From positions 1 through 64,000 of IMG/VR virus record IMGVR_UViG_3300028569_000022: a stretch of DNA of 64,000 bases. One strand, written 5' to 3'. Positions within the stretch are counted from its first letter, which is position 1. The number at the start of each line of letters is the position of its first letter. This DNA is from a virus. The notes below the pieces were generated by a model. That model made no database searches. It was not told the DNA's origin and saw nothing but the letters and a program-made list of their open reading frames with translations. Positions 1-64,000 of the stretch are shown in pieces. The translations under genes and the position numbers were made by a program.

Positions 1-352
1 AAGTAAATTCCATCAAGCAAGGGATTATACAAAGAACGGAAGCATTTAAACCAACCGCAACTGCTGCTGTATCTAAGACTAAGGAGTTTGCTGTAGATTC
101 ATTTACAAAGTTAAAAGATAATACAAATTCGCTTGTTGAGTCTCTTGTTAAGTCGATTACTAAAATAGCTACGTCGCCCGAGACAACGAAGGCATTAGAG
201 ACGGGAAAAAAGTCATTAGAACAAGTTGGAACTAAAGTAAATTCCATCAAGCAAGGGATTATACAAAGAACGGAAGCATTTAAACCAACCGCAACTGCTG
301 CTGTATCTAAGACTAAGGAGTTTGCTGTAGATTCATTTACAAAGTTAAAAGA
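1..352 (+). repeat. Tandem direct repeat, 234-bp period, within the coding region
   Basis: Bases 1-118 recur without a mismatch at 235-352. The period of 234 bases is exactly 78 codons, so the repeat keeps frame. The array is cut by the window edge and may contain more copies upstream. The copies encode a Lys-rich segment containing NSIKQGIIQRTEAFKP. Confidence 0.95.
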
Positions 353-3300
353 AAACACTACTTCATTATTCAATACAATAGCCGCGCCTTTAAAAAAGGC
401 ATCAGAATCTTCTCAAGCAAAAGATGTAAAAAATGCCGGCAGTCAATTGTTAGATGGAGTTAAAGGATTTTTTTCTTCATTAAAACAGATTAAAGTACCA
501 GCAGATTCTTCGCAAAAGGCTGACGGCAAAGTGGCTGCTAAGAAAGAATATTCTGACCACCCAGAAGCAATTAGAAGCAGAAAAAGACGAGCTGCTGCCA
601 ATAATGAAGTGCTTGATGGTCAGGCTGTTTACGAAGAAAATTCTAAGATTAAAGAGAAAAAAAAGAAAAAGGGTAGCGACACTAGAGAGAATGATACTAA
701 TGTCAAAGAAGAGTCAGCTAGAAATTCAGCAGTAGTAAGCGAAACAAAAAGCCAAAATAGAACTGAGCAAACTTCTCCTCCATTAGCTGTCTCCTCCTTA
801 CTTGATGAAGATCCCACAGCTAACCGTTCTTTATTAGAGCAAGAAGAAAAGCCTCAAATCATGCTATTCGGTGGATTTACTGAAAATGGCGTTAAAAATT
901 TAAAAGAGAAGCTTCCGGAAATTGTTGGAGACATGTTTAAGGCTCCGACGGAAAAGAAAAAGAAAGATAAGGACAAAGAAAAACCGAAAGACGATGGATC
1001 TTCAAGCTTGCTTGACATGCTAAAAGGAACAGGTCTTTTTGCCTCGCTTGGCATTCTTATTGCTGGAGGAGCTCTTGTGTTGGGTGGGCTTGCAGCTTTA
1101 GTAAAAGGATTGAGTACGGATGGTCCGTTTAAAGGAATTTTAAAGATCTTAGCTCAAGGTGGTTTAATTGGTGGTATAAAACTCTTAGCAGTCGGAGCAA
1201 CACGGTGGATGGCTTCGTTGAGTGCACTGGTACAATCGCCTTTTGCCTTAATGAGAATGTTGGGAGGAGCGCTTGGCAAAGTTACGGGAATGTTTACTGC
1301 GTTTGGTTCTAAATTAATGGGAATGTTTTCTTCTGGAATTGGAGCAGTTGCTAGAATGCTCCCTACTACGGGAATATTTGGATCAATCACCAAAGTAATT
1401 GGTGGTTTTTTTGCAAAATTTGTTGGAAAAGGACTCAATTTTATTCCTATTATTGGTCCAGCAATTAGTTTGGGATTTGCTGTTAGTAGATTATTAAAAG
1501 GTGACGTTATCGGTGGATTAATAGATGTTGCTTCGGCTTTAGTCAGCTTTATTCCTGGAGTCGGTCCAATATTAGGCACTACACTCAGTCTAGGCCTGAG
1601 TGTATTGAATGCTGTTTTGGATTGGAAAGGGGGCGGATCCAAACCTGGAGCAACGGCCAACAAAGGAGGAATTTTAATGGGGTGGTTGAAGGGGTTAGGC
1701 AATCTCATCCTAAAGGGAGCAATGGCGCTTCCAATTATAGGGCCAGGAATTAGAGCGGTTAAAGCAATGATCGCAAATGATTATGGCGAAGGATTAAAAC
1801 AGCTAGCTTATATGATTCCTGGAGTAGAGCTTATTGGAGCTTTGTTCGGAGATAAAAACGTAAGTGCTGTTTCTGGTGGGGCCGCGAGCATGATAAAAGG
1901 CACTGCTGGATTTTTAGGCAAAGCTATAGCATGGGTAGCTAAAATGATATATGGTGGTATAAAGCAACTTCCTATCATTGGGCCTGCACTCAAAGCAGTA
2001 GAAGCATTTTCTAGTGGGAATTTCTTAAGAGGGTTGAAACAACTGGCTTACATAATGCCTGGAGTAGAGCTTATTGGAGGGTTTTTTGGAGACAAAGACG
2101 TTGGGGTGGTAGGCAAGGTTGGAGGAGTTGCTGGAGGATTGACGAAGTGGGTTGGTGGATTTGCTGCTTGGGTATTTAAAAAGATATATGCTGGCGTCAA
2201 ACAGCTTCCGATTATTGGACCAGCCTTGAAGGCTGTAGAGGCTTTTGCTAGTGGCAACTTCCTCAAGGGATTAAAACAGCTAGCATATATAATTCCACCA
2301 TTTGAAATGATTGGAGCTTTATTTGGCGATAAAGAAACTGGAGGAGTTGCAAAGGTTGCTGCTGCTCCGATCGGGTGGATTGGATCTCTCGCTAAATGGG
2401 CACTAAAGAAAATAATTTCAGGGTTAAAATTACTTCCAATTATAGGACCTGCAGTAAGTGCTCTTGGTGAGTTTGTTAAAGGTAATTTCTTAAAGGGGTT
2501 AAAGCAGATGGCTTATATATTCCCTCCATTTGAGATGTTGGGAGGTCTGCTTGGTGATAAAGAAGCTGGATCTGTTGCAGGAAAAGTTGGAGGGGGAGTA
2601 GGAACCGTGGCTGGATGGATTGGATCTCTTGCTAAATGGGCATTAAAGAAAATAATTTCTGGGTTAAAATTACTCCCAATTATAGGACCTGCGATAAGCG
2701 CACTTGGAGAATTTGCACAAGGTAACTTCTTAAAGGGGTTAAAGCAACTTGCCTATATGGTTCCTGGAATGGAAATGTTAGGGGGATTGCTTGGTGATAA
2801 AGAAGCTGGATCTGTTGTTGGAAAAGCTGGTAATACAATAGGAAATTGGATTAAAGGATTAAAAGATTGGGTGTTTGAAAAAATTACTAACATGCCGGTC
2901 ATAGGTCCTTTAATCAAAGGCATAAAGTGGCTCGCAACTGATCCACTAAAAGCACTAAAAACTCTAGCATTAGCCGTTCCAATTTTAGGAGGAATATTAA
3001 GCTTCTTTGGAATAAAAGAAGAGAAAGAAGGAGACGCTGCTGCTCCGCCTGCTCCCAAAAGTCCATTTGCTGCAATTAAAGACATGATTCTTGAAAAAGC
3101 AAGAGCATGGTGGAAAGGAACATGGTCGTGGGTTCGCTGGTTAGCTGCAAAGGTTTTACCAGAAGGAATAGTAAAAGCATTAGACGAAGGAAGCTTAGCT
3201 AAAGAAGACATTAAGACGGAAGGAGAATCTGCTGAAGGAGGTTCTGAACAAGTCAAACCAGCAGCAGAAACAGCAGAGCCTCCTGCTGACAGCAAAGAGA

Positions 3301-5501
3301 CTGTAGATGCAAAAGCCGCTACCACATCTCCTGTTGTAAGCAGCACACCACAAGAACAACAAGCCGCTCCTACTACCACTGCAAGCAGCGAAGCAGTCGT
3401 TACACCACAAGAACAACAAGCAGCTCCTACTACTCCTACAAAAAGTGAGGCTAAAAATTCTCCAATTATAAGTCAAGCCAAAAAAGCTGCAGAACGTCCC
3501 AAAGATTACATAGATCAAAAAATAGAAGCCGTAAAAGAACAATCTGCTGACGATGAAGCATATAAAGTCGACAATATATTTGATCCGAAGAGTTATATTG
3601 GAGCAGCTGAACAAATAGGAGAAAAGACTCGCAAAACTATTAATGGCATTTACAAAATGCTTGGATCAAAAGCAGCAGACCTTGCAATGTTTGCTGCTGT
3701 TGGAAATAAGCTAAAGTCTAAACCTTCTGAAGAAGCAGCTGAACAAGAAGCACTATTAAAACCTCAGAAAGACAAAACGTCTGAAGGTACTTCTGGGACG
3801 CTTAAAGGAGGAGAAGTAGAAAGTGGATCGACAAGCGAATCATCACCCAATCCTGCAGTTAAAGGCAACCAAAAAGATGTTTCTGTGTCTTCTAGTAGTT
3901 TTAGCGAATATGATAACGATGATTCACCTGAGGTGAGGAAGAAACGAAATGATGCTAGTGTCGCTTACCGTGAAACTCGTGATAGTGATCCCGAGTATAT
4001 TAAAGACAAAGAGAGACGAGGAGCTTTTAAAGCTCAACAAAGATATAACAAAAACAATCCGTTTCAAGATCCAACTGATGACGGAAAAAAGGTTGAATTA
4101 ACAGAAGCAGATGCAAAAGATGCAAAATCAATAAAAGCATCAGAGACGGTAGTTACAGAATCAACAATAAACGGCAAAGGTACTCACTCCACTACAACAT
4201 CTTCGACCAACGCTGCACCATCTTCTGATAAGTCAAGACCAGCTGTAACAGCAAGTCCTAAACAAGAAGCTTCACCAGGAGATATTGCTGCTGAAAAATT
4301 TGGTCTAACGAAAACAGATGACGGCACGTATATTTCCGAAGATGGTTGGAAATATACGTACAAAGATGGTGTATTTTCCGATGAGTTCGGAGAAGATGCA
4401 ACGGATGAGTTAAGAATTGAACGTAAATCAAATAAAGTTAAATCAGCTGGAGGGACTTCAGCAGAGTTCAGTGGTGGTGAAGTGGTGCCAGGAACAGTTT
4501 CTGGAAAACCTTCTAAAGAGGGTGCAGAAAAACCAGCAATGGATTCTAAAGCATCTTCTGATAAGTCAAGACCAGCTGTAACAGCAATTCCTAAGAAGGG
4601 ATCTACACCAGAACAACAACCTGCTGATTTAAGTAGTTTACTAGCAGCTAAAGAGAAAAACGATCCGTTAAAAACTAAAAATTACGATAAAATTACAGCC
4701 GAGCTCGTAAACCAAGGTATAACTTCACCAGCTGAATATGAACAGGCAGTTCGAGACGGAAGAATATCTAAAGAATTTGATACAGCGTTTAAAAAACAAT
4801 ACACTCGAAAATCCTTAGGGGAAGCGTCGAGCGAACAGATATTTGCAGAACGTTTAGCGGTGAATTTAAAGGAAGCTCAAGTAAAAAAAGCAGCTGGTGT
4901 GTCTCCTGACCAACAGAACTACGAAGTGTCTGGAAGTGTAGAGGGAAATAAAAAAGCTTCAGTAAATTCTGTTGAGACTACTAAAGCGTCTTCTGATAAC
5001 TCAAGACCAGCTGTAACAGCAGTACCCAGAGAACAGGGACAAGTACACCTAGGTGCTCATGACTATATACAACGGGATCTTGAATCTCAGTTTGCCTCTC
5101 CTGTTGATTTAACTACTACTGCTCCTGAAGAATTAACAGCTGAAGCAACGCCTGACGAAACAACATCTTCTTCCTCATCGCAAAGTACTACGATAGACTC
5201 AGCAGTTGCATTGGGAGGTGGAAAATCCGATCAATTATTAACAAAAATTGCAGCAAACTTTGATACATCAAATCAAAACTTATCATTACTAGTCCGTGGG
5301 TTTAATAAGTTAGCAGGCGCCTTAGGACAACTTGGCGTATCTATAGCTGAAAAGCCTGGTGGAAATACTATTGTTAACTCAAATTCTGGTGGGGGCGGCG
5401 GACAAGCTCCAGCACGAACGTCTGAAATAGCTAAGGGCGGAAATCAAGAAATTGCTAACTTCAGAGCAAGTATTGAAAAAATGAAACAGCGTCCAGCTTA
5501 A
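1..5501 (+). CDS. Giant repeat-rich virion protein, 5' end outside window (tail tape-measure candidate)
   Basis: The reading frame is open from the first bases of the window, so this is the 3' part of a longer gene; the TTG at 447 is only an internal codon. The visible part runs in order: a Lys/Ala-rich tandem repeat of 78 residues, a Lys/Glu-rich linker, a Gly-rich hydrophobic core (about bases 1020-3030) with at least six copies of an LPIIGP...LKQLAY...GDK unit, a long Ala/Ser/Thr/Glu-rich low-complexity region, and a C-terminal segment ending in a Gly-rich stretch. It lies directly upstream of a tube-initiator-like gene, the place a tape measure holds in T4-like tails (known of T4). Repeats, hydrophobic segments and position fit a tape measure, but I recognise no specific family; a large tail or internal virion protein is the alternative. 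Confidence 0.6.
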   Translation, partial: VNSIKQGIIQRTEAFKPTATAAVSKTKEFAVDSFTKLKDNTNSLVESLVKSITKIATSPETTKALETGKKSLEQVGTKVNSIKQGIIQRTEAFKPTATAAVSKTKEFAVDSFTKLKENTTSLFNTIAAPLKKASESSQAKDVKNAGSQLLDGVKGFFSSLKQIKVPADSSQKADGKVAAKKEYSDHPEAIRSRKRRAAANNEVLDGQAVYEENSKIKEKKKKKGSDTRENDTNVKEESARNSAVVSETKSQNRTEQTSPPLAVSSLLDEDPTANRSLLEQEEKPQIMLFGGFTENGVKNLKEKLPEIVGDMFKAPTEKKKKDKDKEKPKDDGSSSLLDMLKGTGLFASLGILIAGGALVLGGLAALVKGLSTDGPFKGILKILAQGGLIGGIKLLAVGATRWMASLSALVQSPFALMRMLGGALGKVTGMFTAFGSKLMGMFSSGIGAVARMLPTTGIFGSITKVIGGFFAKFVGKGLNFIPIIGPAISLGFAVSRLLKGDVIGGLIDVASALVSFIPGVGPILGTTLSLGLSVLNAVLDWKGGGSKPGATANKGGILMGWLKGLGNLILKGAMALPIIGPGIRAVKAMIANDYGEGLKQLAYMIPGVELIGALFGDKNVSAVSGGAASMIKGTAGFLGKAIAWVAKMIYGGIKQLPIIGPALKAVEAFSSGNFLRGLKQLAYIMPGVELIGGFFGDKDVGVVGKVGGVAGGLTKWVGGFAAWVFKKIYAGVKQLPIIGPALKAVEAFASGNFLKGLKQLAYIIPPFEMIGALFGDKETGGVAKVAAAPIGWIGSLAKWALKKIISGLKLLPIIGPAVSALGEFVKGNFLKGLKQMAYIFPPFEMLGGLLGDKEAGSVAGKVGGGVGTVAGWIGSLAKWALKKIISGLKLLPIIGPAISALGEFAQGNFLKGLKQLAYMVPGMEMLGGLLGDKEAGSVVGKAGNTIGNWIKGLKDWVFEKITNMPVIGPLIKGIKWLATDPLKALKTLALAVPILGGILSFFGIKEEKEGDAAAPPAPKSPFAAIKDMILEKARAWWKGTWSWVRWLAAKVLPEGIVKALDEGSLAKEDIKTEGESAEGGSEQVKPAAETAEPPADSKETVDAKAATTSPVVSSTPQEQQAAPTTTASSEAVVTPQEQQAAPTTPTKSEAKNSPIISQAKKAAERPKDYIDQKIEAVKEQSADDEAYKVDNIFDPKSYIGAAEQIGEKTRKTINGIYKMLGSKAADLAMFAAVGNKLKSKPSEEAAEQEALLKPQKDKTSEGTSGTLKGGEVESGSTSESSPNPAVKGNQKDVSVSSSSFSEYDNDDSPEVRKKRNDASVAYRETRDSDPEYIKDKERRGAFKAQQRYNKNNPFQDPTDDGKKVELTEADAKDAKSIKASETVVTESTINGKGTHSTTTSSTNAAPSSDKSRPAVTASPKQEASPGDIAAEKFGLTKTDDGTYISEDGWKYTYKDGVFSDEFGEDATDELRIERKSNKVKSAGGTSAEFSGGEVVPGTVSGKPSKEGAEKPAMDSKASSDKSRPAVTAIPKKGSTPEQQPADLSSLLAAKEKNDPLKTKNYDKITAELVNQGITSPAEYEQAVRDGRISKEFDTAFKKQYTRKSLGEASSEQIFAERLAVNLKEAQVKKAAGVSPDQQNYEVSGSVEGNKKASVNSVETTKASSDNSRPAVTAVPREQGQVHLGAHDYIQRDLESQFASPVDLTTTAPEELTAEATPDETTSSSSSQSTTIDSAVALGGGKSDQLLTKIAANFDTSNQNLSLLVRGFNKLAGALGQLGVSIAEKPGGNTIVNSNSGGGGGQAPARTSEIAKGGNQEIANFRASIEKMKQRPA
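1728..3030 (+). repeat. Degenerate coding repeats, about 76-80 residues each (LPIIGP units)
   Basis: Six units begin with LPIIGP or MPVIGP near 1728, 1968, 2208, 2439, 2679 and 2892. Most continue with GNFLKGLKQLAY, a hydrophobic P-G/P-E-M-I-G stretch and GDK. A diverged copy (IPIIGPAIS) lies just upstream near 1446. Units 4 and 5 are the most alike (shared WIGSLAKWALKKIISGLK), suggesting recent duplication. Confidence 0.85.
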
Positions 5502-5562
5502 ACGTTTTTGAAGGATAAATAACATTATGTCTTTCAGTACTAATACACCTTCAAAAACGTTT
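5500..5562. other. Perfect 15-bp inverted repeat enclosing a late promoter and start codon
   Basis: The left arm is 5500-5514 (aaacgtttttgaagg) and the right arm 5548-5562 is its exact reverse complement. The 33-base loop holds most of the promoter octamer at 5514-5521 and the start codon at 5527. A read-through transcript could fold this stem, while a transcript starting at the late promoter would lack the left arm. Confidence 0.75.
5514..5521 (+). promoter_or_regulatory. T4-type late promoter, GATAAATA
   Basis: One mismatch to the T4 late consensus TATAAATA. It ends 5 nt before the ATG at 5527. With the T4 geometry (octamer at -13 to -6) transcription would begin at the start codon itself. 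Confidence 0.65.
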
Positions 5563-6684
5563 CCTTCTCAGAGAATTAGTATTGATGATGAATTGTTGTT
5601 GAGGCCACTGAATAACGTCACAGCAGCTCCTCCTGACGAGGCATCTTCACAAACATTTGAAGTTACAAATCCAGCAAACAAAACAGAGGTAGCGCCTGCA
5701 GCAGCTCCAATGGAAACATATGCTGGATACGACATGGAAAAACCTCTTTCAGACGATCAAATGGGCAGCTCTGCTTCAACTTTTGATCGCAAAACTCAAA
5801 GCCCCAAAACTGATGATATCGTTCATAGTTATCCTTGGACTGCTTCAAACATTAAAAGAGATGATATTCCATATATTGTTTTAGCTGAGCATAGAAATAC
5901 AGAATCTACGTTGATGAGACAAATGCAGTTTTACGGTAAAGGGGTAGTAAACACAGCAGGTGGAGCATTTGGAGCTGCTCCTAAGGGGTTACTTGAAGTA
6001 TATGATGAAATTTTTCCTGATAATCCAACAAACAACAAATACATATTTCCTTACTTTTCCAAAAGTGCTTTTGATTTAGGAACGACAAAGTGGGAGCAAA
6101 TGGATGAAATCAGTCAATCAATTAAAGATGTGACTGGAGGTGCTGCTGATATGTTAGACCAATTTTCAGTCACAAAAGGAATGGGAGACATGGTAAGAAC
6201 CGGAATGAAAGTTGGGGAGTTTGCAGGGGCAGCAGCAATGACAGCGCTGAAAGGAATGTATCCAGTAGTCGGAATCTTTGATAGACCACGCGTGTTCTCT
6301 GCACACAACGACAGAGAAATTACAATTGAATTTCCTTTATATAATACGTTAACGCCGGGGGCTTGGAAAAAAAATCGAGATTTCATCTATAGGTTTATGA
6401 GTCAAAACTTATATATAAAGCGAGATTTTATTACAGGCATTCCTCCTTGCTTTTATAGAGTATATGTTCCTCAGCAATATTTCTGTTTTGCTTCATGTGT
6501 TACAAACATCAAAGTTGAAAACTTAGGAAACCAACGAATGATTGGTGATTTTATTGTTCCTGATGCCTATCAGGTTTCCATAACGTTGTCGGAGATGGTA
6601 ATGCCTAGCTTAAATCAGTTCCAAGCATTAATTAACGGCGATGCGCAAGGAAGAGTTAATGTAATAGCGAAAAAAAAAGCGTAG
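5527..6684 (+). CDS. Tail-tube initiator / baseplate-tube junction protein, gp48/gp54-like
   Basis: 385 residues. The first ~95 are low-complexity and Pro/Ala-rich. The rest looks like a tube-fold protein, with a C-terminal beta-rich part (VFSAHNDREITIEFPLYNTL, then VTNIKVENLGNQR and PDAYQVSITLSEM) of the kind seen in T4 gp48/gp54, which cap the baseplate and nucleate the tail tube. It sits between the tape-measure candidate and gp53, which supports a baseplate-tube junction role. The start is the ATG 5 nt after a late-promoter octamer. The assignment rests on pattern and position, not on a strong signature; another tube-fold baseplate protein is possible. Confidence 0.5.
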   Translation: MSFSTNTPSKTFPSQRISIDDELLLRPLNNVTAAPPDEASSQTFEVTNPANKTEVAPAAAPMETYAGYDMEKPLSDDQMGSSASTFDRKTQSPKTDDIVHSYPWTASNIKRDDIPYIVLAEHRNTESTLMRQMQFYGKGVVNTAGGAFGAAPKGLLEVYDEIFPDNPTNNKYIFPYFSKSAFDLGTTKWEQMDEISQSIKDVTGGAADMLDQFSVTKGMGDMVRTGMKVGEFAGAAAMTALKGMYPVVGIFDRPRVFSAHNDREITIEFPLYNTLTPGAWKKNRDFIYRFMSQNLYIKRDFITGIPPCFYRVYVPQQYFCFASCVTNIKVENLGNQRMIGDFIVPDAYQVSITLSEMVMPSLNQFQALINGDAQGRVNVIAKKKA

Positions 6685-6699
6685 TAAATAAGGATACAA

Positions 6700-7044
6700 A
6701 TGAGACAACACGACATTAAAGAGCTGAAAAGATTGGATCCACAATGTTTGGAAAATATGTTTAATGTGTATAAGGATCAATCAGGCAGCTATTACTATAA
6801 TTTAATAAAAGCTTTGGCTCTGCCTGAAAAATTACCAAACAGTTTATATAAAGTTTATACAATAAGTCCAGGAGATACGTGGCCCATGATTTCGTATAAG
6901 CATTATGAAACTCCAAATTTGTGGTGGTTGATATTATACGCAAATAAAATAATGGATCCAACTAAAAAAATTATTCCAGGAGACACTATTAAAGTATTAA
7001 TCGTAGATGTAGCTAAAGAAATAATGTTACAACTAAGAAAATAA
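6700..7044 (+). CDS. gp53: Baseplate wedge protein gp53-like
   Basis: 114 residues, shorter than T4 gp53. The core reads GDTWPMISYKHYETPNLWWL followed by a short turn and a PGDTIKV segment. This LysM-like pattern (gdtw..Ia.k.Yg.p.lwWli...N) is characteristic of the gp53 family, which holds neighbouring baseplate wedges together. Sixteen bases separate it from the preceding gene, with a plausible ribosome site (aagga) 5 nt before the ATG. The next gene follows after 4 bases, so 5527-8866 reads as one operon. Confidence 0.8.
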   Translation: MRQHDIKELKRLDPQCLENMFNVYKDQSGSYYYNLIKALALPEKLPNSLYKVYTISPGDTWPMISYKHYETPNLWWLILYANKIMDPTKKIIPGDTIKVLIVDVAKEIMLQLRK

Positions 7045-7048
7045 TATT

Positions 7049-8866
7049 ATGGGTAATATCATTTCTGACGGATTATCAAAAGTAATTACACCAATAATTA
7101 ACACTGGACTCGATGCCGTGAAGGACGGCATTAGAGCTACTGCAAATGCAGTTCGAGGTGTAATAAATGGAACAAGCGGAAAGAAAAGCTTTTCTGCCGG
7201 AAAGTTTTTTGAGCAAAAGTATAATGAACTTACTCATAAAGTAGAGTTTTGGTTAGACAACAGCGGAGATTTAAAGGAAGTGGCAAACAAAGTATATCCA
7301 ATAAACCCAGCCGCAGTAATGGAGCTGAAATTAGTAAACAATTTAGGTGACTGGGTTGTAGAGGGTAGTATGATATTTATGTACATGGTTGAAGATGCTA
7401 TTTCATCTCAGCATCTTTCGCTTGCTCAAAGCTTCATGAGTTTTATTAATGGTGCAATGGAGAATTCTGAAACAATGAAGACATTTCAGTTTAGAGGTGA
7501 TGGATATGACTTACTGAGAGTGTCAATAATACCAATCACCAGAGAAGGAGAAGCAGAATCAGGAACCTCTTTACCTATTCAAGAGGGAGATCCAAAGTGG
7601 TGTATAAGTCATCTCTTTTCAATTTATGAAATGGAGGATATTAATGACGTTCCTGGAATGAAAGGTCCGATGGCTGCATACATGAAATGTGTAAAAATAT
7701 ACTTCAGAGATGTTAGGCAGCATATATTACAAACTACTAATCTAGAATACTCTACGGCATATAGTCCTGATGCAGATAATTCAACTCTTTTAGCAAAAGA
7801 GGGTGCACTAGAAACAGGAAAAGCAATAGTTGAAGTGTGGAATAAGTCAGTAGGAGAACCAGCTGCTGGTGGGCTTGAAGAACTCAAAATAATAATTCCA
7901 AATCCAGAAGAATGGGATGAAGGTAGTACAAAAATATTTTATACATCCCCAGCATCAACTTCTGCTGCTGAAGATATAGAATATTTGTTAGCTCATCACG
8001 CAAGCAAAGAACCTTTAGAAGGAGCTGAGGTAGATACAATACACGACATGTGTTTGTTGACTACGCAGCATCCAAAATCTCCTGACTTACTTGAAGATTT
8101 GACGTTAGTTCCTCTTACTAAAATATTTAAAAAAGCAACAGAGGGGGATCAAGCTGGTGAGTTACAATTAGAACATTTCTTTGTGACGTCTCAATCTCAA
8201 CGGGGGAACTCTGTTGATTTGGGATTTAAATCTCCGTTTAGTGAGGATCCAAATCGCGACTTAAAAACATTCAAATACGGACAAATTATTTCTTACAGTT
8301 TTATTGATATGAATCCTCATATTAATAGTTCTTCATTTACGTCTGCTCCTCTATATTCAGTAGACGTGGGAAAGAGAACGTTTAAAGTCAAATTCGAGAA
8401 AAATGATATATTAACTGTAAGAAAACTTATAACAGAGAACTACATAAAGCCTTTATTTAAAGGAACTGCGAATAGCGAAAAGTTATTTATTCCTACCTTA
8501 CATCAAACTAAAAAAGCATATAACCTATTTCCGACATTCACTCTGAATGGTGATGATGTTAATTGGGGAGAGTTATTACGACAAAAAAACAGCTTGCATA
8601 GTCTTATGTATACTGGACTATTTCAGAGCACATGTATATGCTTTAAGACGTTCGGATTAACATTGAGAAGTCCAGGAACGTTTATTGCGATTGACAAGAC
8701 TGACGGAAGTACTGATAACGATTATAATAATAAATTATATGGTCAGTGGTTTGTGGTCAGAGTTGATCACGTATTTGAAGCAGGATCGTTTATGAATGCT
8801 ATTTATGCTGTAAAGATACATAGATTTAAAGAAGCTCACGAACCTTTTGAGGCAATTTTAGAGTGA
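7049..8866 (+). CDS. Baseplate hub protein, gp27-like candidate
   Basis: 605 residues, no signal peptide or membrane segment. The C-terminal quarter is the most recognisable part: TLRSPGTFIAIDKTDG, then GQWFVVRVDHVFEAGSFMNA and an AVKIHRFKE end. A 'W-V-V-x-V-x-H-x-F ... N-x-I-x-A-V-K' pattern closing a beta-barrel is typical of gp27-type hubs. The middle carries Asp/Glu-rich segments I cannot assign. The gene lies 4 bases after gp53 in the same operon. The inferred role is the central baseplate hub beneath the tube; the N-terminal half could instead be a phage-specific addition. Confidence 0.45.
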   Translation: MGNIISDGLSKVITPIINTGLDAVKDGIRATANAVRGVINGTSGKKSFSAGKFFEQKYNELTHKVEFWLDNSGDLKEVANKVYPINPAAVMELKLVNNLGDWVVEGSMIFMYMVEDAISSQHLSLAQSFMSFINGAMENSETMKTFQFRGDGYDLLRVSIIPITREGEAESGTSLPIQEGDPKWCISHLFSIYEMEDINDVPGMKGPMAAYMKCVKIYFRDVRQHILQTTNLEYSTAYSPDADNSTLLAKEGALETGKAIVEVWNKSVGEPAAGGLEELKIIIPNPEEWDEGSTKIFYTSPASTSAAEDIEYLLAHHASKEPLEGAEVDTIHDMCLLTTQHPKSPDLLEDLTLVPLTKIFKKATEGDQAGELQLEHFFVTSQSQRGNSVDLGFKSPFSEDPNRDLKTFKYGQIISYSFIDMNPHINSSSFTSAPLYSVDVGKRTFKVKFEKNDILTVRKLITENYIKPLFKGTANSEKLFIPTLHQTKKAYNLFPTFTLNGDDVNWGELLRQKNSLHSLMYTGLFQSTCICFKTFGLTLRSPGTFIAIDKTDGSTDNDYNNKLYGQWFVVRVDHVFEAGSFMNAIYAVKIHRFKEAHEPFEAILE

Positions 8867-8899
8867 TAATGTCTCTGCTGAACATTAATTAAATTAATC

Positions 8900-9778
8900 A
8901 TGTTGAAATTTCATTCAACTTTTGATAAAATAATTTTCTACATGGATCATCTTGATAAACTCGAATCGCAAAGCATCTACATTCTTCGTGAAGCCTACCA
9001 TAGCTTTTCCAACCTCTGCATGCCGTGGAGCATGGGTAAGGACTCTAACGTTCTGATCTGGCTTTCAAAAAAAGCATTTTGTGGTCACATCCCATATCCG
9101 TTACTACACATTGATACCACGTATGAGTTTCCAGAGATGCTGGAATTTCGTGAGTGGGCAGTTGAAAAATACAAGCTCGATTTGATCGTGAAGATCAATG
9201 ATGATGCTCGTAAAGGCATTGGTTCTTATACTACTTCTATTGGCTACGAAACTCACGATCCAATGACCGTCACACATGAACTAAAAACAGTGGCCCTCCA
9301 ACAAGTCCTAACAGAACGAAAGTTTGACGCGCTTATCACTGGTATTCGTCGAGATGAAGATTCAACACGTGCAAAAGAACGTTATTTTTCGCCTCGTAAT
9401 GCTGAATTTGAGTGGGACTATAAAGATCAACCGCCGGAGTTCTGGAATCAATTCACTACGGCATTAGAACCCGGCGAGCACATCCGTGTTCAGCCGTTGT
9501 TAGATTGGGCAGAAGTTGACATCTGGCGCTACATCGAGCGGGAGAATATTCCGATTCCACAAATGTATTTTGCGAGAAAGGGTGAAGATGGATTAAACTA
9601 CCGTTTCCGCTCATTAGGCTGCTGGCCTATTACAAAGCCAGTGCAAAGCAATGCAGTTAATATAGAGGAAATTATTGCTGAACTTTTAGTCACAAAAACT
9701 AGTGAACGGTCAGGCCGGGCTCAAGATCATCATGAGCGAAATGCTATGCAAAAACTTCGCGCTAAAGGATTTATGTAA
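8900..9778 (+). CDS. cysD: Sulfate adenylyltransferase subunit 2 (CysD)
   Basis: 292 residues, close to the family length of about 300. CysD is the ATP pyrophosphatase subunit that, with the GTPase CysN, forms adenosine 5'-phosphosulfate (APS) from ATP and sulfate. The PP-loop is visible as SMGKDS (residues 44-49). Other CysD features are LESQSIYILREAY near the start, LLHIDTTYEFPEM, GIRRDED with RAKERYFSPR, and the end RSLGCWPITKPV...TSERSGRAQDH. The conserved similarity begins near the second Met (8942), so that start is possible, but the ATG at 8900 follows an ATTAAATT element at the usual late-promoter spacing. Codons such as CGC and GCC make it look imported relative to its AT-rich neighbours. 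Very confident of family; intact. Confidence 0.95.
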   Translation: MLKFHSTFDKIIFYMDHLDKLESQSIYILREAYHSFSNLCMPWSMGKDSNVLIWLSKKAFCGHIPYPLLHIDTTYEFPEMLEFREWAVEKYKLDLIVKINDDARKGIGSYTTSIGYETHDPMTVTHELKTVALQQVLTERKFDALITGIRRDEDSTRAKERYFSPRNAEFEWDYKDQPPEFWNQFTTALEPGEHIRVQPLLDWAEVDIWRYIERENIPIPQMYFARKGEDGLNYRFRSLGCWPITKPVQSNAVNIEEIIAELLVTKTSERSGRAQDHHERNAMQKLRAKGFM

Positions 9779-9840
9779 GATCGTAGTTTAAATTACATCC
9801 TCGATCTATTTTCTCATATTATTTATATAATTTTTACTAA

Positions 9841-11730
9841 ATGAACTCTTTTAACGAAAACACACAATTAACCACTTCAAAACTTAAAACCGTAATTGTT
9901 GGTCATGTTGATCATGGCAAGTCAACTCTTATAGGACGTCTCTTTCACGATACTGATTCATTACCAGAAGGTAAGATAGAACAAATACGTAATGCGAGTA
10001 CTGCTGAAGGAATGGAATTTGAATTTGCATTCTTGTTGGATGCTCTTCTCGAAGAGCAAGAACAAAACATTACAATAGACACAACTCAATTGCCATTCCG
10101 AACAAAACTCAGAGAGTATGTAATTATTGATGCTCCTGGCCATAAAGAATTTTTGAAAAACATGATTACTGGTGCAGCTAATGCTGATGCTGCTATTTTA
10201 CTCATTGATGCACACGAAGGCATTCAAGAGCAATCTAAGCGTCATGCTTATTTGCTTTCATTACTAGGAGTCGAACAAGTTATTGTTGCAATAAATAAAA
10301 TGGACCTTGTTGGATTTAAACAAGAGATATTTGATAGAGTTTGTGCGGAATATTCGGAATTTTTAAAGAGTCTCAACATAATTCCTAGGCAATTTATACC
10401 AATCTCAGCCAAACACGGTCATAACATCACCGCCCCGAGCAGTGAGATGCAGTGGTTCACAGGACCAGCTATTCTTGACGCTTTAGATCAACTTGATACG
10501 CCAAAAACTCTGGAAGGACTGCCTCTGCGTTTTGTTTTACAGGACATTTACCGTTTTGATGAGCGCCGAATTCTTGCTGGTCATATTGAATCAGGTAGAC
10601 TAACTGTCGGCGAGGAATTAGTCTTTTGTCCAAACAGTAAAAGCAGTCGCATAAAAACCATAGAAAGTTGGGGGTCTGATATTCCTAAAACTTCTGCTTT
10701 TGCTGGAGAGTCTGTTGCTATTACTCTTGAAGAACAAATCTTCGTTGAACGGGGACAGATTGCCAGTAGTATAAACGGTTGTCCTATCGAGGGCAGAGAA
10801 ATACAAGCAAGTCTCTTTTGGTTATGTGATGAACCATTAGCGCTTGATAAACCATTTAATCTTAAAATAGGCACACAATCGGTAGAAGGTCGCGTAAAAG
10901 AATTTCAACGAATTTTAAATTCTTCCACATTAGAGCCAATCACCAAATCCCGAACCAGCCTTTTAAAAAACGAGGTAGCTGATGTTCTTATCCGCTTACG
11001 TAAGCCTATTGCGTTTGATAGCAACTCCTACATTAACAGCACAGGCAGATTTGTTATTATTGTAGGTAAACGAATTGGGGGAGGAGGAATTGTTCGAGAA
11101 GCGAACTATAAACATTCAGAAGTAATCAACAAAGATATCACATGGACATTGAGTAATGTATCCAGAGAATCTCGAGCTAAATTATTTGGTCACCGCGGAG
11201 CTGTTATCTGGCTTACGGGATTATCTGGTTCTGGCAAGTCTACTTTAGCTACAGCACTTGAAAATCAACTCTGTGGGCGAGGGATAGCATCATTTGTTTT
11301 AGATGGAGATAATCTTCGTCACGGCCTTTGCTCTAATTTATCATTTACTCATGAAGACAGAACAGAAAACATTAGAAGAGCAGGTGAGACAGCAAAAATA
11401 ATGGCTGAAGCTGGATTGGTTGTTATTTGTTCTCTCATTTCACCTTACCGAGCAGACAGAGATATCGTTAGGAGAATTTGCCAACACAACAGTATACCAT
11501 TTGCTGAAGTTTTCATTAATGCTTCGCTTCAAACATGTGAATCTCGTGATCCACGAGGATTGTACAAAAAGGCTCGTTCAGGAGAGATATCTAACTTTAC
11601 TGGCGTCAGCTCGCCTTATGAACCACCAGAAAGTCCGGAACTTGAAATTGTCACTGATGTGTGTACAAAAGAAGATTCTTTGATTAAGCTCGTCGATTTT
11701 GCTGGTGAGTTTGTGTCTCATTCTTTTTGA
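9841..11730 (+). CDS. cysNC: Bifunctional sulfate adenylyltransferase GTPase / APS kinase (CysN-CysC fusion)
   Basis: 629 residues, the normal length of CysNC/NodQ fusions. Residues 1 to about 440 are an EF-Tu-like GTPase: G1 GHVDHGKST (21-29), G3 DAPGH (97-101), G4 NKMD (152-155), and ISAKHG. The rest is APS kinase, with P-loop GLSGSGKST (460-468), then [25 protein letters not shown] and [10 protein letters not shown]. Together with CysD it converts sulfate to APS and then to PAPS in the cytoplasm. All nucleotide-binding motifs look intact, so both activities are plausible. It lies 62 bases after cysD and both are forward. No PAPS reductase or sulfotransferase was found in the window, so the use of the PAPS is open. 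Confidence 0.95.
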
Positions 11731-11755
11731 AATTAACGTCTAAAAGAAAATGTGA

Positions 11756-11780
11756 GCATCACGAGTTTGATGCGATTTTT
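11756..11780 (+). terminator. Possible weak Rho-independent terminator after cysNC
   Basis: The stem gcatca/tgatgc has a 6-nt loop and is followed by gattttt. The stem is short and only moderately GC-rich. Confidence 0.35.
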
Positions 11781-11803
11781 AATAAGTAATTTGACACGAA
11801 ATT

Positions 11804-12097
11804 ATGAAAAATAGAATCAACATTGAACCTGTAGAAGGTGGATTTAGGGGATTTTTATATGATGGTGAAATTTTGGAGTACGAAACTCCAACATATAGTG
11901 ATCCTGCTCTCGCGTCTAAAGAGTTGTTAAAACATATAAACAGATCTCAGTCAGACTCTAGTCTGCAGAATCAAGTTGAACAATCTCGATTAACCGCTTC
12001 AGTTAACCGTCCAACCCCAGTTTCTCCTCCAGCAATAGTAACCGCCCCTCCTGCAGCAAACACTGCTCCAAGAAAAAGATCTTGTTGTGGCGGCTAA
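11804..12097 (+). CDS. Small protein of unknown function with Cys-Cys-Gly-Gly C-terminus
   Basis: 97 residues. The N-terminal half looks like a small folded domain (INIEPVEGGFRGFLYDGEIL, then ETPTYSDPALASKELLKHI). The second half is a Pro/Ala-rich linker ending in a basic RKRSCCGG tail. I do not recognise the family. Its stop codon overlaps the stop of the convergent clamp-loader gene by four bases, within a 14-bp palindrome at 12096-12109. It follows the sulfate-activation genes by 74 bases. The terminal Cys pair could bind metal or be modified, but nothing else supports that. Confidence 0.6.
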   Translation: MKNRINIEPVEGGFRGFLYDGEILEYETPTYSDPALASKELLKHINRSQSDSSLQNQVEQSRLTASVNRPTPVSPPAIVTAPPAANTAPRKRSCCGG

Positions 12098-13032
12098 TTG
12101 TTAACAATTTTATAAACATTTGCTAATACAGCAAAACAGTTTATTTCTTTGTCAACGACAAAACAATCCATCTCCATTCCTTTCGCAACACATAAGAGAA
12201 CTTCCGTCTTAATTTGCTCTGATAAATTACTATTAAATACAAATTCGAAAAAGTGCTTGAGTAGATTTCTGTAATCAGATGAAAAATGTCTTTCGTTCTC
12301 GATGACATATCTGCGAAGTTCGCAAATATCGCCTTTGCTTTGAATTCGTTCTAAAATTTGAGAAACGACAGATCCACATCCGCTATCAACTCTGATGTTC
12401 AAAGAACCTGAAACAGTAAATTTTTGAACATCATTTATAATTCTGCGAACGTCAGGAAGATTTTTCCTAATGTGCTCTAACAATAAAGGCTTTTGCGAAC
12501 TATCAATCGAAATGTTTTCTTTTTGCAGAATCTCTTTAACTCTTTGGACCACGCCTTCAATAGGAGGTGTTAGATTAAAGATTTGAGTGCGGCTTTGCAG
12601 AGCTGGTATAATCTTAAAAAGATAATTGCAAGTTATAATAAATCGAGTATTAGAAGCAAATTCTTCAATAATATTACGCAGAGCTTTTTGGGCATCGAGA
12701 GAAATCTGATCTCCTTCATCCAACAAAACAACTTTGAGTTTACCATCAAGAGATTTAGTTCTAGCAAAACCGGAAATCTTACCTCTAATAGTATCAATGC
12801 CGTTTTCGTCAGATGCGTTAATGTAAAGATATTGGCAATCAAGAATGTCATTTACTATAATTTTTGCTAAACTTGTTTTACCAGAACCTTGTACTCCTGC
12901 AAAAAGCAAGTGTGGTATTTCTTGTTTTTCTTGCAGAGACTCAAAAAATGCTCGGTCGTCTTTAGATAGTACAATATCCTCTAGATGGGTCGGTCTATAT
13001 TTCTCAACGAGTAGATTGCTAAAGTCGCTCAT
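12094..13032 (-). CDS. gp44: Sliding-clamp loader ATPase subunit, gp44 / RFC-small type
   Basis: 312 residues from the ATG at 13032 (T4 gp44 has 319). This AAA+ ATPase opens the DNA polymerase sliding clamp and loads it at primer-template junctions. Visible motifs, numbered from that ATG, are the EKYRP box near residue 11, Walker A GVQGSGKT (46-53), Walker B with DEGD (105-108) in place of DExD/DEAD, sensor 1 IITCNY, and SRT (147-149) where RFC proteins have SRC. A TTG one codon upstream is also in frame, but the ATG overlaps the upstream stop as TGATG, indicating translational coupling to the dUTPase-like gene. No gp62-like partner is visible in the window. Confidence 0.9.
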   Translation of the reverse strand: MSDFSNLLVEKYRPTHLEDIVLSKDDRAFFESLQEKQEIPHLLFAGVQGSGKTSLAKIIVNDILDCQYLYINASDENGIDTIRGKISGFARTKSLDGKLKVVLLDEGDQISLDAQKALRNIIEEFASNTRFIITCNYLFKIIPALQSRTQIFNLTPPIEGVVQRVKEILQKENISIDSSQKPLLLEHIRKNLPDVRRIINDVQKFTVSGSLNIRVDSGCGSVVSQILERIQSKGDICELRRYVIENERHFSSDYRNLLKHFFEFVFNSNLSEQIKTEVLLCVAKGMEMDCFVVDKEINCFAVLANVYKIVNN

Positions 13033-13523
13033 CAATTATATTTTTTATCATGTTCTGATTTCAACCCATATGAACCATCATATTCTTTTAACATTTCAGC
13101 ATCAAAGCTCAAGTATTGACCAATTCGAGTTCCTTTTTTAATCTTAGCTGGTCCAATAGTTACATGAAGTACCCCAGCCATTACACCAGAATAACCACTA
13201 TCATAAAGGCCACTAGTAAGAAATAATCCATTCCTGTTGAGAGTGCTTCTAGTAATTACCCAGCCAGCTTCGTTGGAGCCAACAGTAATTTTATTCTCCA
13301 TGATTACTTCGTATTGTCCTGGTTCCAAGTGAAACATTTCTTTTTCGTCAGGCATTATTTCGTAGGAACCTCTGTGTTTCTTTGCATTTCCAGCAATTTC
13401 AAATACTTCAGGAAGGATTTTAAAAACTTTGCCTAGACGGAGATCTACAGCATTTGGTTGAATGTCTTCTGGCTCGATTCCGGTCAGATCGCTTTTTGTA
13501 TTAGGTCCACAAATGTGTTTCAT
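13032..13523 (-). CDS. dUTPase / dCTP deaminase superfamily protein, probably dUTP diphosphatase
   Basis: 163 residues. Superfamily motifs are IQPNAVDLRLG near residue 22, RSTLNRNGL and GLYDSGYSG. The Asp of the last motif matches the catalytic Asp of trimeric dUTPases. The glutamate that deaminases carry a few residues later seems replaced (GVMAGVLHV), so hydrolysis of dUTP fits better than deamination of dCTP; this is my inference from eye alignment. The gene is second in a minus-strand operon, 1 nt after a small gene and overlapping the clamp-loader start. It would keep uracil out of phage DNA and supply dUMP. Confidence 0.7.
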   Translation of the reverse strand: MKHICGPNTKSDLTGIEPEDIQPNAVDLRLGKVFKILPEVFEIAGNAKKHRGSYEIMPDEKEMFHLEPGQYEVIMENKITVGSNEAGWVITRSTLNRNGLFLTSGLYDSGYSGVMAGVLHVTIGPAKIKKGTRIGQYLSFDAEMLKEYDGSYGLKSEHDKKYN

Positions 13524-13524
13524 G

Positions 13525-13707
13525 TTACTTTCTCCCCTCTGTGATCAATTGTCTCCCAACATATGTGTTGCCATCTTGATTTATTTGTTCTCTGACTGGT
13601 TCTTGTCCAGCTTTAATAGCGTGAGTCTGGAGCCAACAAATCAGCTCAGCCTGTTTTTCTGAAGGTACGATGAATGTGCCTTGAATTGTATTGATTACGA
13701 TTGACAT
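13525..13707 (-). CDS. Small hypothetical protein at head of dUTPase / clamp-loader operon
   Basis: 60 residues from the ATG at 13707; an in-frame GTG lies three codons upstream. The sequence (MSIVINTIQGTFIVPSEKQ, then LICWLQTHAIKAG) resembles a short beta strand followed by an amphipathic helix. It has no recognised family. Its stop lies 1 nt before the dUTPase-like start, so the two are almost certainly co-transcribed. It stands divergently from the terminase gene at 13745. Confidence 0.6.
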   Translation of the reverse strand: MSIVINTIQGTFIVPSEKQAELICWLQTHAIKAGQEPVREQINQDGNTYVGRQLITEGRK

Positions 13708-13744
13708 AATTAGCACTTTAGTATGTTTATAAAATTAATCAAGC

Positions 13745-14248
13745 TTGATAATTAGAAGAGTGGATGATCCAAACATAACTTCTTTATTAGATGAACTTTC
13801 TTCATTTGACTTCTCTGCGACGACAAATGATATACAAAAACCCAAGGAAGATGAGTCTCCAATAACAGACGAAAATGCTAATCAATATTTTCTAGACAAG
13901 ACTAAAGCAATAATTGATGCTGGAGTGGGAGCTATACAGAATATGACTCCTTATGTTATTCAAGGTCAAGATGCAAGAGAAATCGATGCTTTATCAAAAC
14001 TAATGGCTGCTACGTCACAAGCATTAGATACTTTGAACAAAGGCGCTCTAGTAGACAAAAAAGCTGACAGAGACGAGCAAATGGAATACATCAAGCTACA
14101 GGGAAAAAAAGAGCTAATGCAGTTAAAACAACAAGAACAAGTAAACAAAGCACAAAATAATTTAAATATACTTGTAGCTTCTCCAGAAGAAATTATGAAA
14201 AAACTATTTCCAAATACAGCCAACATTTTAAACATCGAGAATAAATAG
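13745..14248 (+). CDS. gp16: Terminase small subunit, gp16-like
   Basis: 167 residues (T4 gp16 has 164). The frame opens with TTG at 13745; a GTG five codons later is an alternative and no ATG lies near the start. The layout matches gp16: an acidic N-terminus, a helical centre (FLDKTKAIIDAGVGAIQNM, then DAREIDALSKLMAATSQALD), a charged coiled-coil segment, and a C-terminal LVASPEEIMKKLF resembling the VFMGSPTELMDEI of T4. Small terminases bind phage DNA and regulate the large-subunit nuclease/ATPase during packaging. The large terminase is not in this window. The match is by eye and the family diverges fast. Confidence 0.55.
   Translation: MIIRRVDDPNITSLLDELSSFDFSATTNDIQKPKEDESPITDENANQYFLDKTKAIIDAGVGAIQNMTPYVIQGQDAREIDALSKLMAATSQALDTLNKGALVDKKADRDEQMEYIKLQGKKELMQLKQQEQVNKAQNNLNILVASPEEIMKKLFPNTANILNIENK
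14240..14247 (+). promoter_or_regulatory. T4-type late promoter, AATAAATA
   Basis: One mismatch to TATAAATA; it ends 6 nt before the ATG at 14254. It overlaps the 3' end of the terminase gene. Confidence 0.5.
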
Positions 14249-14253
14249 ATATT

Positions 14254-16296
14254 ATGCCGTCATGTCAATATACCACTTTAATTCCTAGTAGTCAATGCAT
14301 AGGAGACTCTCTTCGTACAATAAATTCTAATTTTACCATATTGAATGATGAACTCTGCAAAATCCCGAGAGCAGTGGGAGATGGAAAAGATACGTTCGTA
14401 ACTCATGAAATGGATTTATTAGGGTGTAACAATATAAAGCTTGAACTTGCTCCCAAACCAACATTATATAAAAAATTCGATTCAATTAGCAGTAATATAA
14501 CATTGAGTTCGTGTGCGTTATCTGACGGATTTAACACTGACATGTACGTTTTTCCGTACATAAGCAGTTTGAAGGACTCTAAGCCCATAGGAACTTTTGA
14601 TGCCATTTCAGAAAACGGTTCTCCTCAATTAACTTTATTTTGGACAGCATCATCAAATAATGCTGAAACCGTATTTGCAACAAATAGTTCAGTGTCTTTC
14701 GGTCAAAGAGGTTCTGTATCGCCTGATGGTCCGGTTCACTGTTTTTGTGAGGTTGGAAATATGCTTTATATAGGAGGAGAATTTAATAATATTGGAACAA
14801 CTACATCAAGAAAATTTGCAACGATTAATTCGAGCGGTGGAGATTTACACAACGAATTAGGAAATGTCGGAGTGAGTGCCGTCTCGTTGTTTGATGGTGT
14901 AAACGGAAACGCAGTTGATTTTGGAGAAATTGGATCGGTGAATTTCATAAAAAATACGAGCATTACGATAGATATTGACGCTAATGATATTCGTGACATA
15001 TTTATAATAGGAGGAAGCTTTAGGTCACCTACTGCTGGAAGAAGTTTAACTGTGTGGGACAATACTTCAAAAAAAACTTATCAGTTTTATGTCAATGGTT
15101 CTCTTCATGATTGTGCTGTAGTTGGATCTGATTTATACGTCGTTGGTAGATTTGATTTTGTTAACTTTGGGGTAGAAGCTGAATCATTCAAATCTGGTAA
15201 GAGATACTATAGTAAATCTATATTAAAAATATCTCTATTAAAGTTGTTAAACAACCAACAACACAATTGTATAGATTCTGCTTTCTGTGAAACCATACAA
15301 AGTTCTCTAACAAACGTTTGTGAGATTAATTGTATTGTGGAAACGTCTAATCAACTTTTTATCGGTGGTGATTTTTTTGCTGAAATAGACGGATTATTAA
15401 ATCAACAAAATTTGATGGCTCTGACTCTTACAGGAGAAATAGTACAATCAATTAAGTTGATTGTAAATAAACCTGTATTTACTTTAGCGTATGACGTGGA
15501 CGTTTCAGTGTTGTATGTTGGTGGAGAATTTACTAAAATTGTACAGCAATCGGTATTTAGTGATTCATTGAATCAGCCCGTAATGGAATCTGAAGGTGCT
15601 TATTTACATGCTGCTGCATTTGATGTACAAATTGAACAAGCTCCTGTTTTAATGGATTGGAAACCCCGATTTAATGGAGCGGTAAGAAAAATAGAAATAC
15701 AGAACGCGTTTATTAACAGTAACATATATGCTATAGGTGATTTTACACAAATAAACGACGAATATTCCGGTCATGCTGCAGCTGTAACGAAGGCATCTGA
15801 TCCACTTGTCGGTAACAATATTGGTGCTAAGGTTGATTGGGCTATTGAAACTCCTACAGCTCCAACACGAAATACTAACGCGCTTCTTAAAGGACTCAAT
15901 GGAGTGTATATTGGTGGAACCTTTACCAAAATCGGAGGAACAACGAGGTTTTATTTCTCCAAAGTAGCAGGAGCTGGAGAAACGGCTGGAAACGTAAAGG
16001 CTGATGTGGTTTGGGATTTTGGAGGAAAGGTGCTCACAGCAAATGAACCATACTCATTAATATTTAATGAAATAGACACTGTTCGATCTAAAACACTCTG
16101 TAAACGAAGTGATACCGTCAACGTTACCACTTTTGCTCCATTAAGAGAGCCGTTTCAGAATCAACGTGCTGGACACTTGTGTAGATTCTTTATAAGAAGG
16201 CCGTGTTATAGCGGTGCTAGTGGAAAGTTAGATCTGACTGATGACACTTACGCGAAGTCGGTAAAGATTGTAGGTTGGTCTCTATCATACGTGTAG
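14254..16296 (+). CDS. Tail-fibre or adhesin-like protein with seven propeller-type repeats
   Basis: 680 residues. Near the N-terminus it carries CIGDSLRTINSNF, a module shared with the fibre-like proteins at 16357 and 31374. Between about residues 171 and 575 there are seven variants of a (I/L)(Y/F)xxGxF repeat: LYIGGEF, IFIIGGSF, LYVVGRF, LFIGGDF, LYVGGEF, IYAIGDF and VYIGGTF. Seven regular repeats of this kind suggest a seven-bladed beta-propeller. The C-terminus is a separate short domain ending KSVKIVGWSLSYV. No catalytic residues are recognised. A host-contact role in the virion is inferred from the shared module, the late promoter and the neighbouring baseplate genes. Confidence 0.65.
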   Translation: MPSCQYTTLIPSSQCIGDSLRTINSNFTILNDELCKIPRAVGDGKDTFVTHEMDLLGCNNIKLELAPKPTLYKKFDSISSNITLSSCALSDGFNTDMYVFPYISSLKDSKPIGTFDAISENGSPQLTLFWTASSNNAETVFATNSSVSFGQRGSVSPDGPVHCFCEVGNMLYIGGEFNNIGTTTSRKFATINSSGGDLHNELGNVGVSAVSLFDGVNGNAVDFGEIGSVNFIKNTSITIDIDANDIRDIFIIGGSFRSPTAGRSLTVWDNTSKKTYQFYVNGSLHDCAVVGSDLYVVGRFDFVNFGVEAESFKSGKRYYSKSILKISLLKLLNNQQHNCIDSAFCETIQSSLTNVCEINCIVETSNQLFIGGDFFAEIDGLLNQQNLMALTLTGEIVQSIKLIVNKPVFTLAYDVDVSVLYVGGEFTKIVQQSVFSDSLNQPVMESEGAYLHAAAFDVQIEQAPVLMDWKPRFNGAVRKIEIQNAFINSNIYAIGDFTQINDEYSGHAAAVTKASDPLVGNNIGAKVDWAIETPTAPTRNTNALLKGLNGVYIGGTFTKIGGTTRFYFSKVAGAGETAGNVKADVVWDFGGKVLTANEPYSLIFNEIDTVRSKTLCKRSDTVNVTTFAPLREPFQNQRAGHLCRFFIRRPCYSGASGKLDLTDDTYAKSVKIVGWSLSYV

Positions 16297-16343
16297 AACT
16301 GGTTATATAAATTTTAAACTGGTATTGTTTATTGAGTTAAAAA

Positions 16344-16351
16344 GATAAATA
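16344..16351 (+). promoter_or_regulatory. T4-type late promoter, GATAAATA
   Basis: It ends 5 nt before the ATG at 16357, with no Shine-Dalgarno-like sequence between. Confidence 0.65.
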
Positions 16352-16356
16352 AGAAT

Positions 16357-18570
16357 ATGGCTCTACAAGGTATACCAATTTCCCAAGAACAGTGCATAGG
16401 AGACTCCTTAGACACAATCAATAATTCATTTGTTGCTTTGGACTCAAGAACACTTGAATTGTCTAGCAACTTATCGTTAAGCGCTGTATCACTTCACGAA
16501 AAAATAACTAGTTTATCTGCTGGGGATGATGCGTTTACCACCAATTTAAATCTCACCGCTTCGAATCTTTCGTCAAGCTTGACTCTTACTGCATTAAGCC
16601 TTTCCACAAGTTTAGCTCTATCCGCTTTAAATTTACAGACAGCAATATTGGAAATGTCTGGAACTTATACTGTTGCTACTCAGACCACATTCGAATTTAA
16701 TCCGTCTCACAATAACACAACAATTGTATTAACAGGAACGAATAATGTTAAAATAAGCAAGGCTGCTTCTGCAACGTTTAAGCCTAATCACAGAACAACA
16801 ATATTGCAATTAGGCACAGGAAGAGGATATTTTGAAGATCCAGCGTTTAAGGTTAGTTCATTCCAGACTTTAAGCACAGGCGGACAATATACTACTTGTG
16901 AAATCCGAAATATAAACGTAAATGAGGTTAATATGCCTTGGGTCGTAGTAGGACAATTATCTGCGTCTCTTCCTCCTCTTCCTGAACTTCCGGAAATATT
17001 TCAGTTTTCGTTGAAAGGATCTTATAACCAAAACTCAGGAGAGGGGATTGAAATTGCTGGTGTAGAAGATGACATATTTTATTTCAATTCGAGGCCGATG
17101 GATCACTCAAGCACAGAAGTTATGACATTGGTTGTCAATGGAAGGAAACGATTGACTGTAGCGTTTACTTCGGACAGACTAAGAACGTATTTTGGATACA
17201 AACCTAAAGGCACTGCTACTATTTCTACAGCATTGTTTTCGAGGGGAAATGTCTCATTAACTATTCTTAATGCGTCAGAAATAGTTCCTAAAACGCCGGT
17301 AGAAACTCAACCAGGGGTTGGTGAGCTATATGAATATTCTCTTACTGGAGATCGGGAGGACGCGTTAGCAGGAAAAGATATTTCTTTGTGTACGGTTGGA
17401 AACGGAGACGTGCTCTATTACAATTCAACAGTACCAGCTTTATCTAGCGATAGGTTAATTGCGGTCAATGTATTTGTTAATAACGTATGGAGATCAACTA
17501 TTATAGCAAAATCGAATAGACTAGGTTCGGCATTTGGATATAAATTAGACCAAACCGATGCTCCATTGACGTCGATGGTGCACGGAACATTTATTATAGA
17601 TAGTCCATATTCAGGTTCATACTCAAACGTAAATTTAACAGTTGCTAATTGGACTCCACCAACAACGACACCATTCGCTCTTTTTTCAAACAACTTAACT
17701 GGGCCAACCGAAGAAACTGACACTTTACTAAAAAGTGTTAGCTCCTATGGATTTCCAGATACAATATATTTTGAGAACAGGACGGGTAGCACAGCAGTTA
17801 CTTTATTGTCTACTATGTCTGTTGCAGTAAATGGGAATGATAGATTATCTGTCCAGTTTTCGCCGGATCGTGCAGGGTTGGGTTTTCAATATAAAATGCA
17901 GGGTTATAACGATGTATTAACAGGAAAATTTGGAGCCGGTAAAGTTCATCTAACATCTGGAACACATCCGTTAGCGCTTGCTGTTCCATACAATCCGTTC
18001 ACAAACAAATTAAGTGTTGGTGTCAACGATACGTCTAATGGGTTGATTTTTAGTGGTCCTGCAGGTGTTTTTACTGGGTATGTAGCTGGCTTTTGTTTTT
18101 ATAATAATAATCCTGCTCCTTCCACCGGCGGAGTGCCATCTACAGCAACACTATTTATGTCTGGTGATCCAATAAATTCTATAGGAAGTATACTGTTTAA
18201 TGATGGATTGTTGGGTAAAGATTTTGGAGTTAGCTTTACTGGCAATCCAGATGCTCCACAAATGTTCGGAAAGTTTGCTGCTGGAAATGTTGAGCTCTCT
18301 CTTATTCTTACTGGAAATCAAACAGATACTTCTGATAACGATATTGGTATGATGAATTACACTAATTCAGCAAGATTATTTTATAAAAAAAGACCTAACA
18401 CTACAGCACCGGTAGGTGTAACTTCACAATTATATGTAAATTCAAAGTATGTGGCTACAATAACCTACTACGAAGATTATGTTGGACAACAATTTGGGTT
18501 TAGTCCATATAACACATCCGTTCCACTCTACAACAAAACGTTTACAAGCGGTAAAATATTTCTACCGTAA
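16357..18570 (+). CDS. Tail-fibre-like protein with five repeated FGY modules
   Basis: 737 residues. The N-terminus has the shared CIGDSLDTINNSF module followed by a Leu/Ser heptad-like stretch (about 30-95) that could trimerise as a coiled coil. From about residue 210 five modules of 110-120 residues each contain a variant of 'V-x-F-T-x-D-R-x-G-x-x-F-G-Y' and end in 'F-x-x-G-x-V-x-L'. Examples are AFTSDRLRTYFGYKP, QFSPDRAGLGFQYKM and a final YEDYVGQQFGFSP. Single copies of the module occur in the proteins at 21020 and 35151. It is probably a repetitive beta-structured fibre or decoration protein; no enzyme motif is seen. Confidence 0.6.
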   Translation: MALQGIPISQEQCIGDSLDTINNSFVALDSRTLELSSNLSLSAVSLHEKITSLSAGDDAFTTNLNLTASNLSSSLTLTALSLSTSLALSALNLQTAILEMSGTYTVATQTTFEFNPSHNNTTIVLTGTNNVKISKAASATFKPNHRTTILQLGTGRGYFEDPAFKVSSFQTLSTGGQYTTCEIRNINVNEVNMPWVVVGQLSASLPPLPELPEIFQFSLKGSYNQNSGEGIEIAGVEDDIFYFNSRPMDHSSTEVMTLVVNGRKRLTVAFTSDRLRTYFGYKPKGTATISTALFSRGNVSLTILNASEIVPKTPVETQPGVGELYEYSLTGDREDALAGKDISLCTVGNGDVLYYNSTVPALSSDRLIAVNVFVNNVWRSTIIAKSNRLGSAFGYKLDQTDAPLTSMVHGTFIIDSPYSGSYSNVNLTVANWTPPTTTPFALFSNNLTGPTEETDTLLKSVSSYGFPDTIYFENRTGSTAVTLLSTMSVAVNGNDRLSVQFSPDRAGLGFQYKMQGYNDVLTGKFGAGKVHLTSGTHPLALAVPYNPFTNKLSVGVNDTSNGLIFSGPAGVFTGYVAGFCFYNNNPAPSTGGVPSTATLFMSGDPINSIGSILFNDGLLGKDFGVSFTGNPDAPQMFGKFAAGNVELSLILTGNQTDTSDNDIGMMNYTNSARLFYKKRPNTTAPVGVTSQLYVNSKYVATITYYEDYVGQQFGFSPYNTSVPLYNKTFTSGKIFLP

Positions 18571-18655
18571 AATATTCACGTCTGCTTGAAGTAATCGTGC
18601 ATAAGTTTACATAAACTTGCTGCGCAGAAAACGTTGGTGTTTTTGAAGTTAAACG

Positions 18656-18663
18656 GATAAATA
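18656..18663 (+). promoter_or_regulatory. T4-type late promoter, GATAAATA, before gp25
   Basis: It ends 5 nt before the GTG at 18669. The fixed spacing is the main reason for choosing this GTG as the start. Confidence 0.65.
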
Positions 18664-18668
18664 AAAGC

Positions 18669-19169
18669 GTGGCTTTAAGAATATCAAATCTAGAACAAAT
18701 TGCTGAAAAATACAGCAAAAAGCAGTATGTCTTTAAAGACTTACATTTAGATTTTGGTTCAGCTTCGAACTTTAACAGGTTTGAAGAAAAAACGCTGAAT
18801 GGAAATGACGTACAGGTAGATTATGATCTTGCTGCGATCTTTAATTCATTGCGAAATATATTCAACACAAAGCCGGGACAAAGGTTTTTATTTCCGTTAT
18901 ACGGGTTAGATTTAACCCAATTTCTCTTTGAACCAATAACCATGGAAAATGGAAGATCCATAGGCGAACGTATTGGAAGATCCATAGATCAATTTGAAAA
19001 GAGAGTTGAGTTGTTAGAATGTAATGTTACTCCGAATGAAGAAGATAACACGTATGAAATAACAATTAATATAAAAGTGCCTATATATGATACTGTAGCA
19101 ACAATGAGTGCTCTGTTGGATAAAAAAGCTCAAAAAATGACAGTATTACAAACTAGTAGAAACAGATAA
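18669..19169 (+). CDS. gp25: Baseplate wedge protein gp25 (GPW/gp25 family)
   Basis: 166 residues (T4 gp25 has 132), with a GTG start. The family signature is clear: DLAAIFNSLRNIFNTKPGQR followed by FLFPLYGLDLTQFLFEP, then an alternating strand region (YEITINIKVPIYDT). Gp25 sits in the inner wedge, interacts with gp6 and helps trigger sheath assembly. The gp6-like gene begins on the last base of its stop codon, the usual T4-like order 25-6. The N-terminal 45 residues extend beyond the core family. Confidence 0.88.
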   Translation: MALRISNLEQIAEKYSKKQYVFKDLHLDFGSASNFNRFEEKTLNGNDVQVDYDLAAIFNSLRNIFNTKPGQRFLFPLYGLDLTQFLFEPITMENGRSIGERIGRSIDQFEKRVELLECNVTPNEEDNTYEITINIKVPIYDTVATMSALLDKKAQKMTVLQTSRNR

Positions 19170-21013
19170 TGCAAAACGAAAATTACCCTTCATTTCCAAT
19201 CGCTCCAAATACATATGCTGCATTTGACGCAATATCGTTAAGAAATTTAATAATAGAAAGACTTAATGCTCAAGGCACTTTTACTGATCAAAATTATATT
19301 GGATCTAATTTGGCGTCAATAATAGATATTGTCGCATATGCATTCAATACTCTTTTGTTTTATCTTAATAGAACAAGCTCAGAAGCAACGTTTACTGAGG
19401 CACAAGTATATGAAAATATTAATAGAATAGTAAAATTACTTGACTATAAACCTGTAGGATACCAAACATCCACTCTCGCCTTTCAAGTATCTGCTGATAA
19501 TAGAAATAATACTTTTGAAGTAGCAAATCAATATTATACTATTCCACGATACTCCTATCTAATTGTATCCGGGGTTCCGTTTTCGTTCAATGAAGATATT
19601 ACGTTCACTGTGAACGAAAGTAATAGAATAGTAGAATTAATGCAGGTATCAAACAGAAAATTGCTGTTTCAAGGATCGTTTCGAGAAAGCCCTATACATA
19701 ATGCAGCTGGGAATCCAAATGAAATAGTAACAATTAATGTAGTAAATTCGCTAATAGATCATTTTAACATACATGTGTATGTATATGAACAAGATCAATC
19801 AAAATGGGTGCAATACAACGAATCTCATAGCATGTATATGGAGCAGCCAAATTCAAAATCTTTCGAAAAAAGATTAAATTCGAACTTACAGTATGAAATA
19901 CTGTTTGGGGACGATGTCAATGGTCGAAAATTACAACAAGGAGAAAAAGTTGTAGTGTATTTCTTGCAAAGCTCTGGAGAAAAGGGAGTAGTAGGACCAG
20001 GAAGTTTAAGCGGACCAGCGAACACAACAAAATATATTGTACTTAACACAGCTTTGTTGAGTCAGATAATGAATGACGTTAAGCAAGATCAAACTTCTGT
20101 TTATTTGCAAACCAGAGAATTCAGAAGTTTGAATTTCTCTAATGCTGCTGGCTCTACTATGCCAAAGGATATAGAGTCTGCTGACGAAATCAGAAAACAT
20201 GCACCTGCAGCATTTAGAAGTCAATATAGATTACTAACTCAGCAAGATTTTGAAGTCTTTATACGGACTAATTTTTCGAATTTTATATCTGATGTGAAGG
20301 TGTTTAATAATTGGGAATATACTTCAGACTATTTGAGATATTTTCAAAACTTAAATTTAGATCCGGTAGCATTCCAACAAATTGCATTAAACCAAATCAT
20401 CTATGCGGACGCTTGTAATTTTAATAACATATACATTTGTGCTATACCTGGAATTGGGTTTGCTGCGAGCTTGAAGTATTTATTGCCTGCACAAAAAGAG
20501 GCGATAATTTCTGGAATTCAACCACTAAAGCCTTTAACATCTGAAATAACATTTATTGATCCAATTTACCTGTCCGTTAGATTTGGAACGGAAAATTCAA
20601 CAGGCGACACGGTAGTAGAAGACCGATACTTTACAAAGCTGGAGATAACAAAAACCAGAAGAACAGGTAAGAGTGACCAGAGTATTATCAATGAAGTAGC
20701 ATCAATATTCCAACAGTATTTTATGCCACAACAGCAAAAAATAGGCGGCCAATTTGACTATAGCTCTCTTGTAGCCAAAATATTGGCAGTTGAAGGTGTA
20801 GATAGTATTGCTACTGTTAATATATATACTTTGCAGTCCGTTCCAGGCTTACGAATGTTATTATGGAATTCAACTTATCCTGATTTAGATAAACGAATAA
20901 TAAATCACAACATAACACTCGAACCTTTTCAATTTCTCTTTTATGAAGATCTAAATAAAATCCCCGAATACATCTTCGTCAAGCAGACGGCATATAATGA
21001 TTCTAGTCAATAA
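19169..21013 (+). CDS. gp6: Baseplate wedge protein gp6-like (baseplate J family)
   Basis: 614 residues (T4 gp6 has 660). The N-terminus is typical of the family: DAISLRNLIIERLNAQGTFTD, then GSNLASIIDIVAYAFNTLLF and LNRTSSEATFTEAQ. Further on are KLLDYKPVGYQT and the conserved RKHAPAAFRSQYRLLTQQDFE. Gp6 dimers join the wedges into the baseplate ring and drive its conformational change. The ATG overlaps the gp25 stop by one base (TAATG), so the two are translationally coupled. The protein appears intact. Confidence 0.88.
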   Translation: MQNENYPSFPIAPNTYAAFDAISLRNLIIERLNAQGTFTDQNYIGSNLASIIDIVAYAFNTLLFYLNRTSSEATFTEAQVYENINRIVKLLDYKPVGYQTSTLAFQVSADNRNNTFEVANQYYTIPRYSYLIVSGVPFSFNEDITFTVNESNRIVELMQVSNRKLLFQGSFRESPIHNAAGNPNEIVTINVVNSLIDHFNIHVYVYEQDQSKWVQYNESHSMYMEQPNSKSFEKRLNSNLQYEILFGDDVNGRKLQQGEKVVVYFLQSSGEKGVVGPGSLSGPANTTKYIVLNTALLSQIMNDVKQDQTSVYLQTREFRSLNFSNAAGSTMPKDIESADEIRKHAPAAFRSQYRLLTQQDFEVFIRTNFSNFISDVKVFNNWEYTSDYLRYFQNLNLDPVAFQQIALNQIIYADACNFNNIYICAIPGIGFAASLKYLLPAQKEAIISGIQPLKPLTSEITFIDPIYLSVRFGTENSTGDTVVEDRYFTKLEITKTRRTGKSDQSIINEVASIFQQYFMPQQQKIGGQFDYSSLVAKILAVEGVDSIATVNIYTLQSVPGLRMLLWNSTYPDLDKRIINHNITLEPFQFLFYEDLNKIPEYIFVKQTAYNDSSQ

Positions 21014-21019
21014 AACGTC

Positions 21020-24000
21020 ATGGAAACTCTCAAATTTTCTGTATCGCCATTATTAAAAAAAGAAGGAGCGTATAAAGGAAATGTGTATGCTACTCAGTTT
21101 GAGTTTAAGCAACAAAATTTCTTTGAATATACTGAAACTGCGTGGGAATTTGGTGATGGAAATACTGCGTACAACAGCACTACAGCAGCACACATATATA
21201 ATTATCCAGGCATATATCAAGTAAGTTTATCAGCATGGTCAAATAACGGTTATTTACAGACAGCAAAAGAACAAATTGATGTTGATTATATTATAAGAGA
21301 TTCGATGGTTGCAACTAAAATTCCGGCTGATAAAAGTGTAGTTGGGGCTAAGACAAAAGAATGTTTCACTATAGCATTAACTTCAACAAGAATACAAGAG
21401 CCAATAGTAGTAGCTTTGCACTCGTTAGGTTCTGCCTCTATTCCGTACTCTGCTGCTCCTCAGAAGTGGAATTTTTTAACACAGAGGTGGAGATTTGTTG
21501 ATGCAACAACAAATGAAGTCATTTCAGGAAATCTCATTGAAGTAAACACAGCTCCAATATACAGCAATTCAAATCAAATTGCAGTATCTGGAGAATTTTC
21601 ATTTTATTATATCGATGATTCTCCTACACAATTTGATAGTGGAGTGGGATGTCCTGCTATGTTGATTGTCACGCTGAGTGCTCAAAATTTTTTATATCCA
21701 CCAGAAACATTAAGATACCCGTATTACAGTTACAGCAACACAGAATCTGTGCAAGTAGCAATTCCTAGATTTATAATGGATTTAGTTCCTACTGAATTAA
21801 AAATTACAGAAAATTATCTGAGTAATGTGTATCCTATAAAATGGACGACTGTTCCTGTCCCCGTAATGGTGACATGCGTGTTTAATCCTTTAACGTTGCC
21901 TTCATTTGCATCGTCGACTGACGTGCTATCCTCAAGTGATATGTTTAGTTATCCTAAAACTAATATTCACGGAAACGTTAATCCAGTAACGCTGAGTTTA
22001 TCTGGAGTAGATCCTAGCCTTTATGTAGTAGATGAAGCGCCTAATATATTCTTTAATGCAACAGACGATGACGGAGGACTTATAAGAGGGTATATATTCA
22101 CCACAATAACTCCCCTAAGTCCAATCTCAGCAACATGTGTTGTAGCTTCTACTACTGCTGTGAATTTGTTGCCGGATACTGCAAATCCTAAACGTTTTCA
22201 GTTCCCTGTTGGATATAACATTCCAACAGAAGTATACGTCTCACATCCGTTTGAGTGTAACTTGAATAAAATAAACATTGTTCCATATAGTTCTAATTGT
22301 CAAACAGTAGATTATTTTATGGCAAAAAAGGCATTGCGGACCGGGTTTATACAAACGATATCAATTCCCCAATTGTCGTCAAATACTGTCGATAATCTAC
22401 AATTATCAGGAACAGCAGGGGTTTATGGTATGTCTTACAATCCAAATACGGAAACACTGTATGCTGCAGATTCCGATCAAAATACCATATTGAAAATTGA
22501 TAAAAATGGAAAAATTATAACATCAGTTCAGGTATCAGCAACTACTTTAGATTCATATAATACCCCGTCATGTGTTTCAGTAGCTGAAAATGGGGATGTG
22601 TGGGTTTCTTTATATGATAGTCATCAATTATTAAAATATACGGCTGATTTATCAGCTGTAGCTTGTGTTGCAATGCCTTTTAATTCAACTCAACTACTAA
22701 CTGCGGTTGATGAGTTTGATAGTCCGTTGATCGCTCCACCAATCGTAGAAACCACAAATAACGGAGAGGTGTGGGCATGTTATGCAAATCCTCTATCTAG
22801 CTTATTAGTTAAGTATAACTCATCTGGAAATTTATTGCTTAGTTGCACTGAATTGGAGTCAACAAGTGAACCTTCTTGCTTGGCCATAGATAAAGATTAT
22901 AATGTTTGGGTTGCATGTAAAAACACAAACCAAGTTCAACAATATGATTCGAACGGCAATAAAAAACAATCTTTTAGCTTCTTGAGACCTAGCTTTATAT
23001 CGATAGATAATGACAATGATGTGTGGGTTGCACATGGATATAATCTATTGAGTTACCTCAACACAGCAACTCTTCAGGTTAATACTTGGAGAGTAACGTT
23101 CTTTCCAAAGCTTGAAATAACACTAGCGTTTACAAGGCCATACGTATATGATGAGTATCCCGAAGAGGACTTGCGGAATATTTTATCTAATGATGAAATA
23201 TGGGGAGGATTAACAGTTGACGTGTTTAATCGAGTTTGGGTTATAGATTCTGTCAACAATAATATAGGAATGTTTAATAAGTCAACCATAACCAATTTTA
23301 AAGTAATGAAAGCTTATCCAACAGCTTCGACTAACTATATTGTTGAAACTGGGTTAGATTACGTAACTCACGTTAACGTTTCATCTGAATTGCCTCAAGT
23401 TCCTGTTCGTTCCATACAAGCATCTGGAGACTGGTCGGGTAATCGATGGTTGCAAAAATATGCAAATAAATACATAACTACATCTATAAAGGGTGCTTCA
23501 ACACCGTTTGAGGTACTCCCGTTAGTTAACAACGAACAAATATTAACAATGGATATATATGTTAGGGACAGTAAACGAGCTAGCGTAAATTTTACTGGAG
23601 ATCGAGTGGGCTCTATGTTTGGATATAGAGTATTTGATGTTAATATCGGCGATGCTGAAGCATATGATGTGTTTCAAATTGGCAGAGTTGATTTAAACAT
23701 AAAGGAGCACACGTCTCAATTAGATCAATTTGAATATGTAATAACAGGAAAGTCGAAAAGCACAGATGAGAACGTTTCATTGAGTACCGTAACTTACGAC
23801 GAGTTTTTATTTACTAATAGAAGAAAACAACAATTTAAGCTTACTAAGACAAATGGAAATTTCGATTTTGCTGAATACTTTAACAGACTGGCTTTACCTC
23901 AAACTCTTATTGAAAGTCCGTTGCTGATTAGCGAGTTCATAACAGGACTGTTTGGAAATGGTGAAGGAATGACTGAAGACGCAAGTCGGACAATATACGA

Positions 24001-24577
24001 AAAGACAGCAAATTTTGTTGCGAACCATTCGGATATAGAAACAGCTGAAATCGATAAATTAATATCTCTAGCGGAAGCTCTATCAATAGATTCTAAAACA
24101 TTTGGAAGCAACTTTCCAACAGAAGTAATAAAGTATTTGAATGTTTTCTCCACACCAATTCACAATTTAAGAGGAGTTCCTGTATATCAAACTATAGTAG
24201 CTGAAAATTTAGGAGCATATTTAAATATAACTGATACAATAAGTGCTGGAGAATATATTCTAGCAAAGGATAAAGCATATGATGAATACAAGTTGATTTT
24301 TGTAAATGCATTAACTGATGGTACTCTAATATATCCTCTATCGTCACTTAACGCAGACTCTCTTAGAAAGTATCCAAGCGAACAGTATTACACACAATAT
24401 CACTTTTTTAAGTATAACACAGAAAACATTATAGGCTTTCAAAATAACACGATTGAGTGGGATGCTAATTTAACTGCCATTTCTCGTACGTTATCAGGAT
24501 ATGAAGATTGGTATAAAGAAGATGGTGTTGCTGAAATATATTTCAATAATACATTAACGAGAGGGCTCTTCTCATAA
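21020..24577 (+). CDS. Large baseplate-associated structural protein with PKD and propeller-like domains
   Basis: 1185 residues, 6 bases after gp6, the position of gene 7 in T4 (positional inference only). Domains in order: a PKD-like domain (WEFGDGNTAYN...YNYPGIYQVSLSAW, ~40-75); beta-rich segments; an NHL/SMP-30-like region (~465-760) with repeats such as GMSYNPNTETLYAADS, GDVWVSLYDSHQLLKY, GEVWACYANP, YNVWVACKNTNQVQQYDS and NDVWVAHGYN; one FGY module (NFTGDRVGSMFGYRV, ~850-895); and a C-terminal helical domain ending in NNTIEWDANLTAI and an RGLFS tail, which I associate with baseplate proteins of T4-like aquatic phages. No enzyme motif is recognised. Confidence 0.6.
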   Translation: METLKFSVSPLLKKEGAYKGNVYATQFEFKQQNFFEYTETAWEFGDGNTAYNSTTAAHIYNYPGIYQVSLSAWSNNGYLQTAKEQIDVDYIIRDSMVATKIPADKSVVGAKTKECFTIALTSTRIQEPIVVALHSLGSASIPYSAAPQKWNFLTQRWRFVDATTNEVISGNLIEVNTAPIYSNSNQIAVSGEFSFYYIDDSPTQFDSGVGCPAMLIVTLSAQNFLYPPETLRYPYYSYSNTESVQVAIPRFIMDLVPTELKITENYLSNVYPIKWTTVPVPVMVTCVFNPLTLPSFASSTDVLSSSDMFSYPKTNIHGNVNPVTLSLSGVDPSLYVVDEAPNIFFNATDDDGGLIRGYIFTTITPLSPISATCVVASTTAVNLLPDTANPKRFQFPVGYNIPTEVYVSHPFECNLNKINIVPYSSNCQTVDYFMAKKALRTGFIQTISIPQLSSNTVDNLQLSGTAGVYGMSYNPNTETLYAADSDQNTILKIDKNGKIITSVQVSATTLDSYNTPSCVSVAENGDVWVSLYDSHQLLKYTADLSAVACVAMPFNSTQLLTAVDEFDSPLIAPPIVETTNNGEVWACYANPLSSLLVKYNSSGNLLLSCTELESTSEPSCLAIDKDYNVWVACKNTNQVQQYDSNGNKKQSFSFLRPSFISIDNDNDVWVAHGYNLLSYLNTATLQVNTWRVTFFPKLEITLAFTRPYVYDEYPEEDLRNILSNDEIWGGLTVDVFNRVWVIDSVNNNIGMFNKSTITNFKVMKAYPTASTNYIVETGLDYVTHVNVSSELPQVPVRSIQASGDWSGNRWLQKYANKYITTSIKGASTPFEVLPLVNNEQILTMDIYVRDSKRASVNFTGDRVGSMFGYRVFDVNIGDAEAYDVFQIGRVDLNIKEHTSQLDQFEYVITGKSKSTDENVSLSTVTYDEFLFTNRRKQQFKLTKTNGNFDFAEYFNRLALPQTLIESPLLISEFITGLFGNGEGMTEDASRTIYEKTANFVANHSDIETAEIDKLISLAEALSIDSKTFGSNFPTEVIKYLNVFSTPIHNLRGVPVYQTIVAENLGAYLNITDTISAGEYILAKDKAYDEYKLIFVNALTDGTLIYPLSSLNADSLRKYPSEQYYTQYHFFKYNTENIIGFQNNTIEWDANLTAISRTLSGYEDWYKEDGVAEIYFNNTLTRGLFS

Positions 24578-24641
24578 CAATTAGAGACAAATTTTCACAT
24601 TTGGATTACGGTAATTTAAGTACTAAACTCGAGGGATTAAT

Positions 24642-24649
24642 GATAAATA
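24642..24649 (+). promoter_or_regulatory. T4-type late promoter, GATAAATA
   Basis: It ends 3 nt before the ATG at 24653, closer than most. With T4 geometry the transcript would begin inside the start codon, so either the start site is shifted or this copy is weak. Confidence 0.45.
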
Positions 24650-24652
24650 ACA

Positions 24653-27600
24653 ATGACTGTGATTAATCCATTTGAAACAACACTCAATTCTCGTGCACTT
24701 ACTAAAAAGAAACCATCTTTTAATGGAGATAGTGACGCACCACTTCCATTTATTGAGTGGAGAAGGCAGACTCTTGTAGCAACCGAACAAGAAGCAAGTA
24801 ATTTATATAACCAATATCTATCCGAGTGGTTTCAAGCATCTAAAAATAACTCAGTAACTATAGATCAAAAGTTTTTGTTGAGACAGAAGTATTTGTATCT
24901 CTTAGCTCAACTTAAATTATTTTTTACTAACGAAGAGAAGCAAAGTTGGTATTCGAAAATTAATCTTGCTGACGAAAAAGAATTATTGTTATCAATCCCT
25001 TTTTTTGCAAAAAAACTTAAATCGATTGCTCTGTATTATCAAAATTTACGAAAAAAACTCAAAAACGCTAAAATTAAATACAATTTAGCTGGATCATCTG
25101 GAGGAATAGAGAAGGAAATACAGCAATATTTATTAGAATTGTTTGCTTCTATGGAGGAAGATGTTGATCCGGCTCTCAGAAGAGCTCTGCCTTCATATGA
25201 TGCAGTTAAAGATTCATTAAAAGTCGAAATAGAAGAATTATATGACGGAACTACTTATTTTGATCGCTCAACTACAATGCCAGTATCTGCGTACGTTGAC
25301 TTGTTTCATGAATCTACTGCGAAATTATTTCAAACAAAAGGACTAACACTATCATCTGACGAGTGGGTATTTAACACATTTTCGGTTCCTGTTACCTCAA
25401 ATTTAACTACATATGTTAATCAAATCACTGGATTGATTTTCGAACAAACTGATCCAGCTCTTTATTACGGATTTGTAAGTAAATATTTAACAGGAAACAG
25501 AATCGTAACCAACTTTGCAGTTCCTTCAGCTGAAGTGGTTTTCAAAGACATTTCAATAACTAAAGGAGATAATTATTTTTATTATCCGTATGGCTCCGTA
25601 AACGAGGTCACTGACACTTCGATGATGGTTCCTGTAGCTTTAAGCTCGCTTAATTTAGTTGGAACCGCTGGAGATGCATTATCCACTGCTGATATTATTC
25701 ACGTAAGATACGGAGATGTAATTAAATCAGCATGGTTACACGAGAGAATATATGATGCTACAGACTCTCATGTTGCAGCAAAAATTAACGGAAAGACAAG
25801 CACTAAGTTTATGTTTCCATATCCTGGAGTTGGTATGTCAGCAGAAGATATTCCGTGGACGGGAAAAAGTCTTTCTTCTACTTCCGAGTTTAAATACCTA
25901 ACAAGAGAATACAAAAATGCTGTAACCTCAGCATACTGGCTAGATCCTCTTTCAGGAGATTCTTGTATTCCAATTCCAATTAATAATTCAACCTTAACAG
26001 ATTGTGGAGCTTTTCCGAGTGTGTATTCAGACAAAGCGGATACAATATATTTGAGAGAAAGTAATGGGGCGGACCAAGCAGCACCATTCACAAGCTTGAG
26101 TTCCTGTTGGCTATATCGCTTCGAACGGACATCTATTCCGATTCACGTATCATTAACTGATCCTATTTTGTGGCCATATCAATACGTAAGCGCTACAGAA
26201 GACTTATTTCCACCACATCTAAAGACGTTTAATTATGATAAAAGATGTGCTACGACAGTATTAAACGATATAAACAAGTCTAATTTAGTTGCTGGTTCAG
26301 CAATCGATCTTGGTGAGAAGGTATATAAGTTGGGTCGATACACTGACAACAAAACCACAGCAATGGAATGTGCGTGGCTTTCTGGTTCGTCAAACGAATC
26401 AGAAACTCATAAGTGGATCTCACAGGATGGGTTTACTGGATTATTTGAGCCTGGTCAAGCTACTAGATTTTTATGGACCGGTGTAAATAAAACTCCTCTC
26501 AGTGGTGTATTCAAGACGTTAAGTCACTCAGAAGAGTGTCCGTTTACTACTAGTAAAGACCCTGAGCATTTGGGCGGAAACCAATGTACATGTAAACAAG
26601 TATATTATACGCCAAGAGGGCATCCTGGCGAAATATTCAGTGAACACAACTCACAAGCAGACTTTATCGTAAAAGAAATAATCGTAGAAGATTCTGATAA
26701 TACTCGATTTTCATCCGGCATTGAACCGTTTACTGGTAGTACATGGGTAGACGAAAACGGATTAACCATAACTGAAACTAATAAATTTGCGTGGTATAAA
26801 ACAGACAGCGTAATTGGAGGATATGGAGATGGAAAGTGGGTTGGAAATCAAGGTAGAACACCACTTGTTTTAGAGACAGGATCTTCTTATTTTTACGTGA
26901 GAGCGGCCTCTCGGACATCAGCTCTTTCTGCTGAAGATCCGTGTTTGGTTGTAAATTACGATCATTCGTTACCTAAGAAAAATACAAAGTGGATACAAGC
27001 CAAATTAGATATCGAAGGAAATTGGATATCAACAGATGTTGAATCAACCATTTCTATTGATGCTGGAGATTTTGTTATTTGGGAACATCCAGAAGTCACT
27101 ACAAACTATTTATTGTCTACCGTTGAGGTGGAAAATGTGTCTGAAAATACTGGTAACATATGGGCTTCTCTTGACGTCCTTGCATATAATACTCCTCTTA
27201 GTACCGCAATAATTACTTGGCCAGTGGAGGTATATGGGAGTGAACCAGAAGAGACGAAATCCCTTCAATATCCAAAATATTCATTTGTGGATGTCCTTTC
27301 AGTAACATATTGGAAATTTAAAAATACTACAACAAATAAAACTTATACGTTTAGTGCTACTGATATTATGACGTTTGCTCCGCCCACTACAGGAGTATAT
27401 GACATTTCAGTAAGAGCAATGATTGCTCTTAGTGGCGGAGAGAGTGGGTTAGTGGTCAATATTCCAGGTGATGGTGGCACAACAATACCTCCGCTAACTG
27501 TAATTCCTCAGTTTGAGTCTACTAAGGAATTAGTTCCAGTAACGCAACCGGTTCCTGGTGCATTGTTAGAAATACCACTAAGCGGATGGAACTATGAAAC

Positions 27601-29362
27601 AAATAAGTATGACGGAAAATCGTTAGGTGCTGCTCCATACTGGGCTGAAAAACATGTAAGTAAATCTCCATCAACAAACTTTGGTGGATTATTTGATTGG
27701 GGATACTCTACAGAATTTATTGAAAGATATCTTCCGAACGCTACACCTCATATATCTAATTTAACAATAAACTACGGACATGTACTAGAATACAAGTCCT
27801 TAAGTTCATCATTTGTGTGGAATCAACCAATTGAATTTCAAACATTTGTAGGAGTTCCACTCTGGTGTAAAATCCAAAGAAATGAAAATAGTTACTCACC
27901 TTTGTCTGCTACGTACGATATTCTTCAATATAGAGATACTCACGCCAAGCCTACATTGAGTGCTAGTGATATTTTATTGAGTAACTATATAGATGGCAGT
28001 CCACTTGAGGTGTTTTATCAAGCAGCAAACTCTTTTACGTGGACCGTGAAAGTTGATACATTATCAAGTGGGACTGTGAGCAAATATAGTTACACAGCAA
28101 TAGGGACTGATCAATCTCATAACGTATTATCTAATAGAAATTATCCAACAATTGCTGTTATACCAATTGCGGAAGATGTTTACAGTAAAAAAGACGTTGG
28201 TGGATTTTTTGTGCCAAATAATTTAGGAGCTTCTAATTACGTAAACAGAAATTATACAGTAAAATTATCAACTGACATAAAAGACGGCTCTGAATTCTTT
28301 GCTAGCGAATTAAACCCAGCAGGAGGAAGAGGATTGACAAAACAACAACAACAAGTACCATATTATTGGGAAGATGACAATCAATGGCTAAAAGCTCCTT
28401 TTAATTCAGGAGTTTTTGCTGGGTCAGTAAGAAAATCCTTAACTAAGGATCTCCAAACATTTGTTCCGTATCAAGAATCTTTAGGATTATCCGTAAATGG
28501 ATTAGTTACTCCTGAAAGTAGAACTTCTCCGTGGGGAGGAGTTGAAGGCACAGAATGGACAGATACACAAAATTTCCCAAAAACATTCGCTGGTGTTCCT
28601 AATGTGCCAGCATGGACAAAAACACAAATTTTAAAGTATACCCAACAGGAAGTAGATTGTTGGACTTCCGACATTTACAGTAATCAGTATGGGTTGTATA
28701 AGTCCTTATCAGCATCTGTCGTAACAGACAGATCCGAGACCACTGGAGAATTATGGGTAAAAACTAAAGAGGGAAATGTTATTACAGGCACCGCAGCACT
28801 ATCATCGATCTACGAACCGTTTAAAGTCATTAATAGCACCGTTTATAGTCAATTGACTGGAAGTGGAATTTGTGTAGTTGATTGCTTTGGAGATGTTGTA
28901 TTTATACAAACTACTAATGCAGTAATTTTTGCTAAAATATTATTCGATCCTGAAACTCTGTTAATAAATACTACTCTTGATGATACAAGATTTATTATAA
29001 CTTCTCTTAACATCGAAAGTGATGAAAGATTAGATGGATATCAAAAATTAGGACAAACTTGGTACTCCCCAAAGAACAAAACAGTTGATATTGCTGTAGT
29101 TTCAATATACCAAAACCAGCTGTTTCCAGAAATTCATAAAGTTCACTTGTCTCCAATGTCTCTTGACAAGGCGTTCCCTTCAACTGAAGATCAAACAACA
29201 ACTTTAACACAAGAGTTGAGTAGCATTTCTGCTAAAAGTGTAGAGTCTGCCTTGTTAACTTATAATGAACCATTGCGTAAGTATGCAATGACCATAAGTG
29301 GAACTACTACAAACGAAAAGCCGTTCGTAGTTAATCTCATACTACAACATGAAAATAGTTAA
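24653..29362 (+). CDS. Very large virion structural protein
   Basis: 1569 residues. The first ~190 are helical and charged (LLRQKYLYLLAQLKLFF, then FFAKKLKSIALYYQNLRKKL), resembling an anchoring or coiled-coil segment. The rest is beta-rich, with several Cys pairs around residues 620-650 (SEECPF, GNQCTCKQ). Around bases 27120-27430 lies a domain also found in the next gene: 'GNIWASLD...TWPVEV...WKFKNTTTNKTY...TTGVYDISV'. The protein has no recognised catalytic motif. Its size, a late promoter and a place after gp25-gp6 imply a peripheral baseplate or long-fibre component. The next gene overlaps its 3' end by 14 bases. Confidence 0.55.
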   Translation: MTVINPFETTLNSRALTKKKPSFNGDSDAPLPFIEWRRQTLVATEQEASNLYNQYLSEWFQASKNNSVTIDQKFLLRQKYLYLLAQLKLFFTNEEKQSWYSKINLADEKELLLSIPFFAKKLKSIALYYQNLRKKLKNAKIKYNLAGSSGGIEKEIQQYLLELFASMEEDVDPALRRALPSYDAVKDSLKVEIEELYDGTTYFDRSTTMPVSAYVDLFHESTAKLFQTKGLTLSSDEWVFNTFSVPVTSNLTTYVNQITGLIFEQTDPALYYGFVSKYLTGNRIVTNFAVPSAEVVFKDISITKGDNYFYYPYGSVNEVTDTSMMVPVALSSLNLVGTAGDALSTADIIHVRYGDVIKSAWLHERIYDATDSHVAAKINGKTSTKFMFPYPGVGMSAEDIPWTGKSLSSTSEFKYLTREYKNAVTSAYWLDPLSGDSCIPIPINNSTLTDCGAFPSVYSDKADTIYLRESNGADQAAPFTSLSSCWLYRFERTSIPIHVSLTDPILWPYQYVSATEDLFPPHLKTFNYDKRCATTVLNDINKSNLVAGSAIDLGEKVYKLGRYTDNKTTAMECAWLSGSSNESETHKWISQDGFTGLFEPGQATRFLWTGVNKTPLSGVFKTLSHSEECPFTTSKDPEHLGGNQCTCKQVYYTPRGHPGEIFSEHNSQADFIVKEIIVEDSDNTRFSSGIEPFTGSTWVDENGLTITETNKFAWYKTDSVIGGYGDGKWVGNQGRTPLVLETGSSYFYVRAASRTSALSAEDPCLVVNYDHSLPKKNTKWIQAKLDIEGNWISTDVESTISIDAGDFVIWEHPEVTTNYLLSTVEVENVSENTGNIWASLDVLAYNTPLSTAIITWPVEVYGSEPEETKSLQYPKYSFVDVLSVTYWKFKNTTTNKTYTFSATDIMTFAPPTTGVYDISVRAMIALSGGESGLVVNIPGDGGTTIPPLTVIPQFESTKELVPVTQPVPGALLEIPLSGWNYETNKYDGKSLGAAPYWAEKHVSKSPSTNFGGLFDWGYSTEFIERYLPNATPHISNLTINYGHVLEYKSLSSSFVWNQPIEFQTFVGVPLWCKIQRNENSYSPLSATYDILQYRDTHAKPTLSASDILLSNYIDGSPLEVFYQAANSFTWTVKVDTLSSGTVSKYSYTAIGTDQSHNVLSNRNYPTIAVIPIAEDVYSKKDVGGFFVPNNLGASNYVNRNYTVKLSTDIKDGSEFFASELNPAGGRGLTKQQQQVPYYWEDDNQWLKAPFNSGVFAGSVRKSLTKDLQTFVPYQESLGLSVNGLVTPESRTSPWGGVEGTEWTDTQNFPKTFAGVPNVPAWTKTQILKYTQQEVDCWTSDIYSNQYGLYKSLSASVVTDRSETTGELWVKTKEGNVITGTAALSSIYEPFKVINSTVYSQLTGSGICVVDCFGDVVFIQTTNAVIFAKILFDPETLLINTTLDDTRFIITSLNIESDERLDGYQKLGQTWYSPKNKTVDIAVVSIYQNQLFPEIHKVHLSPMSLDKAFPSTEDQTTTLTQELSSISAKSVESALLTYNEPLRKYAMTISGTTTNEKPFVVNLILQHENS

Positions 29363-30347
29363 AATTGAAATATTTCAAGAGCAAGTTCTACCAGAACCAC
29401 CTATAGTCGTTTCTCCGTTTAATGTTATTCCTATAACCACAGGCGAACAATTCAGCATCTTCGTTCAAACAATTCCCTTTCCTGTAAACTTTAGATTGTT
29501 AAATTTCCTAAACGAGACTGGTAACAAAGGAAGTGTATGGTCCACATATGATTATGTATCGATCGGTTCTTCTCTTCCGTCTACTACGTTTACTTGGCCT
29601 ACAACGATTAGTTCAATTTCATCACAAAATCCGGTTGCTACATCATCTCAAATTCTATCAGTAGCATGTTGGGAAATTACTAACACTTCTACTAATAAAG
29701 CGTACGTCTATTATAATGTAGATGAACTAACATTTACTCCAACTACTACAGGAATCTATACTGTTTCAGTTAGCGGAATTGATGAAAATAGAGATTTAAT
29801 AACATTTAATCAAATCCCTTCCATTACAGCCGTTCAATTAAGCGACATATCAATAGCACAGAGCATAGGAGAGTTTAATGGCGTATTTAACGAAGAAGGA
29901 TTGTATCAAGTTGCATACGAAGTATACAATGAGTCAGGAGAAAACAGATATTGTTTGACGTTATCAGCAATTCACCCTCCACCATCTCCAACTCCGTCGG
30001 TAACGCCAACATCTACTGTAACTCCAACGCCAACGGTGACTCCGTCGCTTATCCCTTCATCAACTCCAACTCCAACTCCAACTCTAACGGTGACTCCTGG
30101 ATTGTCTCCAACGCCAACATCAACACCAACACCAACGTTAACCCCGACAGTAACTCCAACATTAACTCCGACTCCGACACAAACTCCTCCACCGACAATA
30201 TGGGTGGTTCCTAACGCAACACCTCGGTGGATTTGTGAGACTCCTGTATGTGATCCTGTTGTGGATGGAGACATTATCATAAAGACTACTCCGAGACTAG
30301 AACCCCCTTGCCCCGAACCTGAACCTGATTGTCCTTGTGATAATTAA
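29349..30347 (+). CDS. Surface-exposed structural protein with Thr/Pro-rich stalk
   Basis: 332 residues, overlapping the previous gene by 14 bases, so probably translationally coupled. The N-terminal ~200 residues contain a beta-domain related to one in the preceding protein (GSVWSTYDYVS...TFTWPTTI...WEITNTSTNKAY...TTGIYTVSVSG). Then comes a stalk of about 70 residues built from TPT/TPS repeats, and a Cys/Pro-rich tail (ICETPVCDP, CPEPEPDCPCDN) that could form disulfides or bind metal. Such stalks usually act as extended linkers. It is likely a displayed accessory of the neighbouring giant protein. Confidence 0.5.
   Translation: MKIVKIEIFQEQVLPEPPIVVSPFNVIPITTGEQFSIFVQTIPFPVNFRLLNFLNETGNKGSVWSTYDYVSIGSSLPSTTFTWPTTISSISSQNPVATSSQILSVACWEITNTSTNKAYVYYNVDELTFTPTTTGIYTVSVSGIDENRDLITFNQIPSITAVQLSDISIAQSIGEFNGVFNEEGLYQVAYEVYNESGENRYCLTLSAIHPPPSPTPSVTPTSTVTPTPTVTPSLIPSSTPTPTPTLTVTPGLSPTPTSTPTPTLTPTVTPTLTPTPTQTPPPTIWVVPNATPRWICETPVCDPVVDGDIIIKTTPRLEPPCPEPEPDCPCDN
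29985..30195 (+). repeat. Imperfect ACTCCAACx/ACGCCAACx short tandem repeats (Thr-Pro stalk)
   Basis: Runs of 6-base units such as ccaact and ccaacg encode alternating Thr-Pro and Ser-Pro. A similar but shorter Thr-Pro tract occurs on the minus strand at two places in 35151-36248. Such tracts are prone to length change by slippage. Confidence 0.8.
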
Positions 30348-30368
30348 CAACAAAGAGAATATGATTAT

Positions 30369-30376
30369 ATTAAATT
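30369..30376 (+). promoter_or_regulatory. Possible late promoter variant, ATTAAATT
   Basis: Three mismatches to TATAAATA, but it lies 6 nt before the ATG at 30383, like the clearer copies. Confidence 0.3.
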
Positions 30377-30382
30377 AATATT

Positions 30383-31003
30383 ATGGTTAAAGGAACAAAA
30401 ATAACCGAATTGATTTCTGTAGCAACTATGAATTCCACAATGGATGAATTGTTGGCAGGAAGCGACGGAAAAACTGTACTGGTTCCTATTAGTGCAATAG
30501 AAAGTGGAATAGCAAAAGTATTACAACTTGAAACTGAGCTTAAAAGCTTGTCTGCAGATATCATTCATCCAGTTAACTCTTCTACGGTTAATATGTATAT
30601 AGATTCTGCTGTGCGGGATCTATCTGCCGATTTTACTATTGTAGTAGATGAGTCTGTATTATTTCCTCAACTTCCTTTAATTTTTACGGAAAGTCTTACT
30701 GCAACAAACGGGATGCATAATAGAATGATTGTGCTTAGTTCCGACGATGACGTAACAGTAACTCTAATGCCGAATCTGTCATCTGGTTTAACGGTAAATT
30801 TTCTTCGATATGGATTTGGAGAGGTTAAATTCGTTTCAGGAGCTGGTGCTAAAGTATACACATATCCTGACAGCTCATATAACTTAATATCACACCAAAA
30901 CGCATGCGTCACAGCAATAAAAGGAACTGCTGACAAATGGAATCTGAAAGGTAGTTTGGGATCTCTAAAAGGCGGAAAATTTATTATCGAGCACAATCCG
31001 TAA
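30383..31003 (+). CDS. Small fibre or decoration protein
   Basis: 206 residues. Residues 1-75 are helical. The remainder is a compact beta domain with the pattern found in many phage fibre proteins: 'RYGFGEVKFVSGAGAKVYTY...HQNACVTAIKGTADKWNLKGSL'. The alternating strands, the G-x-G turn and the W-x-L-x-G end resemble fibre-tip repeats in which a 'gaGv' strand is followed by an 'a.l...g.d.W.l.G' strand. It converges on the minus-strand gene 31009-31323, whose stop is 6 bases away. It is probably a virion surface protein; receptor binding is only a guess. Confidence 0.5.
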   Translation: MVKGTKITELISVATMNSTMDELLAGSDGKTVLVPISAIESGIAKVLQLETELKSLSADIIHPVNSSTVNMYIDSAVRDLSADFTIVVDESVLFPQLPLIFTESLTATNGMHNRMIVLSSDDDVTVTLMPNLSSGLTVNFLRYGFGEVKFVSGAGAKVYTYPDSSYNLISHQNACVTAIKGTADKWNLKGSLGSLKGGKFIIEHNP

Positions 31004-31008
31004 TACTG

Positions 31009-31323
31009 CTACTCTTTTCTGACAGCATCCGCTTCTTTTACTATGTCTGTCAACGCAGCAATATAAGGAATCAAATCTACTGCAGTATCATGTTTATATC
31101 CTCCCGCAAAGCGAGAATATTTTTGATCTATGAATGATGCAAGAGCGACTGCTTTAACCGCATTTTCAGACAATTCTTTATCGGTATATTTTTTAATAAT
31201 AGCCTTTGTGAGATGCCAACATCCATCTTGACCCCAGGTGTCCGCATACTGTGAACCCCGTTCGTGCATGGTCTTTGCTGCTTCTTTTAGAGTGGTTGAT
31301 GCTCTTTCAATAAATTCATTCAT
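31009..31323 (-). CDS. Small helical protein, DUF6378-like
   Basis: 104 residues from the ATG at 31323 (a TTG two codons upstream is in frame). The sequence has ERGSQYADTWGQ, LTKAIIKKY, ALASFIDQKYSR and GYKHDTAVDLIPYIAAL. The RGxxY start with a later D-K-x-x-R and H-D-x-x-x-D-L pattern is familiar from small phage proteins of unknown function (DUF6378, as I recall; not verified). The acidic and His residues recall all-alpha NTP pyrophosphohydrolases, but I cannot show that link. A sigma70-like TATAAT (31332-31337, minus strand) precedes it, unlike the late octamers of its neighbours, hinting at earlier expression. Confidence 0.55.
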   Translation of the reverse strand: MNEFIERASTTLKEAAKTMHERGSQYADTWGQDGCWHLTKAIIKKYTDKELSENAVKAVALASFIDQKYSRFAGGYKHDTAVDLIPYIAALTDIVKEADAVRKE

Positions 31324-31373
31324 ACACAAATATTATACGAACAAACAGAACCTTATCAACTACTAAAACTATA

Positions 31374-33440
31374 TTAATATTTTATGCAATACAATAAAGC
31401 AACGTTTCTAGGTCGAGCAGATCCTGTGCCGAATCCGCCAGTATGAAGCTCTATGGCTGATCCTGATGTTACGGTAGTATTTTGGTAACTATTCAAGAGA
31501 TTTGGCCAAGTGTCTCTCGCATTTACTACGTGATCAACTCCTATATCTTCACATGAATCATTCAAGTCCAGCCAGTTAGTTGATAAGTTTCCGCCAGATT
31601 TATCTACTCTGTTAATTGGAGTACAAACCGTAACAGAACTTCTATTAGGATCTACAATCACAGCAGTGCCTTTCTGCTTACTTCCAAAGGGTCTTCCCTT
31701 ATCTACTTCTCTACCATCATCCCAACCCCGAACAAATTCGCCTCTCAAATCAGGAAGTTTACCTAGCGAGCCAAAGCTTGAACCTACTGCAGCATATAGT
31801 AACTCAAAATTTGCTTTTATACCTTGAATAGTATCTTCTCCATTCGGAACAATATCACCATTACAAACTAGCCATCCGGCCGGAGCAGTTCGTCTAGCAA
31901 AAGACATTACAGCACCGACTGGAATTACATTGTTTATTGTTGTTTGAGCACTGATGGTAATATCGTCGGTTCCGTTATTAACAATAATTCCAGCTCCAGC
32001 TTTTATTTTTTTAAACTCCAATATACCGTTTGTGTTTCCCTTCAGTACTTTTCCAACACCTGTTCCGATGTTTGAATTTACTGCATTTATCAGTGCGTTT
32101 CTCGAATCGAACGTAATTGAATTTATATCGCTCGTTACATTAATAGCTGAGCCTATCGAACTGAGACTTTTAAATTGCAAGGTTCCAAGTGAAGATTTAC
32201 CTGAGTAAAGCCCGAATGTTTGACTATTTCCCAAATTTTCAACATTTATTGTTTTGTATATTACTTCATCTTTTACGGTGATGCTTAATGTTCCGTTGTC
32301 ATCATTTAACTCGATGCCGTTTCCTGCACTAAGGGTTTTAAAGTGTAGCTCGAATCCACTTTGTCCAGAGAATACTGTAGTTCCGGTTCCGACATTTATT
32401 CCGTTAAACCCAGCCATTGCTGGAATAAATGTATCAATTTTAATTCCGTCTGCTGTCTCGGTGAGCTCTACGTATTTTCCTGCAGAGAGTGTTTTAAAAT
32501 GTAATGTGTTGTCAGTTAAATTTGAAAAAACTTTTTTGCCAAATCCTATATTTTCCCCAGACAATAAATTAACAACGCTTATGTGTATATTATTTAAACG
32601 ATCTTCAATTATAACGTTTGGACTAGCTGCTGACAGCGTTTTAAATATTAAGTTGTCATTAATTTTTTCTTTGTAAATAAAAGCTCCTTCAGGATGTGCT
32701 CTAACTGCTGAGACTGAATCTGTTGCTGAAATGACTATGTCAGCGTTGCTCATACCCACAGTAATGTTCTTCCCACTTTTAATTGTTCTAAACTCGAGTG
32801 GGTGAGTACTATTGTCGAGAACAACTCCAGTCCCTGTACCTATATTTTTTCCAGAAACTGTAGACGTTATAGTAACAAAATCATCAGCAGTCAATAAACT
32901 AATTCCAGTGCCTGCAACAAGAGTTTTAAAAGGTAAGATCGTTCCTTGTTTTTCTTTAGCTAATCCCACTCCGCTTCCGACATTGGAAGTTGAATTTGCT
33001 TCTCCAAGAGCAAGTCCGCTTGAATCAAGTCCTGTTATTTTTATAACATCACCAACTGCACTAACAGATATATTTGTGCTTCCAGAAACAATTTTTCTGA
33101 ATTCTAAACCTCTGTTAGCTTTTTGTTTAAAAATGTCTGCACCATAAGCAACACCAACATTTGAAGCAGAAATTAATTCCTGTCCGGAATACGGATTGCC
33201 TGCAGATAGTGTCACTGTTCCTATTCCTGTGCTGGGATCGATCGTAAGATAATCTCCCACGACTTTAATTTTACTAACACCAAACGCGCTAAATTCTGCT
33301 ACGTTTGTTTGCAATTGCTGTAACGCAACGTTTACTGAATTTACTTCAGATGTTAACGTAACAAAGTTGCTGTTGATTGATGACAGAGAATTTCCAACAC
33401 ACTCATTTTTGTCGATTAAAAGAACATTAGCAAGAGACAT
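31374..33440 (-). CDS. Tail-fibre protein with C-terminal phage tail-collar domain
   Basis: 688 residues. The N-terminus shares the ECVGNSLSSINSNF module with the proteins at 14254 and 16357. Residues ~70-500 hold eight repeats of about 50 residues, of the form 'N-(I/V)-G-x-G-x-x-V...L-x-F-K-T-L-x-A-G...I-x-(I/V)'. The last ~180 residues are a phage tail-collar domain: PVGAVMSFARRTAPAGWLVC, then LPDLRGEFVRGWDDGREVD and a final RNVALLYCIKY. Collar domains of this type close the distal part of fibres. A perfect late promoter lies 6 nt before the ATG. This is the clearest fibre in the window and a strong candidate for host recognition. Confidence 0.8.
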   Translation of the reverse strand: MSLANVLLIDKNECVGNSLSSINSNFVTLTSEVNSVNVALQQLQTNVAEFSAFGVSKIKVVGDYLTIDPSTGIGTVTLSAGNPYSGQELISASNVGVAYGADIFKQKANRGLEFRKIVSGSTNISVSAVGDVIKITGLDSSGLALGEANSTSNVGSGVGLAKEKQGTILPFKTLVAGTGISLLTADDFVTITSTVSGKNIGTGTGVVLDNSTHPLEFRTIKSGKNITVGMSNADIVISATDSVSAVRAHPEGAFIYKEKINDNLIFKTLSAASPNVIIEDRLNNIHISVVNLLSGENIGFGKKVFSNLTDNTLHFKTLSAGKYVELTETADGIKIDTFIPAMAGFNGINVGTGTTVFSGQSGFELHFKTLSAGNGIELNDDNGTLSITVKDEVIYKTINVENLGNSQTFGLYSGKSSLGTLQFKSLSSIGSAINVTSDINSITFDSRNALINAVNSNIGTGVGKVLKGNTNGILEFKKIKAGAGIIVNNGTDDITISAQTTINNVIPVGAVMSFARRTAPAGWLVCNGDIVPNGEDTIQGIKANFELLYAAVGSSFGSLGKLPDLRGEFVRGWDDGREVDKGRPFGSKQKGTAVIVDPNRSSVTVCTPINRVDKSGGNLSTNWLDLNDSCEDIGVDHVVNARDTWPNLLNSYQNTTVTSGSAIELHTGGFGTGSARPRNVALLYCIKY

Positions 33441-33446
33441 ATAAGC

Positions 33447-33454
33447 TATTTATA
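33447..33454 (-). promoter_or_regulatory. T4-type late promoter, perfect TATAAATA
   Basis: An exact match on the minus strand, ending 6 nt before the start codon at 33440. Confidence 0.8.
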
Positions 33455-33476
33455 ATAAAAGAACGTTTTTTGGTGT

Positions 33477-35129
33477 TTATCCTTTGTTGAATTCAATGAC
33501 AGCTGAACCGAAATCAGGATTAAACAAATATTCCCAGCGACAAAAATTATTTGGATTCGTTCCCCAGCACATTAATGTTTTATCTGATAAGGCAAACCCA
33601 ATATTGTCGCCTTGCATCGATCCAATTCCAAAATAACCAACCAACGTCCATTGTTTAGTGGAATTGTTTCGTCTAACCAACCATCGTTCATTCGAACCCA
33701 TTACAGCAAATGAATATGACCTCCCATCAAATAACCACACATCAACGAATGTTGTTTGCTCTGTTGCAATAATAAATGGTTTGAGGTAGCCTATTTCCTC
33801 AACATCAAACCCAACTTTGATCGAGTTAGCTACTGAGTTTGTGTTGGTTATGGCTTCATTCGGATTGAAGAACTTGCTGTTAAATGAGCACGAATTAAAG
33901 CAATTTCCTTTTGTTATAGTCTTAACGGTCGGAGTTAAGTTTTTATAACCGTGTTCTATTATTGCTTCTGTGATGACATTAGTTAACTCTTCTTTTGTAA
34001 AATTTGCTTGTACCTGTGAGATTTTAAAATTAGCGAGATCTTTAATGTTGTTCGGGCTTTCAAATTTTCCTTCATCTGTTTTAATTGAGGATAGAAATTT
34101 CCAACTCAACTCACTGTTTGTATTATCCTCTGAGTTAATAAAAAATATTGTTCCAGCTACATTGGTTTGATTGACTGAATTCAACGCGCAAACATCTTCA
34201 TAATAACGTACGGTTGGCTGATTTGGAGTTTCAGAGAAAAAGTAACTTGATTCCAAATCGTTACAGAAAACCAAATTAACAAAACGAGAATAGTTGTCGT
34301 TACTGTATCCAACAGCATTGAATACTCTATCGAGAGTAAATGGAAGTATTTGTACTTTATTCTTTAATACGTCTAAATTGCCTCCAAATAGTGGAAGCAA
34401 CGCACTAATCAAAGGGTTTGCGTCATCATCATTTAATATAGTAGAAATTTGTTGAGCTTCAGGAAGTTTTGAATCGAGCCAAATATTAATTTTAGGACTT
34501 TCCCAAGGAATAATGGGTTGGGCGTTAGATAACCGTAATCGAGGATTGTCTGATTTAATTTTAGATGCAAATTGCTTTGAAAGAGGTTCACTAATACTGT
34601 AAGTGGCTTTATTTGGATTCATAATATTTGTAGTAGTTGACACTGATATTAAGTATGTAATATTTGGATCAAGTGTTGTAAATGCACACACCTTATCATT
34701 TGGTGAATATGTGTCAAAGGTTTTGGAATCCAAACTAACTTTTTGTGCCTTTTTAATTGATGGGTAATCGGATAGGTTAATAGAGGAATTAAACGGAAAC
34801 TTAATAATGTGCCACGCTTCGGTTATATCACTACAGTCTAACGTTAATATGTCTGGTACAAAACCGTTTAATATACCATCAGTCTCTATTGTAAATTGCC
34901 TAACTGACCGAATGCAATATCCTCTACCCGGCTTAAGAGAAGTTACTGATTGTGATTCGGTTGACGCTCCATTAATATAAAAATCAATATTCGAGTTTGA
35001 TTCTTCGTTTGGAGAAAACGCTGAAATAATATCAGGAAAATTACTTAGGTGTCGTTCTGATGTTCCGTCAAATTGGAGTAAAGTAAATCTTGGGCTATTT
35101 TTTTCTCCGTTAATGTTAAAAGTTTTCAT
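33477..35129 (-). CDS. Fibre-like structural protein of unknown fold
   Basis: 550 residues. Two related segments in the N-terminal third share a pattern 'S-L-K-P-G-R-G-Y-C-I-R-S' and 'T-L-D-P-N-I-T-Y-L-I-S-V', suggesting a duplicated beta domain. The C-terminal ~100 residues (AVMGSNERWLVRRNNSTKQW, then VGYFGIGSMQGDNIGFALS) look like a lectin-like or tip domain. No known family or catalytic motif is recognised. It is upstream, on the same strand, of the collar-domain fibre at 31374 and has its own late-promoter-like octamer, so a virion surface role is likely. Confidence 0.5.
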   Translation of the reverse strand: MKTFNINGEKNSPRFTLLQFDGTSERHLSNFPDIISAFSPNEESNSNIDFYINGASTESQSVTSLKPGRGYCIRSVRQFTIETDGILNGFVPDILTLDCSDITEAWHIIKFPFNSSINLSDYPSIKKAQKVSLDSKTFDTYSPNDKVCAFTTLDPNITYLISVSTTTNIMNPNKATYSISEPLSKQFASKIKSDNPRLRLSNAQPIIPWESPKINIWLDSKLPEAQQISTILNDDDANPLISALLPLFGGNLDVLKNKVQILPFTLDRVFNAVGYSNDNYSRFVNLVFCNDLESSYFFSETPNQPTVRYYEDVCALNSVNQTNVAGTIFFINSEDNTNSELSWKFLSSIKTDEGKFESPNNIKDLANFKISQVQANFTKEELTNVITEAIIEHGYKNLTPTVKTITKGNCFNSCSFNSKFFNPNEAITNTNSVANSIKVGFDVEEIGYLKPFIIATEQTTFVDVWLFDGRSYSFAVMGSNERWLVRRNNSTKQWTLVGYFGIGSMQGDNIGFALSDKTLMCWGTNPNNFCRWEYLFNPDFGSAVIEFNKG

Positions 35130-35133
35130 TCTT

Positions 35134-35141
35134 AATTTATA
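35134..35141 (-). promoter_or_regulatory. T4-type late promoter, TATAAATT
   Basis: One mismatch to consensus on the minus strand; it ends 4 nt before the start codon at 35129. Confidence 0.55.
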
Positions 35142-35150
35142 ATACTTATA

Positions 35151-36248
35151 TTATTTTGCTTGCTGTTTCGACCTGAATAACGCTACAGCCGATACGTCTT
35201 TCCAATTTTGATCGTCGTTCCAAATCACAGAGTCATTCCATTTAACTTCCGCAGCAAAAATTGTTGTAGCCGTAGGAGTTGGAGTAATAGTTGGAGTTGG
35301 GTCCGGAGTGCATGTCGGAGTCGGAGTAAAGGGGAGTGTTGATGTGGGGGTTGGTGTGACGGATGGTGAGGTCGTCGGAGTAGGAAAAACCGTAGGAGTT
35401 GGAGGATTTGGGATTATTATAGCTTTAGGATCATAAATTAACTGACGAGAACTTGGTGAAATTCCTAAGACAGTCGAACCTGTAGTGAAATAATAAAACG
35501 TAAAGATATCTGTATCAACTACAGATAGTTGAACATTAGATGACACGAAAAGTTTGCTAGAAGAAGCACTAATATTGCTGTTTGGGGCAATCGACCAGTG
35601 ACAATTGTTAAAATCACACGCATCAAAATTATTTGCAAAAGTAACTCCGTCTATACCGTTAATAGTAAGAGTAAATCGCGAAACTGTAGTTGTGTCTATA
35701 ATGAAATATGTCTGATCAATTACGCTTGTATTTACTATTGAATTGTTTTTATCAATAAAAATAGTAGTAACCGGAGTTTGAATTGCTGCTGGAGTTGGGG
35801 AAGGAGGCGGTAAATAGTTCTCCGTTTTTGTCAAATCAGCCACGCCATCTACAAATCTTCCAGTTAACACATCAGATGTAGTAGTTGTAAACGGTTTATA
35901 TCCAAACACTGAGCCGATACGATCTTCGGAAAATTCTACAGCTGATCTAAAAAGACCATCTACTGAAACAATCATCGTTTTGAGTAATGCGCTTGTTTGA
36001 GCGGCCTCAGCAAAATAAAACGTATCAGAAAAGAAATTCCGCTTAAATGCTATTTTTTGATGAGCAACAAACGTAGTTTCTGGAGTCAAACCATACTTAA
36101 ACGATTGTGCTAATTGCTGAGTCAATTTTGGAAATGGAGTAGAGGTAGGAGTGGGAGTGGGCGTAGGCGTTGGTGAAGTGCGGGGAACGGGGGCTGTGTA
36201 ACGTATTCTGCCACCAAACGGATTTAAGTTACCTGCTGAACGATTCAT
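35151..36248 (-). CDS. Fibre-like protein with Thr/Pro stalks and one FGY module
   Basis: 365 residues from the ATG at 36248. This start is chosen because a GATAATTA element ends 5 nt before it; an ATG two codons upstream (36254) is also possible. Domains in order: a short Pro/Thr repeat after TAPVPRTSPTP; an FGY module (VEFSEDRIGSVFGYKP, then GRFVDGVADLTK) shared with the proteins at 16357 and 21020; a beta domain; a second TPTPTSTLPFTPTPT-like stalk; and a Trp-rich end (KWNDSVIWNDDQNWKD). The tail recalls W-N-D repeats in the proteins at 42666 and 47426. It is a likely surface protein; the function is unknown. Confidence 0.5.
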   Translation of the reverse strand: MNRSAGNLNPFGGRIRYTAPVPRTSPTPTPTPTPTSTPFPKLTQQLAQSFKYGLTPETTFVAHQKIAFKRNFFSDTFYFAEAAQTSALLKTMIVSVDGLFRSAVEFSEDRIGSVFGYKPFTTTTSDVLTGRFVDGVADLTKTENYLPPPSPTPAAIQTPVTTIFIDKNNSIVNTSVIDQTYFIIDTTTVSRFTLTINGIDGVTFANNFDACDFNNCHWSIAPNSNISASSSKLFVSSNVQLSVVDTDIFTFYYFTTGSTVLGISPSSRQLIYDPKAIIIPNPPTPTVFPTPTTSPSVTPTPTSTLPFTPTPTCTPDPTPTITPTPTATTIFAAEVKWNDSVIWNDDQNWKDVSAVALFRSKQQAK

Positions 36249-36359
36249 GATCATAATTATCAATTAAACTTATCAAAAAGCGTAAATGAAGCGTTCGTTT
36301 AATTTTGAGATGCAATTTTTGAAAATTTTCTTGAGTATATAGTTTTTTATTTGAGTTTG

Positions 36360-36367
36360 ATTAAATA
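36360..36367 (+). promoter_or_regulatory. Possible late promoter, ATTAAATA
   Basis: Two mismatches to TATAAATA; it ends 6 nt before the ATG at 36374. Confidence 0.45.
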
Positions 36368-36373
36368 ACCTTA

Positions 36374-36910
36374 ATGAAGAATTTTGATACATTATTCGAA
36401 AAAGAGTTAGAGCGCTTTCAGCTAGGAGGAATAATTGTAGGGGATCGCATCCGCTTTACAAAAGATTGCCTCAAATTAGATTACATTAAAAGCAGAGCAG
36501 CTTCATATCAAGATATTATCAAAGCTTGCTCTGAACCCACATTTGATCTTAACTTGCGAGTTGGTGCAGTAAAAAGCGTATATCCAACAACTTCACACAA
36601 TTACACCGGAGGAGTAACTGATGCTCCTGACGGTATCTTTTTGGACATTTATATCGAATATGCTCCAGGATTATATAGAAATCCAATGACGGTGCCAATC
36701 GACGCAGTAGAAGTCATTGATGATGGAAACAATAGAGGACCAGTGCCAGATAGTCTCGTAAGAAAAAACAGAGTGCACGGACCTGAGGAAATAAAAACCA
36801 AACAATCAGACTTTGCTAATATTAATTTGCCTACAAAAAACACCACTCTCCCAAATGCAAATAAGTGGGATGACGGAAAACCAGGCGGAGGAAATTTTTT
36901 AAAGGTTTAA
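36374..36910 (+). CDS. Hypothetical protein, probably virion-associated
   Basis: 178 residues. It begins with a short amphipathic helix (NFDTLFEKELERFQLGG) followed by a small beta-barrel-like region (IIVGDRIRFTKDCLK, then VGAVKSVYP and IFLDIYIEYAPG). A polar, probably disordered tail ends GKPGGGNFLKV. The helix resembles SAFETLFKKTLIEE in the acidic protein at 50722. I do not recognise the family. It is divergent from the minus-strand fibre at 35151 and preceded by a late-promoter-like octamer, which suggests late expression. Confidence 0.55.
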   Translation: MKNFDTLFEKELERFQLGGIIVGDRIRFTKDCLKLDYIKSRAASYQDIIKACSEPTFDLNLRVGAVKSVYPTTSHNYTGGVTDAPDGIFLDIYIEYAPGLYRNPMTVPIDAVEVIDDGNNRGPVPDSLVRKNRVHGPEEIKTKQSDFANINLPTKNTTLPNANKWDDGKPGGGNFLKV

Positions 36911-36947
36911 GTTTCCTAAAACCATACTACACTAGTATGCATGACCT

Positions 36948-37148
36948 ATGTTCAAAAATAAAATGCAAATAATCGTATATAAAATGGCTGTGGTAATATT
37001 CTATTGTATAGGGGATATTGCTTCAAAAATTAATTCTGAGTTTGCATATGAGATTTATCAGAAGTCTATGAAAGCATCTGTTAAATATGACGAGAAAATT
37101 GGTTGGTGGTTTTGGAAAGAACCTTTAAATACAAATACGACTTTATGA
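36948..37148 (+). CDS. Small hypothetical protein upstream of nrdB
   Basis: 66 residues. A hydrophobic N-terminal stretch (IIVYKMAVVIFYCIGDI) could be a membrane anchor; the rest is amphipathic and ends in a Trp-rich KIGWWFWKEP. Its TGA stop overlaps the nrdB ATG as ATGA, so it is translationally coupled to ribonucleotide reductase. A 7-bp hairpin with a 3-nt loop (36923-36939) lies just upstream. No family is recognised. Confidence 0.6.
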   Translation: MFKNKMQIIVYKMAVVIFYCIGDIASKINSEFAYEIYQKSMKASVKYDEKIGWWFWKEPLNTNTTL

Positions 37149-38137
37149 AAAATCAAACAAGATTAAAAATATTCGATGAACAAGTTTCGCGGAAGCCGAA
37201 CTTATATCCGTGGACAGAACAGTTTATTGAAGCAATACATGCTGGATTTTGGACAGATAAAGAATTCAACTTTAAGTCTGACGTGCAAAATTTTAAAGTT
37301 AGTTTGACTGAACAAGAAAAAGAAATTGTTATAAGAACGCTTTCTGCAATAGGACAAATTGAAGTTGCGGTAAAAAGCTTTTGGGCAAATCTTGGAACTA
37401 ATCTTCCTCATCCATCTTTATCTGACCTTGGATATGTGATGGCAAATACTGAAGTAATTCACAACAATGCGTACGAGCGCTTATTAACTGTTCTTGGTCT
37501 TGAAGATATATTCGAAGAAAACCTCAAGCTAGAGTGGATTCAAGGTCGTGTAAAATATCTTAAAAAATATACTCACAAATTTTACAAAGACTCAAAGAAG
37601 CAGTACTTGTATGCCTTAATCCTATTTACTTTATTTGTAGAGAATGTGTCGTTGTTTAGTCAATTCTACGTAGTCAATTGGTTCGCTCGCTTTAAAAACG
37701 TTCTCAAAGATACTGACCAGCAAGTCAAGTATACTCGTAACGAAGAAAATTTACATGCGTTGATTGGGATGAAAATAGTCAATACAATTCGAGAAGAATA
37801 TCCAGAATTGTTTGACGAAGAGCTTGAGGAAAAGATCCGGCAAGAAGCGCAAGAGGCATACAAAGCTGAGGCAAAAATTGTAGATTGGATGGTTAATGGT
37901 GTTCAACAGGAAGGACTTACTGCTGAAATTCTTAAAGAATTTATTAAAAATCGTATTAATGAATCATTGGCTCAAATTGGATTTAAATCAGCATTTGAAG
38001 TTGACAAAGATGTATTACGGTCGACAATGTGGTTCGATGAAGAATTGCTTGGTAACAACATGTCTGACTTTTTCCACAGCCGGCCTGTAGATTACTCCAA
38101 ATCAAACCAATCATTTTCTGAAGACGATTTATTTTAA
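37145..38137 (+). CDS. nrdB: Class I ribonucleotide reductase, small (radical-generating) subunit
   Basis: 330 residues from the ATG at 37145, chosen over an in-frame ATG at 37103 because it overlaps the upstream stop (ATGA) and fits the family N-terminus. NrdB holds the metal centre and tyrosyl radical that start reduction of ribonucleotides to deoxyribonucleotides. Predicted ligands are E73 (in GQIEVAV), E103 and H106 (NTEVIHNNAY), E166 (FVENVSL), and E201 and H204 (RNEENLH). Y110 lies four residues after H106, exactly as Tyr122 follows His118 in E. coli, so a classical tyrosyl-radical enzyme is expected. E73 replaces the Asp of E. coli. The nrdA gene starts 3 bases after its stop. Confidence 0.93.
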   Translation: MKNQTRLKIFDEQVSRKPNLYPWTEQFIEAIHAGFWTDKEFNFKSDVQNFKVSLTEQEKEIVIRTLSAIGQIEVAVKSFWANLGTNLPHPSLSDLGYVMANTEVIHNNAYERLLTVLGLEDIFEENLKLEWIQGRVKYLKKYTHKFYKDSKKQYLYALILFTLFVENVSLFSQFYVVNWFARFKNVLKDTDQQVKYTRNEENLHALIGMKIVNTIREEYPELFDEELEEKIRQEAQEAYKAEAKIVDWMVNGVQQEGLTAEILKEFIKNRINESLAQIGFKSAFEVDKDVLRSTMWFDEELLGNNMSDFFHSRPVDYSKSNQSFSEDDLF

Positions 38138-38140
38138 AAT

Positions 38141-39208
38141 ATGACAAACAAATATGAATGGCTTAACAAAGACTCGCGAAAATTTCTCGAAAGAGGATAT
38201 TTGTTAGAAGGAGAAACTGCTGAGCAACGAATTAGAGATATTGCAAATGCTGCAGAAAAATATCTTGATATTAAAGGCTTTGCTGATAAATTCGAGGGGT
38301 TCATGGAGAAAGGATTTTTTTCATTATCAAGCCCAATATGGTCAAATTTTGGACGGACTAGAGGCTTGCCTATAAGTTGTTTTGGCTCCTATATTCCTGA
38401 TACGATGGAGGGAATCATGGAAAAAGTATCAGAAACTGCTATCATGACAAAACACGGAGGCGGCACATCTGCTTATTTTGGAGATGTACGTGGAAGAGGA
38501 TCAGCAATTTCATGTGGAGGAGAATCTACGGGTTCCGTTCATTTTATGGAGCTGTATAACAAACTAATGAATGTTGTCTCTCAAGGAAATGTTCGCAGAG
38601 GTTCGTTTGCTGCATATCTTCCAATAGACCACAAAGACATTGAGGAATTTTTACAAATTCGTTCAGAGGGACATGATATTCAAGAGTTATCATTTGCGGT
38701 GACTGTTTCTGATGAATGGATGAAAGATATGGTTGCTGGTGACAAAGACAAGCGAAGAATTTGGTCTAAAGTCATTCAAAAACGCTTCGAAACTGGCTAT
38801 CCTTATATTATGTTTTCGGATACAGTTAACAACAATGCTCCTCAAGTGTATAAAGATAAAGGATTGAAGATTAATAACTCAAATCTTTGTGTAACAGGAG
38901 ATACTTTAATCACCATTCTTATTAATAATTCTGAGAAACGTCAGATACAAATCAAGGACTTGATGTTCTATATGAAGAAGTATGAGGACGTCAAAGTAAA
39001 AGGATGCGACACTACCGAAAACAAAGTAGAATTTGAAAAAATAGAAGTGTTTGCTCAGACTGGAGAATCTACTGAATTATATGAAATTGAAGACGAGCAC
39101 GGAAACGTAATTAGATGCACACCAGACCACCAACTATACACAAAGAACCGTGGTTATGTAATGGCAAAGGATCTCAAAGAAGACGACATCTTACAAAGCG
39201 AAAAATAA
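38141..39208 (+). CDS. nrdA: Ribonucleotide reductase large subunit, N-terminal half fused to N-terminal split-intein fragment
   Basis: 355 residues. Residues 1-249 are the N-extein of a short NrdA without the N-terminal ATP-cone (it starts directly with WLNKDSRKFLERGYLLEG). Cys80 (LPISCFGS) matches catalytic Cys225 of E. coli. Residues 250-355 are an intein N-fragment: block A CVTGDTLITI, and block B with CTPDHQLYTKNRGYVMAKDL; it then stops. The C-terminal intein fragment and rest of NrdA lie at 40132-41133, beyond a free-standing HNH gene. The exteins join as NSNL|CSEICLS, rebuilding the conserved SNLCxEI active-site motif. This is an organised split gene, not a decayed one. Confidence 0.93.
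   Translation: MTNKYEWLNKDSRKFLERGYLLEGETAEQRIRDIANAAEKYLDIKGFADKFEGFMEKGFFSLSSPIWSNFGRTRGLPISCFGSYIPDTMEGIMEKVSETAIMTKHGGGTSAYFGDVRGRGSAISCGGESTGSVHFMELYNKLMNVVSQGNVRRGSFAAYLPIDHKDIEEFLQIRSEGHDIQELSFAVTVSDEWMKDMVAGDKDKRRIWSKVIQKRFETGYPYIMFSDTVNNNAPQVYKDKGLKINNSNLCVTGDTLITILINNSEKRQIQIKDLMFYMKKYEDVKVKGCDTTENKVEFEKIEVFAQTGESTELYEIEDEHGNVIRCTPDHQLYTKNRGYVMAKDLKEDDILQSEK
38888..39205 (+). other. N-terminal split-intein fragment (IntN), 106 residues
   Basis: It begins at Cys250 of the fused protein, the nucleophile for the first splicing step. Block B has the TxxH pattern (TPDH). It ends at the stop codon, with no linker or endonuclease domain fused. The partner IntC is 40132-40230. The block B and C-terminal sequences resemble the NrdA/NrdJ split inteins I know from environmental phage-like DNA. 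Confidence 0.9.
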
Positions 39209-39224
39209 CATAATATTAGATAAG

Positions 39225-39261
39225 TAATTACAGAGCATAGACCATTTATGCTCTGTAATTA
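39225..39261 (+). other. Perfect 15-bp hairpin at the start of the homing-endonuclease gene
   Basis: The left arm taattacagagcata (39225-39239) pairs without mismatch with 39247-39261 across a 7-nt loop. The right arm includes the A of the HNH start codon. No poly-T follows, so it is not a simple terminator. In an mRNA read through from nrdA it would hide the start; a control role is inferred by analogy with T4 I-TevI. Confidence 0.8.
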
Positions 39262-40139
39262 TGAACTACAAATTAATACATGATGAGCTAATAAATTATT
39301 GTAATGGAGTATCCCCGCAAATGAGACTAAAACATAGAAATAAAAACGACGAAAGACTCAATAGTTCTTCTTTGTATGTTGAAATTCATCATATTCTTCC
39401 ACGGTCTTTAGGAGGCACAGACGAGATTGCAAATTTAGTAGAAGTATTACCTGAAGAACATATATTTATTCACATGCTTCGATATAAATTATACAAAAAA
39501 AGAGAAGATGCATTAGCTGTACGTTTTTGTTTAAATGGAATGAAATTTAATAAACAGAAAAAGCATGGGTTATCTTCTCTTATTTTAACAAAAAAACTGC
39601 GCATGGGGTATGCATGGATTAGAGCAAATGCTCAAACTGTTAGACAAACAGAGGGCTGGCATACTCCAGACGGAATTAAAAGAATTTCTGAAGCAAGAAA
39701 AGGCAAAATACCAGTAAAAGATATAGATACTAATCAGTTTATTGGAGCTGTTTCTAACACTCATCCCAACGTAATTTCAGGTAAGTGGGTGCACCACACC
39801 AAAGGTAGACGTATATCCGAAGCTGAAAGACAAAAAAGAAAAAACATCGGAAAGGGTCAGAGCAATAATAATGCCTCAGGACTTTCGGAAGAGTACTTTA
39901 TCCAAAAGGGTCTAGAAGCATTCAATGAGTTTGGAATAATATTAACATGGAAAGCAATGTTAATATTGTCTCAAAAAAGAGGCTTTCCGTGGATAAAAAG
40001 CACAAAAAGTAGGTTTAACGGTAAAAGCATTAGAGGTTATTATTCAATTTTAGAAGAAAAGACAGGAACAAAATTTAATTCTTTTGCTGCTAGATCTTTA
40101 TCAAAAACCAAGTTAAAATTAAAAGAAATTTATGATTAA
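39261..40139 (+). CDS. Free-standing HNH homing endonuclease between the nrdA halves
   Basis: 292 residues. The nuclease core is EIHHILPRSLGGTDEIANLV followed by LPEEHIFIH, a typical HNH metal-finger. Downstream is a NUMOD-like DNA-binding segment (KRISEARKGKIPV, and again RRISEAERQKRKN), then a basic C-terminal domain. Such enzymes cut intein-lacking or intervening-sequence-lacking alleles so that the element is copied in by recombination. It is an independent gene: its own ATG, and a stop that overlaps the next ATG (40132). The start codon lies in a perfect hairpin and no Shine-Dalgarno is visible, so translation is probably restrained. Confidence 0.9.
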   Translation: MNYKLIHDELINYCNGVSPQMRLKHRNKNDERLNSSSLYVEIHHILPRSLGGTDEIANLVEVLPEEHIFIHMLRYKLYKKREDALAVRFCLNGMKFNKQKKHGLSSLILTKKLRMGYAWIRANAQTVRQTEGWHTPDGIKRISEARKGKIPVKDIDTNQFIGAVSNTHPNVISGKWVHHTKGRRISEAERQKRKNIGKGQSNNNASGLSEEYFIQKGLEAFNEFGIILTWKAMLILSQKRGFPWIKSTKSRFNGKSIRGYYSILEEKTGTKFNSFAARSLSKTKLKLKEIYD

Positions 40140-41133
40140 AATACGCAAAATTACAAAAACTGAACCTGTATATGACATTACAGTAAAAAAAATTAAGAAT
40201 TTTTTTGCAAATAAAATATTGGTCCACAACTGTTCTGAAATTTGTCTTTCTAATTCTCAGGATGAGTCGTTTGTTTGCGACCTTTCCTCTTTAAATTTAG
40301 AGAAATGGGATGAAATAAAAGACACTGATGCTGTAGAAACTCTAGTATATTTTTTGGATGCTGTAATGACCGAATTTATTAATAAAACAGAAGGCATGCA
40401 GTTTATGGAGGCTCCTAGGAAATTTGCTGTCAACCAACGAGCCCTTGGAGTGGGTGTTCTTGGCTGGCATTCGCTGCTCCAATCAAAGATGATTGCGTTT
40501 GAGTCATTTGATGCAAAGATGCTCAATGTCAATATTTGGAAGACTATTAGAGAGCGTGCAGATAAAGCTACCGAAGAGTTGGCTTCGCTTTTTGGAGAGC
40601 CAGAATTGCTTAAGGGGTATAAAAGAAGGAACTCAACTACTCTTGCTGTGGCTCCCACTACATCTTCCAGTTTTATCTTAGGACAAGTATCTCAATCGAT
40701 AGAGCCAATGAATAGTAATTTTTATTCTAAAGACTTAGCTAAAGGACGCTTTAGTCACAAAAATCCTCACCTCAAAGAGTTGCTCAAAACTAAAGACAAC
40801 AATACAGACGAAGTGTGGAAGTCGATTCTTTCAAACGGAGGATCCGTTCAACATTTAGATTTTCTTTCTGAAGTTGAAAAGGATGTATTTAAAACGTTTG
40901 AAGAAATTTCACAAAAAGAAATTGTTATTCAAGCAGCTCAACGCCAAAAATACATTGATCAATCACAAAGTTTAAACTTGATGATTCCTCACAACGCGAA
41001 ACCGAAAGAAGTTAATGAACTTCTCATATTTGGATGGGAACAAGGAATTAAAACGTTTTACTACCAAAGATCATCAAATCCTGCACAAAAACTTGCTAGA
41101 TCCATTATGACTTGTAAATCATGTGAGAGTTAA
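40132..41133 (+). CDS. nrdA: C-terminal split-intein fragment fused to NrdA C-terminal half
   Basis: 333 residues. Residues 1-33 are IntC: block F VYDITVKKIKNFFA and block G NKILVHN, followed by Cys34 as the +1 nucleophile. Residues 34-333 are the C-extein. Cys34 corresponds to the thiyl-radical Cys439 of E. coli NrdA, Glu36 to Glu441, and Cys49 (FVCDLSSLNL) to Cys462. Tyr310-Tyr311 match the radical-transfer YY pair, and a C-terminal CKSC (328-331) matches the shuttle cysteines. The spliced enzyme would have 549 residues, plausible for a phage NrdA lacking the ATP-cone. All catalytic residues are present. The ATG overlaps the HNH stop by 8 bases. Confidence 0.93.
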   Translation: MIKIRKITKTEPVYDITVKKIKNFFANKILVHNCSEICLSNSQDESFVCDLSSLNLEKWDEIKDTDAVETLVYFLDAVMTEFINKTEGMQFMEAPRKFAVNQRALGVGVLGWHSLLQSKMIAFESFDAKMLNVNIWKTIRERADKATEELASLFGEPELLKGYKRRNSTTLAVAPTTSSSFILGQVSQSIEPMNSNFYSKDLAKGRFSHKNPHLKELLKTKDNNTDEVWKSILSNGGSVQHLDFLSEVEKDVFKTFEEISQKEIVIQAAQRQKYIDQSQSLNLMIPHNAKPKEVNELLIFGWEQGIKTFYYQRSSNPAQKLARSIMTCKSCES

Positions 41134-41585
41134 TGCAATCAACAAGCCATAGAATTTTTAATACTGTTCTTGCTGGAGATTTATTAACAATATTTTACAC
41201 CAAATTTCCGTTATTGACTTCAGTTGTTGCTTGTGGAATGGTGTTGTTCAGTAGTTTTCCTGACAAAATCGAGAAGATAGGATTAAAACACAGAGGAATT
41301 AGTCATTCACTAATTCTGTATTTAATTCTCGGTTGGATTTGTTTACAATTACCTACATTAATCGAAGCTCAACTCATTTGGATTTCGTATATAGGTTGCG
41401 GGTTTGTTTGTGGTTGTTTAGGTCATATTCTCGCTGATATGTTTAGTAAGAACGGCATTGTTGTTCTTACTAAGAAAATAAGATTCAACCTGTATAGCAC
41501 AGGAAATTTATCTGAACAAATTTTCTTGTTCAGCTTTGTTTTATTAAATTGTTTGTTGATATATTGGTTCTTGTTTACTAAATAA
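41133..41585 (+). CDS. YdjM-like membrane protein (putative metal-dependent hydrolase family)
   Basis: 150 residues with about four hydrophobic segments. Family-type motifs are an N-terminal STSHRIFN, FPDKIEKIGLKHRGISHS in the middle, and GHILADMFSKNGI later. The His and Asp residues facing short loops are the putative metal ligands of YdjM/DUF457 proteins, inner-membrane proteins whose reaction is not established. The ATG shares a base with the nrdA stop (TAATG), so it is coupled to the nrd operon. Why a phage would place it there is unknown; remodelling of host membrane lipid or phosphate metabolism is speculation. Confidence 0.65.
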   Translation: MQSTSHRIFNTVLAGDLLTIFYTKFPLLTSVVACGMVLFSSFPDKIEKIGLKHRGISHSLILYLILGWICLQLPTLIEAQLIWISYIGCGFVCGCLGHILADMFSKNGIVVLTKKIRFNLYSTGNLSEQIFLFSFVLLNCLLIYWFLFTK

Positions 41586-41636
41586 TCTTTATACACACTT
41601 TCCAATGCAGAGGAAATAGAAAGGAGATACACACAC

Positions 41637-41873
41637 ATGTCACATAATAACAAAAACGCTTACGAAATCCGTTTGGAAGTTCTTCAAATGGCTCACGGGG
41701 ATATGAATATGAAGTTTATTGAAAAGCTTAATGTTCACAGAACACAAGATATAAATGGGTTTTTACAAAATCCATCAGAAGAAGTAATTGAAAGCTTGTT
41801 TCCAAAACCAGCTGATACTATTATCAGAGCTGAAGAACTCTATAAATTTGTTGAAGGAACAAAAGGCCTTTAA
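41637..41873 (+). CDS. Small hypothetical protein with strong ribosome binding site
   Basis: 78 residues, soluble and helical (NAYEIRLEVLQMAHGDMNMKF, then NPSEEVIESLFPKPADTI and AEELYKFVEG). Unlike most genes here it has a textbook Shine-Dalgarno (aaaggag) about ten bases before the ATG. It is followed at once by a strong terminator, so it closes the nrdB-nrdA transcription unit. I do not recognise the family; the good ribosome site suggests high expression. Confidence 0.65.
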   Translation: MSHNNKNAYEIRLEVLQMAHGDMNMKFIEKLNVHRTQDINGFLQNPSEEVIESLFPKPADTIIRAEELYKFVEGTKGL

Positions 41874-41891
41874 TTTTTGAGTCGAACCCGA

Positions 41892-41946
41892 AACCCCTCT
41901 AGGCTACCAACCTGGAGGGGTTTTATTTTTTTTTTTTTTTTTTTTT
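41892..41946 (+). terminator. Strong Rho-independent terminator closing the nrd operon
   Basis: The stem aacccctctagg/cctggaggggtt has 12 pairs with one wobble and a 6-7 nt loop. It is followed by tttta and an uninterrupted run of 21 T (41926-41946). Confidence 0.92.
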
Positions 41947-41965
41947 AAATTTTTTTAAAATCTTT

Positions 41966-41973
41966 GATAAATA
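41966..41973 (+). promoter_or_regulatory. T4-type late promoter, GATAAATA, before hsp20
   Basis: It directly follows the nrd terminator. Unlike other copies it leaves a leader of about 50 bases before the ATG at 42029. Confidence 0.55.
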
Positions 41974-42028
41974 AAAATGTCTGGTGCTCGAAAGAGGTCA
42001 GACAAAACATAACATAGATTAATAAATT

Positions 42029-42508
42029 ATGACACAACTACAAACATACGTCCCTGGACATTATTCGTCCACTGAACGGGTCTTCCGCCATTTGCCCGCT
42101 CTGTTTAATGATAACTGGCTAGAAAACATGTTCGGAGAAGTCGACAAAGCGTTTGACGTCCCGAATGCAGTATATCCCTACAACGTCTTACAAGTAAGGA
42201 ACGACAAGCAAGAAGTAACCCAATATGAAGTTGAGGTAGCACTTGCAGGAGTCGGAAAAGAACATATTGATGTAAAAGTCCGTGAAGGAAAACTACACAT
42301 TAATATTCTCAAAGAAAAAGAGGAACCGATTGATACTATTGCGTATCTAAAACGAGGCATTAGTCAAAGAAAAGGAAGTATGACTTTCAATCTTGACGAC
42401 AAAGTGAACTCCAAAAAAATTAGTTCAACTTATAAAGACGGGCTACTCAAGGTAATCATTCCAGTTGTAAAACCGGAAACGATTGATATTGATATTAAAG
42501 TAGCATAA
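42029..42508 (+). CDS. hsp20: Small heat-shock protein (Hsp20 / alpha-crystallin)
   Basis: 159 residues, the normal length. The alpha-crystallin domain spans about 50-150, with YEVEVALAGVGKEHIDVKV, GKLHINILKEKEE and the family signature near the end, STYKDGLLKVIIPV (A-x-x-x-x-G-v-L form with Ser for Ala). The C-terminus carries an IDIDI motif like the I-x-I used for oligomer assembly. Hsp20 proteins hold unfolding proteins without ATP; in T4-like aquatic phages they are common and thought to help virion assembly. The gene is a single unit between a late promoter and a terminator. Confidence 0.92.
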   Translation: MTQLQTYVPGHYSSTERVFRHLPALFNDNWLENMFGEVDKAFDVPNAVYPYNVLQVRNDKQEVTQYEVEVALAGVGKEHIDVKVREGKLHINILKEKEEPIDTIAYLKRGISQRKGSMTFNLDDKVNSKKISSTYKDGLLKVIIPVVKPETIDIDIKVA

Positions 42509-42525
42509 CTAAACTTAACAAAACT

Positions 42526-42560
42526 AAAGAGGGCTTTCGAAGAGGAAGCCCTCTTTTTTT
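42526..42560 (+). terminator. Rho-independent terminator after hsp20
   Basis: Stem aaagagggctt/aagccctcttt with a 9-nt loop, running into a T tract. Confidence 0.9.
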
Positions 42561-42647
42561 ATCTGCTGATCTCTTCCCAATCCAAAGAAGCAAAGAGCAC
42601 TGACATAGAAGTTCCAAATAAATGTATTGTGTATTTGAGACTTAACA

Positions 42648-42655
42648 ATTAAATA
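42648..42655 (+). promoter_or_regulatory. Possible late promoter, ATTAAATA
   Basis: Two mismatches to TATAAATA; it ends 10 nt before the ATG at 42666 and heads a four-gene run of structural genes. Confidence 0.4.
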
Positions 42656-42665
42656 ATACTACCAC

Positions 42666-43964
42666 ATGGAAATAACACTTAAAGACTTTGAATGCAAAAC
42701 AGTCAAAAGCACTTACAGCTGGGACGAAGGAGTGCCTACAGGTTCACGTGTTGTTCCAGCTGTAAGCTCAACTGATACAGGACGCTATGTAGGATACGCT
42801 CCAACAGTTATTGTTTCCCTCAGTGCTTCCATTTCTGATTTAAATCCAAACCATTATGCTTTTAAGCGAACTGTAGATTTTGGTGATTATTATAATTCTG
42901 AAACAAACGTGCAAACAGCTCTAACTCAAACTGATGAGTTTTTCTGTCACACATACGTAATGCCTGGAGAATATACCTTAAAGATTACACAAACTCAATA
43001 CTCCGTATTAACATCTGAATTAGAGCAACATACGTACAGGGAGGACGGAATTGCGGAAAATGATATATTACCTCATGAATGGAAGTGGTATAGTTTCTTT
43101 TGTGAGGATCCTGAGCAAACTCCTTTAATAAAATCATATTCCGTGACGTGGGATGATTGTATTTTTCAATCGACAACTCCAATGACGTGGAATGAATTGT
43201 CTAATAGTGCAAGAAGGGATTTTGTTAATTGTCCATGCGTTCCATCACCGACTGTTTGGAATTGGTATAACTTTTTAAGCGGAAATTTAAGTGATGATCT
43301 GGAGATTGATCCTTTAGATCCGAATCGAGACGGGCTCAGATGGAAAAGTTATAGCTTGTCGGGTTGTGCTCCTCTTACTTGGAGAAGGTTAATACAAACA
43401 ACTGATTTAACAGAATGTAGAAGAAAAATACCTCCGTTGACTGCAGAAACAATTACCTACACAAAAGAACTCTTTTTAAAAGTGTTGGAAATTCCTCCTG
43501 TTGCATACTTAGAAGTCGTTGAAGTGCAATCTAATAAAATTTCACCATATACTGTGAAATTGTCTCCAAAAAAAATTCGTTGTGGGAGTTTTCCTATTGA
43601 AAGATTAATTTGGGATTTTGGAGATGGTTCTCCGTTGTTAGAGCAAGTTAGAGGAGAGGTGAAACCAGAATATCCGTTTGTGTTTATGGATGCTTTCGAT
43701 TATGATTCGGATGATGTTAGAAATTATGACGTATTACATACATATCGTAGATCAATTGCTTCAGGTAATTGTTTTTACCCATCAGTAACAGCTATTGCGT
43801 TCTCTACAGAAACTCAAGATTGCGCGTCAGCTGTTGTAGGACCTCTTCTATACGAACCGCCCAAAAAAGTATCCCTATTACAAAACAAGCTTATGGAGAC
43901 CGAAGATATTGTGTATACAGGACAAATTGATGATGGAGCTGTTCTTTGGAAAACTGATAATTAA
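42666..43964 (+). CDS. Structural protein with two PKD-like domains
   Basis: 432 residues. The first PKD-like domain includes TVDFGDYYNSE and HTYVMPGEYTLKITQ (~60-110). The second, near residues 300-370, has LIWDFGDGSPLLE and LHTYRRSIASG. Between them lie Trp-rich repeats (SVTWDDCIF, PMTWNELS, TVWNWYNF, PLTWRRL) with several Cys. PKD domains are beta-sandwiches used as spacers in surface proteins. No enzyme motif is seen. It is the first of four collinear genes of similar architecture and is likely a virion or baseplate surface protein. Confidence 0.55.
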   Translation: MEITLKDFECKTVKSTYSWDEGVPTGSRVVPAVSSTDTGRYVGYAPTVIVSLSASISDLNPNHYAFKRTVDFGDYYNSETNVQTALTQTDEFFCHTYVMPGEYTLKITQTQYSVLTSELEQHTYREDGIAENDILPHEWKWYSFFCEDPEQTPLIKSYSVTWDDCIFQSTTPMTWNELSNSARRDFVNCPCVPSPTVWNWYNFLSGNLSDDLEIDPLDPNRDGLRWKSYSLSGCAPLTWRRLIQTTDLTECRRKIPPLTAETITYTKELFLKVLEIPPVAYLEVVEVQSNKISPYTVKLSPKKIRCGSFPIERLIWDFGDGSPLLEQVRGEVKPEYPFVFMDAFDYDSDDVRNYDVLHTYRRSIASGNCFYPSVTAIAFSTETQDCASAVVGPLLYEPPKKVSLLQNKLMETEDIVYTGQIDDGAVLWKTDN

Positions 43965-43979
43965 AGCAACTAACGTAAT

Positions 43980-44885
43980 ATGATAACAAAACACTTATCT
44001 TTATCAGCTTTTGACCCAATTAAACTGGCGTATAAATATAGCACGACTGGAGATCTTAAAGCTGAATATAAAGAGTTTAGAAATGGAATGAGATATTATG
44101 ATCATGATGCTTTAAAACAGTTTGCTGATGTATCACTCAGCAACGAAAGCGCTCTAATACTAACTAGAACTCTTTCGTTAAATTCAATTTTTGAAGAACA
44201 ACAGAAAATATTGTCTGTTAGTGAGTTATGTGGTATGTTTGTTTTATTTGCAAAAGACACCCCGTTTCTTGGTGGCGATACTGAAGTCAACTACTTTAAT
44301 GGGCAGTTTTGCATTGGAGGAAAGGGAGAGCAAGCAATTTTTAATATCGTTCCAGCAAAAGACAATAAAGTATATTTGAAAGTTAATTACAAACGAGTAC
44401 AAGTAGCTGAACAGTATCCATACGAGGTGTATTTATCTGACGACAAATTGCCTGACAACGAGTCAAACAGAGAGTTGTTTGAAGTATCATATAGGAATAA
44501 AAAGTTTGCAATAAAAACACAAACTAAAGAAGGAACACGGTTTTTATCGTTTGGGACAGATCGCATTTTAAGGGGAGTGGGATTGGAGTTAAATAAATCA
44601 ATAATAAATCCGTATCACTTTGATGTAAAATTTCTCAGCTTTTCTTCGATTGCATATGGTTCTGATTATGATACAAAGGAAGTGAAATATTATAACACTA
44701 ACGAATCGTTACTGGAAAAGAAAGCTTTAAATATTAAGGCACATAAAGGTCAGAACACAAATATATTATTTGATTTTCCTGTTATTCAAACTCAAACAAC
44801 AACAAATGTTGGAGTAAACATGGCTGTATTAAAAACAAACTTCACATCAACAGGTACATTTAACTCCTCGTTAAGCTCACAATGA
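43980..44885 (+). CDS. Structural protein of unknown fold
   Basis: 301 residues, mainly beta by appearance. Residues ~75-200 (MFVLFAKDTPFLGGDTEVNY, then AIFNIVPAKDNKVYLKVNYK and FAIKTQTKEGTRFLSF) look like a compact beta-trefoil or jelly-roll fold. I recognise no family. Its stop overlaps the next ATG (ATGA), so it is translationally coupled to the LamG/propeller protein at 44882 and may form a complex with it. Confidence 0.5.
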   Translation: MITKHLSLSAFDPIKLAYKYSTTGDLKAEYKEFRNGMRYYDHDALKQFADVSLSNESALILTRTLSLNSIFEEQQKILSVSELCGMFVLFAKDTPFLGGDTEVNYFNGQFCIGGKGEQAIFNIVPAKDNKVYLKVNYKRVQVAEQYPYEVYLSDDKLPDNESNRELFEVSYRNKKFAIKTQTKEGTRFLSFGTDRILRGVGLELNKSIINPYHFDVKFLSFSSIAYGSDYDTKEVKYYNTNESLLEKKALNIKAHKGQNTNILFDFPVIQTQTTTNVGVNMAVLKTNFTSTGTFNSSLSSQ

Positions 44886-47404
44886 AACAGCGCATTTACA
44901 ACAAATTATACGTAAATAAAAATAGGACCGATGGGTCAGAAAAGGTACTGTTGGGGTATCGATATAATGAGCGAGAGATCGTATTCAAAAAAGACCAAGA
45001 AACGTTTTTTCACGTTCCAGTATATGCTACGCCAATCCGCTTATCAGAGTCTAGCTTAATAACCAACGGAGCAACTGCTGGGACATTTCCTGCTGCTTCT
45101 GATAGAATTTTTAAAAATCTCAAAAGCTATGGAGATGTTACTCCTTACGGTAATCCGTCATTTAGCATTGAAGGGGGATATACTCCTTATGATAATCCTA
45201 CTGGAGGAGGTCCTGCAAACGGTACGTGGTTTTGCAGTTGGTTAAAATATGATGTAAAAACTGGCCTGGTTGGATGGGTAGATAGATTTTATAATCCAGG
45301 ACGATTTGTTTATGAACAAGCTGAACAAGATTTAAATAAACTTCCTACATATGAGAATCATAACCCAACTTTTGAAGATATTCCTTCAACGTTGGTGTTT
45401 GAACCTCAGGTTCTTTATAAATATTTCCACGTAGGCGATCAAACAGCAGCTGAATTACTAACTTCATTTGAAGGGGTTAGCAGTCAATATCTCGGTCTGC
45501 ATTTAAAAAATTGGGGAAATGAAAATGTAGATGAGTCTACAAATAAAGTCCGCGTTACAGTATCGTCTAAAGCTCCTAATGATACGCTATATTCTCCAGC
45601 TTTAACTAATCCTTTGGTGATGGCACCTTCGATAAATTTTAACCACAACTACAACGTGGTTGCTCAGTCTGAGTGGGCATCTTCATATACTACAGAACAA
45701 GAATTTACTTGGTCGTTTTGGGCTCATTCTGAAAATTGGCAAACAAACGTTAGTACACAATTGTTTGGAAATTATTCTGTAGCAGGAGAAGGAATAGGAA
45801 TTTTTATTGATACTTTAGAATCGTTTCCGTTTATTGTAATACCTGAAACTACGTATGGTAGATTATTGTTTATTAACGAAGGTTTAGAAGGATATTTGGA
45901 TAAGGCTGTGTCGGGTGCACAATCAATTTTAGCTCCACCAAGTTGCTTTGTAATTAATTCTGAACGAGAGTTAATAGTATGTAATAATGACCGAGCTGCT
46001 GGAATTTACAAATTTGATCATACAGGAAACGTATTAAGCACTACAAAAAATTTAAATAACCGTTCTAACTTTTTTGTATTTCCGGGACAATATGAAAAAC
46101 CAAAGCAAGTGCTTTGTGGACCAACTGACTCAATATATATCATTACAAATGAAGGATACTACCATTTTGATAAAAACTTGAATTTCTTGTGGTCTGTACC
46201 AAACAATACGAAAAATGTTGTTGGAGCGTTTAGCTATACGCTATCAGGAGACGCCAAATTTGAGTTGGTTTCGGATGTTTATGATGTGAAATTTATCGAA
46301 TCTGATAAATGGTCTCTAGAGAGAAGAGACGGTTGTCTATATAAAAACGATAAGCGAGTCTATGTGTTTGATGATATAGCCACGACTTTAGCAGTAAGTC
46401 CGGACGACAAATTGTGGGTCGCTCACGGAGAAAATATTATCGATATTATCGATCCAGTAACAATGGAATCATCAACATTTACTGTGGGTACTGTTAAACG
46501 AGCATCTGATGCAATAAAAACCATTACGTTTTTTAAAAAATATATTAGAGAGAAAAATACGACATCGTGGAGCGGTCTTGTATTATACTCCGATGAGCAA
46601 GTATTATACTCATGCGATTTAACTGGATTGGTCAAGAGTAGAGTTAAGTTGATAGATCTACTTGATTACAACCAATTACAACAACAAAAGCAAACTGAAG
46701 AAAATTCGACATTTAATGCATTAGGGGATATGACTGGATATGAGCGAAACCGCACAATAAACTCCACTAATCCTATTGCAAATCAACCGCAGTTAAAACT
46801 AAAAATTTCACATCGAGATGTCTCTAAACTTATTCCTGTATTCGAAACGTCTATATTCTCTACATCGATTACAGACTGGACTTTGAATAGCTGGCAGCAT
46901 TTTTCAGTAATTTTTAAAAATAAAACATTGCAGCTATTTATAAACGCTGAGAAAGTTGGACAAATAGTATTAAAAGGCAATCAACGAATCACAAATATAT
47001 ATCAAAATGCTTTTTTTATAGGAATAGAAGCTGGATATAAATTCGGGTTAAATAAAGAGATTGGATATGTATCCGGGATTTTTAACGGGAAGATCAGTGA
47101 TATCAGAGTGTTTAATTATGCTTTTAATCCATATGATTTAAAGGCGTTTATTAATGCAAGTGCGGTTGGTGAGGATTTATTTTGGCAAGTTCCGATGCCG
47201 ATGACTCAATATGTAGAGCAAATAAATCGCTTTTTTAAACACAAGCTTCCTGGAGCAAAATCGCAAATGTTTAACATAAAATTACACGGGACTCAAGTGA
47301 CTGATCCTACTACTCAACGTTTAATAGAAGAAGAAATCAAAGCACTCGTAACCGAACAAAAACCTGCATATACTGATTTATTAAATTTTCAGTGGATAAG
47401 TTAA
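44882..47404 (+). CDS. Adhesin-like structural protein: LamG-type domain interrupted by a propeller-like region
   Basis: 840 residues. An N-terminal ~230-residue region contains WFCSWLKYDVKTG. Around residues 270-300 is the first half of a concanavalin A/LamG-type fold (FTWSFWAHSENWQ). From about 340 to 600 comes an NHL-like region (ERELIVCNNDRAAGIYKFD, KLWVAHGENIIDII). The second LamG half follows near 665-750: NSWQHFSVIFKNKTLQLFIN and GKISDIRVFNYAFNPYD. So the propeller appears inserted inside the sandwich. The C-terminus is a helical segment (TQRLIEEEIKALVTEQ). LamG domains often bind glycans; host binding is an inference. Confidence 0.55.
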   Translation: MKQRIYNKLYVNKNRTDGSEKVLLGYRYNEREIVFKKDQETFFHVPVYATPIRLSESSLITNGATAGTFPAASDRIFKNLKSYGDVTPYGNPSFSIEGGYTPYDNPTGGGPANGTWFCSWLKYDVKTGLVGWVDRFYNPGRFVYEQAEQDLNKLPTYENHNPTFEDIPSTLVFEPQVLYKYFHVGDQTAAELLTSFEGVSSQYLGLHLKNWGNENVDESTNKVRVTVSSKAPNDTLYSPALTNPLVMAPSINFNHNYNVVAQSEWASSYTTEQEFTWSFWAHSENWQTNVSTQLFGNYSVAGEGIGIFIDTLESFPFIVIPETTYGRLLFINEGLEGYLDKAVSGAQSILAPPSCFVINSERELIVCNNDRAAGIYKFDHTGNVLSTTKNLNNRSNFFVFPGQYEKPKQVLCGPTDSIYIITNEGYYHFDKNLNFLWSVPNNTKNVVGAFSYTLSGDAKFELVSDVYDVKFIESDKWSLERRDGCLYKNDKRVYVFDDIATTLAVSPDDKLWVAHGENIIDIIDPVTMESSTFTVGTVKRASDAIKTITFFKKYIREKNTTSWSGLVLYSDEQVLYSCDLTGLVKSRVKLIDLLDYNQLQQQKQTEENSTFNALGDMTGYERNRTINSTNPIANQPQLKLKISHRDVSKLIPVFETSIFSTSITDWTLNSWQHFSVIFKNKTLQLFINAEKVGQIVLKGNQRITNIYQNAFFIGIEAGYKFGLNKEIGYVSGIFNGKISDIRVFNYAFNPYDLKAFINASAVGEDLFWQVPMPMTQYVEQINRFFKHKLPGAKSQMFNIKLHGTQVTDPTTQRLIEEEIKALVTEQKPAYTDLLNFQWIS

Positions 47405-47425
47405 GCATTTACATAATTACTTTAA

Positions 47426-50400
47426 ATGTCTTTAAATCTTTTTTTAAACTATGAGCACACAAACAGTGAAGGGCTTTTTTATAGAGAAGTTAGCACTAGC
47501 TCTTTTACCGTTTTAGCACAAATCAAGTTTGCTGATACGGCTCTACCCATTCCCGCTCGGTATTCCGCAACATACAATCTTAATGACGGAAACGATGAAT
47601 CGTTTAATTTAATTACAGGACAACAATTAACATTTGATAGAACAAACCCTTGCGTTTCTTCTGTTAATGTAACAATTAAAGACGGAGACGGAACGCTGCT
47701 TCACACGTTGAGTTTATCATCTAAGTTCGTGAGTCAATTCCCGACAGTTTCGTTTATTGCGTATCCTCAACATTATATAGATGAAAATGAAGCTGTATTA
47801 AAGACATTGGATGATACTAATTGGTATGCTGATTCTCCTGGTGTTTATTTTTATGGTGAAGGTCATACTGAAACAATTAAGCTTTCTGCAAAAGCAACAA
47901 ATGCTCCATCATCATCAACAACTATTACATGGTTGATAGGTAACAATTTTAGTGATCTGTCAGCAAATTCTCAGATTTCTGCCACAACAATTGGAAATAC
48001 AAACACCGCCACTGTTGAAATATCTTCTGCGAGTGAAAGTAATTTGTTAATACCTATTAGCGTATATGCTACCAATGGTGAGATCGAGCAAGGCGGCCCA
48101 GTGGTCCAATATGATGACACTACTGGTGAAAAATCTTTTTATCCGTTTTTTGCTACTTCTTTAAATACTGACGGCTTACCAGTAAGTGGAGATAGAACTT
48201 GTGGATCTATACGTGTAAAACCATATCCTTCAGATAATTTATATATATTTAATTCTCCTTTCGTATCTAATGAAATTGCTTTACCGTTAAACCGCACTCA
48301 TCAAAAATTTAAAGCATCTATAATAAAAAACTCAAACAGTTCTAAGATTCTTACTTCAACTCTCAGTAGTACTACTTGGGAGATTAAGGAGTTTTCAAAA
48401 ATTGGTGATTGGTCATACAAGACACGTGCACTAAGTGATATTAGTATATATGAGTTTCCGTTAACATATAGTGAAACAGTCGTTGGTGAATCTTTAATGC
48501 CACTTTATGTTCCTCTAGGAGAAAAGACTACTGTTACGTTAGCGGTTTCATCAGCTTCTAGAATAGAATTTATATATCCCCCAGGTGATTGGATTCCACG
48601 CAATGCTCACATCGAACAGCACCAAGCAATAACTCAAATACTACCTATTCCGTTTGCTGAATTATTCATATCAAATTATTTTGTTGAAAAATCAACGGAA
48701 CTTGTAATTAACAGTATTAGAATTTATGCTGATGTTGTATTGGAATTGAGTTCAATCTCTCTGAGGACTGACGACAATAACAAAAAATATGTGATTGATC
48801 CAGAAATGTTAGAATTTCCGCAAAGCATTTCTTTTACAAAGCTGGGGAAACGTACCATTTTTGTTGAAATGACATTTCTAAATACAAATACAAACGAATT
48901 ACAAGTAATTGAAAATTCGTTTGAGGGTATTGTTGATGTAGTAGAATCTATCAATACGATATTCACAGAGGAAAGTCCTCAAGAATACAGAACGGAAAGC
49001 TCGCCGGTAACCTTTTCTTATGCATCTTCAGCAGTTCCTCTGATTGCACCAAATGACTGGACAATTGCAGACAACGTGAATTGCATAATTTCGGAAATTT
49101 ACAATTTAATTGAAAGCGTATTTAATCACACGACTGTATATACTAAGAATGACGTGTTTCTGGGGTGGTTGGGTAGTGATAAGTATGCTTGGAGTGATCT
49201 ACAGTGTTTTTCGAACATAATTACTACTACTCAGTGGTCAAAGTATGTCACTGAAGCAACTATTGATCAACCAGAACCCGAACAATTAGTATGGAATGAC
49301 AATACATGCATAAATTCTGTGGTTGATCCGTTCTGTATTCAGAAATATTGTATAGAGTGGAAATGGTCATCACGAACCAGAAAAAAATCCGATTTATTTG
49401 TAACGTGGCGTTCTGCGTTGTCTGGTGAATCATACAATAAAAAATGGAAATATGAGCCCTGTGAATTGAATCAAATCACACTAACATGCCCAATTGGTAA
49501 ATGGCATACATCAACGTTAGATAAAGCATTGTTCCCAAAGCCTTTTTGTAGTGCAACACCTGAATGTTCAATCATTAGCTTTGCTGTAACAAATCAAGGA
49601 AAATATGTGATTGCAAGAGAAACGGAAGTTCTCGTACTAGATAATGCAGATGTTCCTGTAACACTAGCAAAACACACTTTTGCAGATGAGATTTTTGTAT
49701 TTTCTAAAATAGTGAAAATGGAACTGAGCAGAGAGAGTTTGCTGTATGTATTGGATTCAGGTATTCCGAGAGTATCAGTACTTAGTATAAGACCGAATGA
49801 CGCTATTTTGTTGTCAGAATCTTGGGGAAAGCTTGGATCAGCTTCTAATCCATACGGATTTAAAAATCCACAAGATCTACACATAACAGATGATCTAGAG
49901 ATCATAATTGCTGATACTGGAAACAAGTGTATCAAAACATATACTTCTTCAGGAAAGCATAAAGACACATTTATCGATGAGCGGTTTCAAATAAATCCCC
50001 CTTTAAGTATTGCGACTGATAGCCGAGGCGAATTACATGTTTTAATCCAAGACCGAGTATTGGTATATGACTCAGACAATATATTTGTTCGAGAGTATTT
50101 ACTGTCGTCTGATGTTCAAAATCCTAAAAAACTTGTATTTTCTAATAACAGAGAAATTTGTTATATTACCCATGATGTTGGAGTAATAAAATATTTTAGA
50201 AACGGTGTATTATTTGGAAATTTAATTAAAGATTTAGTTTGTAATAATGAGGAGATGCTAACTGGGTTTAATGATGTTATTCACGATATTGAAAATAATG
50301 TATACGTTTCTGTTAAAGACAAAGTATTGAAATATGCAGATAGAATGGAAGTTGTTCATAAATCTTCACTCAATACAGAACTGTACTGGAGTCTGTCTGA

Positions 50401-50671
50401 CGTATTAATAGATAAAAACGAATATATTCAGCCGGCAACATATATGAAATCGTTTCATAAACTTTGGGATAATACTGAATTATTAAGAAATTCTTTGAGT
50501 TTCTCTGGAATAACTGAAGCAACTGAGCTAGGTACAGCAACATTCATGAAAGAAGATCTAGTTATTGGACAGAATGAGTTAGTTGTTAATTCAGTTATAA
50601 ATAGATTGTCTACTCAGATGTGGACAAACTTGAAAACATTAGTGTCTTATGTTTTACCAAAATCGAGTTAA
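47426..50671 (+). CDS. Large adhesin-like structural protein with C-terminal NHL repeats
   Basis: 1081 residues. The N-terminal ~550 residues are Ig/PKD-like beta domains (ATYNLNDGNDESFN; ITWLIGNNFSDLSANSQ). A Trp- and Cys-rich middle (~570-690) contains WSDLQCF, LVWNDNTC and VTWRSALSG, similar to repeats in the protein at 42666. The C-terminal third has NHL repeats, for instance FKNPQDLHITDDLEIIIADT followed by NKCIKTYTSSGKHKDTF. NHL propellers mediate protein or RNA binding; here a surface role is more likely given the context. It is the last of four collinear genes; no clear terminator follows. Confidence 0.5.
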   Translation: MSLNLFLNYEHTNSEGLFYREVSTSSFTVLAQIKFADTALPIPARYSATYNLNDGNDESFNLITGQQLTFDRTNPCVSSVNVTIKDGDGTLLHTLSLSSKFVSQFPTVSFIAYPQHYIDENEAVLKTLDDTNWYADSPGVYFYGEGHTETIKLSAKATNAPSSSTTITWLIGNNFSDLSANSQISATTIGNTNTATVEISSASESNLLIPISVYATNGEIEQGGPVVQYDDTTGEKSFYPFFATSLNTDGLPVSGDRTCGSIRVKPYPSDNLYIFNSPFVSNEIALPLNRTHQKFKASIIKNSNSSKILTSTLSSTTWEIKEFSKIGDWSYKTRALSDISIYEFPLTYSETVVGESLMPLYVPLGEKTTVTLAVSSASRIEFIYPPGDWIPRNAHIEQHQAITQILPIPFAELFISNYFVEKSTELVINSIRIYADVVLELSSISLRTDDNNKKYVIDPEMLEFPQSISFTKLGKRTIFVEMTFLNTNTNELQVIENSFEGIVDVVESINTIFTEESPQEYRTESSPVTFSYASSAVPLIAPNDWTIADNVNCIISEIYNLIESVFNHTTVYTKNDVFLGWLGSDKYAWSDLQCFSNIITTTQWSKYVTEATIDQPEPEQLVWNDNTCINSVVDPFCIQKYCIEWKWSSRTRKKSDLFVTWRSALSGESYNKKWKYEPCELNQITLTCPIGKWHTSTLDKALFPKPFCSATPECSIISFAVTNQGKYVIARETEVLVLDNADVPVTLAKHTFADEIFVFSKIVKMELSRESLLYVLDSGIPRVSVLSIRPNDAILLSESWGKLGSASNPYGFKNPQDLHITDDLEIIIADTGNKCIKTYTSSGKHKDTFIDERFQINPPLSIATDSRGELHVLIQDRVLVYDSDNIFVREYLLSSDVQNPKKLVFSNNREICYITHDVGVIKYFRNGVLFGNLIKDLVCNNEEMLTGFNDVIHDIENNVYVSVKDKVLKYADRMEVVHKSSLNTELYWSLSDVLIDKNEYIQPATYMKSFHKLWDNTELLRNSLSFSGITEATELGTATFMKEDLVIGQNELVVNSVINRLSTQMWTNLKTLVSYVLPKSS

Positions 50672-50705
50672 ACTCTCTTATATGGTAGAAAAAAACCGAA
50701 AATTA

Positions 50706-50713
50706 GATAAATA
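50706..50713 (+). promoter_or_regulatory. T4-type late promoter, GATAAATA
   Basis: It ends 8 nt before the ATG at 50722. Confidence 0.6.
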
Positions 50714-50721
50714 AAATTAAC

Positions 50722-51708
50722 ATGAAAAATCCGTTGTCGTCACTATACGAACAAATACTCATTTCTGAAGCTCAGAATAAACAAGATTTAACGAATCCTT
50801 CGCAGAGTGAAGTAGGTTCGCTCAAACAAAACCAAGATGCATTTGGTTCAAAACCTCAGGTGGTAAGTGGACCGGAAAAAGCCTCTATAGCAAAAGGACC
50901 ATCATACAAAATTTCAACCAGTTCTGAAACAGCAACTCAATATTCCAAAGAAGGAAAATTTAAGGGAAGTGCTCCAGCTAAACCTAAGTCTTCTGACGAG
51001 CCAGAAGAGACTGAGACCCCAGAAAGTGCGTTTCCAGAAGGGGATGACGAAGAAAAATCTAAGGAAGATTCAAAAAAAGAAAAAAACTCAGAATCATCTG
51101 AAGAAAAATACACCAAGAAGAATAAATATATTAGACAACACGAAAATTTTACTATGAGCGCATTTGAAACACTATTTAAAAAAACCCTTATCGAAGAACT
51201 AGAGAATGAAGACGAAGCTACACTTGCTTCTGCACCTGAAGGTGACTTATCTGATGATGTAATGTCTGACGATGAGCCTCTTGAAGACGAATCTTCCGAA
51301 GAAGAGTCTGAAGAGTCTGAGGCTGATTTAGTTTCTGATCTGAGAGAATTACAATCAAAGCTTGATTCGATCCTATCTAAACTCGAAGGCCTTGAAGAAG
51401 AGGAAGAAGATTCTGATGAAGAAAATTCAGACGAAGAATATTCAGACGAAGACTTTGATACAGAGTTCTCTACAGAAGAAGAGCCTTCCGTTACTAAAGA
51501 GTCAGTCGACAAGCCAAAGGCCCTTTCCGATTCAAAAGGAAAACAATTAACAAGCAAAAAAAATAAGGTTGGAAAACTTGCTCCAAAAGGTGGTAAAGCA
51601 TATGTTGGAAAATTCAAAAATAACCCCAACCCAAAAAATCTTTCCACAAAAGTATCTAAATCAGCAGAAGTAAAATCCACTGTCAAAAAAGGTGATTTTC
51701 TTAAATAA
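50722..51708 (+). CDS. Highly acidic protein, scaffold / prohead-core candidate
   Basis: 328 residues, mostly disordered by appearance. The centre is a very acidic Glu/Asp/Ser region with a coiled coil (ADLVSDLRELQSKLDSILSK). The tail is basic and Gly/Lys-rich (KKNKVGKLAPKGGKAYVGKF). Two similar short helices, PLSSLYEQILISEAQ at the N-terminus and SAFETLFKKTLIEELE near residue 150, may be duplicated docking peptides. T4 prohead core proteins such as gp67 and gp68 are acidic and cleaved during maturation, which makes scaffold a candidate role; I cannot show homology. It is flanked by a late promoter and a strong terminator. Confidence 0.5.
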   Translation: MKNPLSSLYEQILISEAQNKQDLTNPSQSEVGSLKQNQDAFGSKPQVVSGPEKASIAKGPSYKISTSSETATQYSKEGKFKGSAPAKPKSSDEPEETETPESAFPEGDDEEKSKEDSKKEKNSESSEEKYTKKNKYIRQHENFTMSAFETLFKKTLIEELENEDEATLASAPEGDLSDDVMSDDEPLEDESSEEESEESEADLVSDLRELQSKLDSILSKLEGLEEEEEDSDEENSDEEYSDEDFDTEFSTEEEPSVTKESVDKPKALSDSKGKQLTSKKNKVGKLAPKGGKAYVGKFKNNPNPKNLSTKVSKSAEVKSTVKKGDFLK

Positions 51709-51734
51709 TTTAGAATAACGTTATTTATAAGTTT

Positions 51735-51767
51735 AAAAAGCCTCGGAGTTTCCGAGGCTTTTTTTTT
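51735..51767 (+). terminator. Rho-independent terminator after the acidic protein
   Basis: GC-rich stem agcctcgga/tccgaggct with a 3-nt loop followed by about nine T. Confidence 0.93.
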
Positions 51768-51774
51768 GGTTTTT

Positions 51775-51782
51775 AATAAATA
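51775..51782 (+). promoter_or_regulatory. T4-type late promoter, AATAAATA
   Basis: It lies between the terminator and the ATG at 51788, ending exactly 5 nt before the start codon. The terminator T-run leaves no room for an upstream leader. Confidence 0.65.
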
Positions 51783-51787
51783 AAGAT

Positions 51788-52279
51788 ATGGAAAAAAAAT
51801 CCGAACTAAAGCTTAGAGATTATCTGACTTTAGGTAAACCTACAATTTCTCCGGACAGTTTGGATCCGAATGTCTTTTATTTTCCTGAAACAGGAGAGCC
51901 TCCAATATTACATGCGCGAATTAATGCTCAGATTATAAACGATCTGGAGTTTTTTTGCGGGGAGCAACAACAGAGAATCGAGAAATACGTATTGGTTGGT
52001 GATGCATTAATTCCTGGAAACAAAGACCGAACAAAACCCTTAAAAGTATTAATAATTCTCAATAAAACAATAATGGATTTGGATATCGAAGGAATGCTCT
52101 CTGAAGTGATTTTAAAAACACTTAACAATATAAGTGGAAGGTTAGCTTCTGGTACGTTACGACCAATTATATACATACCAACAGTAAGAAATATCAAAGA
52201 TCATCCTGAATATAAAGCAGTTTATGATATTGCTATACACAAATGGATTAAGTTACCTTCAGGGTTAAAACATGCTTAA
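51788..52279 (+). CDS. Hypothetical head/neck-region protein
   Basis: 163 residues, soluble, alternating alpha/beta. The centre, RIEKYVLVGDALIPGNKDRT followed by KPLKVLIILNKTI, faintly recalls a nucleotidyltransferase core, but the second Asp pair is not clear, so I do not assign that function. The C-terminus is IYIPTVRNIKDHPEYKAVY. It overlaps the next gene, the gp14-like neck protein, by 8 bases and is probably expressed with it. Confidence 0.5.
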   Translation: MEKKSELKLRDYLTLGKPTISPDSLDPNVFYFPETGEPPILHARINAQIINDLEFFCGEQQQRIEKYVLVGDALIPGNKDRTKPLKVLIILNKTIMDLDIEGMLSEVILKTLNNISGRLASGTLRPIIYIPTVRNIKDHPEYKAVYDIAIHKWIKLPSGLKHA

Positions 52280-53273
52280 AGTAACTACAGATAAAGTTCG
52301 TTATTTAAATAAAAATAACAACGCAAATGAGAGAGAAAACTACTCAAAATGGTGGAAAGAACAAATAGAGCATTATGGCACTACTGTTGACTACTATTCT
52401 AATGGATATGGATTGACTGCACACAACTTTGTTTATGGTGAAGATCCAACTTCTTTATTTATAAAAACTCCTGAAGTGGTAATGTTGACAGACATTACAA
52501 ACGATTCTTTGATGTTGTCTAAGTTTGGTATCATGGCTGATTGTGATATGACTGCTGTTATACACATTTCTTCATACTATGAACAGTTTGGTTGTGGTTC
52601 TGAACCAAAAGCTGGAGATCTAATAAGACTAACCGAATACGGAGCAGATCGTCCTGGCGGAAGAAGTGCTCCTGTATACGAAATAACTGAGAGAGATGAT
52701 GAGTATTTGCAAATGACCAATGCTTTAATCGGTCATTATGTGTGGTATTTAAAGTGTAAACGGTATGAATATTCATACGAGCCTGGTGTCGATGTCGGTC
52801 CTAATAACAAGCAAGTCAGCGATGGCGGAGATTATGGAAGACTTGCAGGAGGAGAGAATCCTGAAGAACTATTCCAACCGTATCCAGATTCCGTTCAAAA
52901 CTCAGCAAAGTGTATATATGATTACTATGATAAAGATAACGCGTTTTTAGACAGAAACTTGAATCACTACGTTGAACCAAACCCTCCTTCCTGTCCAACT
53001 GACTTGACAGTTACTTCACTCAGCGCAGTTCCTGGCCCATACTCTTCGACTCAGACAGTGTCAGAAGAAAGTTTTAGGTCATTGTTAGATTTAGCTAAAG
53101 CAGCAGTAAAAATTACGCCAGATATAGTGGTTGCACCAAATACATATACAGACCCACTAAGTACGAATACCTTTACGGCATCAACGTCGTCAAAACCTGA
53201 AGACACAATATTGTTTGCCATTGAAAATAGTAGCTTGCTAAACTTAAATACAATAGATGGAGGTTTTATATAA
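52272..53273 (+). CDS. gp14: Neck protein gp14-like
   Basis: 333 residues (T4 gp14 has 256). Residues ~35-165 match the T4 layout: VDYYSNGYGLTAHNFVYGED, LSKFGIMADCDMTAVIHIS, SEPKAGDLIRL and VYEITERDDEYLQMTNAL, parallel to FGEDLKNKF, KSFFSNFGMQVQDEVTLSI and KEPKEGDLIYF of T4. Gp14 joins gp13 to close the packaged head and take the tail. The C-terminal extension after residue ~255 ends in NLNTIDGGFI and shares its final pattern with the next protein. Its stop overlaps the next ATG by one base (TAATG). No gp13-like gene is visible in the window. Confidence 0.7.
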   Translation: MLKVTTDKVRYLNKNNNANERENYSKWWKEQIEHYGTTVDYYSNGYGLTAHNFVYGEDPTSLFIKTPEVVMLTDITNDSLMLSKFGIMADCDMTAVIHISSYYEQFGCGSEPKAGDLIRLTEYGADRPGGRSAPVYEITERDDEYLQMTNALIGHYVWYLKCKRYEYSYEPGVDVGPNNKQVSDGGDYGRLAGGENPEELFQPYPDSVQNSAKCIYDYYDKDNAFLDRNLNHYVEPNPPSCPTDLTVTSLSAVPGPYSSTQTVSEESFRSLLDLAKAAVKITPDIVVAPNTYTDPLSTNTFTASTSSKPEDTILFAIENSSLLNLNTIDGGFI

Positions 53274-53614
53274 TGGCTGAAAATAAGTCGTCTGTTTATG
53301 GATATTACGGTGGAGCAACAGAGGAAAACCACTATGTCCCTCCAGAAAGTCAAGAGTTTATTCCCCAACCTCCTCGAGTCGCCTTTACGGAAGCTGATAG
53401 AGCTTTAGTTCAACAACTCGTAGATCAAACCAAATTTTACGCAGAAAATGCTCCAGATATTTTATTGAGAACGCTTACTTCACGTGTCCCAAATAGTGGA
53501 GATAATATCGATACGTTTATGTTGTCTACGTCTGCTAATCCAGAAGATATGATTGTATATACATCAGATGTAAACGACGTGAATTTAAATCGTATAGACG
53601 GAGGATTCTTTTAA
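53273..53614 (+). CDS. Small protein sharing the C-terminal tail of the neck protein
   Basis: 113 residues. The N-terminal ~35 residues are Tyr/Pro-rich (VYGYYGGATEENHYVPPES). The C-terminal ~75 residues are similar to the end of the gp14-like protein: both have a helical 'L-x-x-L-x-x-x-A/T-K' stretch, 'S-T-S-(A/S)-x-P-E-D-x-I' and a terminal 'L-N-x-I-D-G-G-F'. It is translationally coupled to that gene, so it is probably a duplicated and truncated tail that acts in the same neck complex. No known family. Confidence 0.6.
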   Translation: MAENKSSVYGYYGGATEENHYVPPESQEFIPQPPRVAFTEADRALVQQLVDQTKFYAENAPDILLRTLTSRVPNSGDNIDTFMLSTSANPEDMIVYTSDVNDVNLNRIDGGFF

Positions 53615-53679
53615 TTATTATGAATGCCTCTGTGCAACCTCTATTCTACCACGCGTAAAATCCCAATTCAAATAACATC

Positions 53680-54546
53680 ATGGCATTTAAAGCTAAGACA
53701 TGTAATGATACAATACAGCTCTTTTGCAAAGGAGGCAATCATGGGTTTTTTTCTAATTGTTCTTTTGTACTAAAGTCAATATTAAACTTTGTTGACACAA
53801 ACAAAAAATTGCCAAGTTATTTAGACGGATTGGCTCTATTTCCAGTATACAAACATAACCCCCAGAACCTTAACGAAGACTTAATGAAGGCATGTTTCGA
53901 ACAAAAGTGTATATCAAACATTCAAATTGATAGTGTTTCGAAAGGCGGCTGTTATTTTTATCAGAGAGCTCATCAAGCTCAATATAAAAAACTCAACTTA
54001 AGTGAACTTAGCTTATATATTGACGCATACCTTACTCCTAGCGCTACTATAAAAGAGATTATCAACACAATTGAAAAAACCTATTTAATAGACTACGAAA
54101 ACACATGCACAGTATATTATAGAGGAACCGACAAGAGAACTGAAGCTGGACTGGCTAGCTACGAAGAGTTTTTTGATAAAGCTGACGAGATCTCACAAAA
54201 AAATCCAAATATACGATTTTTTATACAAACTGATGAGTTGGAGTTTGCATTAGCATTTAAGCAAAGGTTTAATAACAGTTTTTCCATCAACGAACTTGCT
54301 ATGATATCTCGTGAGAACAACCTGGGTCCTCATTTTTCCTTATTGCAATCAGAAAGAACCACGCATGCTTATTGGTTTTTGGCTGCTGTTATTATTATGT
54401 CAAAAACAAAACACATAATAACAGCTACTGGAAATGCTGCTCTCTGGGTAGTTCTTTACAGAGGAAACTACAAAAATGTTCATCAGTATTTACGCCGAAT
54501 TAATCGCTTTACTCAAGAGACAGTACAAAATTTTGGCTGGATTTAA
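53680..54546 (+). CDS. Putative fucosyltransferase-like glycosyltransferase
   Basis: 288 residues. The segment CTVYYRGTDKRTEAG resembles the HxRRxDK donor-binding motif of alpha-1,2/1,6 and O-fucosyltransferases (with Y-R-G-T-D-K here). It is followed by the usual FFIQTDELEFALAFKQRF and, near the end, TATGNAALWVVLYRG (compare 'SN-x-x-x' loops in the same families). Such GT-B enzymes move fucose from GDP-fucose to a glycan. The acceptor is unknown. A TTCAAATA element ends 5 nt before its ATG. The family is assigned on motifs only. Confidence 0.5.
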   Translation: MAFKAKTCNDTIQLFCKGGNHGFFSNCSFVLKSILNFVDTNKKLPSYLDGLALFPVYKHNPQNLNEDLMKACFEQKCISNIQIDSVSKGGCYFYQRAHQAQYKKLNLSELSLYIDAYLTPSATIKEIINTIEKTYLIDYENTCTVYYRGTDKRTEAGLASYEEFFDKADEISQKNPNIRFFIQTDELEFALAFKQRFNNSFSINELAMISRENNLGPHFSLLQSERTTHAYWFLAAVIIMSKTKHIITATGNAALWVVLYRGNYKNVHQYLRRINRFTQETVQNFGWI

Positions 54547-54615
54547 ACGATCATTTGTAGCGTCTCTTTGTATTGTTTGACGCTTGTTACATTATTAAAT
54601 TGAAACTGCTATAAT

Positions 54616-55134
54616 TTAAGGTAAAAATGCAGCTATTTGAGCACCAACTGCTTCTACTGTCGCACAATTTTTTAATCTACCACCAATTCCTGTAGAAGGA
54701 AGACTGTTCACATCAAAAGACCAAAGCGTTGAGGCATCAAGAATAGCCAAACCAACAGTATCATCGATTGGAACGCTAAAAGAAACGGAACTAGCAGATG
54801 GTACGTTGCAACTTCCGGTTACGCTTCCACCAGCATAAGAAACTCCAAATCTCACGTCACTTGGAATAGGAAAATCATTTGAAGAAAGCGGAACAACAAA
54901 TGTGGTTGTTAATGTACCAACATTTAAATTAACATTAGAAGTGACAATAAGCGATCCTCCAGCAGCTGCTGAGTTTTGTGCTTTATTTGAGATATGCAAA
55001 CAATATATGTCAGAGTCTATTGTTATTGTTTTATTATTAAGGAAAACCTCGTCATCGGAATTGGGAATTACTCCTCCTACCCATGTTGAAGTATTATACC
55101 AATTTCCACTTTGTGATGCTAAAATATTAGCCAT
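54616..55134 (-). CDS. Small tail-fibre module protein
   Basis: 172 residues. The N-terminal half has GNWYNTSTWVGGVIPNSDD and VFLNNKTITIDSD, the G8-like opening of many phage fibre and surface proteins. The C-terminal half has DVRFGVSYAGGSVTGSCNVP, VPIDDTVGLAILDASTLWSF and GGRLKNCATVEAVGAQIAAF, a module I know from many fibre-associated proteins. A good ribosome site (aaggtgaagg) precedes the ATG, inside the end of the small upstream gene at 55137. Probably a fibre or distal adhesin piece. Confidence 0.6.
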   Translation of the reverse strand: MANILASQSGNWYNTSTWVGGVIPNSDDEVFLNNKTITIDSDIYCLHISNKAQNSAAAGGSLIVTSNVNLNVGTLTTTFVVPLSSNDFPIPSDVRFGVSYAGGSVTGSCNVPSASSVSFSVPIDDTVGLAILDASTLWSFDVNSLPSTGIGGRLKNCATVEAVGAQIAAFLP

Positions 55135-55136
55135 GA

Positions 55137-55301
55137 TTAAAGACCCTTCACCTTAATGTGGTTTTGTAACTCTTCGTAAACATATTTAACTAATCTGCTA
55201 AACAACCCCTCTGTCGTTATAAAAGGCTGTAGAACAGCCAAATAAGCGCAATAAACAGCATATTCTACTTCATGTCGACTATTGAGTGATAAAGATTGCA
55301 T
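55137..55301 (-). CDS. Small protein of unknown function, 54 residues
   Basis: An intact short frame from the ATG at 55301 to TAA at 55137, filling the space between two fibre-module genes. It reads as a helical protein (SRHEVEYAVYCAYLAVLQPF, then GLFSRLVKYVYEELQNH). Its last codons carry the ribosome site of the next gene, 2 bases after its stop. I do not recognise it. It could be a small chaperone or assembly partner of the neighbouring fibre parts, but there is no direct evidence. Confidence 0.6.
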   Translation of the reverse strand: MQSLSLNSRHEVEYAVYCAYLAVLQPFITTEGLFSRLVKYVYEELQNHIKVKGL

Positions 55302-55312
55302 GTATTGTGTAA

Positions 55313-55753
55313 TTATGTGTAATTGGCAGTTAATCTATCATTCCATGACACGGCTGATGCGCTTGTCGTAGATATTACACTTCCTGCTGTATTTAGTGTT
55401 ATTTTTTTAATATGCCACTCAGACTCGTCTTCCGACGTGCCTGTCAGGGCTTTTCCTATATAATTTGCATTATTTACAAAATCAGTCTTCCATAAAGCAG
55501 AGTCCATATTAACAACAACGTCACTAACTCCATTAATCCATGCAGCAGAATTAGTGCGTACAATTGTCATCACATCTTCGTAATAAGAGTGATTATAAAA
55601 GGACACTAACTCATTAACGGGATTTTTTAAGAAAATCTTACCGTCCGCAATATTGATCGCTAGTTCTCCTTCTCTTATCGAAGATAATGCTGGCGTTCTT
55701 CCAGAGACTGATGTCCTAAAGTGTTGAGTTATACTAATAGTTTCTGGCGGCAT
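55313..55753 (-). CDS. Short tail-fibre protein with GELA module
   Basis: 146 residues. The N-terminus HFRTSVSGRTPALSSIREGE continuing with LAINIADGKIFLKN is a common phage fibre N-terminal module (R-x-G-x-x-P-x-x-L-x-x-G-E-L-A-x-N-x-x-D-G-x-x-Y/F). The rest is a small beta domain ending SWNDRLTANYT. A late promoter lies 5 nt before the ATG at 55753. It may attach to a longer fibre or form a short spike. The genes at 55773 and 57086 carry a related N-terminal module. Confidence 0.65.
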   Translation of the reverse strand: MPPETISITQHFRTSVSGRTPALSSIREGELAINIADGKIFLKNPVNELVSFYNHSYYEDVMTIVRTNSAAWINGVSDVVVNMDSALWKTDFVNNANYIGKALTGTSEDESEWHIKKITLNTAGSVISTTSASAVSWNDRLTANYT

Positions 55754-55758
55754 AGTAG

Positions 55759-55766
55759 TATTTATT
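55759..55766 (-). promoter_or_regulatory. T4-type late promoter, AATAAATA
   Basis: On the minus strand it ends exactly 5 nt before the start codon at 55753. Confidence 0.6.
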
Positions 55767-55772
55767 GATAAC

Positions 55773-55961
55773 TTAGAATTTTCCTAAATCTGTTACTGTA
55801 TTTTCTCCGGAAATATTTGTAGTATTCGTTGTCCCAATATATAATGTGTTTGTAGTTTCATCCATAGCTAATTCTCCACTCTTGATCATTGTTGGTGGAC
55901 CAGGTTCTCCAGAAACTCTTCTTTTAATTAAAATCGTGGTATATTTTCTAATTTCTTCCAT
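55773..55961 (-). CDS. Very short fibre-module protein (ILIKRR-GELA)
   Basis: 62 residues from the ATG at 55961, chosen because a TATAAGTA element ends exactly 5 nt before it; an upstream in-frame start at 55982 overlaps that element. It consists of little more than the module TTILIKRRVSGEPGPP followed by SGELAMDETTNTLYIG, shared with the start of the 740-residue fibre at 57086. It may be a freestanding attachment domain or a remnant of a longer fibre gene. Confidence 0.6.
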   Translation of the reverse strand: MEEIRKYTTILIKRRVSGEPGPPTMIKSGELAMDETTNTLYIGTTNTTNISGENTVTDLGKF

Positions 55962-55966
55962 TTGAA

Positions 55967-55974
55967 TACTTATA
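55967..55974 (-). promoter_or_regulatory. T4-type late promoter, TATAAGTA
   Basis: One mismatch to TATAAATA on the minus strand; ends 5 nt before the start codon at 55961. Confidence 0.6.
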
Positions 55975-56003
55975 TAACACACAAACCTTTTGTTGTTTTT
56001 ATG

Positions 56004-56765
56004 TTAAGAATCTTTTGACATCAACAATCTTGCCAGTGAACCGTCATCACAACCGTGATGAATTACTGCATTTGAATCAATCGGAAAGTCAAATCTCAAT
56101 CCATCTGGAAATTCGTTATGGTCCTCTCCTTTAATACAGTTTGGTGAAAACTCTTTATAATTTTGTGTCCTAAAGCAATGTTGAAACAAATTAGAATGGT
56201 GAGTGTTTGGCACTAGCTCGTTTTGGCACAATACGTCAAATGCAGTTGCTAATCTGTCGACGTATTTCCAGATTGTACAACACACATCAATGTCAGGCGG
56301 ATATACAGCAGCTCCAACTAAATGTTTAGTTAACGGAACAATAATCCCATCGTCCGTAAGAGTCGTGGTGTCTTGAGTCCACCCTAAGCAGTATTTGCCG
56401 CATTGTTTATATTCTTGTTCTAAAATATTTATCCAGTTACGTGTTAACGGAGTCATGTCAAGCTCCATCCAAAGCCAAGGCAATTTTGTTTTTCTTTGGT
56501 ATTTTAAGTGTTTTATTGTTTCTTGCCAATAAAAGTTTGGACCTTGAGGCCACCCTGTTTTACCGTCTTCTGGAAAAGCATATATATCAGATGTTTTAAA
56601 TTTGGTTTTAATTTTATTTAAAAGAGCTACCGCATGGCTAGCATCTGTCGGCCTGGAAACTACGAGAAGTTCGTGAGTAGAATATGGTCCAAAATGATTA
56701 AGACAAGCTGAAAAGTCTTCAATTAATTTTGCGTCAGAAACGGAAACGGGTATAACTATTAACAT
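56004..56765 (-). CDS. Putative GT-A-type glycosyltransferase
   Basis: 253 residues. It starts with a strand typical of a nucleotide-sugar fold (MLIVIPVSVSDAKLIEDF), then HELLVVSRP. WLWMELDMTPLTRNW gives an E-x-D (or D-x-P) site of the kind that binds a metal-nucleotide sugar, and GPNFYWQETIKHL precedes it. The C-terminal part has several His and Asp residues (IKGEDHNEFPDG; AVIHHGCDDGS). No precise family is recognised. It lies among fibre genes and near other sugar-modifying genes, so a role in glycosylating host or virion surface is likely. Confidence 0.45.
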   Translation of the reverse strand: MLIVIPVSVSDAKLIEDFSACLNHFGPYSTHELLVVSRPTDASHAVALLNKIKTKFKTSDIYAFPEDGKTGWPQGPNFYWQETIKHLKYQRKTKLPWLWMELDMTPLTRNWINILEQEYKQCGKYCLGWTQDTTTLTDDGIIVPLTKHLVGAAVYPPDIDVCCTIWKYVDRLATAFDVLCQNELVPNTHHSNLFQHCFRTQNYKEFSPNCIKGEDHNEFPDGLRFDFPIDSNAVIHHGCDDGSLARLLMSKDS

Positions 56766-56804
56766 ATATTAATAATTATACCCGCCAGGTGTTTTTTTCC
56801 GAGT

Positions 56805-56912
56805 TTATGAGTTGTATCCCATAGGATCGAGGAATTTTACGTTACCTTGAACTTTGGTGTTTCCTTGAATTTTTGCGCCCGAATAATAACTATTTTCGTT
56901 GTTTGTTGGCAT
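56805..56912 (-). CDS. Very small protein, 35 residues
   Basis: An intact short frame from the ATG at 56912 to TAA at 56805. It is polar and Asn/Gly-rich, with a tandem 'I-Q-G-N-T-K-V-Q-G-N-V-K' and an end FLDPMGYNS. The duplicated QGN unit argues for a real peptide. It lies 6 bases after the Lys-rich small gene at 56919. Function unknown; a small virion decoration or fibre accessory would fit the neighbourhood. Confidence 0.45.
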   Translation of the reverse strand: MPTNNENSYYSGAKIQGNTKVQGNVKFLDPMGYNS

Positions 56913-56918
56913 AATCTT

Positions 56919-57017
56919 TTATTTTTTCTTTTTGTTTGCACCTTTTCTGGAAGATTTAGAACCTTCTTTTTTAGGTTTTTTTGTTTCTTTTTTATGAGCG
57001 TTATTTCCTTTAGCCAT
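56919..57017 (-). CDS. Very small Lys-rich protein (MAKGNNA type)
   Basis: 32 residues from the ATG at 57017 to TAA at 56919. The sequence starts MAKGNNAHKKETKKPKK and ends in a poly-Lys tract. Small basic peptides with this opening are annotated in many bacterial and phage genomes, without known function. Its charge suggests nucleic-acid binding. It lies just downstream of the terminator of the 740-residue fibre gene and is probably transcribed with 56805. Confidence 0.55.
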   Translation of the reverse strand: MAKGNNAHKKETKKPKKEGSKSSRKGANKKKK

Positions 57018-57034
57018 ATTTTTTATAGAGTGTA

Positions 57035-57069
57035 GAAAAAAACCTAGGAGCAGGAGACCTGCTCCTAGG
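57035..57069 (-). terminator. Strong Rho-independent terminator after the coiled-coil fibre gene
   Basis: On the minus strand a perfect 12-bp stem (cctaggagcagg, 3-nt loop) is followed by seven T. It begins 16 bases after the stop of the gene at 57086. Confidence 0.95.
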
Positions 57070-57085
57070 CTTAATTTGATTTTTC

Positions 57086-59308
57086 TTAGAACGTTCCGCC
57101 ATCCAAAATTAACATGAGATTATCAATGTAATTTTTGGTTGCAACGTGAGAAGCTAATGTAGGTTCAGCTGCTTCGACTGTGCCAGAAAACTTACCGTTA
57201 CCGATTACGTCTAACGCTTCGGTAGGAGCTTCTGTGTTAACACCGACTACGCCAGCGCCGACAAACAATGTTGCTGTTTCATCATTGTTTACTGAAATCT
57301 CAACGCCGTTAGCAGCAGTAATAGTTCCAGAAACATCTAAGTTTCCAGAAATACTTCCACCAGTAAGGTTTAAGAAGTTAGTGTCTACATATGTATTGAG
57401 ATTACTGATTGTTGCTTCAAGAGCATCAACTTCGTTATTAATAGTTGTATTGAGAGTGCTTACTTCGTCAGCTAAGTCAGAAGCAATTGCTGCTTCAGCA
57501 GCTGTTGCACGGCTAACTTCTGAATCAAGTTGACCTTGGAGGTCAGATGAAACTGAAGATATTGTCGTTGAACTGTTATTAGCGAGTGTTGTTATTGCAC
57601 CGTTAAGATCGCTGTCAGCCTGTTGAAACGCACTAACGATTTCAGTTAAGGAATCGAGAGCTGCTCCATCAACGTTGCTTAGAACGTTATCAATTTGTGA
57701 TTGTATGTTGCTTGCAACACCAGAAATCGTTGAATTGAGTGTTGAAACTTCGCTGTCGATCTTTGAATCGAGAGTAGAAGAAACGGACACCATTAACGAA
57801 TTGAGGTCTGAATCAGCAGTAGCACGAGCTGAAGCTTCATCAGCAATGTCTGAAACCAGACCAGCTGAGATAGAAGCAACAGTTGATGTTAAATCGCTGA
57901 TAGCAGTGCCACGATTGGTAACTTCGTCAGCTAGGTCAGAAGCAATTGCTGCTTCAGCAGCCATTGCGCGGCCTTCTTCAGCAGATACAGCAGCAGTAAG
58001 AGTGCTTACTTCAGAAGCAATTGATGCTTCAAGTGTAGCAACTTCAGAGTCAATTTTTGAATCAAGAACGCCTTCAGCTGTCGTAGCACGGCTAACTTCG
58101 TCTGACAAGTCAGATGCGAGACTAGCTTCAGCAGCGATTGCACGGCCACTTTCTGCAGATACGGCAGTATTGAGAGTGCTTACTTCAGAAGCAATTGATG
58201 CTTCAATTGTTGCAACTTCTGAGTCAATTTTTGAATCAAGACTAGCAGAAACTGAAGCTAATGATGTTGAAGCAGAGTTTGCGAGACTAGTAATAGCACC
58301 ATTGATATCGCTGTCAGCAGATTGAAAAGCTGAAACGATTTCAGTTAAGGAATCAAGCGCAGCAGCGTCAACATTACTAAGAACATTATCAATTTGTGAT
58401 TGTATGTTGCTAGAAACAGATGCGACTGTTGTGTTGAGAGTGCTTACTTCAGAAGCAATTGATGCTTCAAGTGTAGCAACTTCTGAGTCAATCTTAGAAT
58501 CGAGAGTGCTTACTTCAGAAGCAATTGATGCTTCAAGAGTGCTTACTTCAGAAGCAATCGATGCTTCAAGTGTTGCAACTTCTGAGTCAATTTTTGAGTC
58601 AAGAGTGCTTACTTCAGAAGCAATTGATGCTTCAAGTGTAGCAACTTCTGAGTCAATCTTAGAATCGAGAGTGCTTACTTCAGAATCAATTTTTGAATCA
58701 AGCGTAGAAGAGACAGACTCAACTGTAGTAGTTAAGGCTGAATCGGCAGCTATACGAGCAGCTTCTTCAGTTGAAAGATCGCTTTTGATCTCAGCTGAAA
58801 GGCTAACTAATGCTGCGGACGAATCTGAGGCTAAACCGTCTAAATCCGACTGCAAAGACGATGAGATTGAATCCATCGTGGAATTAACACTATTAATCGT
58901 ATTAACGAGATTCGTAGCAAAGTTTTCGTCATTGCCTAAAGCAGAAGCTAATTCATTAAGAGTATTAAGCGCATCTGGAGCCATATCGATAACTGCAGCA
59001 ATTTGCGCATCGATTTTAGCATCAAGAGTGCTTGATACAGATTGAATAGTTGTGTTTAGCGTAGCAACTTCTTGAGTAACTCTTACATCAATAGATGTTA
59101 TGTCCGTTTGGAGATCGGCTGAGATCGAGCTGACGCTAGCGTCAGTTGCAAAATGACCGTCGCCTCCAATAGGTATTACGCCATTTTCTGAACCATAGTA
59201 TAATACTGAGTCTACTTCGTTGAATGCCAATTCACCACCAGAGAGTGCTGCAGGAGCACCAGCTTCACCAGTAGTACGGCGTTTAATGAGGATTGTGTTG
59301 TATGCCAT
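57086..59308 (-). CDS. Long coiled-coil tail fibre
   Basis: 740 residues. N-terminal module: YNTILIKRRTTGEAGAPAAL, GELAFNEVDSVLYYG. The long centre (~75-600) is a repetitive helical coiled coil of 11-residue units (DSKIDSEVATL, EASIASEVSTL), broken by small segments such as NVDAALDSLTEIVSAFQ that occur twice. The C-terminus is a beta tip with ISGNLDVSGTITAANGVEI, VGVNTEAPTEALDVIGNG and a final YIDNLMLILDGGTF. The architecture is that of a trimeric phage tail fibre. It is followed by a strong terminator. No clear late octamer lies at the usual spacing before its ATG. Confidence 0.8.
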   Translation of the reverse strand: MAYNTILIKRRTTGEAGAPAALSGGELAFNEVDSVLYYGSENGVIPIGGDGHFATDASVSSISADLQTDITSIDVRVTQEVATLNTTIQSVSSTLDAKIDAQIAAVIDMAPDALNTLNELASALGNDENFATNLVNTINSVNSTMDSISSSLQSDLDGLASDSSAALVSLSAEIKSDLSTEEAARIAADSALTTTVESVSSTLDSKIDSEVSTLDSKIDSEVATLEASIASEVSTLDSKIDSEVATLEASIASEVSTLEASIASEVSTLDSKIDSEVATLEASIASEVSTLNTTVASVSSNIQSQIDNVLSNVDAAALDSLTEIVSAFQSADSDINGAITSLANSASTSLASVSASLDSKIDSEVATIEASIASEVSTLNTAVSAESGRAIAAEASLASDLSDEVSRATTAEGVLDSKIDSEVATLEASIASEVSTLTAAVSAEEGRAMAAEAAIASDLADEVTNRGTAISDLTSTVASISAGLVSDIADEASARATADSDLNSLMVSVSSTLDSKIDSEVSTLNSTISGVASNIQSQIDNVLSNVDGAALDSLTEIVSAFQQADSDLNGAITTLANNSSTTISSVSSDLQGQLDSEVSRATAAEAAIASDLADEVSTLNTTINNEVDALEATISNLNTYVDTNFLNLTGGSISGNLDVSGTITAANGVEISVNNDETATLFVGAGVVGVNTEAPTEALDVIGNGKFSGTVEAAEPTLASHVATKNYIDNLMLILDGGTF
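58430..58700 (-). repeat. Near-identical 33/66-bp tandem coding repeats
   Basis: Units encoding STLDSKIDSEVATLEASIASEV (22 residues, 66 bases) repeat with few changes, including one partial 33-base unit. More distant copies lie at 57760-58240. Such arrays can expand or shrink in frame and change fibre length. Confidence 0.85.
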
Positions 59309-59394
59309 AATTTTAATGTATTTTGTAGTTTGATGTTGCAGTCATTTGCAACAATATTACTTAATCAAAAACAATTTTTTTTTAGGCGTAAAGA

Positions 59395-59499
59395 CCCTGT
59401 AAATATCAGGGGTTGCACCGATTTGCTTAAAAAAACCCTGTAAATATCAGAGTTTGCACCGACTTGCTTAAAAAACCCTGTAAATATCAAGGTAGATTG
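59395..59499. repeat. Three tandem copies of a 40-41-base element with a CCCTG-CAGGG dyad
   Basis: Copies begin at 59395, 59436 and 59476 with ccctgtaaatatca and continue with ttgcaccgattgct-like sequence; the third is truncated. The first copy is a 5-bp dyad (CCCTG-TAAATAT-CAGGG). No spacers, so not CRISPR. A related ccctgt/cctgtaaat pair occurs at 61256-61315 between two other minus-strand genes. Confidence 0.75.
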
Positions 59500-59543
59500 G
59501 TTGTTTTTTATTTAAAACGGATTAAAACTACATACAAAAAAAT

Positions 59544-59578
59544 AATGAAATGAGATATACTTCGGTATATATTTCATT
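59544..59578 (+). other. RNA hairpin with UUCG tetraloop
   Basis: aatgaaat pairs with atttcatt and, after a 3-nt bulge (gag), atatac pairs with gtatat around a ttcg loop. The UUCG loop with C-G closure is unusually stable in RNA made from the plus strand. No poly-T follows. Confidence 0.7.
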
Positions 59579-59637
59579 GAAATAACTTAGCGGTTCAAAC
59601 ACAACAAACGTGTAAAAACAATCAGAATATGAACAGA

Positions 59638-59675
59638 CAGCAAAGTGCTGTTAACTGAGTAACAGCACTTTGCTG
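59638..59675. other. Perfect 16-bp stem-loop
   Basis: cagcaaagtgctgtta pairs exactly with 59660-59675 across a 6-nt loop. On the plus strand a T-run (ttcttttt) comes about 20 bases later; on the minus strand it lies about 35 bases past the stop of the gene at 59711. A terminator or RNA-stability element is possible. Confidence 0.7.
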
Positions 59676-59710
59676 AGATTGGTTGAGGTCTTCTTTTTAA
59701 CTAGATTAAA

Positions 59711-60004
59711 TTAAAGCTCATACCCTTCAGTAACAGAACAATAATCAATTATTGAATTAATTCGAAACGAACGAAATGCCTTATTTTCCAAATCCCAAAC
59801 AGAAAGTACATCTTCATTTTCTGTTCTGTTTTGCTTTTTTTCTTTCGGATTATGATTGTTTTCTTGAGATGGAAGAAGATCTGTCTTTAACGAGCAACAC
59901 AACAGACGTTCTGTTCCGTTTATTTTTTTAAATTTGATATTGAGGATTTCTTTTTTGAGGAGCGTTTTCAGTTCTGCTTTTGTAATCATGCTTTGATCAT
60001 ACAT
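59711..60004 (-). CDS. SH3-like beta-barrel protein, DUF2693-like
   Basis: 97 residues. The pattern LKKEILNIKFKKINGTERLL, then SLKTDLLP and VWDLENKAFRSFRINSIID, matches small T4-like phage proteins with an SH3-type barrel ('v.V.F.K.dGs.R...tl....P ... vwD...gafRsfr.dsi'), which I recall as DUF2693. The middle (QENNHNPKEKKQNRTENED) is a polar loop. Function is unknown; nucleic-acid or protein binding is usual for the fold. It has an ATG at 60004 and diverges from the small gene at 60055. Confidence 0.6.
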   Translation of the reverse strand: MYDQSMITKAELKTLLKKEILNIKFKKINGTERLLCCSLKTDLLPSQENNHNPKEKKQNRTENEDVLSVWDLENKAFRSFRINSIIDYCSVTEGYEL

Positions 60005-60041
60005 AGTTTCTGTTGGAGTTCAACGAAAATAATTGAAAACA

Positions 60042-60049
60042 ATTAAATA
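60042..60049 (+). promoter_or_regulatory. T4-type late promoter variant, ATTAAATA
   Basis: It ends exactly 5 nt before the ATG at 60055. The following agaatatggc nearly repeats the sequence after the promoter at 16344. Confidence 0.5.
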
Positions 60050-60054
60050 AGAAT

Positions 60055-60255
60055 ATGGCCACTCTTACTCCAATTCTTACAAGCACACCAGGAAATCCTC
60101 TAACCTATAATCCAGGAATGGCTGAAACATTCTCCTGGATTCCTGTAGAGAACGATGTAGATAGACCGATGTTTGCTAAAGTCGTATATCCAATAGAAAT
60201 TTCAAAGCAACTTTCTACTATTATCGATCTTCTTTCGGCACTTGTGGACAAGTAA
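60055..60255 (+). CDS. Small late protein, probably virion-associated
   Basis: 66 residues. Pro/Thr-rich N-terminus (TPILTSTPGNPLTYNPGM), then FSWIPVENDVDRPMFAKVVY and an amphipathic C-terminal helix (EISKQLSTIIDLLSALVDK). No family is recognised. A late-promoter octamer at the usual spacing argues for a real late gene. Its stop is 5 bases from the stop of the convergent membrane-protein gene. Confidence 0.55.
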   Translation: MATLTPILTSTPGNPLTYNPGMAETFSWIPVENDVDRPMFAKVVYPIEISKQLSTIIDLLSALVDK

Positions 60256-60259
60256 TCCT

Positions 60260-61225
60260 TTAATCTTTATTATTTACTTCTGGCGAGAACCAAATACGAG
60301 AAGTTGGCTCTGGCGAGATTTGTGAAGATGATTTAATACCTTCAGGTAAGACTTCTTCGCTTACGTCTCCAGTTGATAGTTGGTTTTCTGTAGGTATTGA
60401 ATCTACAGTAGGAACAGGAGTCAGAGCAGGCGTAGAGATTGGTTGTGTTGCGGATTGTTCTGCTTTAATGGGGTTTAATGCTGTTTCTTTACGTTTTAAT
60501 GCAATATTAAATGCTAATAAAAGTGTAACAGCTAGCGGGTCAAACACACAAATTAAAATACAAATAAACGCAATTACCACAAAATCGAGAGGCTTGTTAA
60601 TTGCTTCTGCTACAAAATTAAATGTTCCTATGTCTTTTGTTTTGTTAATTTCACTAGAAAGTTGTAAAATATTGCTGTCCTTTTCAGATTTTTGTTGTTG
60701 TACTTCTTGATTTCTTTGTGTTAATACTTGAATTTCATTGTCTGCTTTTTTAATTGCGTCATATGCTTGTTCTCTAGGCAATTTGTAATTTCCAGCCTCC
60801 TGCACTCTTTTTTCTTGATCTATTCTGATGCGGTTTAATGTTTCAATTCGCTGTTGATTTTGATTAATTTCTACATCTAATGTACTTTTTTGACTTTCTA
60901 TTAGTGTAATTTGCGAATTAATTTGACTAAATTTTGAACTATTAATTTGATAGGCAGCTGAAAGATACCCAAATATACCTGCAGACGTAACTACCATTAA
61001 CGTAAAGATAGCTGTTAACAAATAAGCACGAAGAAAAAAGGAAGTATTTTTCCAATATCTATACAGAAACGAAGTTGCTACGAGTTTTCCTAGTTCTAAA
61101 GAAGATGCCATAACAGCAACTTGAAAAAAACTTCCTGAGAATAACGAGGCAATACCAATTACGGAAAAGTAAGCTCCGCACAAAGCAACAAAAAAAGCGC
61201 TGAATCCAAGTATAATAGTAAACAT
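60260..61225 (-). CDS. Membrane protein with long coiled-coil domain
   Basis: 321 residues. Hydrophobic segments lie at about 1-30, 30-55, 65-95 and 210-240 (DFVVIAFICILICVFDPLAV, TLLLAFNIAL). Between the third and fourth is a charged coiled coil of about 110 residues (IESQKSTLDVEINQNQQRIE, VLTQRNQEVQQQKSEKD). After the last segment comes a Pro/Thr/Ser-rich tail. An even number of segments places the coiled coil on one side of the membrane; I cannot say which side. T4-like phages often encode such proteins with no known job; lysis control, superinfection exclusion or envelope remodelling are possibilities. Confidence 0.6.
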   Translation of the reverse strand: MFTIILGFSAFFVALCGAYFSVIGIASLFSGSFFQVAVMASSLELGKLVATSFLYRYWKNTSFFLRAYLLTAIFTLMVVTSAGIFGYLSAAYQINSSKFSQINSQITLIESQKSTLDVEINQNQQRIETLNRIRIDQEKRVQEAGNYKLPREQAYDAIKKADNEIQVLTQRNQEVQQQKSEKDSNILQLSSEINKTKDIGTFNFVAEAINKPLDFVVIAFICILICVFDPLAVTLLLAFNIALKRKETALNPIKAEQSATQPISTPALTPVPTVDSIPTENQLSTGDVSEEVLPEGIKSSSQISPEPTSRIWFSPEVNNKD

Positions 61226-61326
61226 ACATTTATACTTATCAAAAAAGCTTAATTTACCCTGTATTAAAGCGGGTTATTAGTTATGCAGTATTATAGAGAT
61301 AGCCTGTAAATTAGGGGAACCTCTTG

Positions 61327-63720
61327 TTAATTTTCTCTTCTTTCCTCTGGCTTATAATATACTATTCTGTTGTGTTCAATAGGACTAGCAAGAAGTACTG
61401 CTGGTCGCAAATTGCCTTTTCTGGTCTCTTGAAACATATGACTCATCCAAGTTTGTTCATAAGGATGTCCCCACTTTGTGTCCAAAAACATCTTTCTGTT
61501 TCCTTCTTTACCTACAATCATAGGCCAATTGGCATAATAAATTTCCCCATCAATATAAGCTAGCTCATCAACAACATCAATTTTATTGAAAATTGTTCGT
61601 GGGCAATTTAAATCGAGTCCTTGTACTGGTAATTTATCGTAGTGTGGCCACAATTCTGTTCTAACATGCTGAGGAACATTATACCATGAAACTTGCAAAT
61701 GATTGTCCATATAAACCTCAGTGAAGGTCAGCTTTAAAAAGTCAAATTCATCCTTAAGCATTATCTTATGGATTTTGTCGAACAAATTAGGTACATATTT
61801 CCTAAATCCATTTCTGCAAAACCCTGTGTTTTCAGGGGAAAACATGCCCATGTCATCCTCAAGAAAAATATAGTAATCACTGTCGGTTTGATCGAAATGT
61901 TCTGCTGCTCTGAGTCTGCCTCTATTAATCCCTAAATTCTCTCCAGTAACAATATGTTCAAAACCATACTCTTTACATATCTGCTCGTTTCCTTTTATTG
62001 CCTCTTCGTTATTAGAGTTATCAATTAAAAATTTCTTTGTTTTATCTAAAAACCCAGGATGCTGTTTATATTTTTCAAGTGTATATCTTACTTGTTGAGG
62101 AAAATTAAACGTGAGCATATACAGCGACGTTTTTAATTTAGATGTGTCTAAGCTCTTACGTATAAGAGCAACTCTGTCGTTCGGTATAGACTCTAATGCA
62201 ACCGCATTATTAATTAACGCTTGGACAAACTTGACAACTAAGCCGTTACCATCTAAAGCATATCGTCTATATTTCTCTGGCTCAACATATGACATAAGAG
62301 TGAAAACGCTCTCTTCAGTACCCATAAACCCTCCTCTAAGGGTCTTATCTAGCATTGAGTAATACAACCCATTAGCTTGGTTTATTATTTCTTTTCTTCC
62401 GCCAAACAATCCGCCTCGACATACATATTCGACTTTTTTCCCTGCATAACGATTCATTGCATTAAAATCAAATCCATGAATTTCTGTATTTGCTTCATAC
62501 GGATAGCTTAAAAACAAAAATGTATCGAGATGTGAAATTATGTTATCAAGAGCTCTGTGTTCTGAAAAATATGATTTGCCTACAGTATTCGTTATACCAG
62601 CGTCTATCCAAATAAAATATTCAGTATTAAACGGATTCCAAATCGTGACATCGTTGAGTAAAAACATCTTTGATTGAACAATCGGATTGTACCATTCTAA
62701 AGATGCTTGAGGACTATTCGATAGCCATCCTCCTTCTCCTGTTTGATTGTACCATAACGGATTAGTTCTAATCTCTTGAGTCTTATTCCAAAACGGAGCA
62801 TACATATTCCGTATATCTTCTAGCTCATAAATTTTAACGGAAGTATTTTCTCTCGAACGTTTTTCCCAAACTAAGTGTTCATATTCTTTAGGAATATAAA
62901 TAAACATGTTGGCAGGTGTGTCTAGTAAATTTTTAAAATGTTCTATGTAATGAGAAAAATCTCTTCCTTGACGATTTATATTCCACAGACCTGTAACGAT
63001 CGTTAGATTTTTATTTTGTATGTTGTTTATTGAAGTTGGCTCAGGCAACACACAACTTTCTCTAACTTTATTTAAATCCCAAAACGCGAGAACTTTTCTA
63101 TTTCCGTTTTCGAACCCATCAACTCTTACATCTTCTTCTAAATAGGCATCAGGTTCAGGAAAATTGAATGGGGAAGCAATTAAATTGACTGGATAAAACC
63201 TGCCGTATTCAACACCTTCATTTTCTCTGTGAACCTCTCCAGATTTGCAAGACGTCCACGTGTGATCATCTATCTTTTTAGCCCATGTAGTGCTTAGTAG
63301 GTATTTACAATTTGAATTTAATATATTGTGAATAACCTGCTTGCTGTTTTCTAACGGAAGATGACCTAACACATCCCGTACTATTAATAAATCCGCATCA
63401 GGTATTTTATCTGTAATTAAATCGAACTCAACAAAATTAGTGGTTTCGTTTCCGTAATTTTGTGTATTAGCTTCCACTGCCTTTTTAACTATATCTCCGC
63501 CAACATAACTTTCAAATGAAGAAACTAGTTCTTTCATCCAATTAAAATCTCCACACGGAATATCAACTACAGTTTTAATATTTTTTGCCGTAATAAGATC
63601 TTTTATTTTTTTTCTTAAAATTTTAGTTTCATCTAATGTGCTCCCAGGACCTGATCTACTCTCATTACTCCCGAAACCGTAATTTTCGTAGATGTTTGTA
63701 AAAACGTTTTTGTAATCCAT
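61327..63720 (-). CDS. Three-domain enzyme: methyltransferase, YibB-like glycosyltransferase and GT2-like glycosyltransferase
   Basis: 797 residues. Residues ~1-200 are a class I SAM methyltransferase: VVDIPCGDFNWMKELVSSF (motif I variant), YVGGDI, and LLIVRDVLGHLP. Residues ~235-500 resemble the HtrL/YibB family: LTIVTGLWNINRQGRD, IVQSKMFLLNDV, and FNTEYFIWIDAGITNT. Residues ~530-790 look like a GT-A transferase: SLYMLTFNFPQQVRYTLEKY, FLIDNSNN, GENLGINRGRLRAAEHFD and the metal-binding YIFLEDDMG. A single chain of this make-up could build and cap a short surface glycan. It lies 6 bases downstream of another methyltransferase-like gene. Whether its target is host or virion is unknown. Confidence 0.6.
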   Translation of the reverse strand: MDYKNVFTNIYENYGFGSNESRSGPGSTLDETKILRKKIKDLITAKNIKTVVDIPCGDFNWMKELVSSFESYVGGDIVKKAVEANTQNYGNETTNFVEFDLITDKIPDADLLIVRDVLGHLPLENSKQVIHNILNSNCKYLLSTTWAKKIDDHTWTSCKSGEVHRENEGVEYGRFYPVNLIASPFNFPEPDAYLEEDVRVDGFENGNRKVLAFWDLNKVRESCVLPEPTSINNIQNKNLTIVTGLWNINRQGRDFSHYIEHFKNLLDTPANMFIYIPKEYEHLVWEKRSRENTSVKIYELEDIRNMYAPFWNKTQEIRTNPLWYNQTGEGGWLSNSPQASLEWYNPIVQSKMFLLNDVTIWNPFNTEYFIWIDAGITNTVGKSYFSEHRALDNIISHLDTFLFLSYPYEANTEIHGFDFNAMNRYAGKKVEYVCRGGLFGGRKEIINQANGLYYSMLDKTLRGGFMGTEESVFTLMSYVEPEKYRRYALDGNGLVVKFVQALINNAVALESIPNDRVALIRKSLDTSKLKTSLYMLTFNFPQQVRYTLEKYKQHPGFLDKTKKFLIDNSNNEEAIKGNEQICKEYGFEHIVTGENLGINRGRLRAAEHFDQTDSDYYIFLEDDMGMFSPENTGFCRNGFRKYVPNLFDKIHKIMLKDEFDFLKLTFTEVYMDNHLQVSWYNVPQHVRTELWPHYDKLPVQGLDLNCPRTIFNKIDVVDELAYIDGEIYYANWPMIVGKEGNRKMFLDTKWGHPYEQTWMSHMFQETRKGNLRPAVLLASPIEHNRIVYYKPEERREN

Positions 63721-63726
63721 ATTGTA

Positions 63727-64000
63727 TTATTTTTTAATCTTGCATACCCATGCTGCCGGTGTAAATTGTTCTTGCATAAATGAATCTAAACAGTATTTGG
63801 CAACTGATTCTTGAATGTCTGAGTCTTGTATTTCATGCCAATTCCAAAATTTCATGTAAACAGTTTTTTTAAAATATTCAGGAGTGGAAGCATAATCGTG
63901 TGCCATAATTATGTCTCCTTGTTTTATATATCTAGACAATAAGTTAAATTCACCAATTTTCCAACCGCCGTCACACAACACTAGCGTTATTCCATCTTGC
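63727..64000 (-). CDS. SAM-dependent methyltransferase or hydroxylase-like protein, 5' end outside window
   Basis: About 90 residues are visible; the frame stays open to the end of the window, so an ATG inside is not the start. The segment ITLVLCDGGWKIGEFNLLSR followed by KQGDIIMAHDYA is the end of a Rossmann core found in phage and bacterial methyltransferases of the CmcI/TylF type ('vl.DG.H....v..dl..y...l..Gd.iv..D'). The last part is a variable cap. It is probably in one operon with the multidomain enzyme at 61327. Confidence 0.5.
   Translation of the reverse strand, partial: QDGITLVLCDGGWKIGEFNLLSRYIKQGDIIMAHDYASTPEYFKKTVYMKFWNWHEIQDSDIQESVAKYCLDSFMQEQFTPAAWVCKIKK

Follow-up and report, generated by a model that had tools for sequence, protein, structure and literature searches.

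A tape-measure-like gene with two physically different repeat arrays in an uncultured virus

The gene, its relatives and its neighbors

The window analyzed here comprises 64,000 nucleotides of a virus record of 91,440 nt, base 1 of the window being base 1 of the record, and opens inside a tape-measure-like gene (positions 3–5501, plus strand) recognized from its open frame, synteny and homologues. As the frame is open at its left end, its 1,832 codons cover only the 3′ portion of the complete gene, whose 5′ end is missing, cut off by the contig end. A homologue on a separate contig, L002, has a complete frame of 2,152 codons (start codon set mechanically) and 77% identity to the window protein over the conserved core and the repeat array described below. 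When the aligned conserved region was used for scanning, 75 loci were located in viral contigs; genome contigs yielded 12 pattern matches but, as none of these was confirmed, no locus. For gene order we used 79 loci, the 75 together with relatives found via the hub protein; locus counts are not independent because many loci are near-identical contigs. The missing 5′ end of the window gene was recovered neither by a scan with the N-terminal repeat (12 matches, none confirmed) nor by one with the upstream chaperone of L002, which returned only the contig of L002 itself.

In all 67 loci with downstream DNA, the next recognized gene is one resembling the tube cap or tube initiator (5527–6684, plus strand; the position of T4 gp48/gp54), starting at most 28 nt from the end of the frame. 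It is followed by a gp53-like baseplate wedge protein with a LysM-like domain (6700–7044, plus strand; phrog_232, E = 3.8e-7; LysM match E = 0.0037, below the curated cut-off) and by a large baseplate hub-like protein (7049–8866, plus strand), a conserved neighbor; the two were found in 63 and 60 of the 67 loci, respectively. We take the first of these genes to be a putative tube cap from its position and a general resemblance, 5527–6684 having no family match, and the last to be a putative hub, likewise from its position, 7049–8866 having no family or PDB sequence match. Upstream, 63 of the 79 loci carry a gp26-like (PF12322-type) gene no more than 1.5 kb away; eight loci with more than 3 kb of upstream DNA have no recognized gp26-like gene within that distance, and in eight others the upstream DNA is shorter than 3 kb. 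Farther upstream, many loci contain tube genes and the sheath, named from PHROG and Pfam matches in L003. The gene thus has tail tube/chaperone genes on one side and tube-cap/baseplate genes on the other, as is expected of a contractile-tail tape-measure protein and as in the T4 order, where gp29 stands before the tube-cap genes.

Profiles annotated as tape-measure protein match some of the relatives: of 45 homologues, 11 match phrog_167, the best of them at E = 1.1e-14, L002 matched a PHROG profile so annotated at E = 2.7e-5, and NCBIfam RcGTA_tape matched one of the 45 (E = 5.6e-6). Long matches of this kind may be partly driven by composition. The window protein itself had no Pfam, NCBIfam or tape-measure-family match, its sole PHROG match being phrog_17020, of unknown function (E = 0.0015). 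Searching named phages by tblastn with the window array and hub gave no match; the same search with L050 gave 21 weak records, some annotated as tape-measure protein (E = 0.002–0.007). PDB sequence searches at E up to 1 returned one match for the hub profile and 11 for the whole-family profile, none named as a phage tail protein. Two AlphaFold2 models were all-helical at low confidence, with mean pLDDT 43.9 for the window core and array (12 alignment rows) and 46.6 for a two-unit alignment (46 rows).

A profile named "peptidase", phrog_23178, matches more relatives than phrog_167 does (21 of 45 vs. 11), overlapping the core in the members scanned singly; another named "endolysin", phrog_34252, matches 14 of 45, and proteins of named phages carrying one partial core module are annotated as peptidase or hypothetical. 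Such matches could mean that the protein is not a tape measure but a baseplate-hub or injection protein of the virion that shares a membrane-active core module with virion peptidases. We consider this improbable, as the gene directly precedes the tube-cap-like gene in every locus with downstream DNA and usually follows gp26-like genes, as T4 gp29 does. Internal lytic domains are, besides, known within tape-measure proteins (PMC10194240). The initial identification as a tape-measure candidate, made from the letters alone, is therefore supported by the invariant tube-cap-like neighbor and by the profile matches of some relatives; as for matches to families of other function, Pfam and NCBIfam gave none for the window protein, yet the "peptidase" PHROG matches those 21 relatives. 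Most likely, this is the gene that determines how long the tail is in a contractile-tailed, uncultured phage.

Several other features of the window and of other contigs were recorded. Following the hub gene, the window carries a PAPS-reductase-family gene and a CysN-CysC-like sulfate-activation fusion (8900–11730); no such frame was found at the corresponding place in L002. At 38141–41133 a ribonucleotide-reductase-like gene is in two pieces, each with an apparent intein half, and a separate 292-residue HNH-like frame stands between them; this presumably resembles the "fractured gene" arrangement of split inteins. Tandem repeats of 33, 66 and 99 nt lie at 58437–58702 in a 740-residue fiber-like frame on the minus strand. 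Among other contigs, L003 has a terminase-like gene with intein-like inserts, recognized by eye (1078–3345), and L103 encodes a Gly-rich (GGLGG) protein of 728 residues (503–2686) with no PHROG match at E 0.01, just before an 839-residue gene that we take to be spike-like.

Two arrays of different kind

The part of the gene nearest the contig start is a tandem repeat with a period of 234 nt, or 78 codons of the frame, and comprises a copy cut by the contig start (1–234, plus strand) and the last copy (235–468, plus strand). At this lag, bases 1–118 are identical to bases 235–352 (0 mismatches), which confirms the 78-codon repeat of the preliminary description and its identity at the DNA level; the 118 nt are a lower bound, because a 234-nt tandem duplication with its left part cut off would look alike. 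The following 116 nt show only 43% identity. The number of copies is also a lower bound, since the window starts at base 1 of the record. The repeat is a charged amphipathic helix, with a charged fraction of 0.26 and a Gly+Pro fraction of 0.07. Its hydrophobic period is 3.70 in both the window protein and L002, above what shuffles give (power 12.3, with 95% of shuffles at or below 7.1) and close to the value of 11/3 expected for a hendecad helix.

The contig begins inside this repeat, and the right end of the record lies in another, a Thr/Pro-rich tandem repeat (L007 11051–11433 of 11440; region L007 10808–11440), so that the N-terminal identity might be suspected of being an assembly artefact at the contig end. 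This has hardly any probability in our judgment: L002 contains four diverged copies with a best lag of 78 (second best 89, that is 78+11), which makes the N-terminal array itself real, and a true repeat would by itself cause a contig to end within it. With both ends of the record within repeats, they look like assembly breaks at repeats. Among the 79 proteins, a profile of the 78-residue repeat matched only the window protein and L002. A clear repeat before the core was found in 16 of the 77 core-bearing proteins, with best lags of 78 (window), 11 (L002), 18, 21, 22, 33, 36, 41, 48, 51, 58 and 120 residues.

The second array consists of hydrophobic modules with an LPIIGP-type motif. By profile, it contains five full units on the plus strand: unit 1 (1728–1967, 80 residues), unit 2 (1968–2204, 79 residues), unit 3 (2205–2432, 76 residues), unit 4 (2433–2672, 80 residues; also covered by a tandem-repeat row at 2376–2830) and unit 5 (2673–2891, 73 residues). 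They are followed by a degenerate unit 6 (2892–3098, plus strand, residues 964–1032; E = 4e-10 with the iterated profile and 1.3e-4 with a window-only profile) and preceded by the conserved core module (1443–1727, plus strand, residues 481–571), which begins 95 residues before unit 1 and is homologous to the units by the iterated profile and a units-only test. The motif starts at residues 482, 577, 657, 736, 812, 892 and 965, giving spacings of 95, 80, 79, 76, 80 and 73, and there is an extra loose match at residue 993, inside the last unit. Chance is excluded for this array by the profile E-values of the five full units (2e-38 to 3e-42, with a profile built from these units themselves) and by the array of L002, which has identical spacings of 80, 79, 76, 80 and 73. 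The LPIIGP units had been described at spacings of 71–80 residues: the array stands, its spacing is 73–80 here, and two members, the core and the degenerate last unit, had been missed.

An iterated profile of 74 positions joins units and core into one module. With a profile made from units only, 72 of the 77 cores score below E = 1e-3, compared with 1 of 759 scored shuffles, a supportive but not fully independent test because the units had been gathered with a profile containing cores; the core/unit profile–profile probability is 97%, and a seed profile from the window alone matches cores of L010, L012 and the window at E = 0.003–0.04. The presence of the core in 77 of the 79 proteins is partly by construction, as most relatives were collected with two peptide patterns taken from it; the two proteins lacking it, L009 and L011, both came from the hub scan. 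The module units are hydrophobic, with Gly+Pro fractions of 0.19–0.25 and charged fractions of 0.15–0.24, and have no helical hydrophobic period. Only a few 19-residue segments of the array exceed 1.6, the hydropathy threshold applied, which makes the units weaker than transmembrane helices of the classical type.

The similar periods of the two arrays had been taken to suggest one structural ruler, with both arrays at a 78-residue pitch fitted to the stacking of tail discs. Tail discs rise about 3.9–4.1 nm each, and 78 helical residues span 11.7 nm, near three discs; L002 shares the N-terminal lag of 78, and the mean unit spacing of the family, 76.8, is not far off. Across 25 distinct proteins, however, the register-corrected unit spacings range from 67 to 86 (sd 4.9) and none of 47 equals 78. 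Phase tests gave P = 0.032, 0.016, 0.008 and 6e-6 for 25, 26, 27 and 39 residues and no clustering for 11 and 13; the rows are related and a single hump of sd 4.9 alone yields about the same values, so these decide nothing. Where other relatives repeat near the N terminus, they do so with different periods, the 78-residue repeat itself occurring in 2 of the 79 proteins, and the arrays differ in physical kind: the second, Gly/Pro-rich and with no helical periodicity, is unlikely to cover the same distance per residue. A common ruler is thus very unlikely; the similar period of the two arrays, found in one lineage, is probably a coincidence.

Module copy number in related phages

The hydrophobic repeat is a module carried in different numbers by related phages. 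Counting the core, the window protein and L002 have seven copies each (core, five full and one degenerate), and the 52 distinct complete homologues have none in two cases, one in three, two in 27, three in seven, four in 10, five in two and seven in one. In a tree of units, each window unit is closest to the L002 unit at the same position, and the array therefore predates the split of the two. Units 4 and 5 of L002 are 81% identical, compared with 73% between unit 5 and its window partner, a likeness that suggests continuing homogenization. Elsewhere in the tree, units of L015, L030, L031 and L083 are nearest to a unit of their own protein, and units 1 and 2 of L003 are also close, pointing to what would be separate duplications. 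All 38 cores group together (support 0.50).

Close relatives differ by whole modules. L003 (888 aa) has one extra unit of 79 residues in comparison with L004 (819 aa), the two loci having protein identities of 97% for the tube, 99% for the gp26-like protein, 96% for gp53, 89% for the hub and 75% for the cap. Similarly, L046 (824 aa) has one extra 86-residue unit in comparison with L064 (720 aa), L065 (639 aa) and L077 (788 aa), at identities of 97–98% for the gp26-like protein, 93–97% for gp53, 92–95% for the hub and 64–66% for the cap. These whole-module differences support the suggestion, made when the repeats were first noted, that the gene's length is still changing. The gene has further indels between the same relatives which, together with the low cap identity, indicate that the tape-measure-like gene and the adjoining cap gene evolve faster than the rest. 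Across the family, the N-terminal region accounts for a share of 0.61 of the length variance and the module array for 0.19.

The tube-cap-like gene following the tape-measure gene (L026–L098) is itself weakly conserved, with 64–75% identity between close relatives, far below its neighbors, and so may coevolve with the tape-measure protein. Contig ends are also unevenly placed. Twelve of the 79 loci end inside the tape-measure-like gene; with near-identical contigs counted, 9 of 75 contigs end in the first 750 nt downstream of the core, compared with about 2.3 per 750 nt farther out, and upstream of the core there is no excess, with one in the nearest 750 nt. Gain and loss of modules would also fit the excess just downstream of the core.

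Proposed roles and comparison with known systems

Near the N terminus an amphipathic helix of 78 residues is tandemly duplicated; we propose that this makes the helical tape longer, each copy, if fully helical, being worth about 11.7 nm of additional tail. For comparison, removal of 347 residues from the TP901-1 tape measure reduced the tail from 118 to 65 nm (PMC5099701, available text), a slope of 0.153 nm per residue at which one 78-residue helix would amount to about 12 nm of tail, if counted. The hydrophobic Gly/Pro-rich modules of about 74 residues would travel in the tail tube and most likely either insert into the membrane or form a channel when DNA is injected, or else dock chaperones. 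We hold it reasonably probable that this reading applies as a whole, the protein being the tape measure of a T4-like phage in which the N-terminal repeat adds helical length and the hydrophobic modules act in membrane passage or dock chaperones.

That the modules are specifically docking sites for tail-assembly chaperones, the upstream gp26-like proteins, with copy number determining the number of chaperones on the tape, is an appreciable though minority possibility. The gp26-like genes found within 1.5 kb upstream in most loci agree with it, as does the link between hydrophobic regions of tape-measure proteins and chaperone binding (PMC5099701), but PF12322 is described as a baseplate protein and not a tape-measure chaperone. 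For membrane passage, a bolder and rather doubtful extension is that the number of membrane-active modules inside the tail would be the means by which the family tunes genome delivery, pore-forming or membrane-inserting units being gained and lost singly so that the injection channel would fit the envelope of the host, with little dependence on the helical ruler that sets tail length. Close relatives one module apart are natural pairs in which to compare two roles for hydrophobic tape-measure segments, a contribution to tail length and action in membrane passage.

Among named phages, a search restricted to six chosen proteins gave one partial core module each (E = 1.3e-6 to 1.6e-5) in virion proteins of Prochlorococcus phage P-HM1 (gp019), Synechococcus phage S-MbCM7 (008), Xanthomonas phage X1 and Acidovorax phage ACP17. 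In the first three, genes annotated as gp26, gp51 or baseplate hub lie just upstream of the core-bearing protein, and in ACP17 a gp26-like gene is nearby on the other strand. Unlike the window protein, none of the four was found to have a tandem array; the P-HM1 protein is annotated as a peptidase, and those of S-MbCM7, X1 and ACP17 have what we take to be hydrolase-like motifs. With T4 gp29, about 590 residues long compared with more than 1,832 here, the gene shares the position before the tube-cap genes; it differs in that no sequence match to a T4-type tape-measure family was found and in its tandemly repeated modules. For gp29 too, a membrane role of a hydrophobic stretch has been proposed (PMC11948020).

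Gain and loss of repeats in tape-measure proteins are already known (PMC3271669, in part). Siphophage tape measures with aromatic repeats of 11 or 11/18 residues have tandem helical repeats that are gained and lost, and their same-position copies in two relatives are closer than copies within one, as in the window protein and L002 (available portions of PMC3271669 and PMC5099701); here, by contrast, repetition extends to an entire hydrophobic module, and neither the sevenfold [FW]-x10 pattern nor the 11-11-18 pattern (Belcaid 2011) occurs in any of the 79 proteins. The TP901-1 tape measure resembles ours in having a pair of hydrophobic regions (71 and 89 residues) that are predicted to span membranes, and a 43-residue deletion in the first shortened the tail; it is that of a siphophage, however, and the available text does not describe the two regions as homologous copies (PMC5099701). 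Among the matches listed in a literature search, titles and the beginnings of abstracts did not describe tandem hydrophobic modules in tape-measure proteins. The tape-measure repeats of the cited literature, as far as its available parts go, are short and helical, whereas here members of a single family contain as many as seven copies, counting the core, of a whole hydrophobic module.
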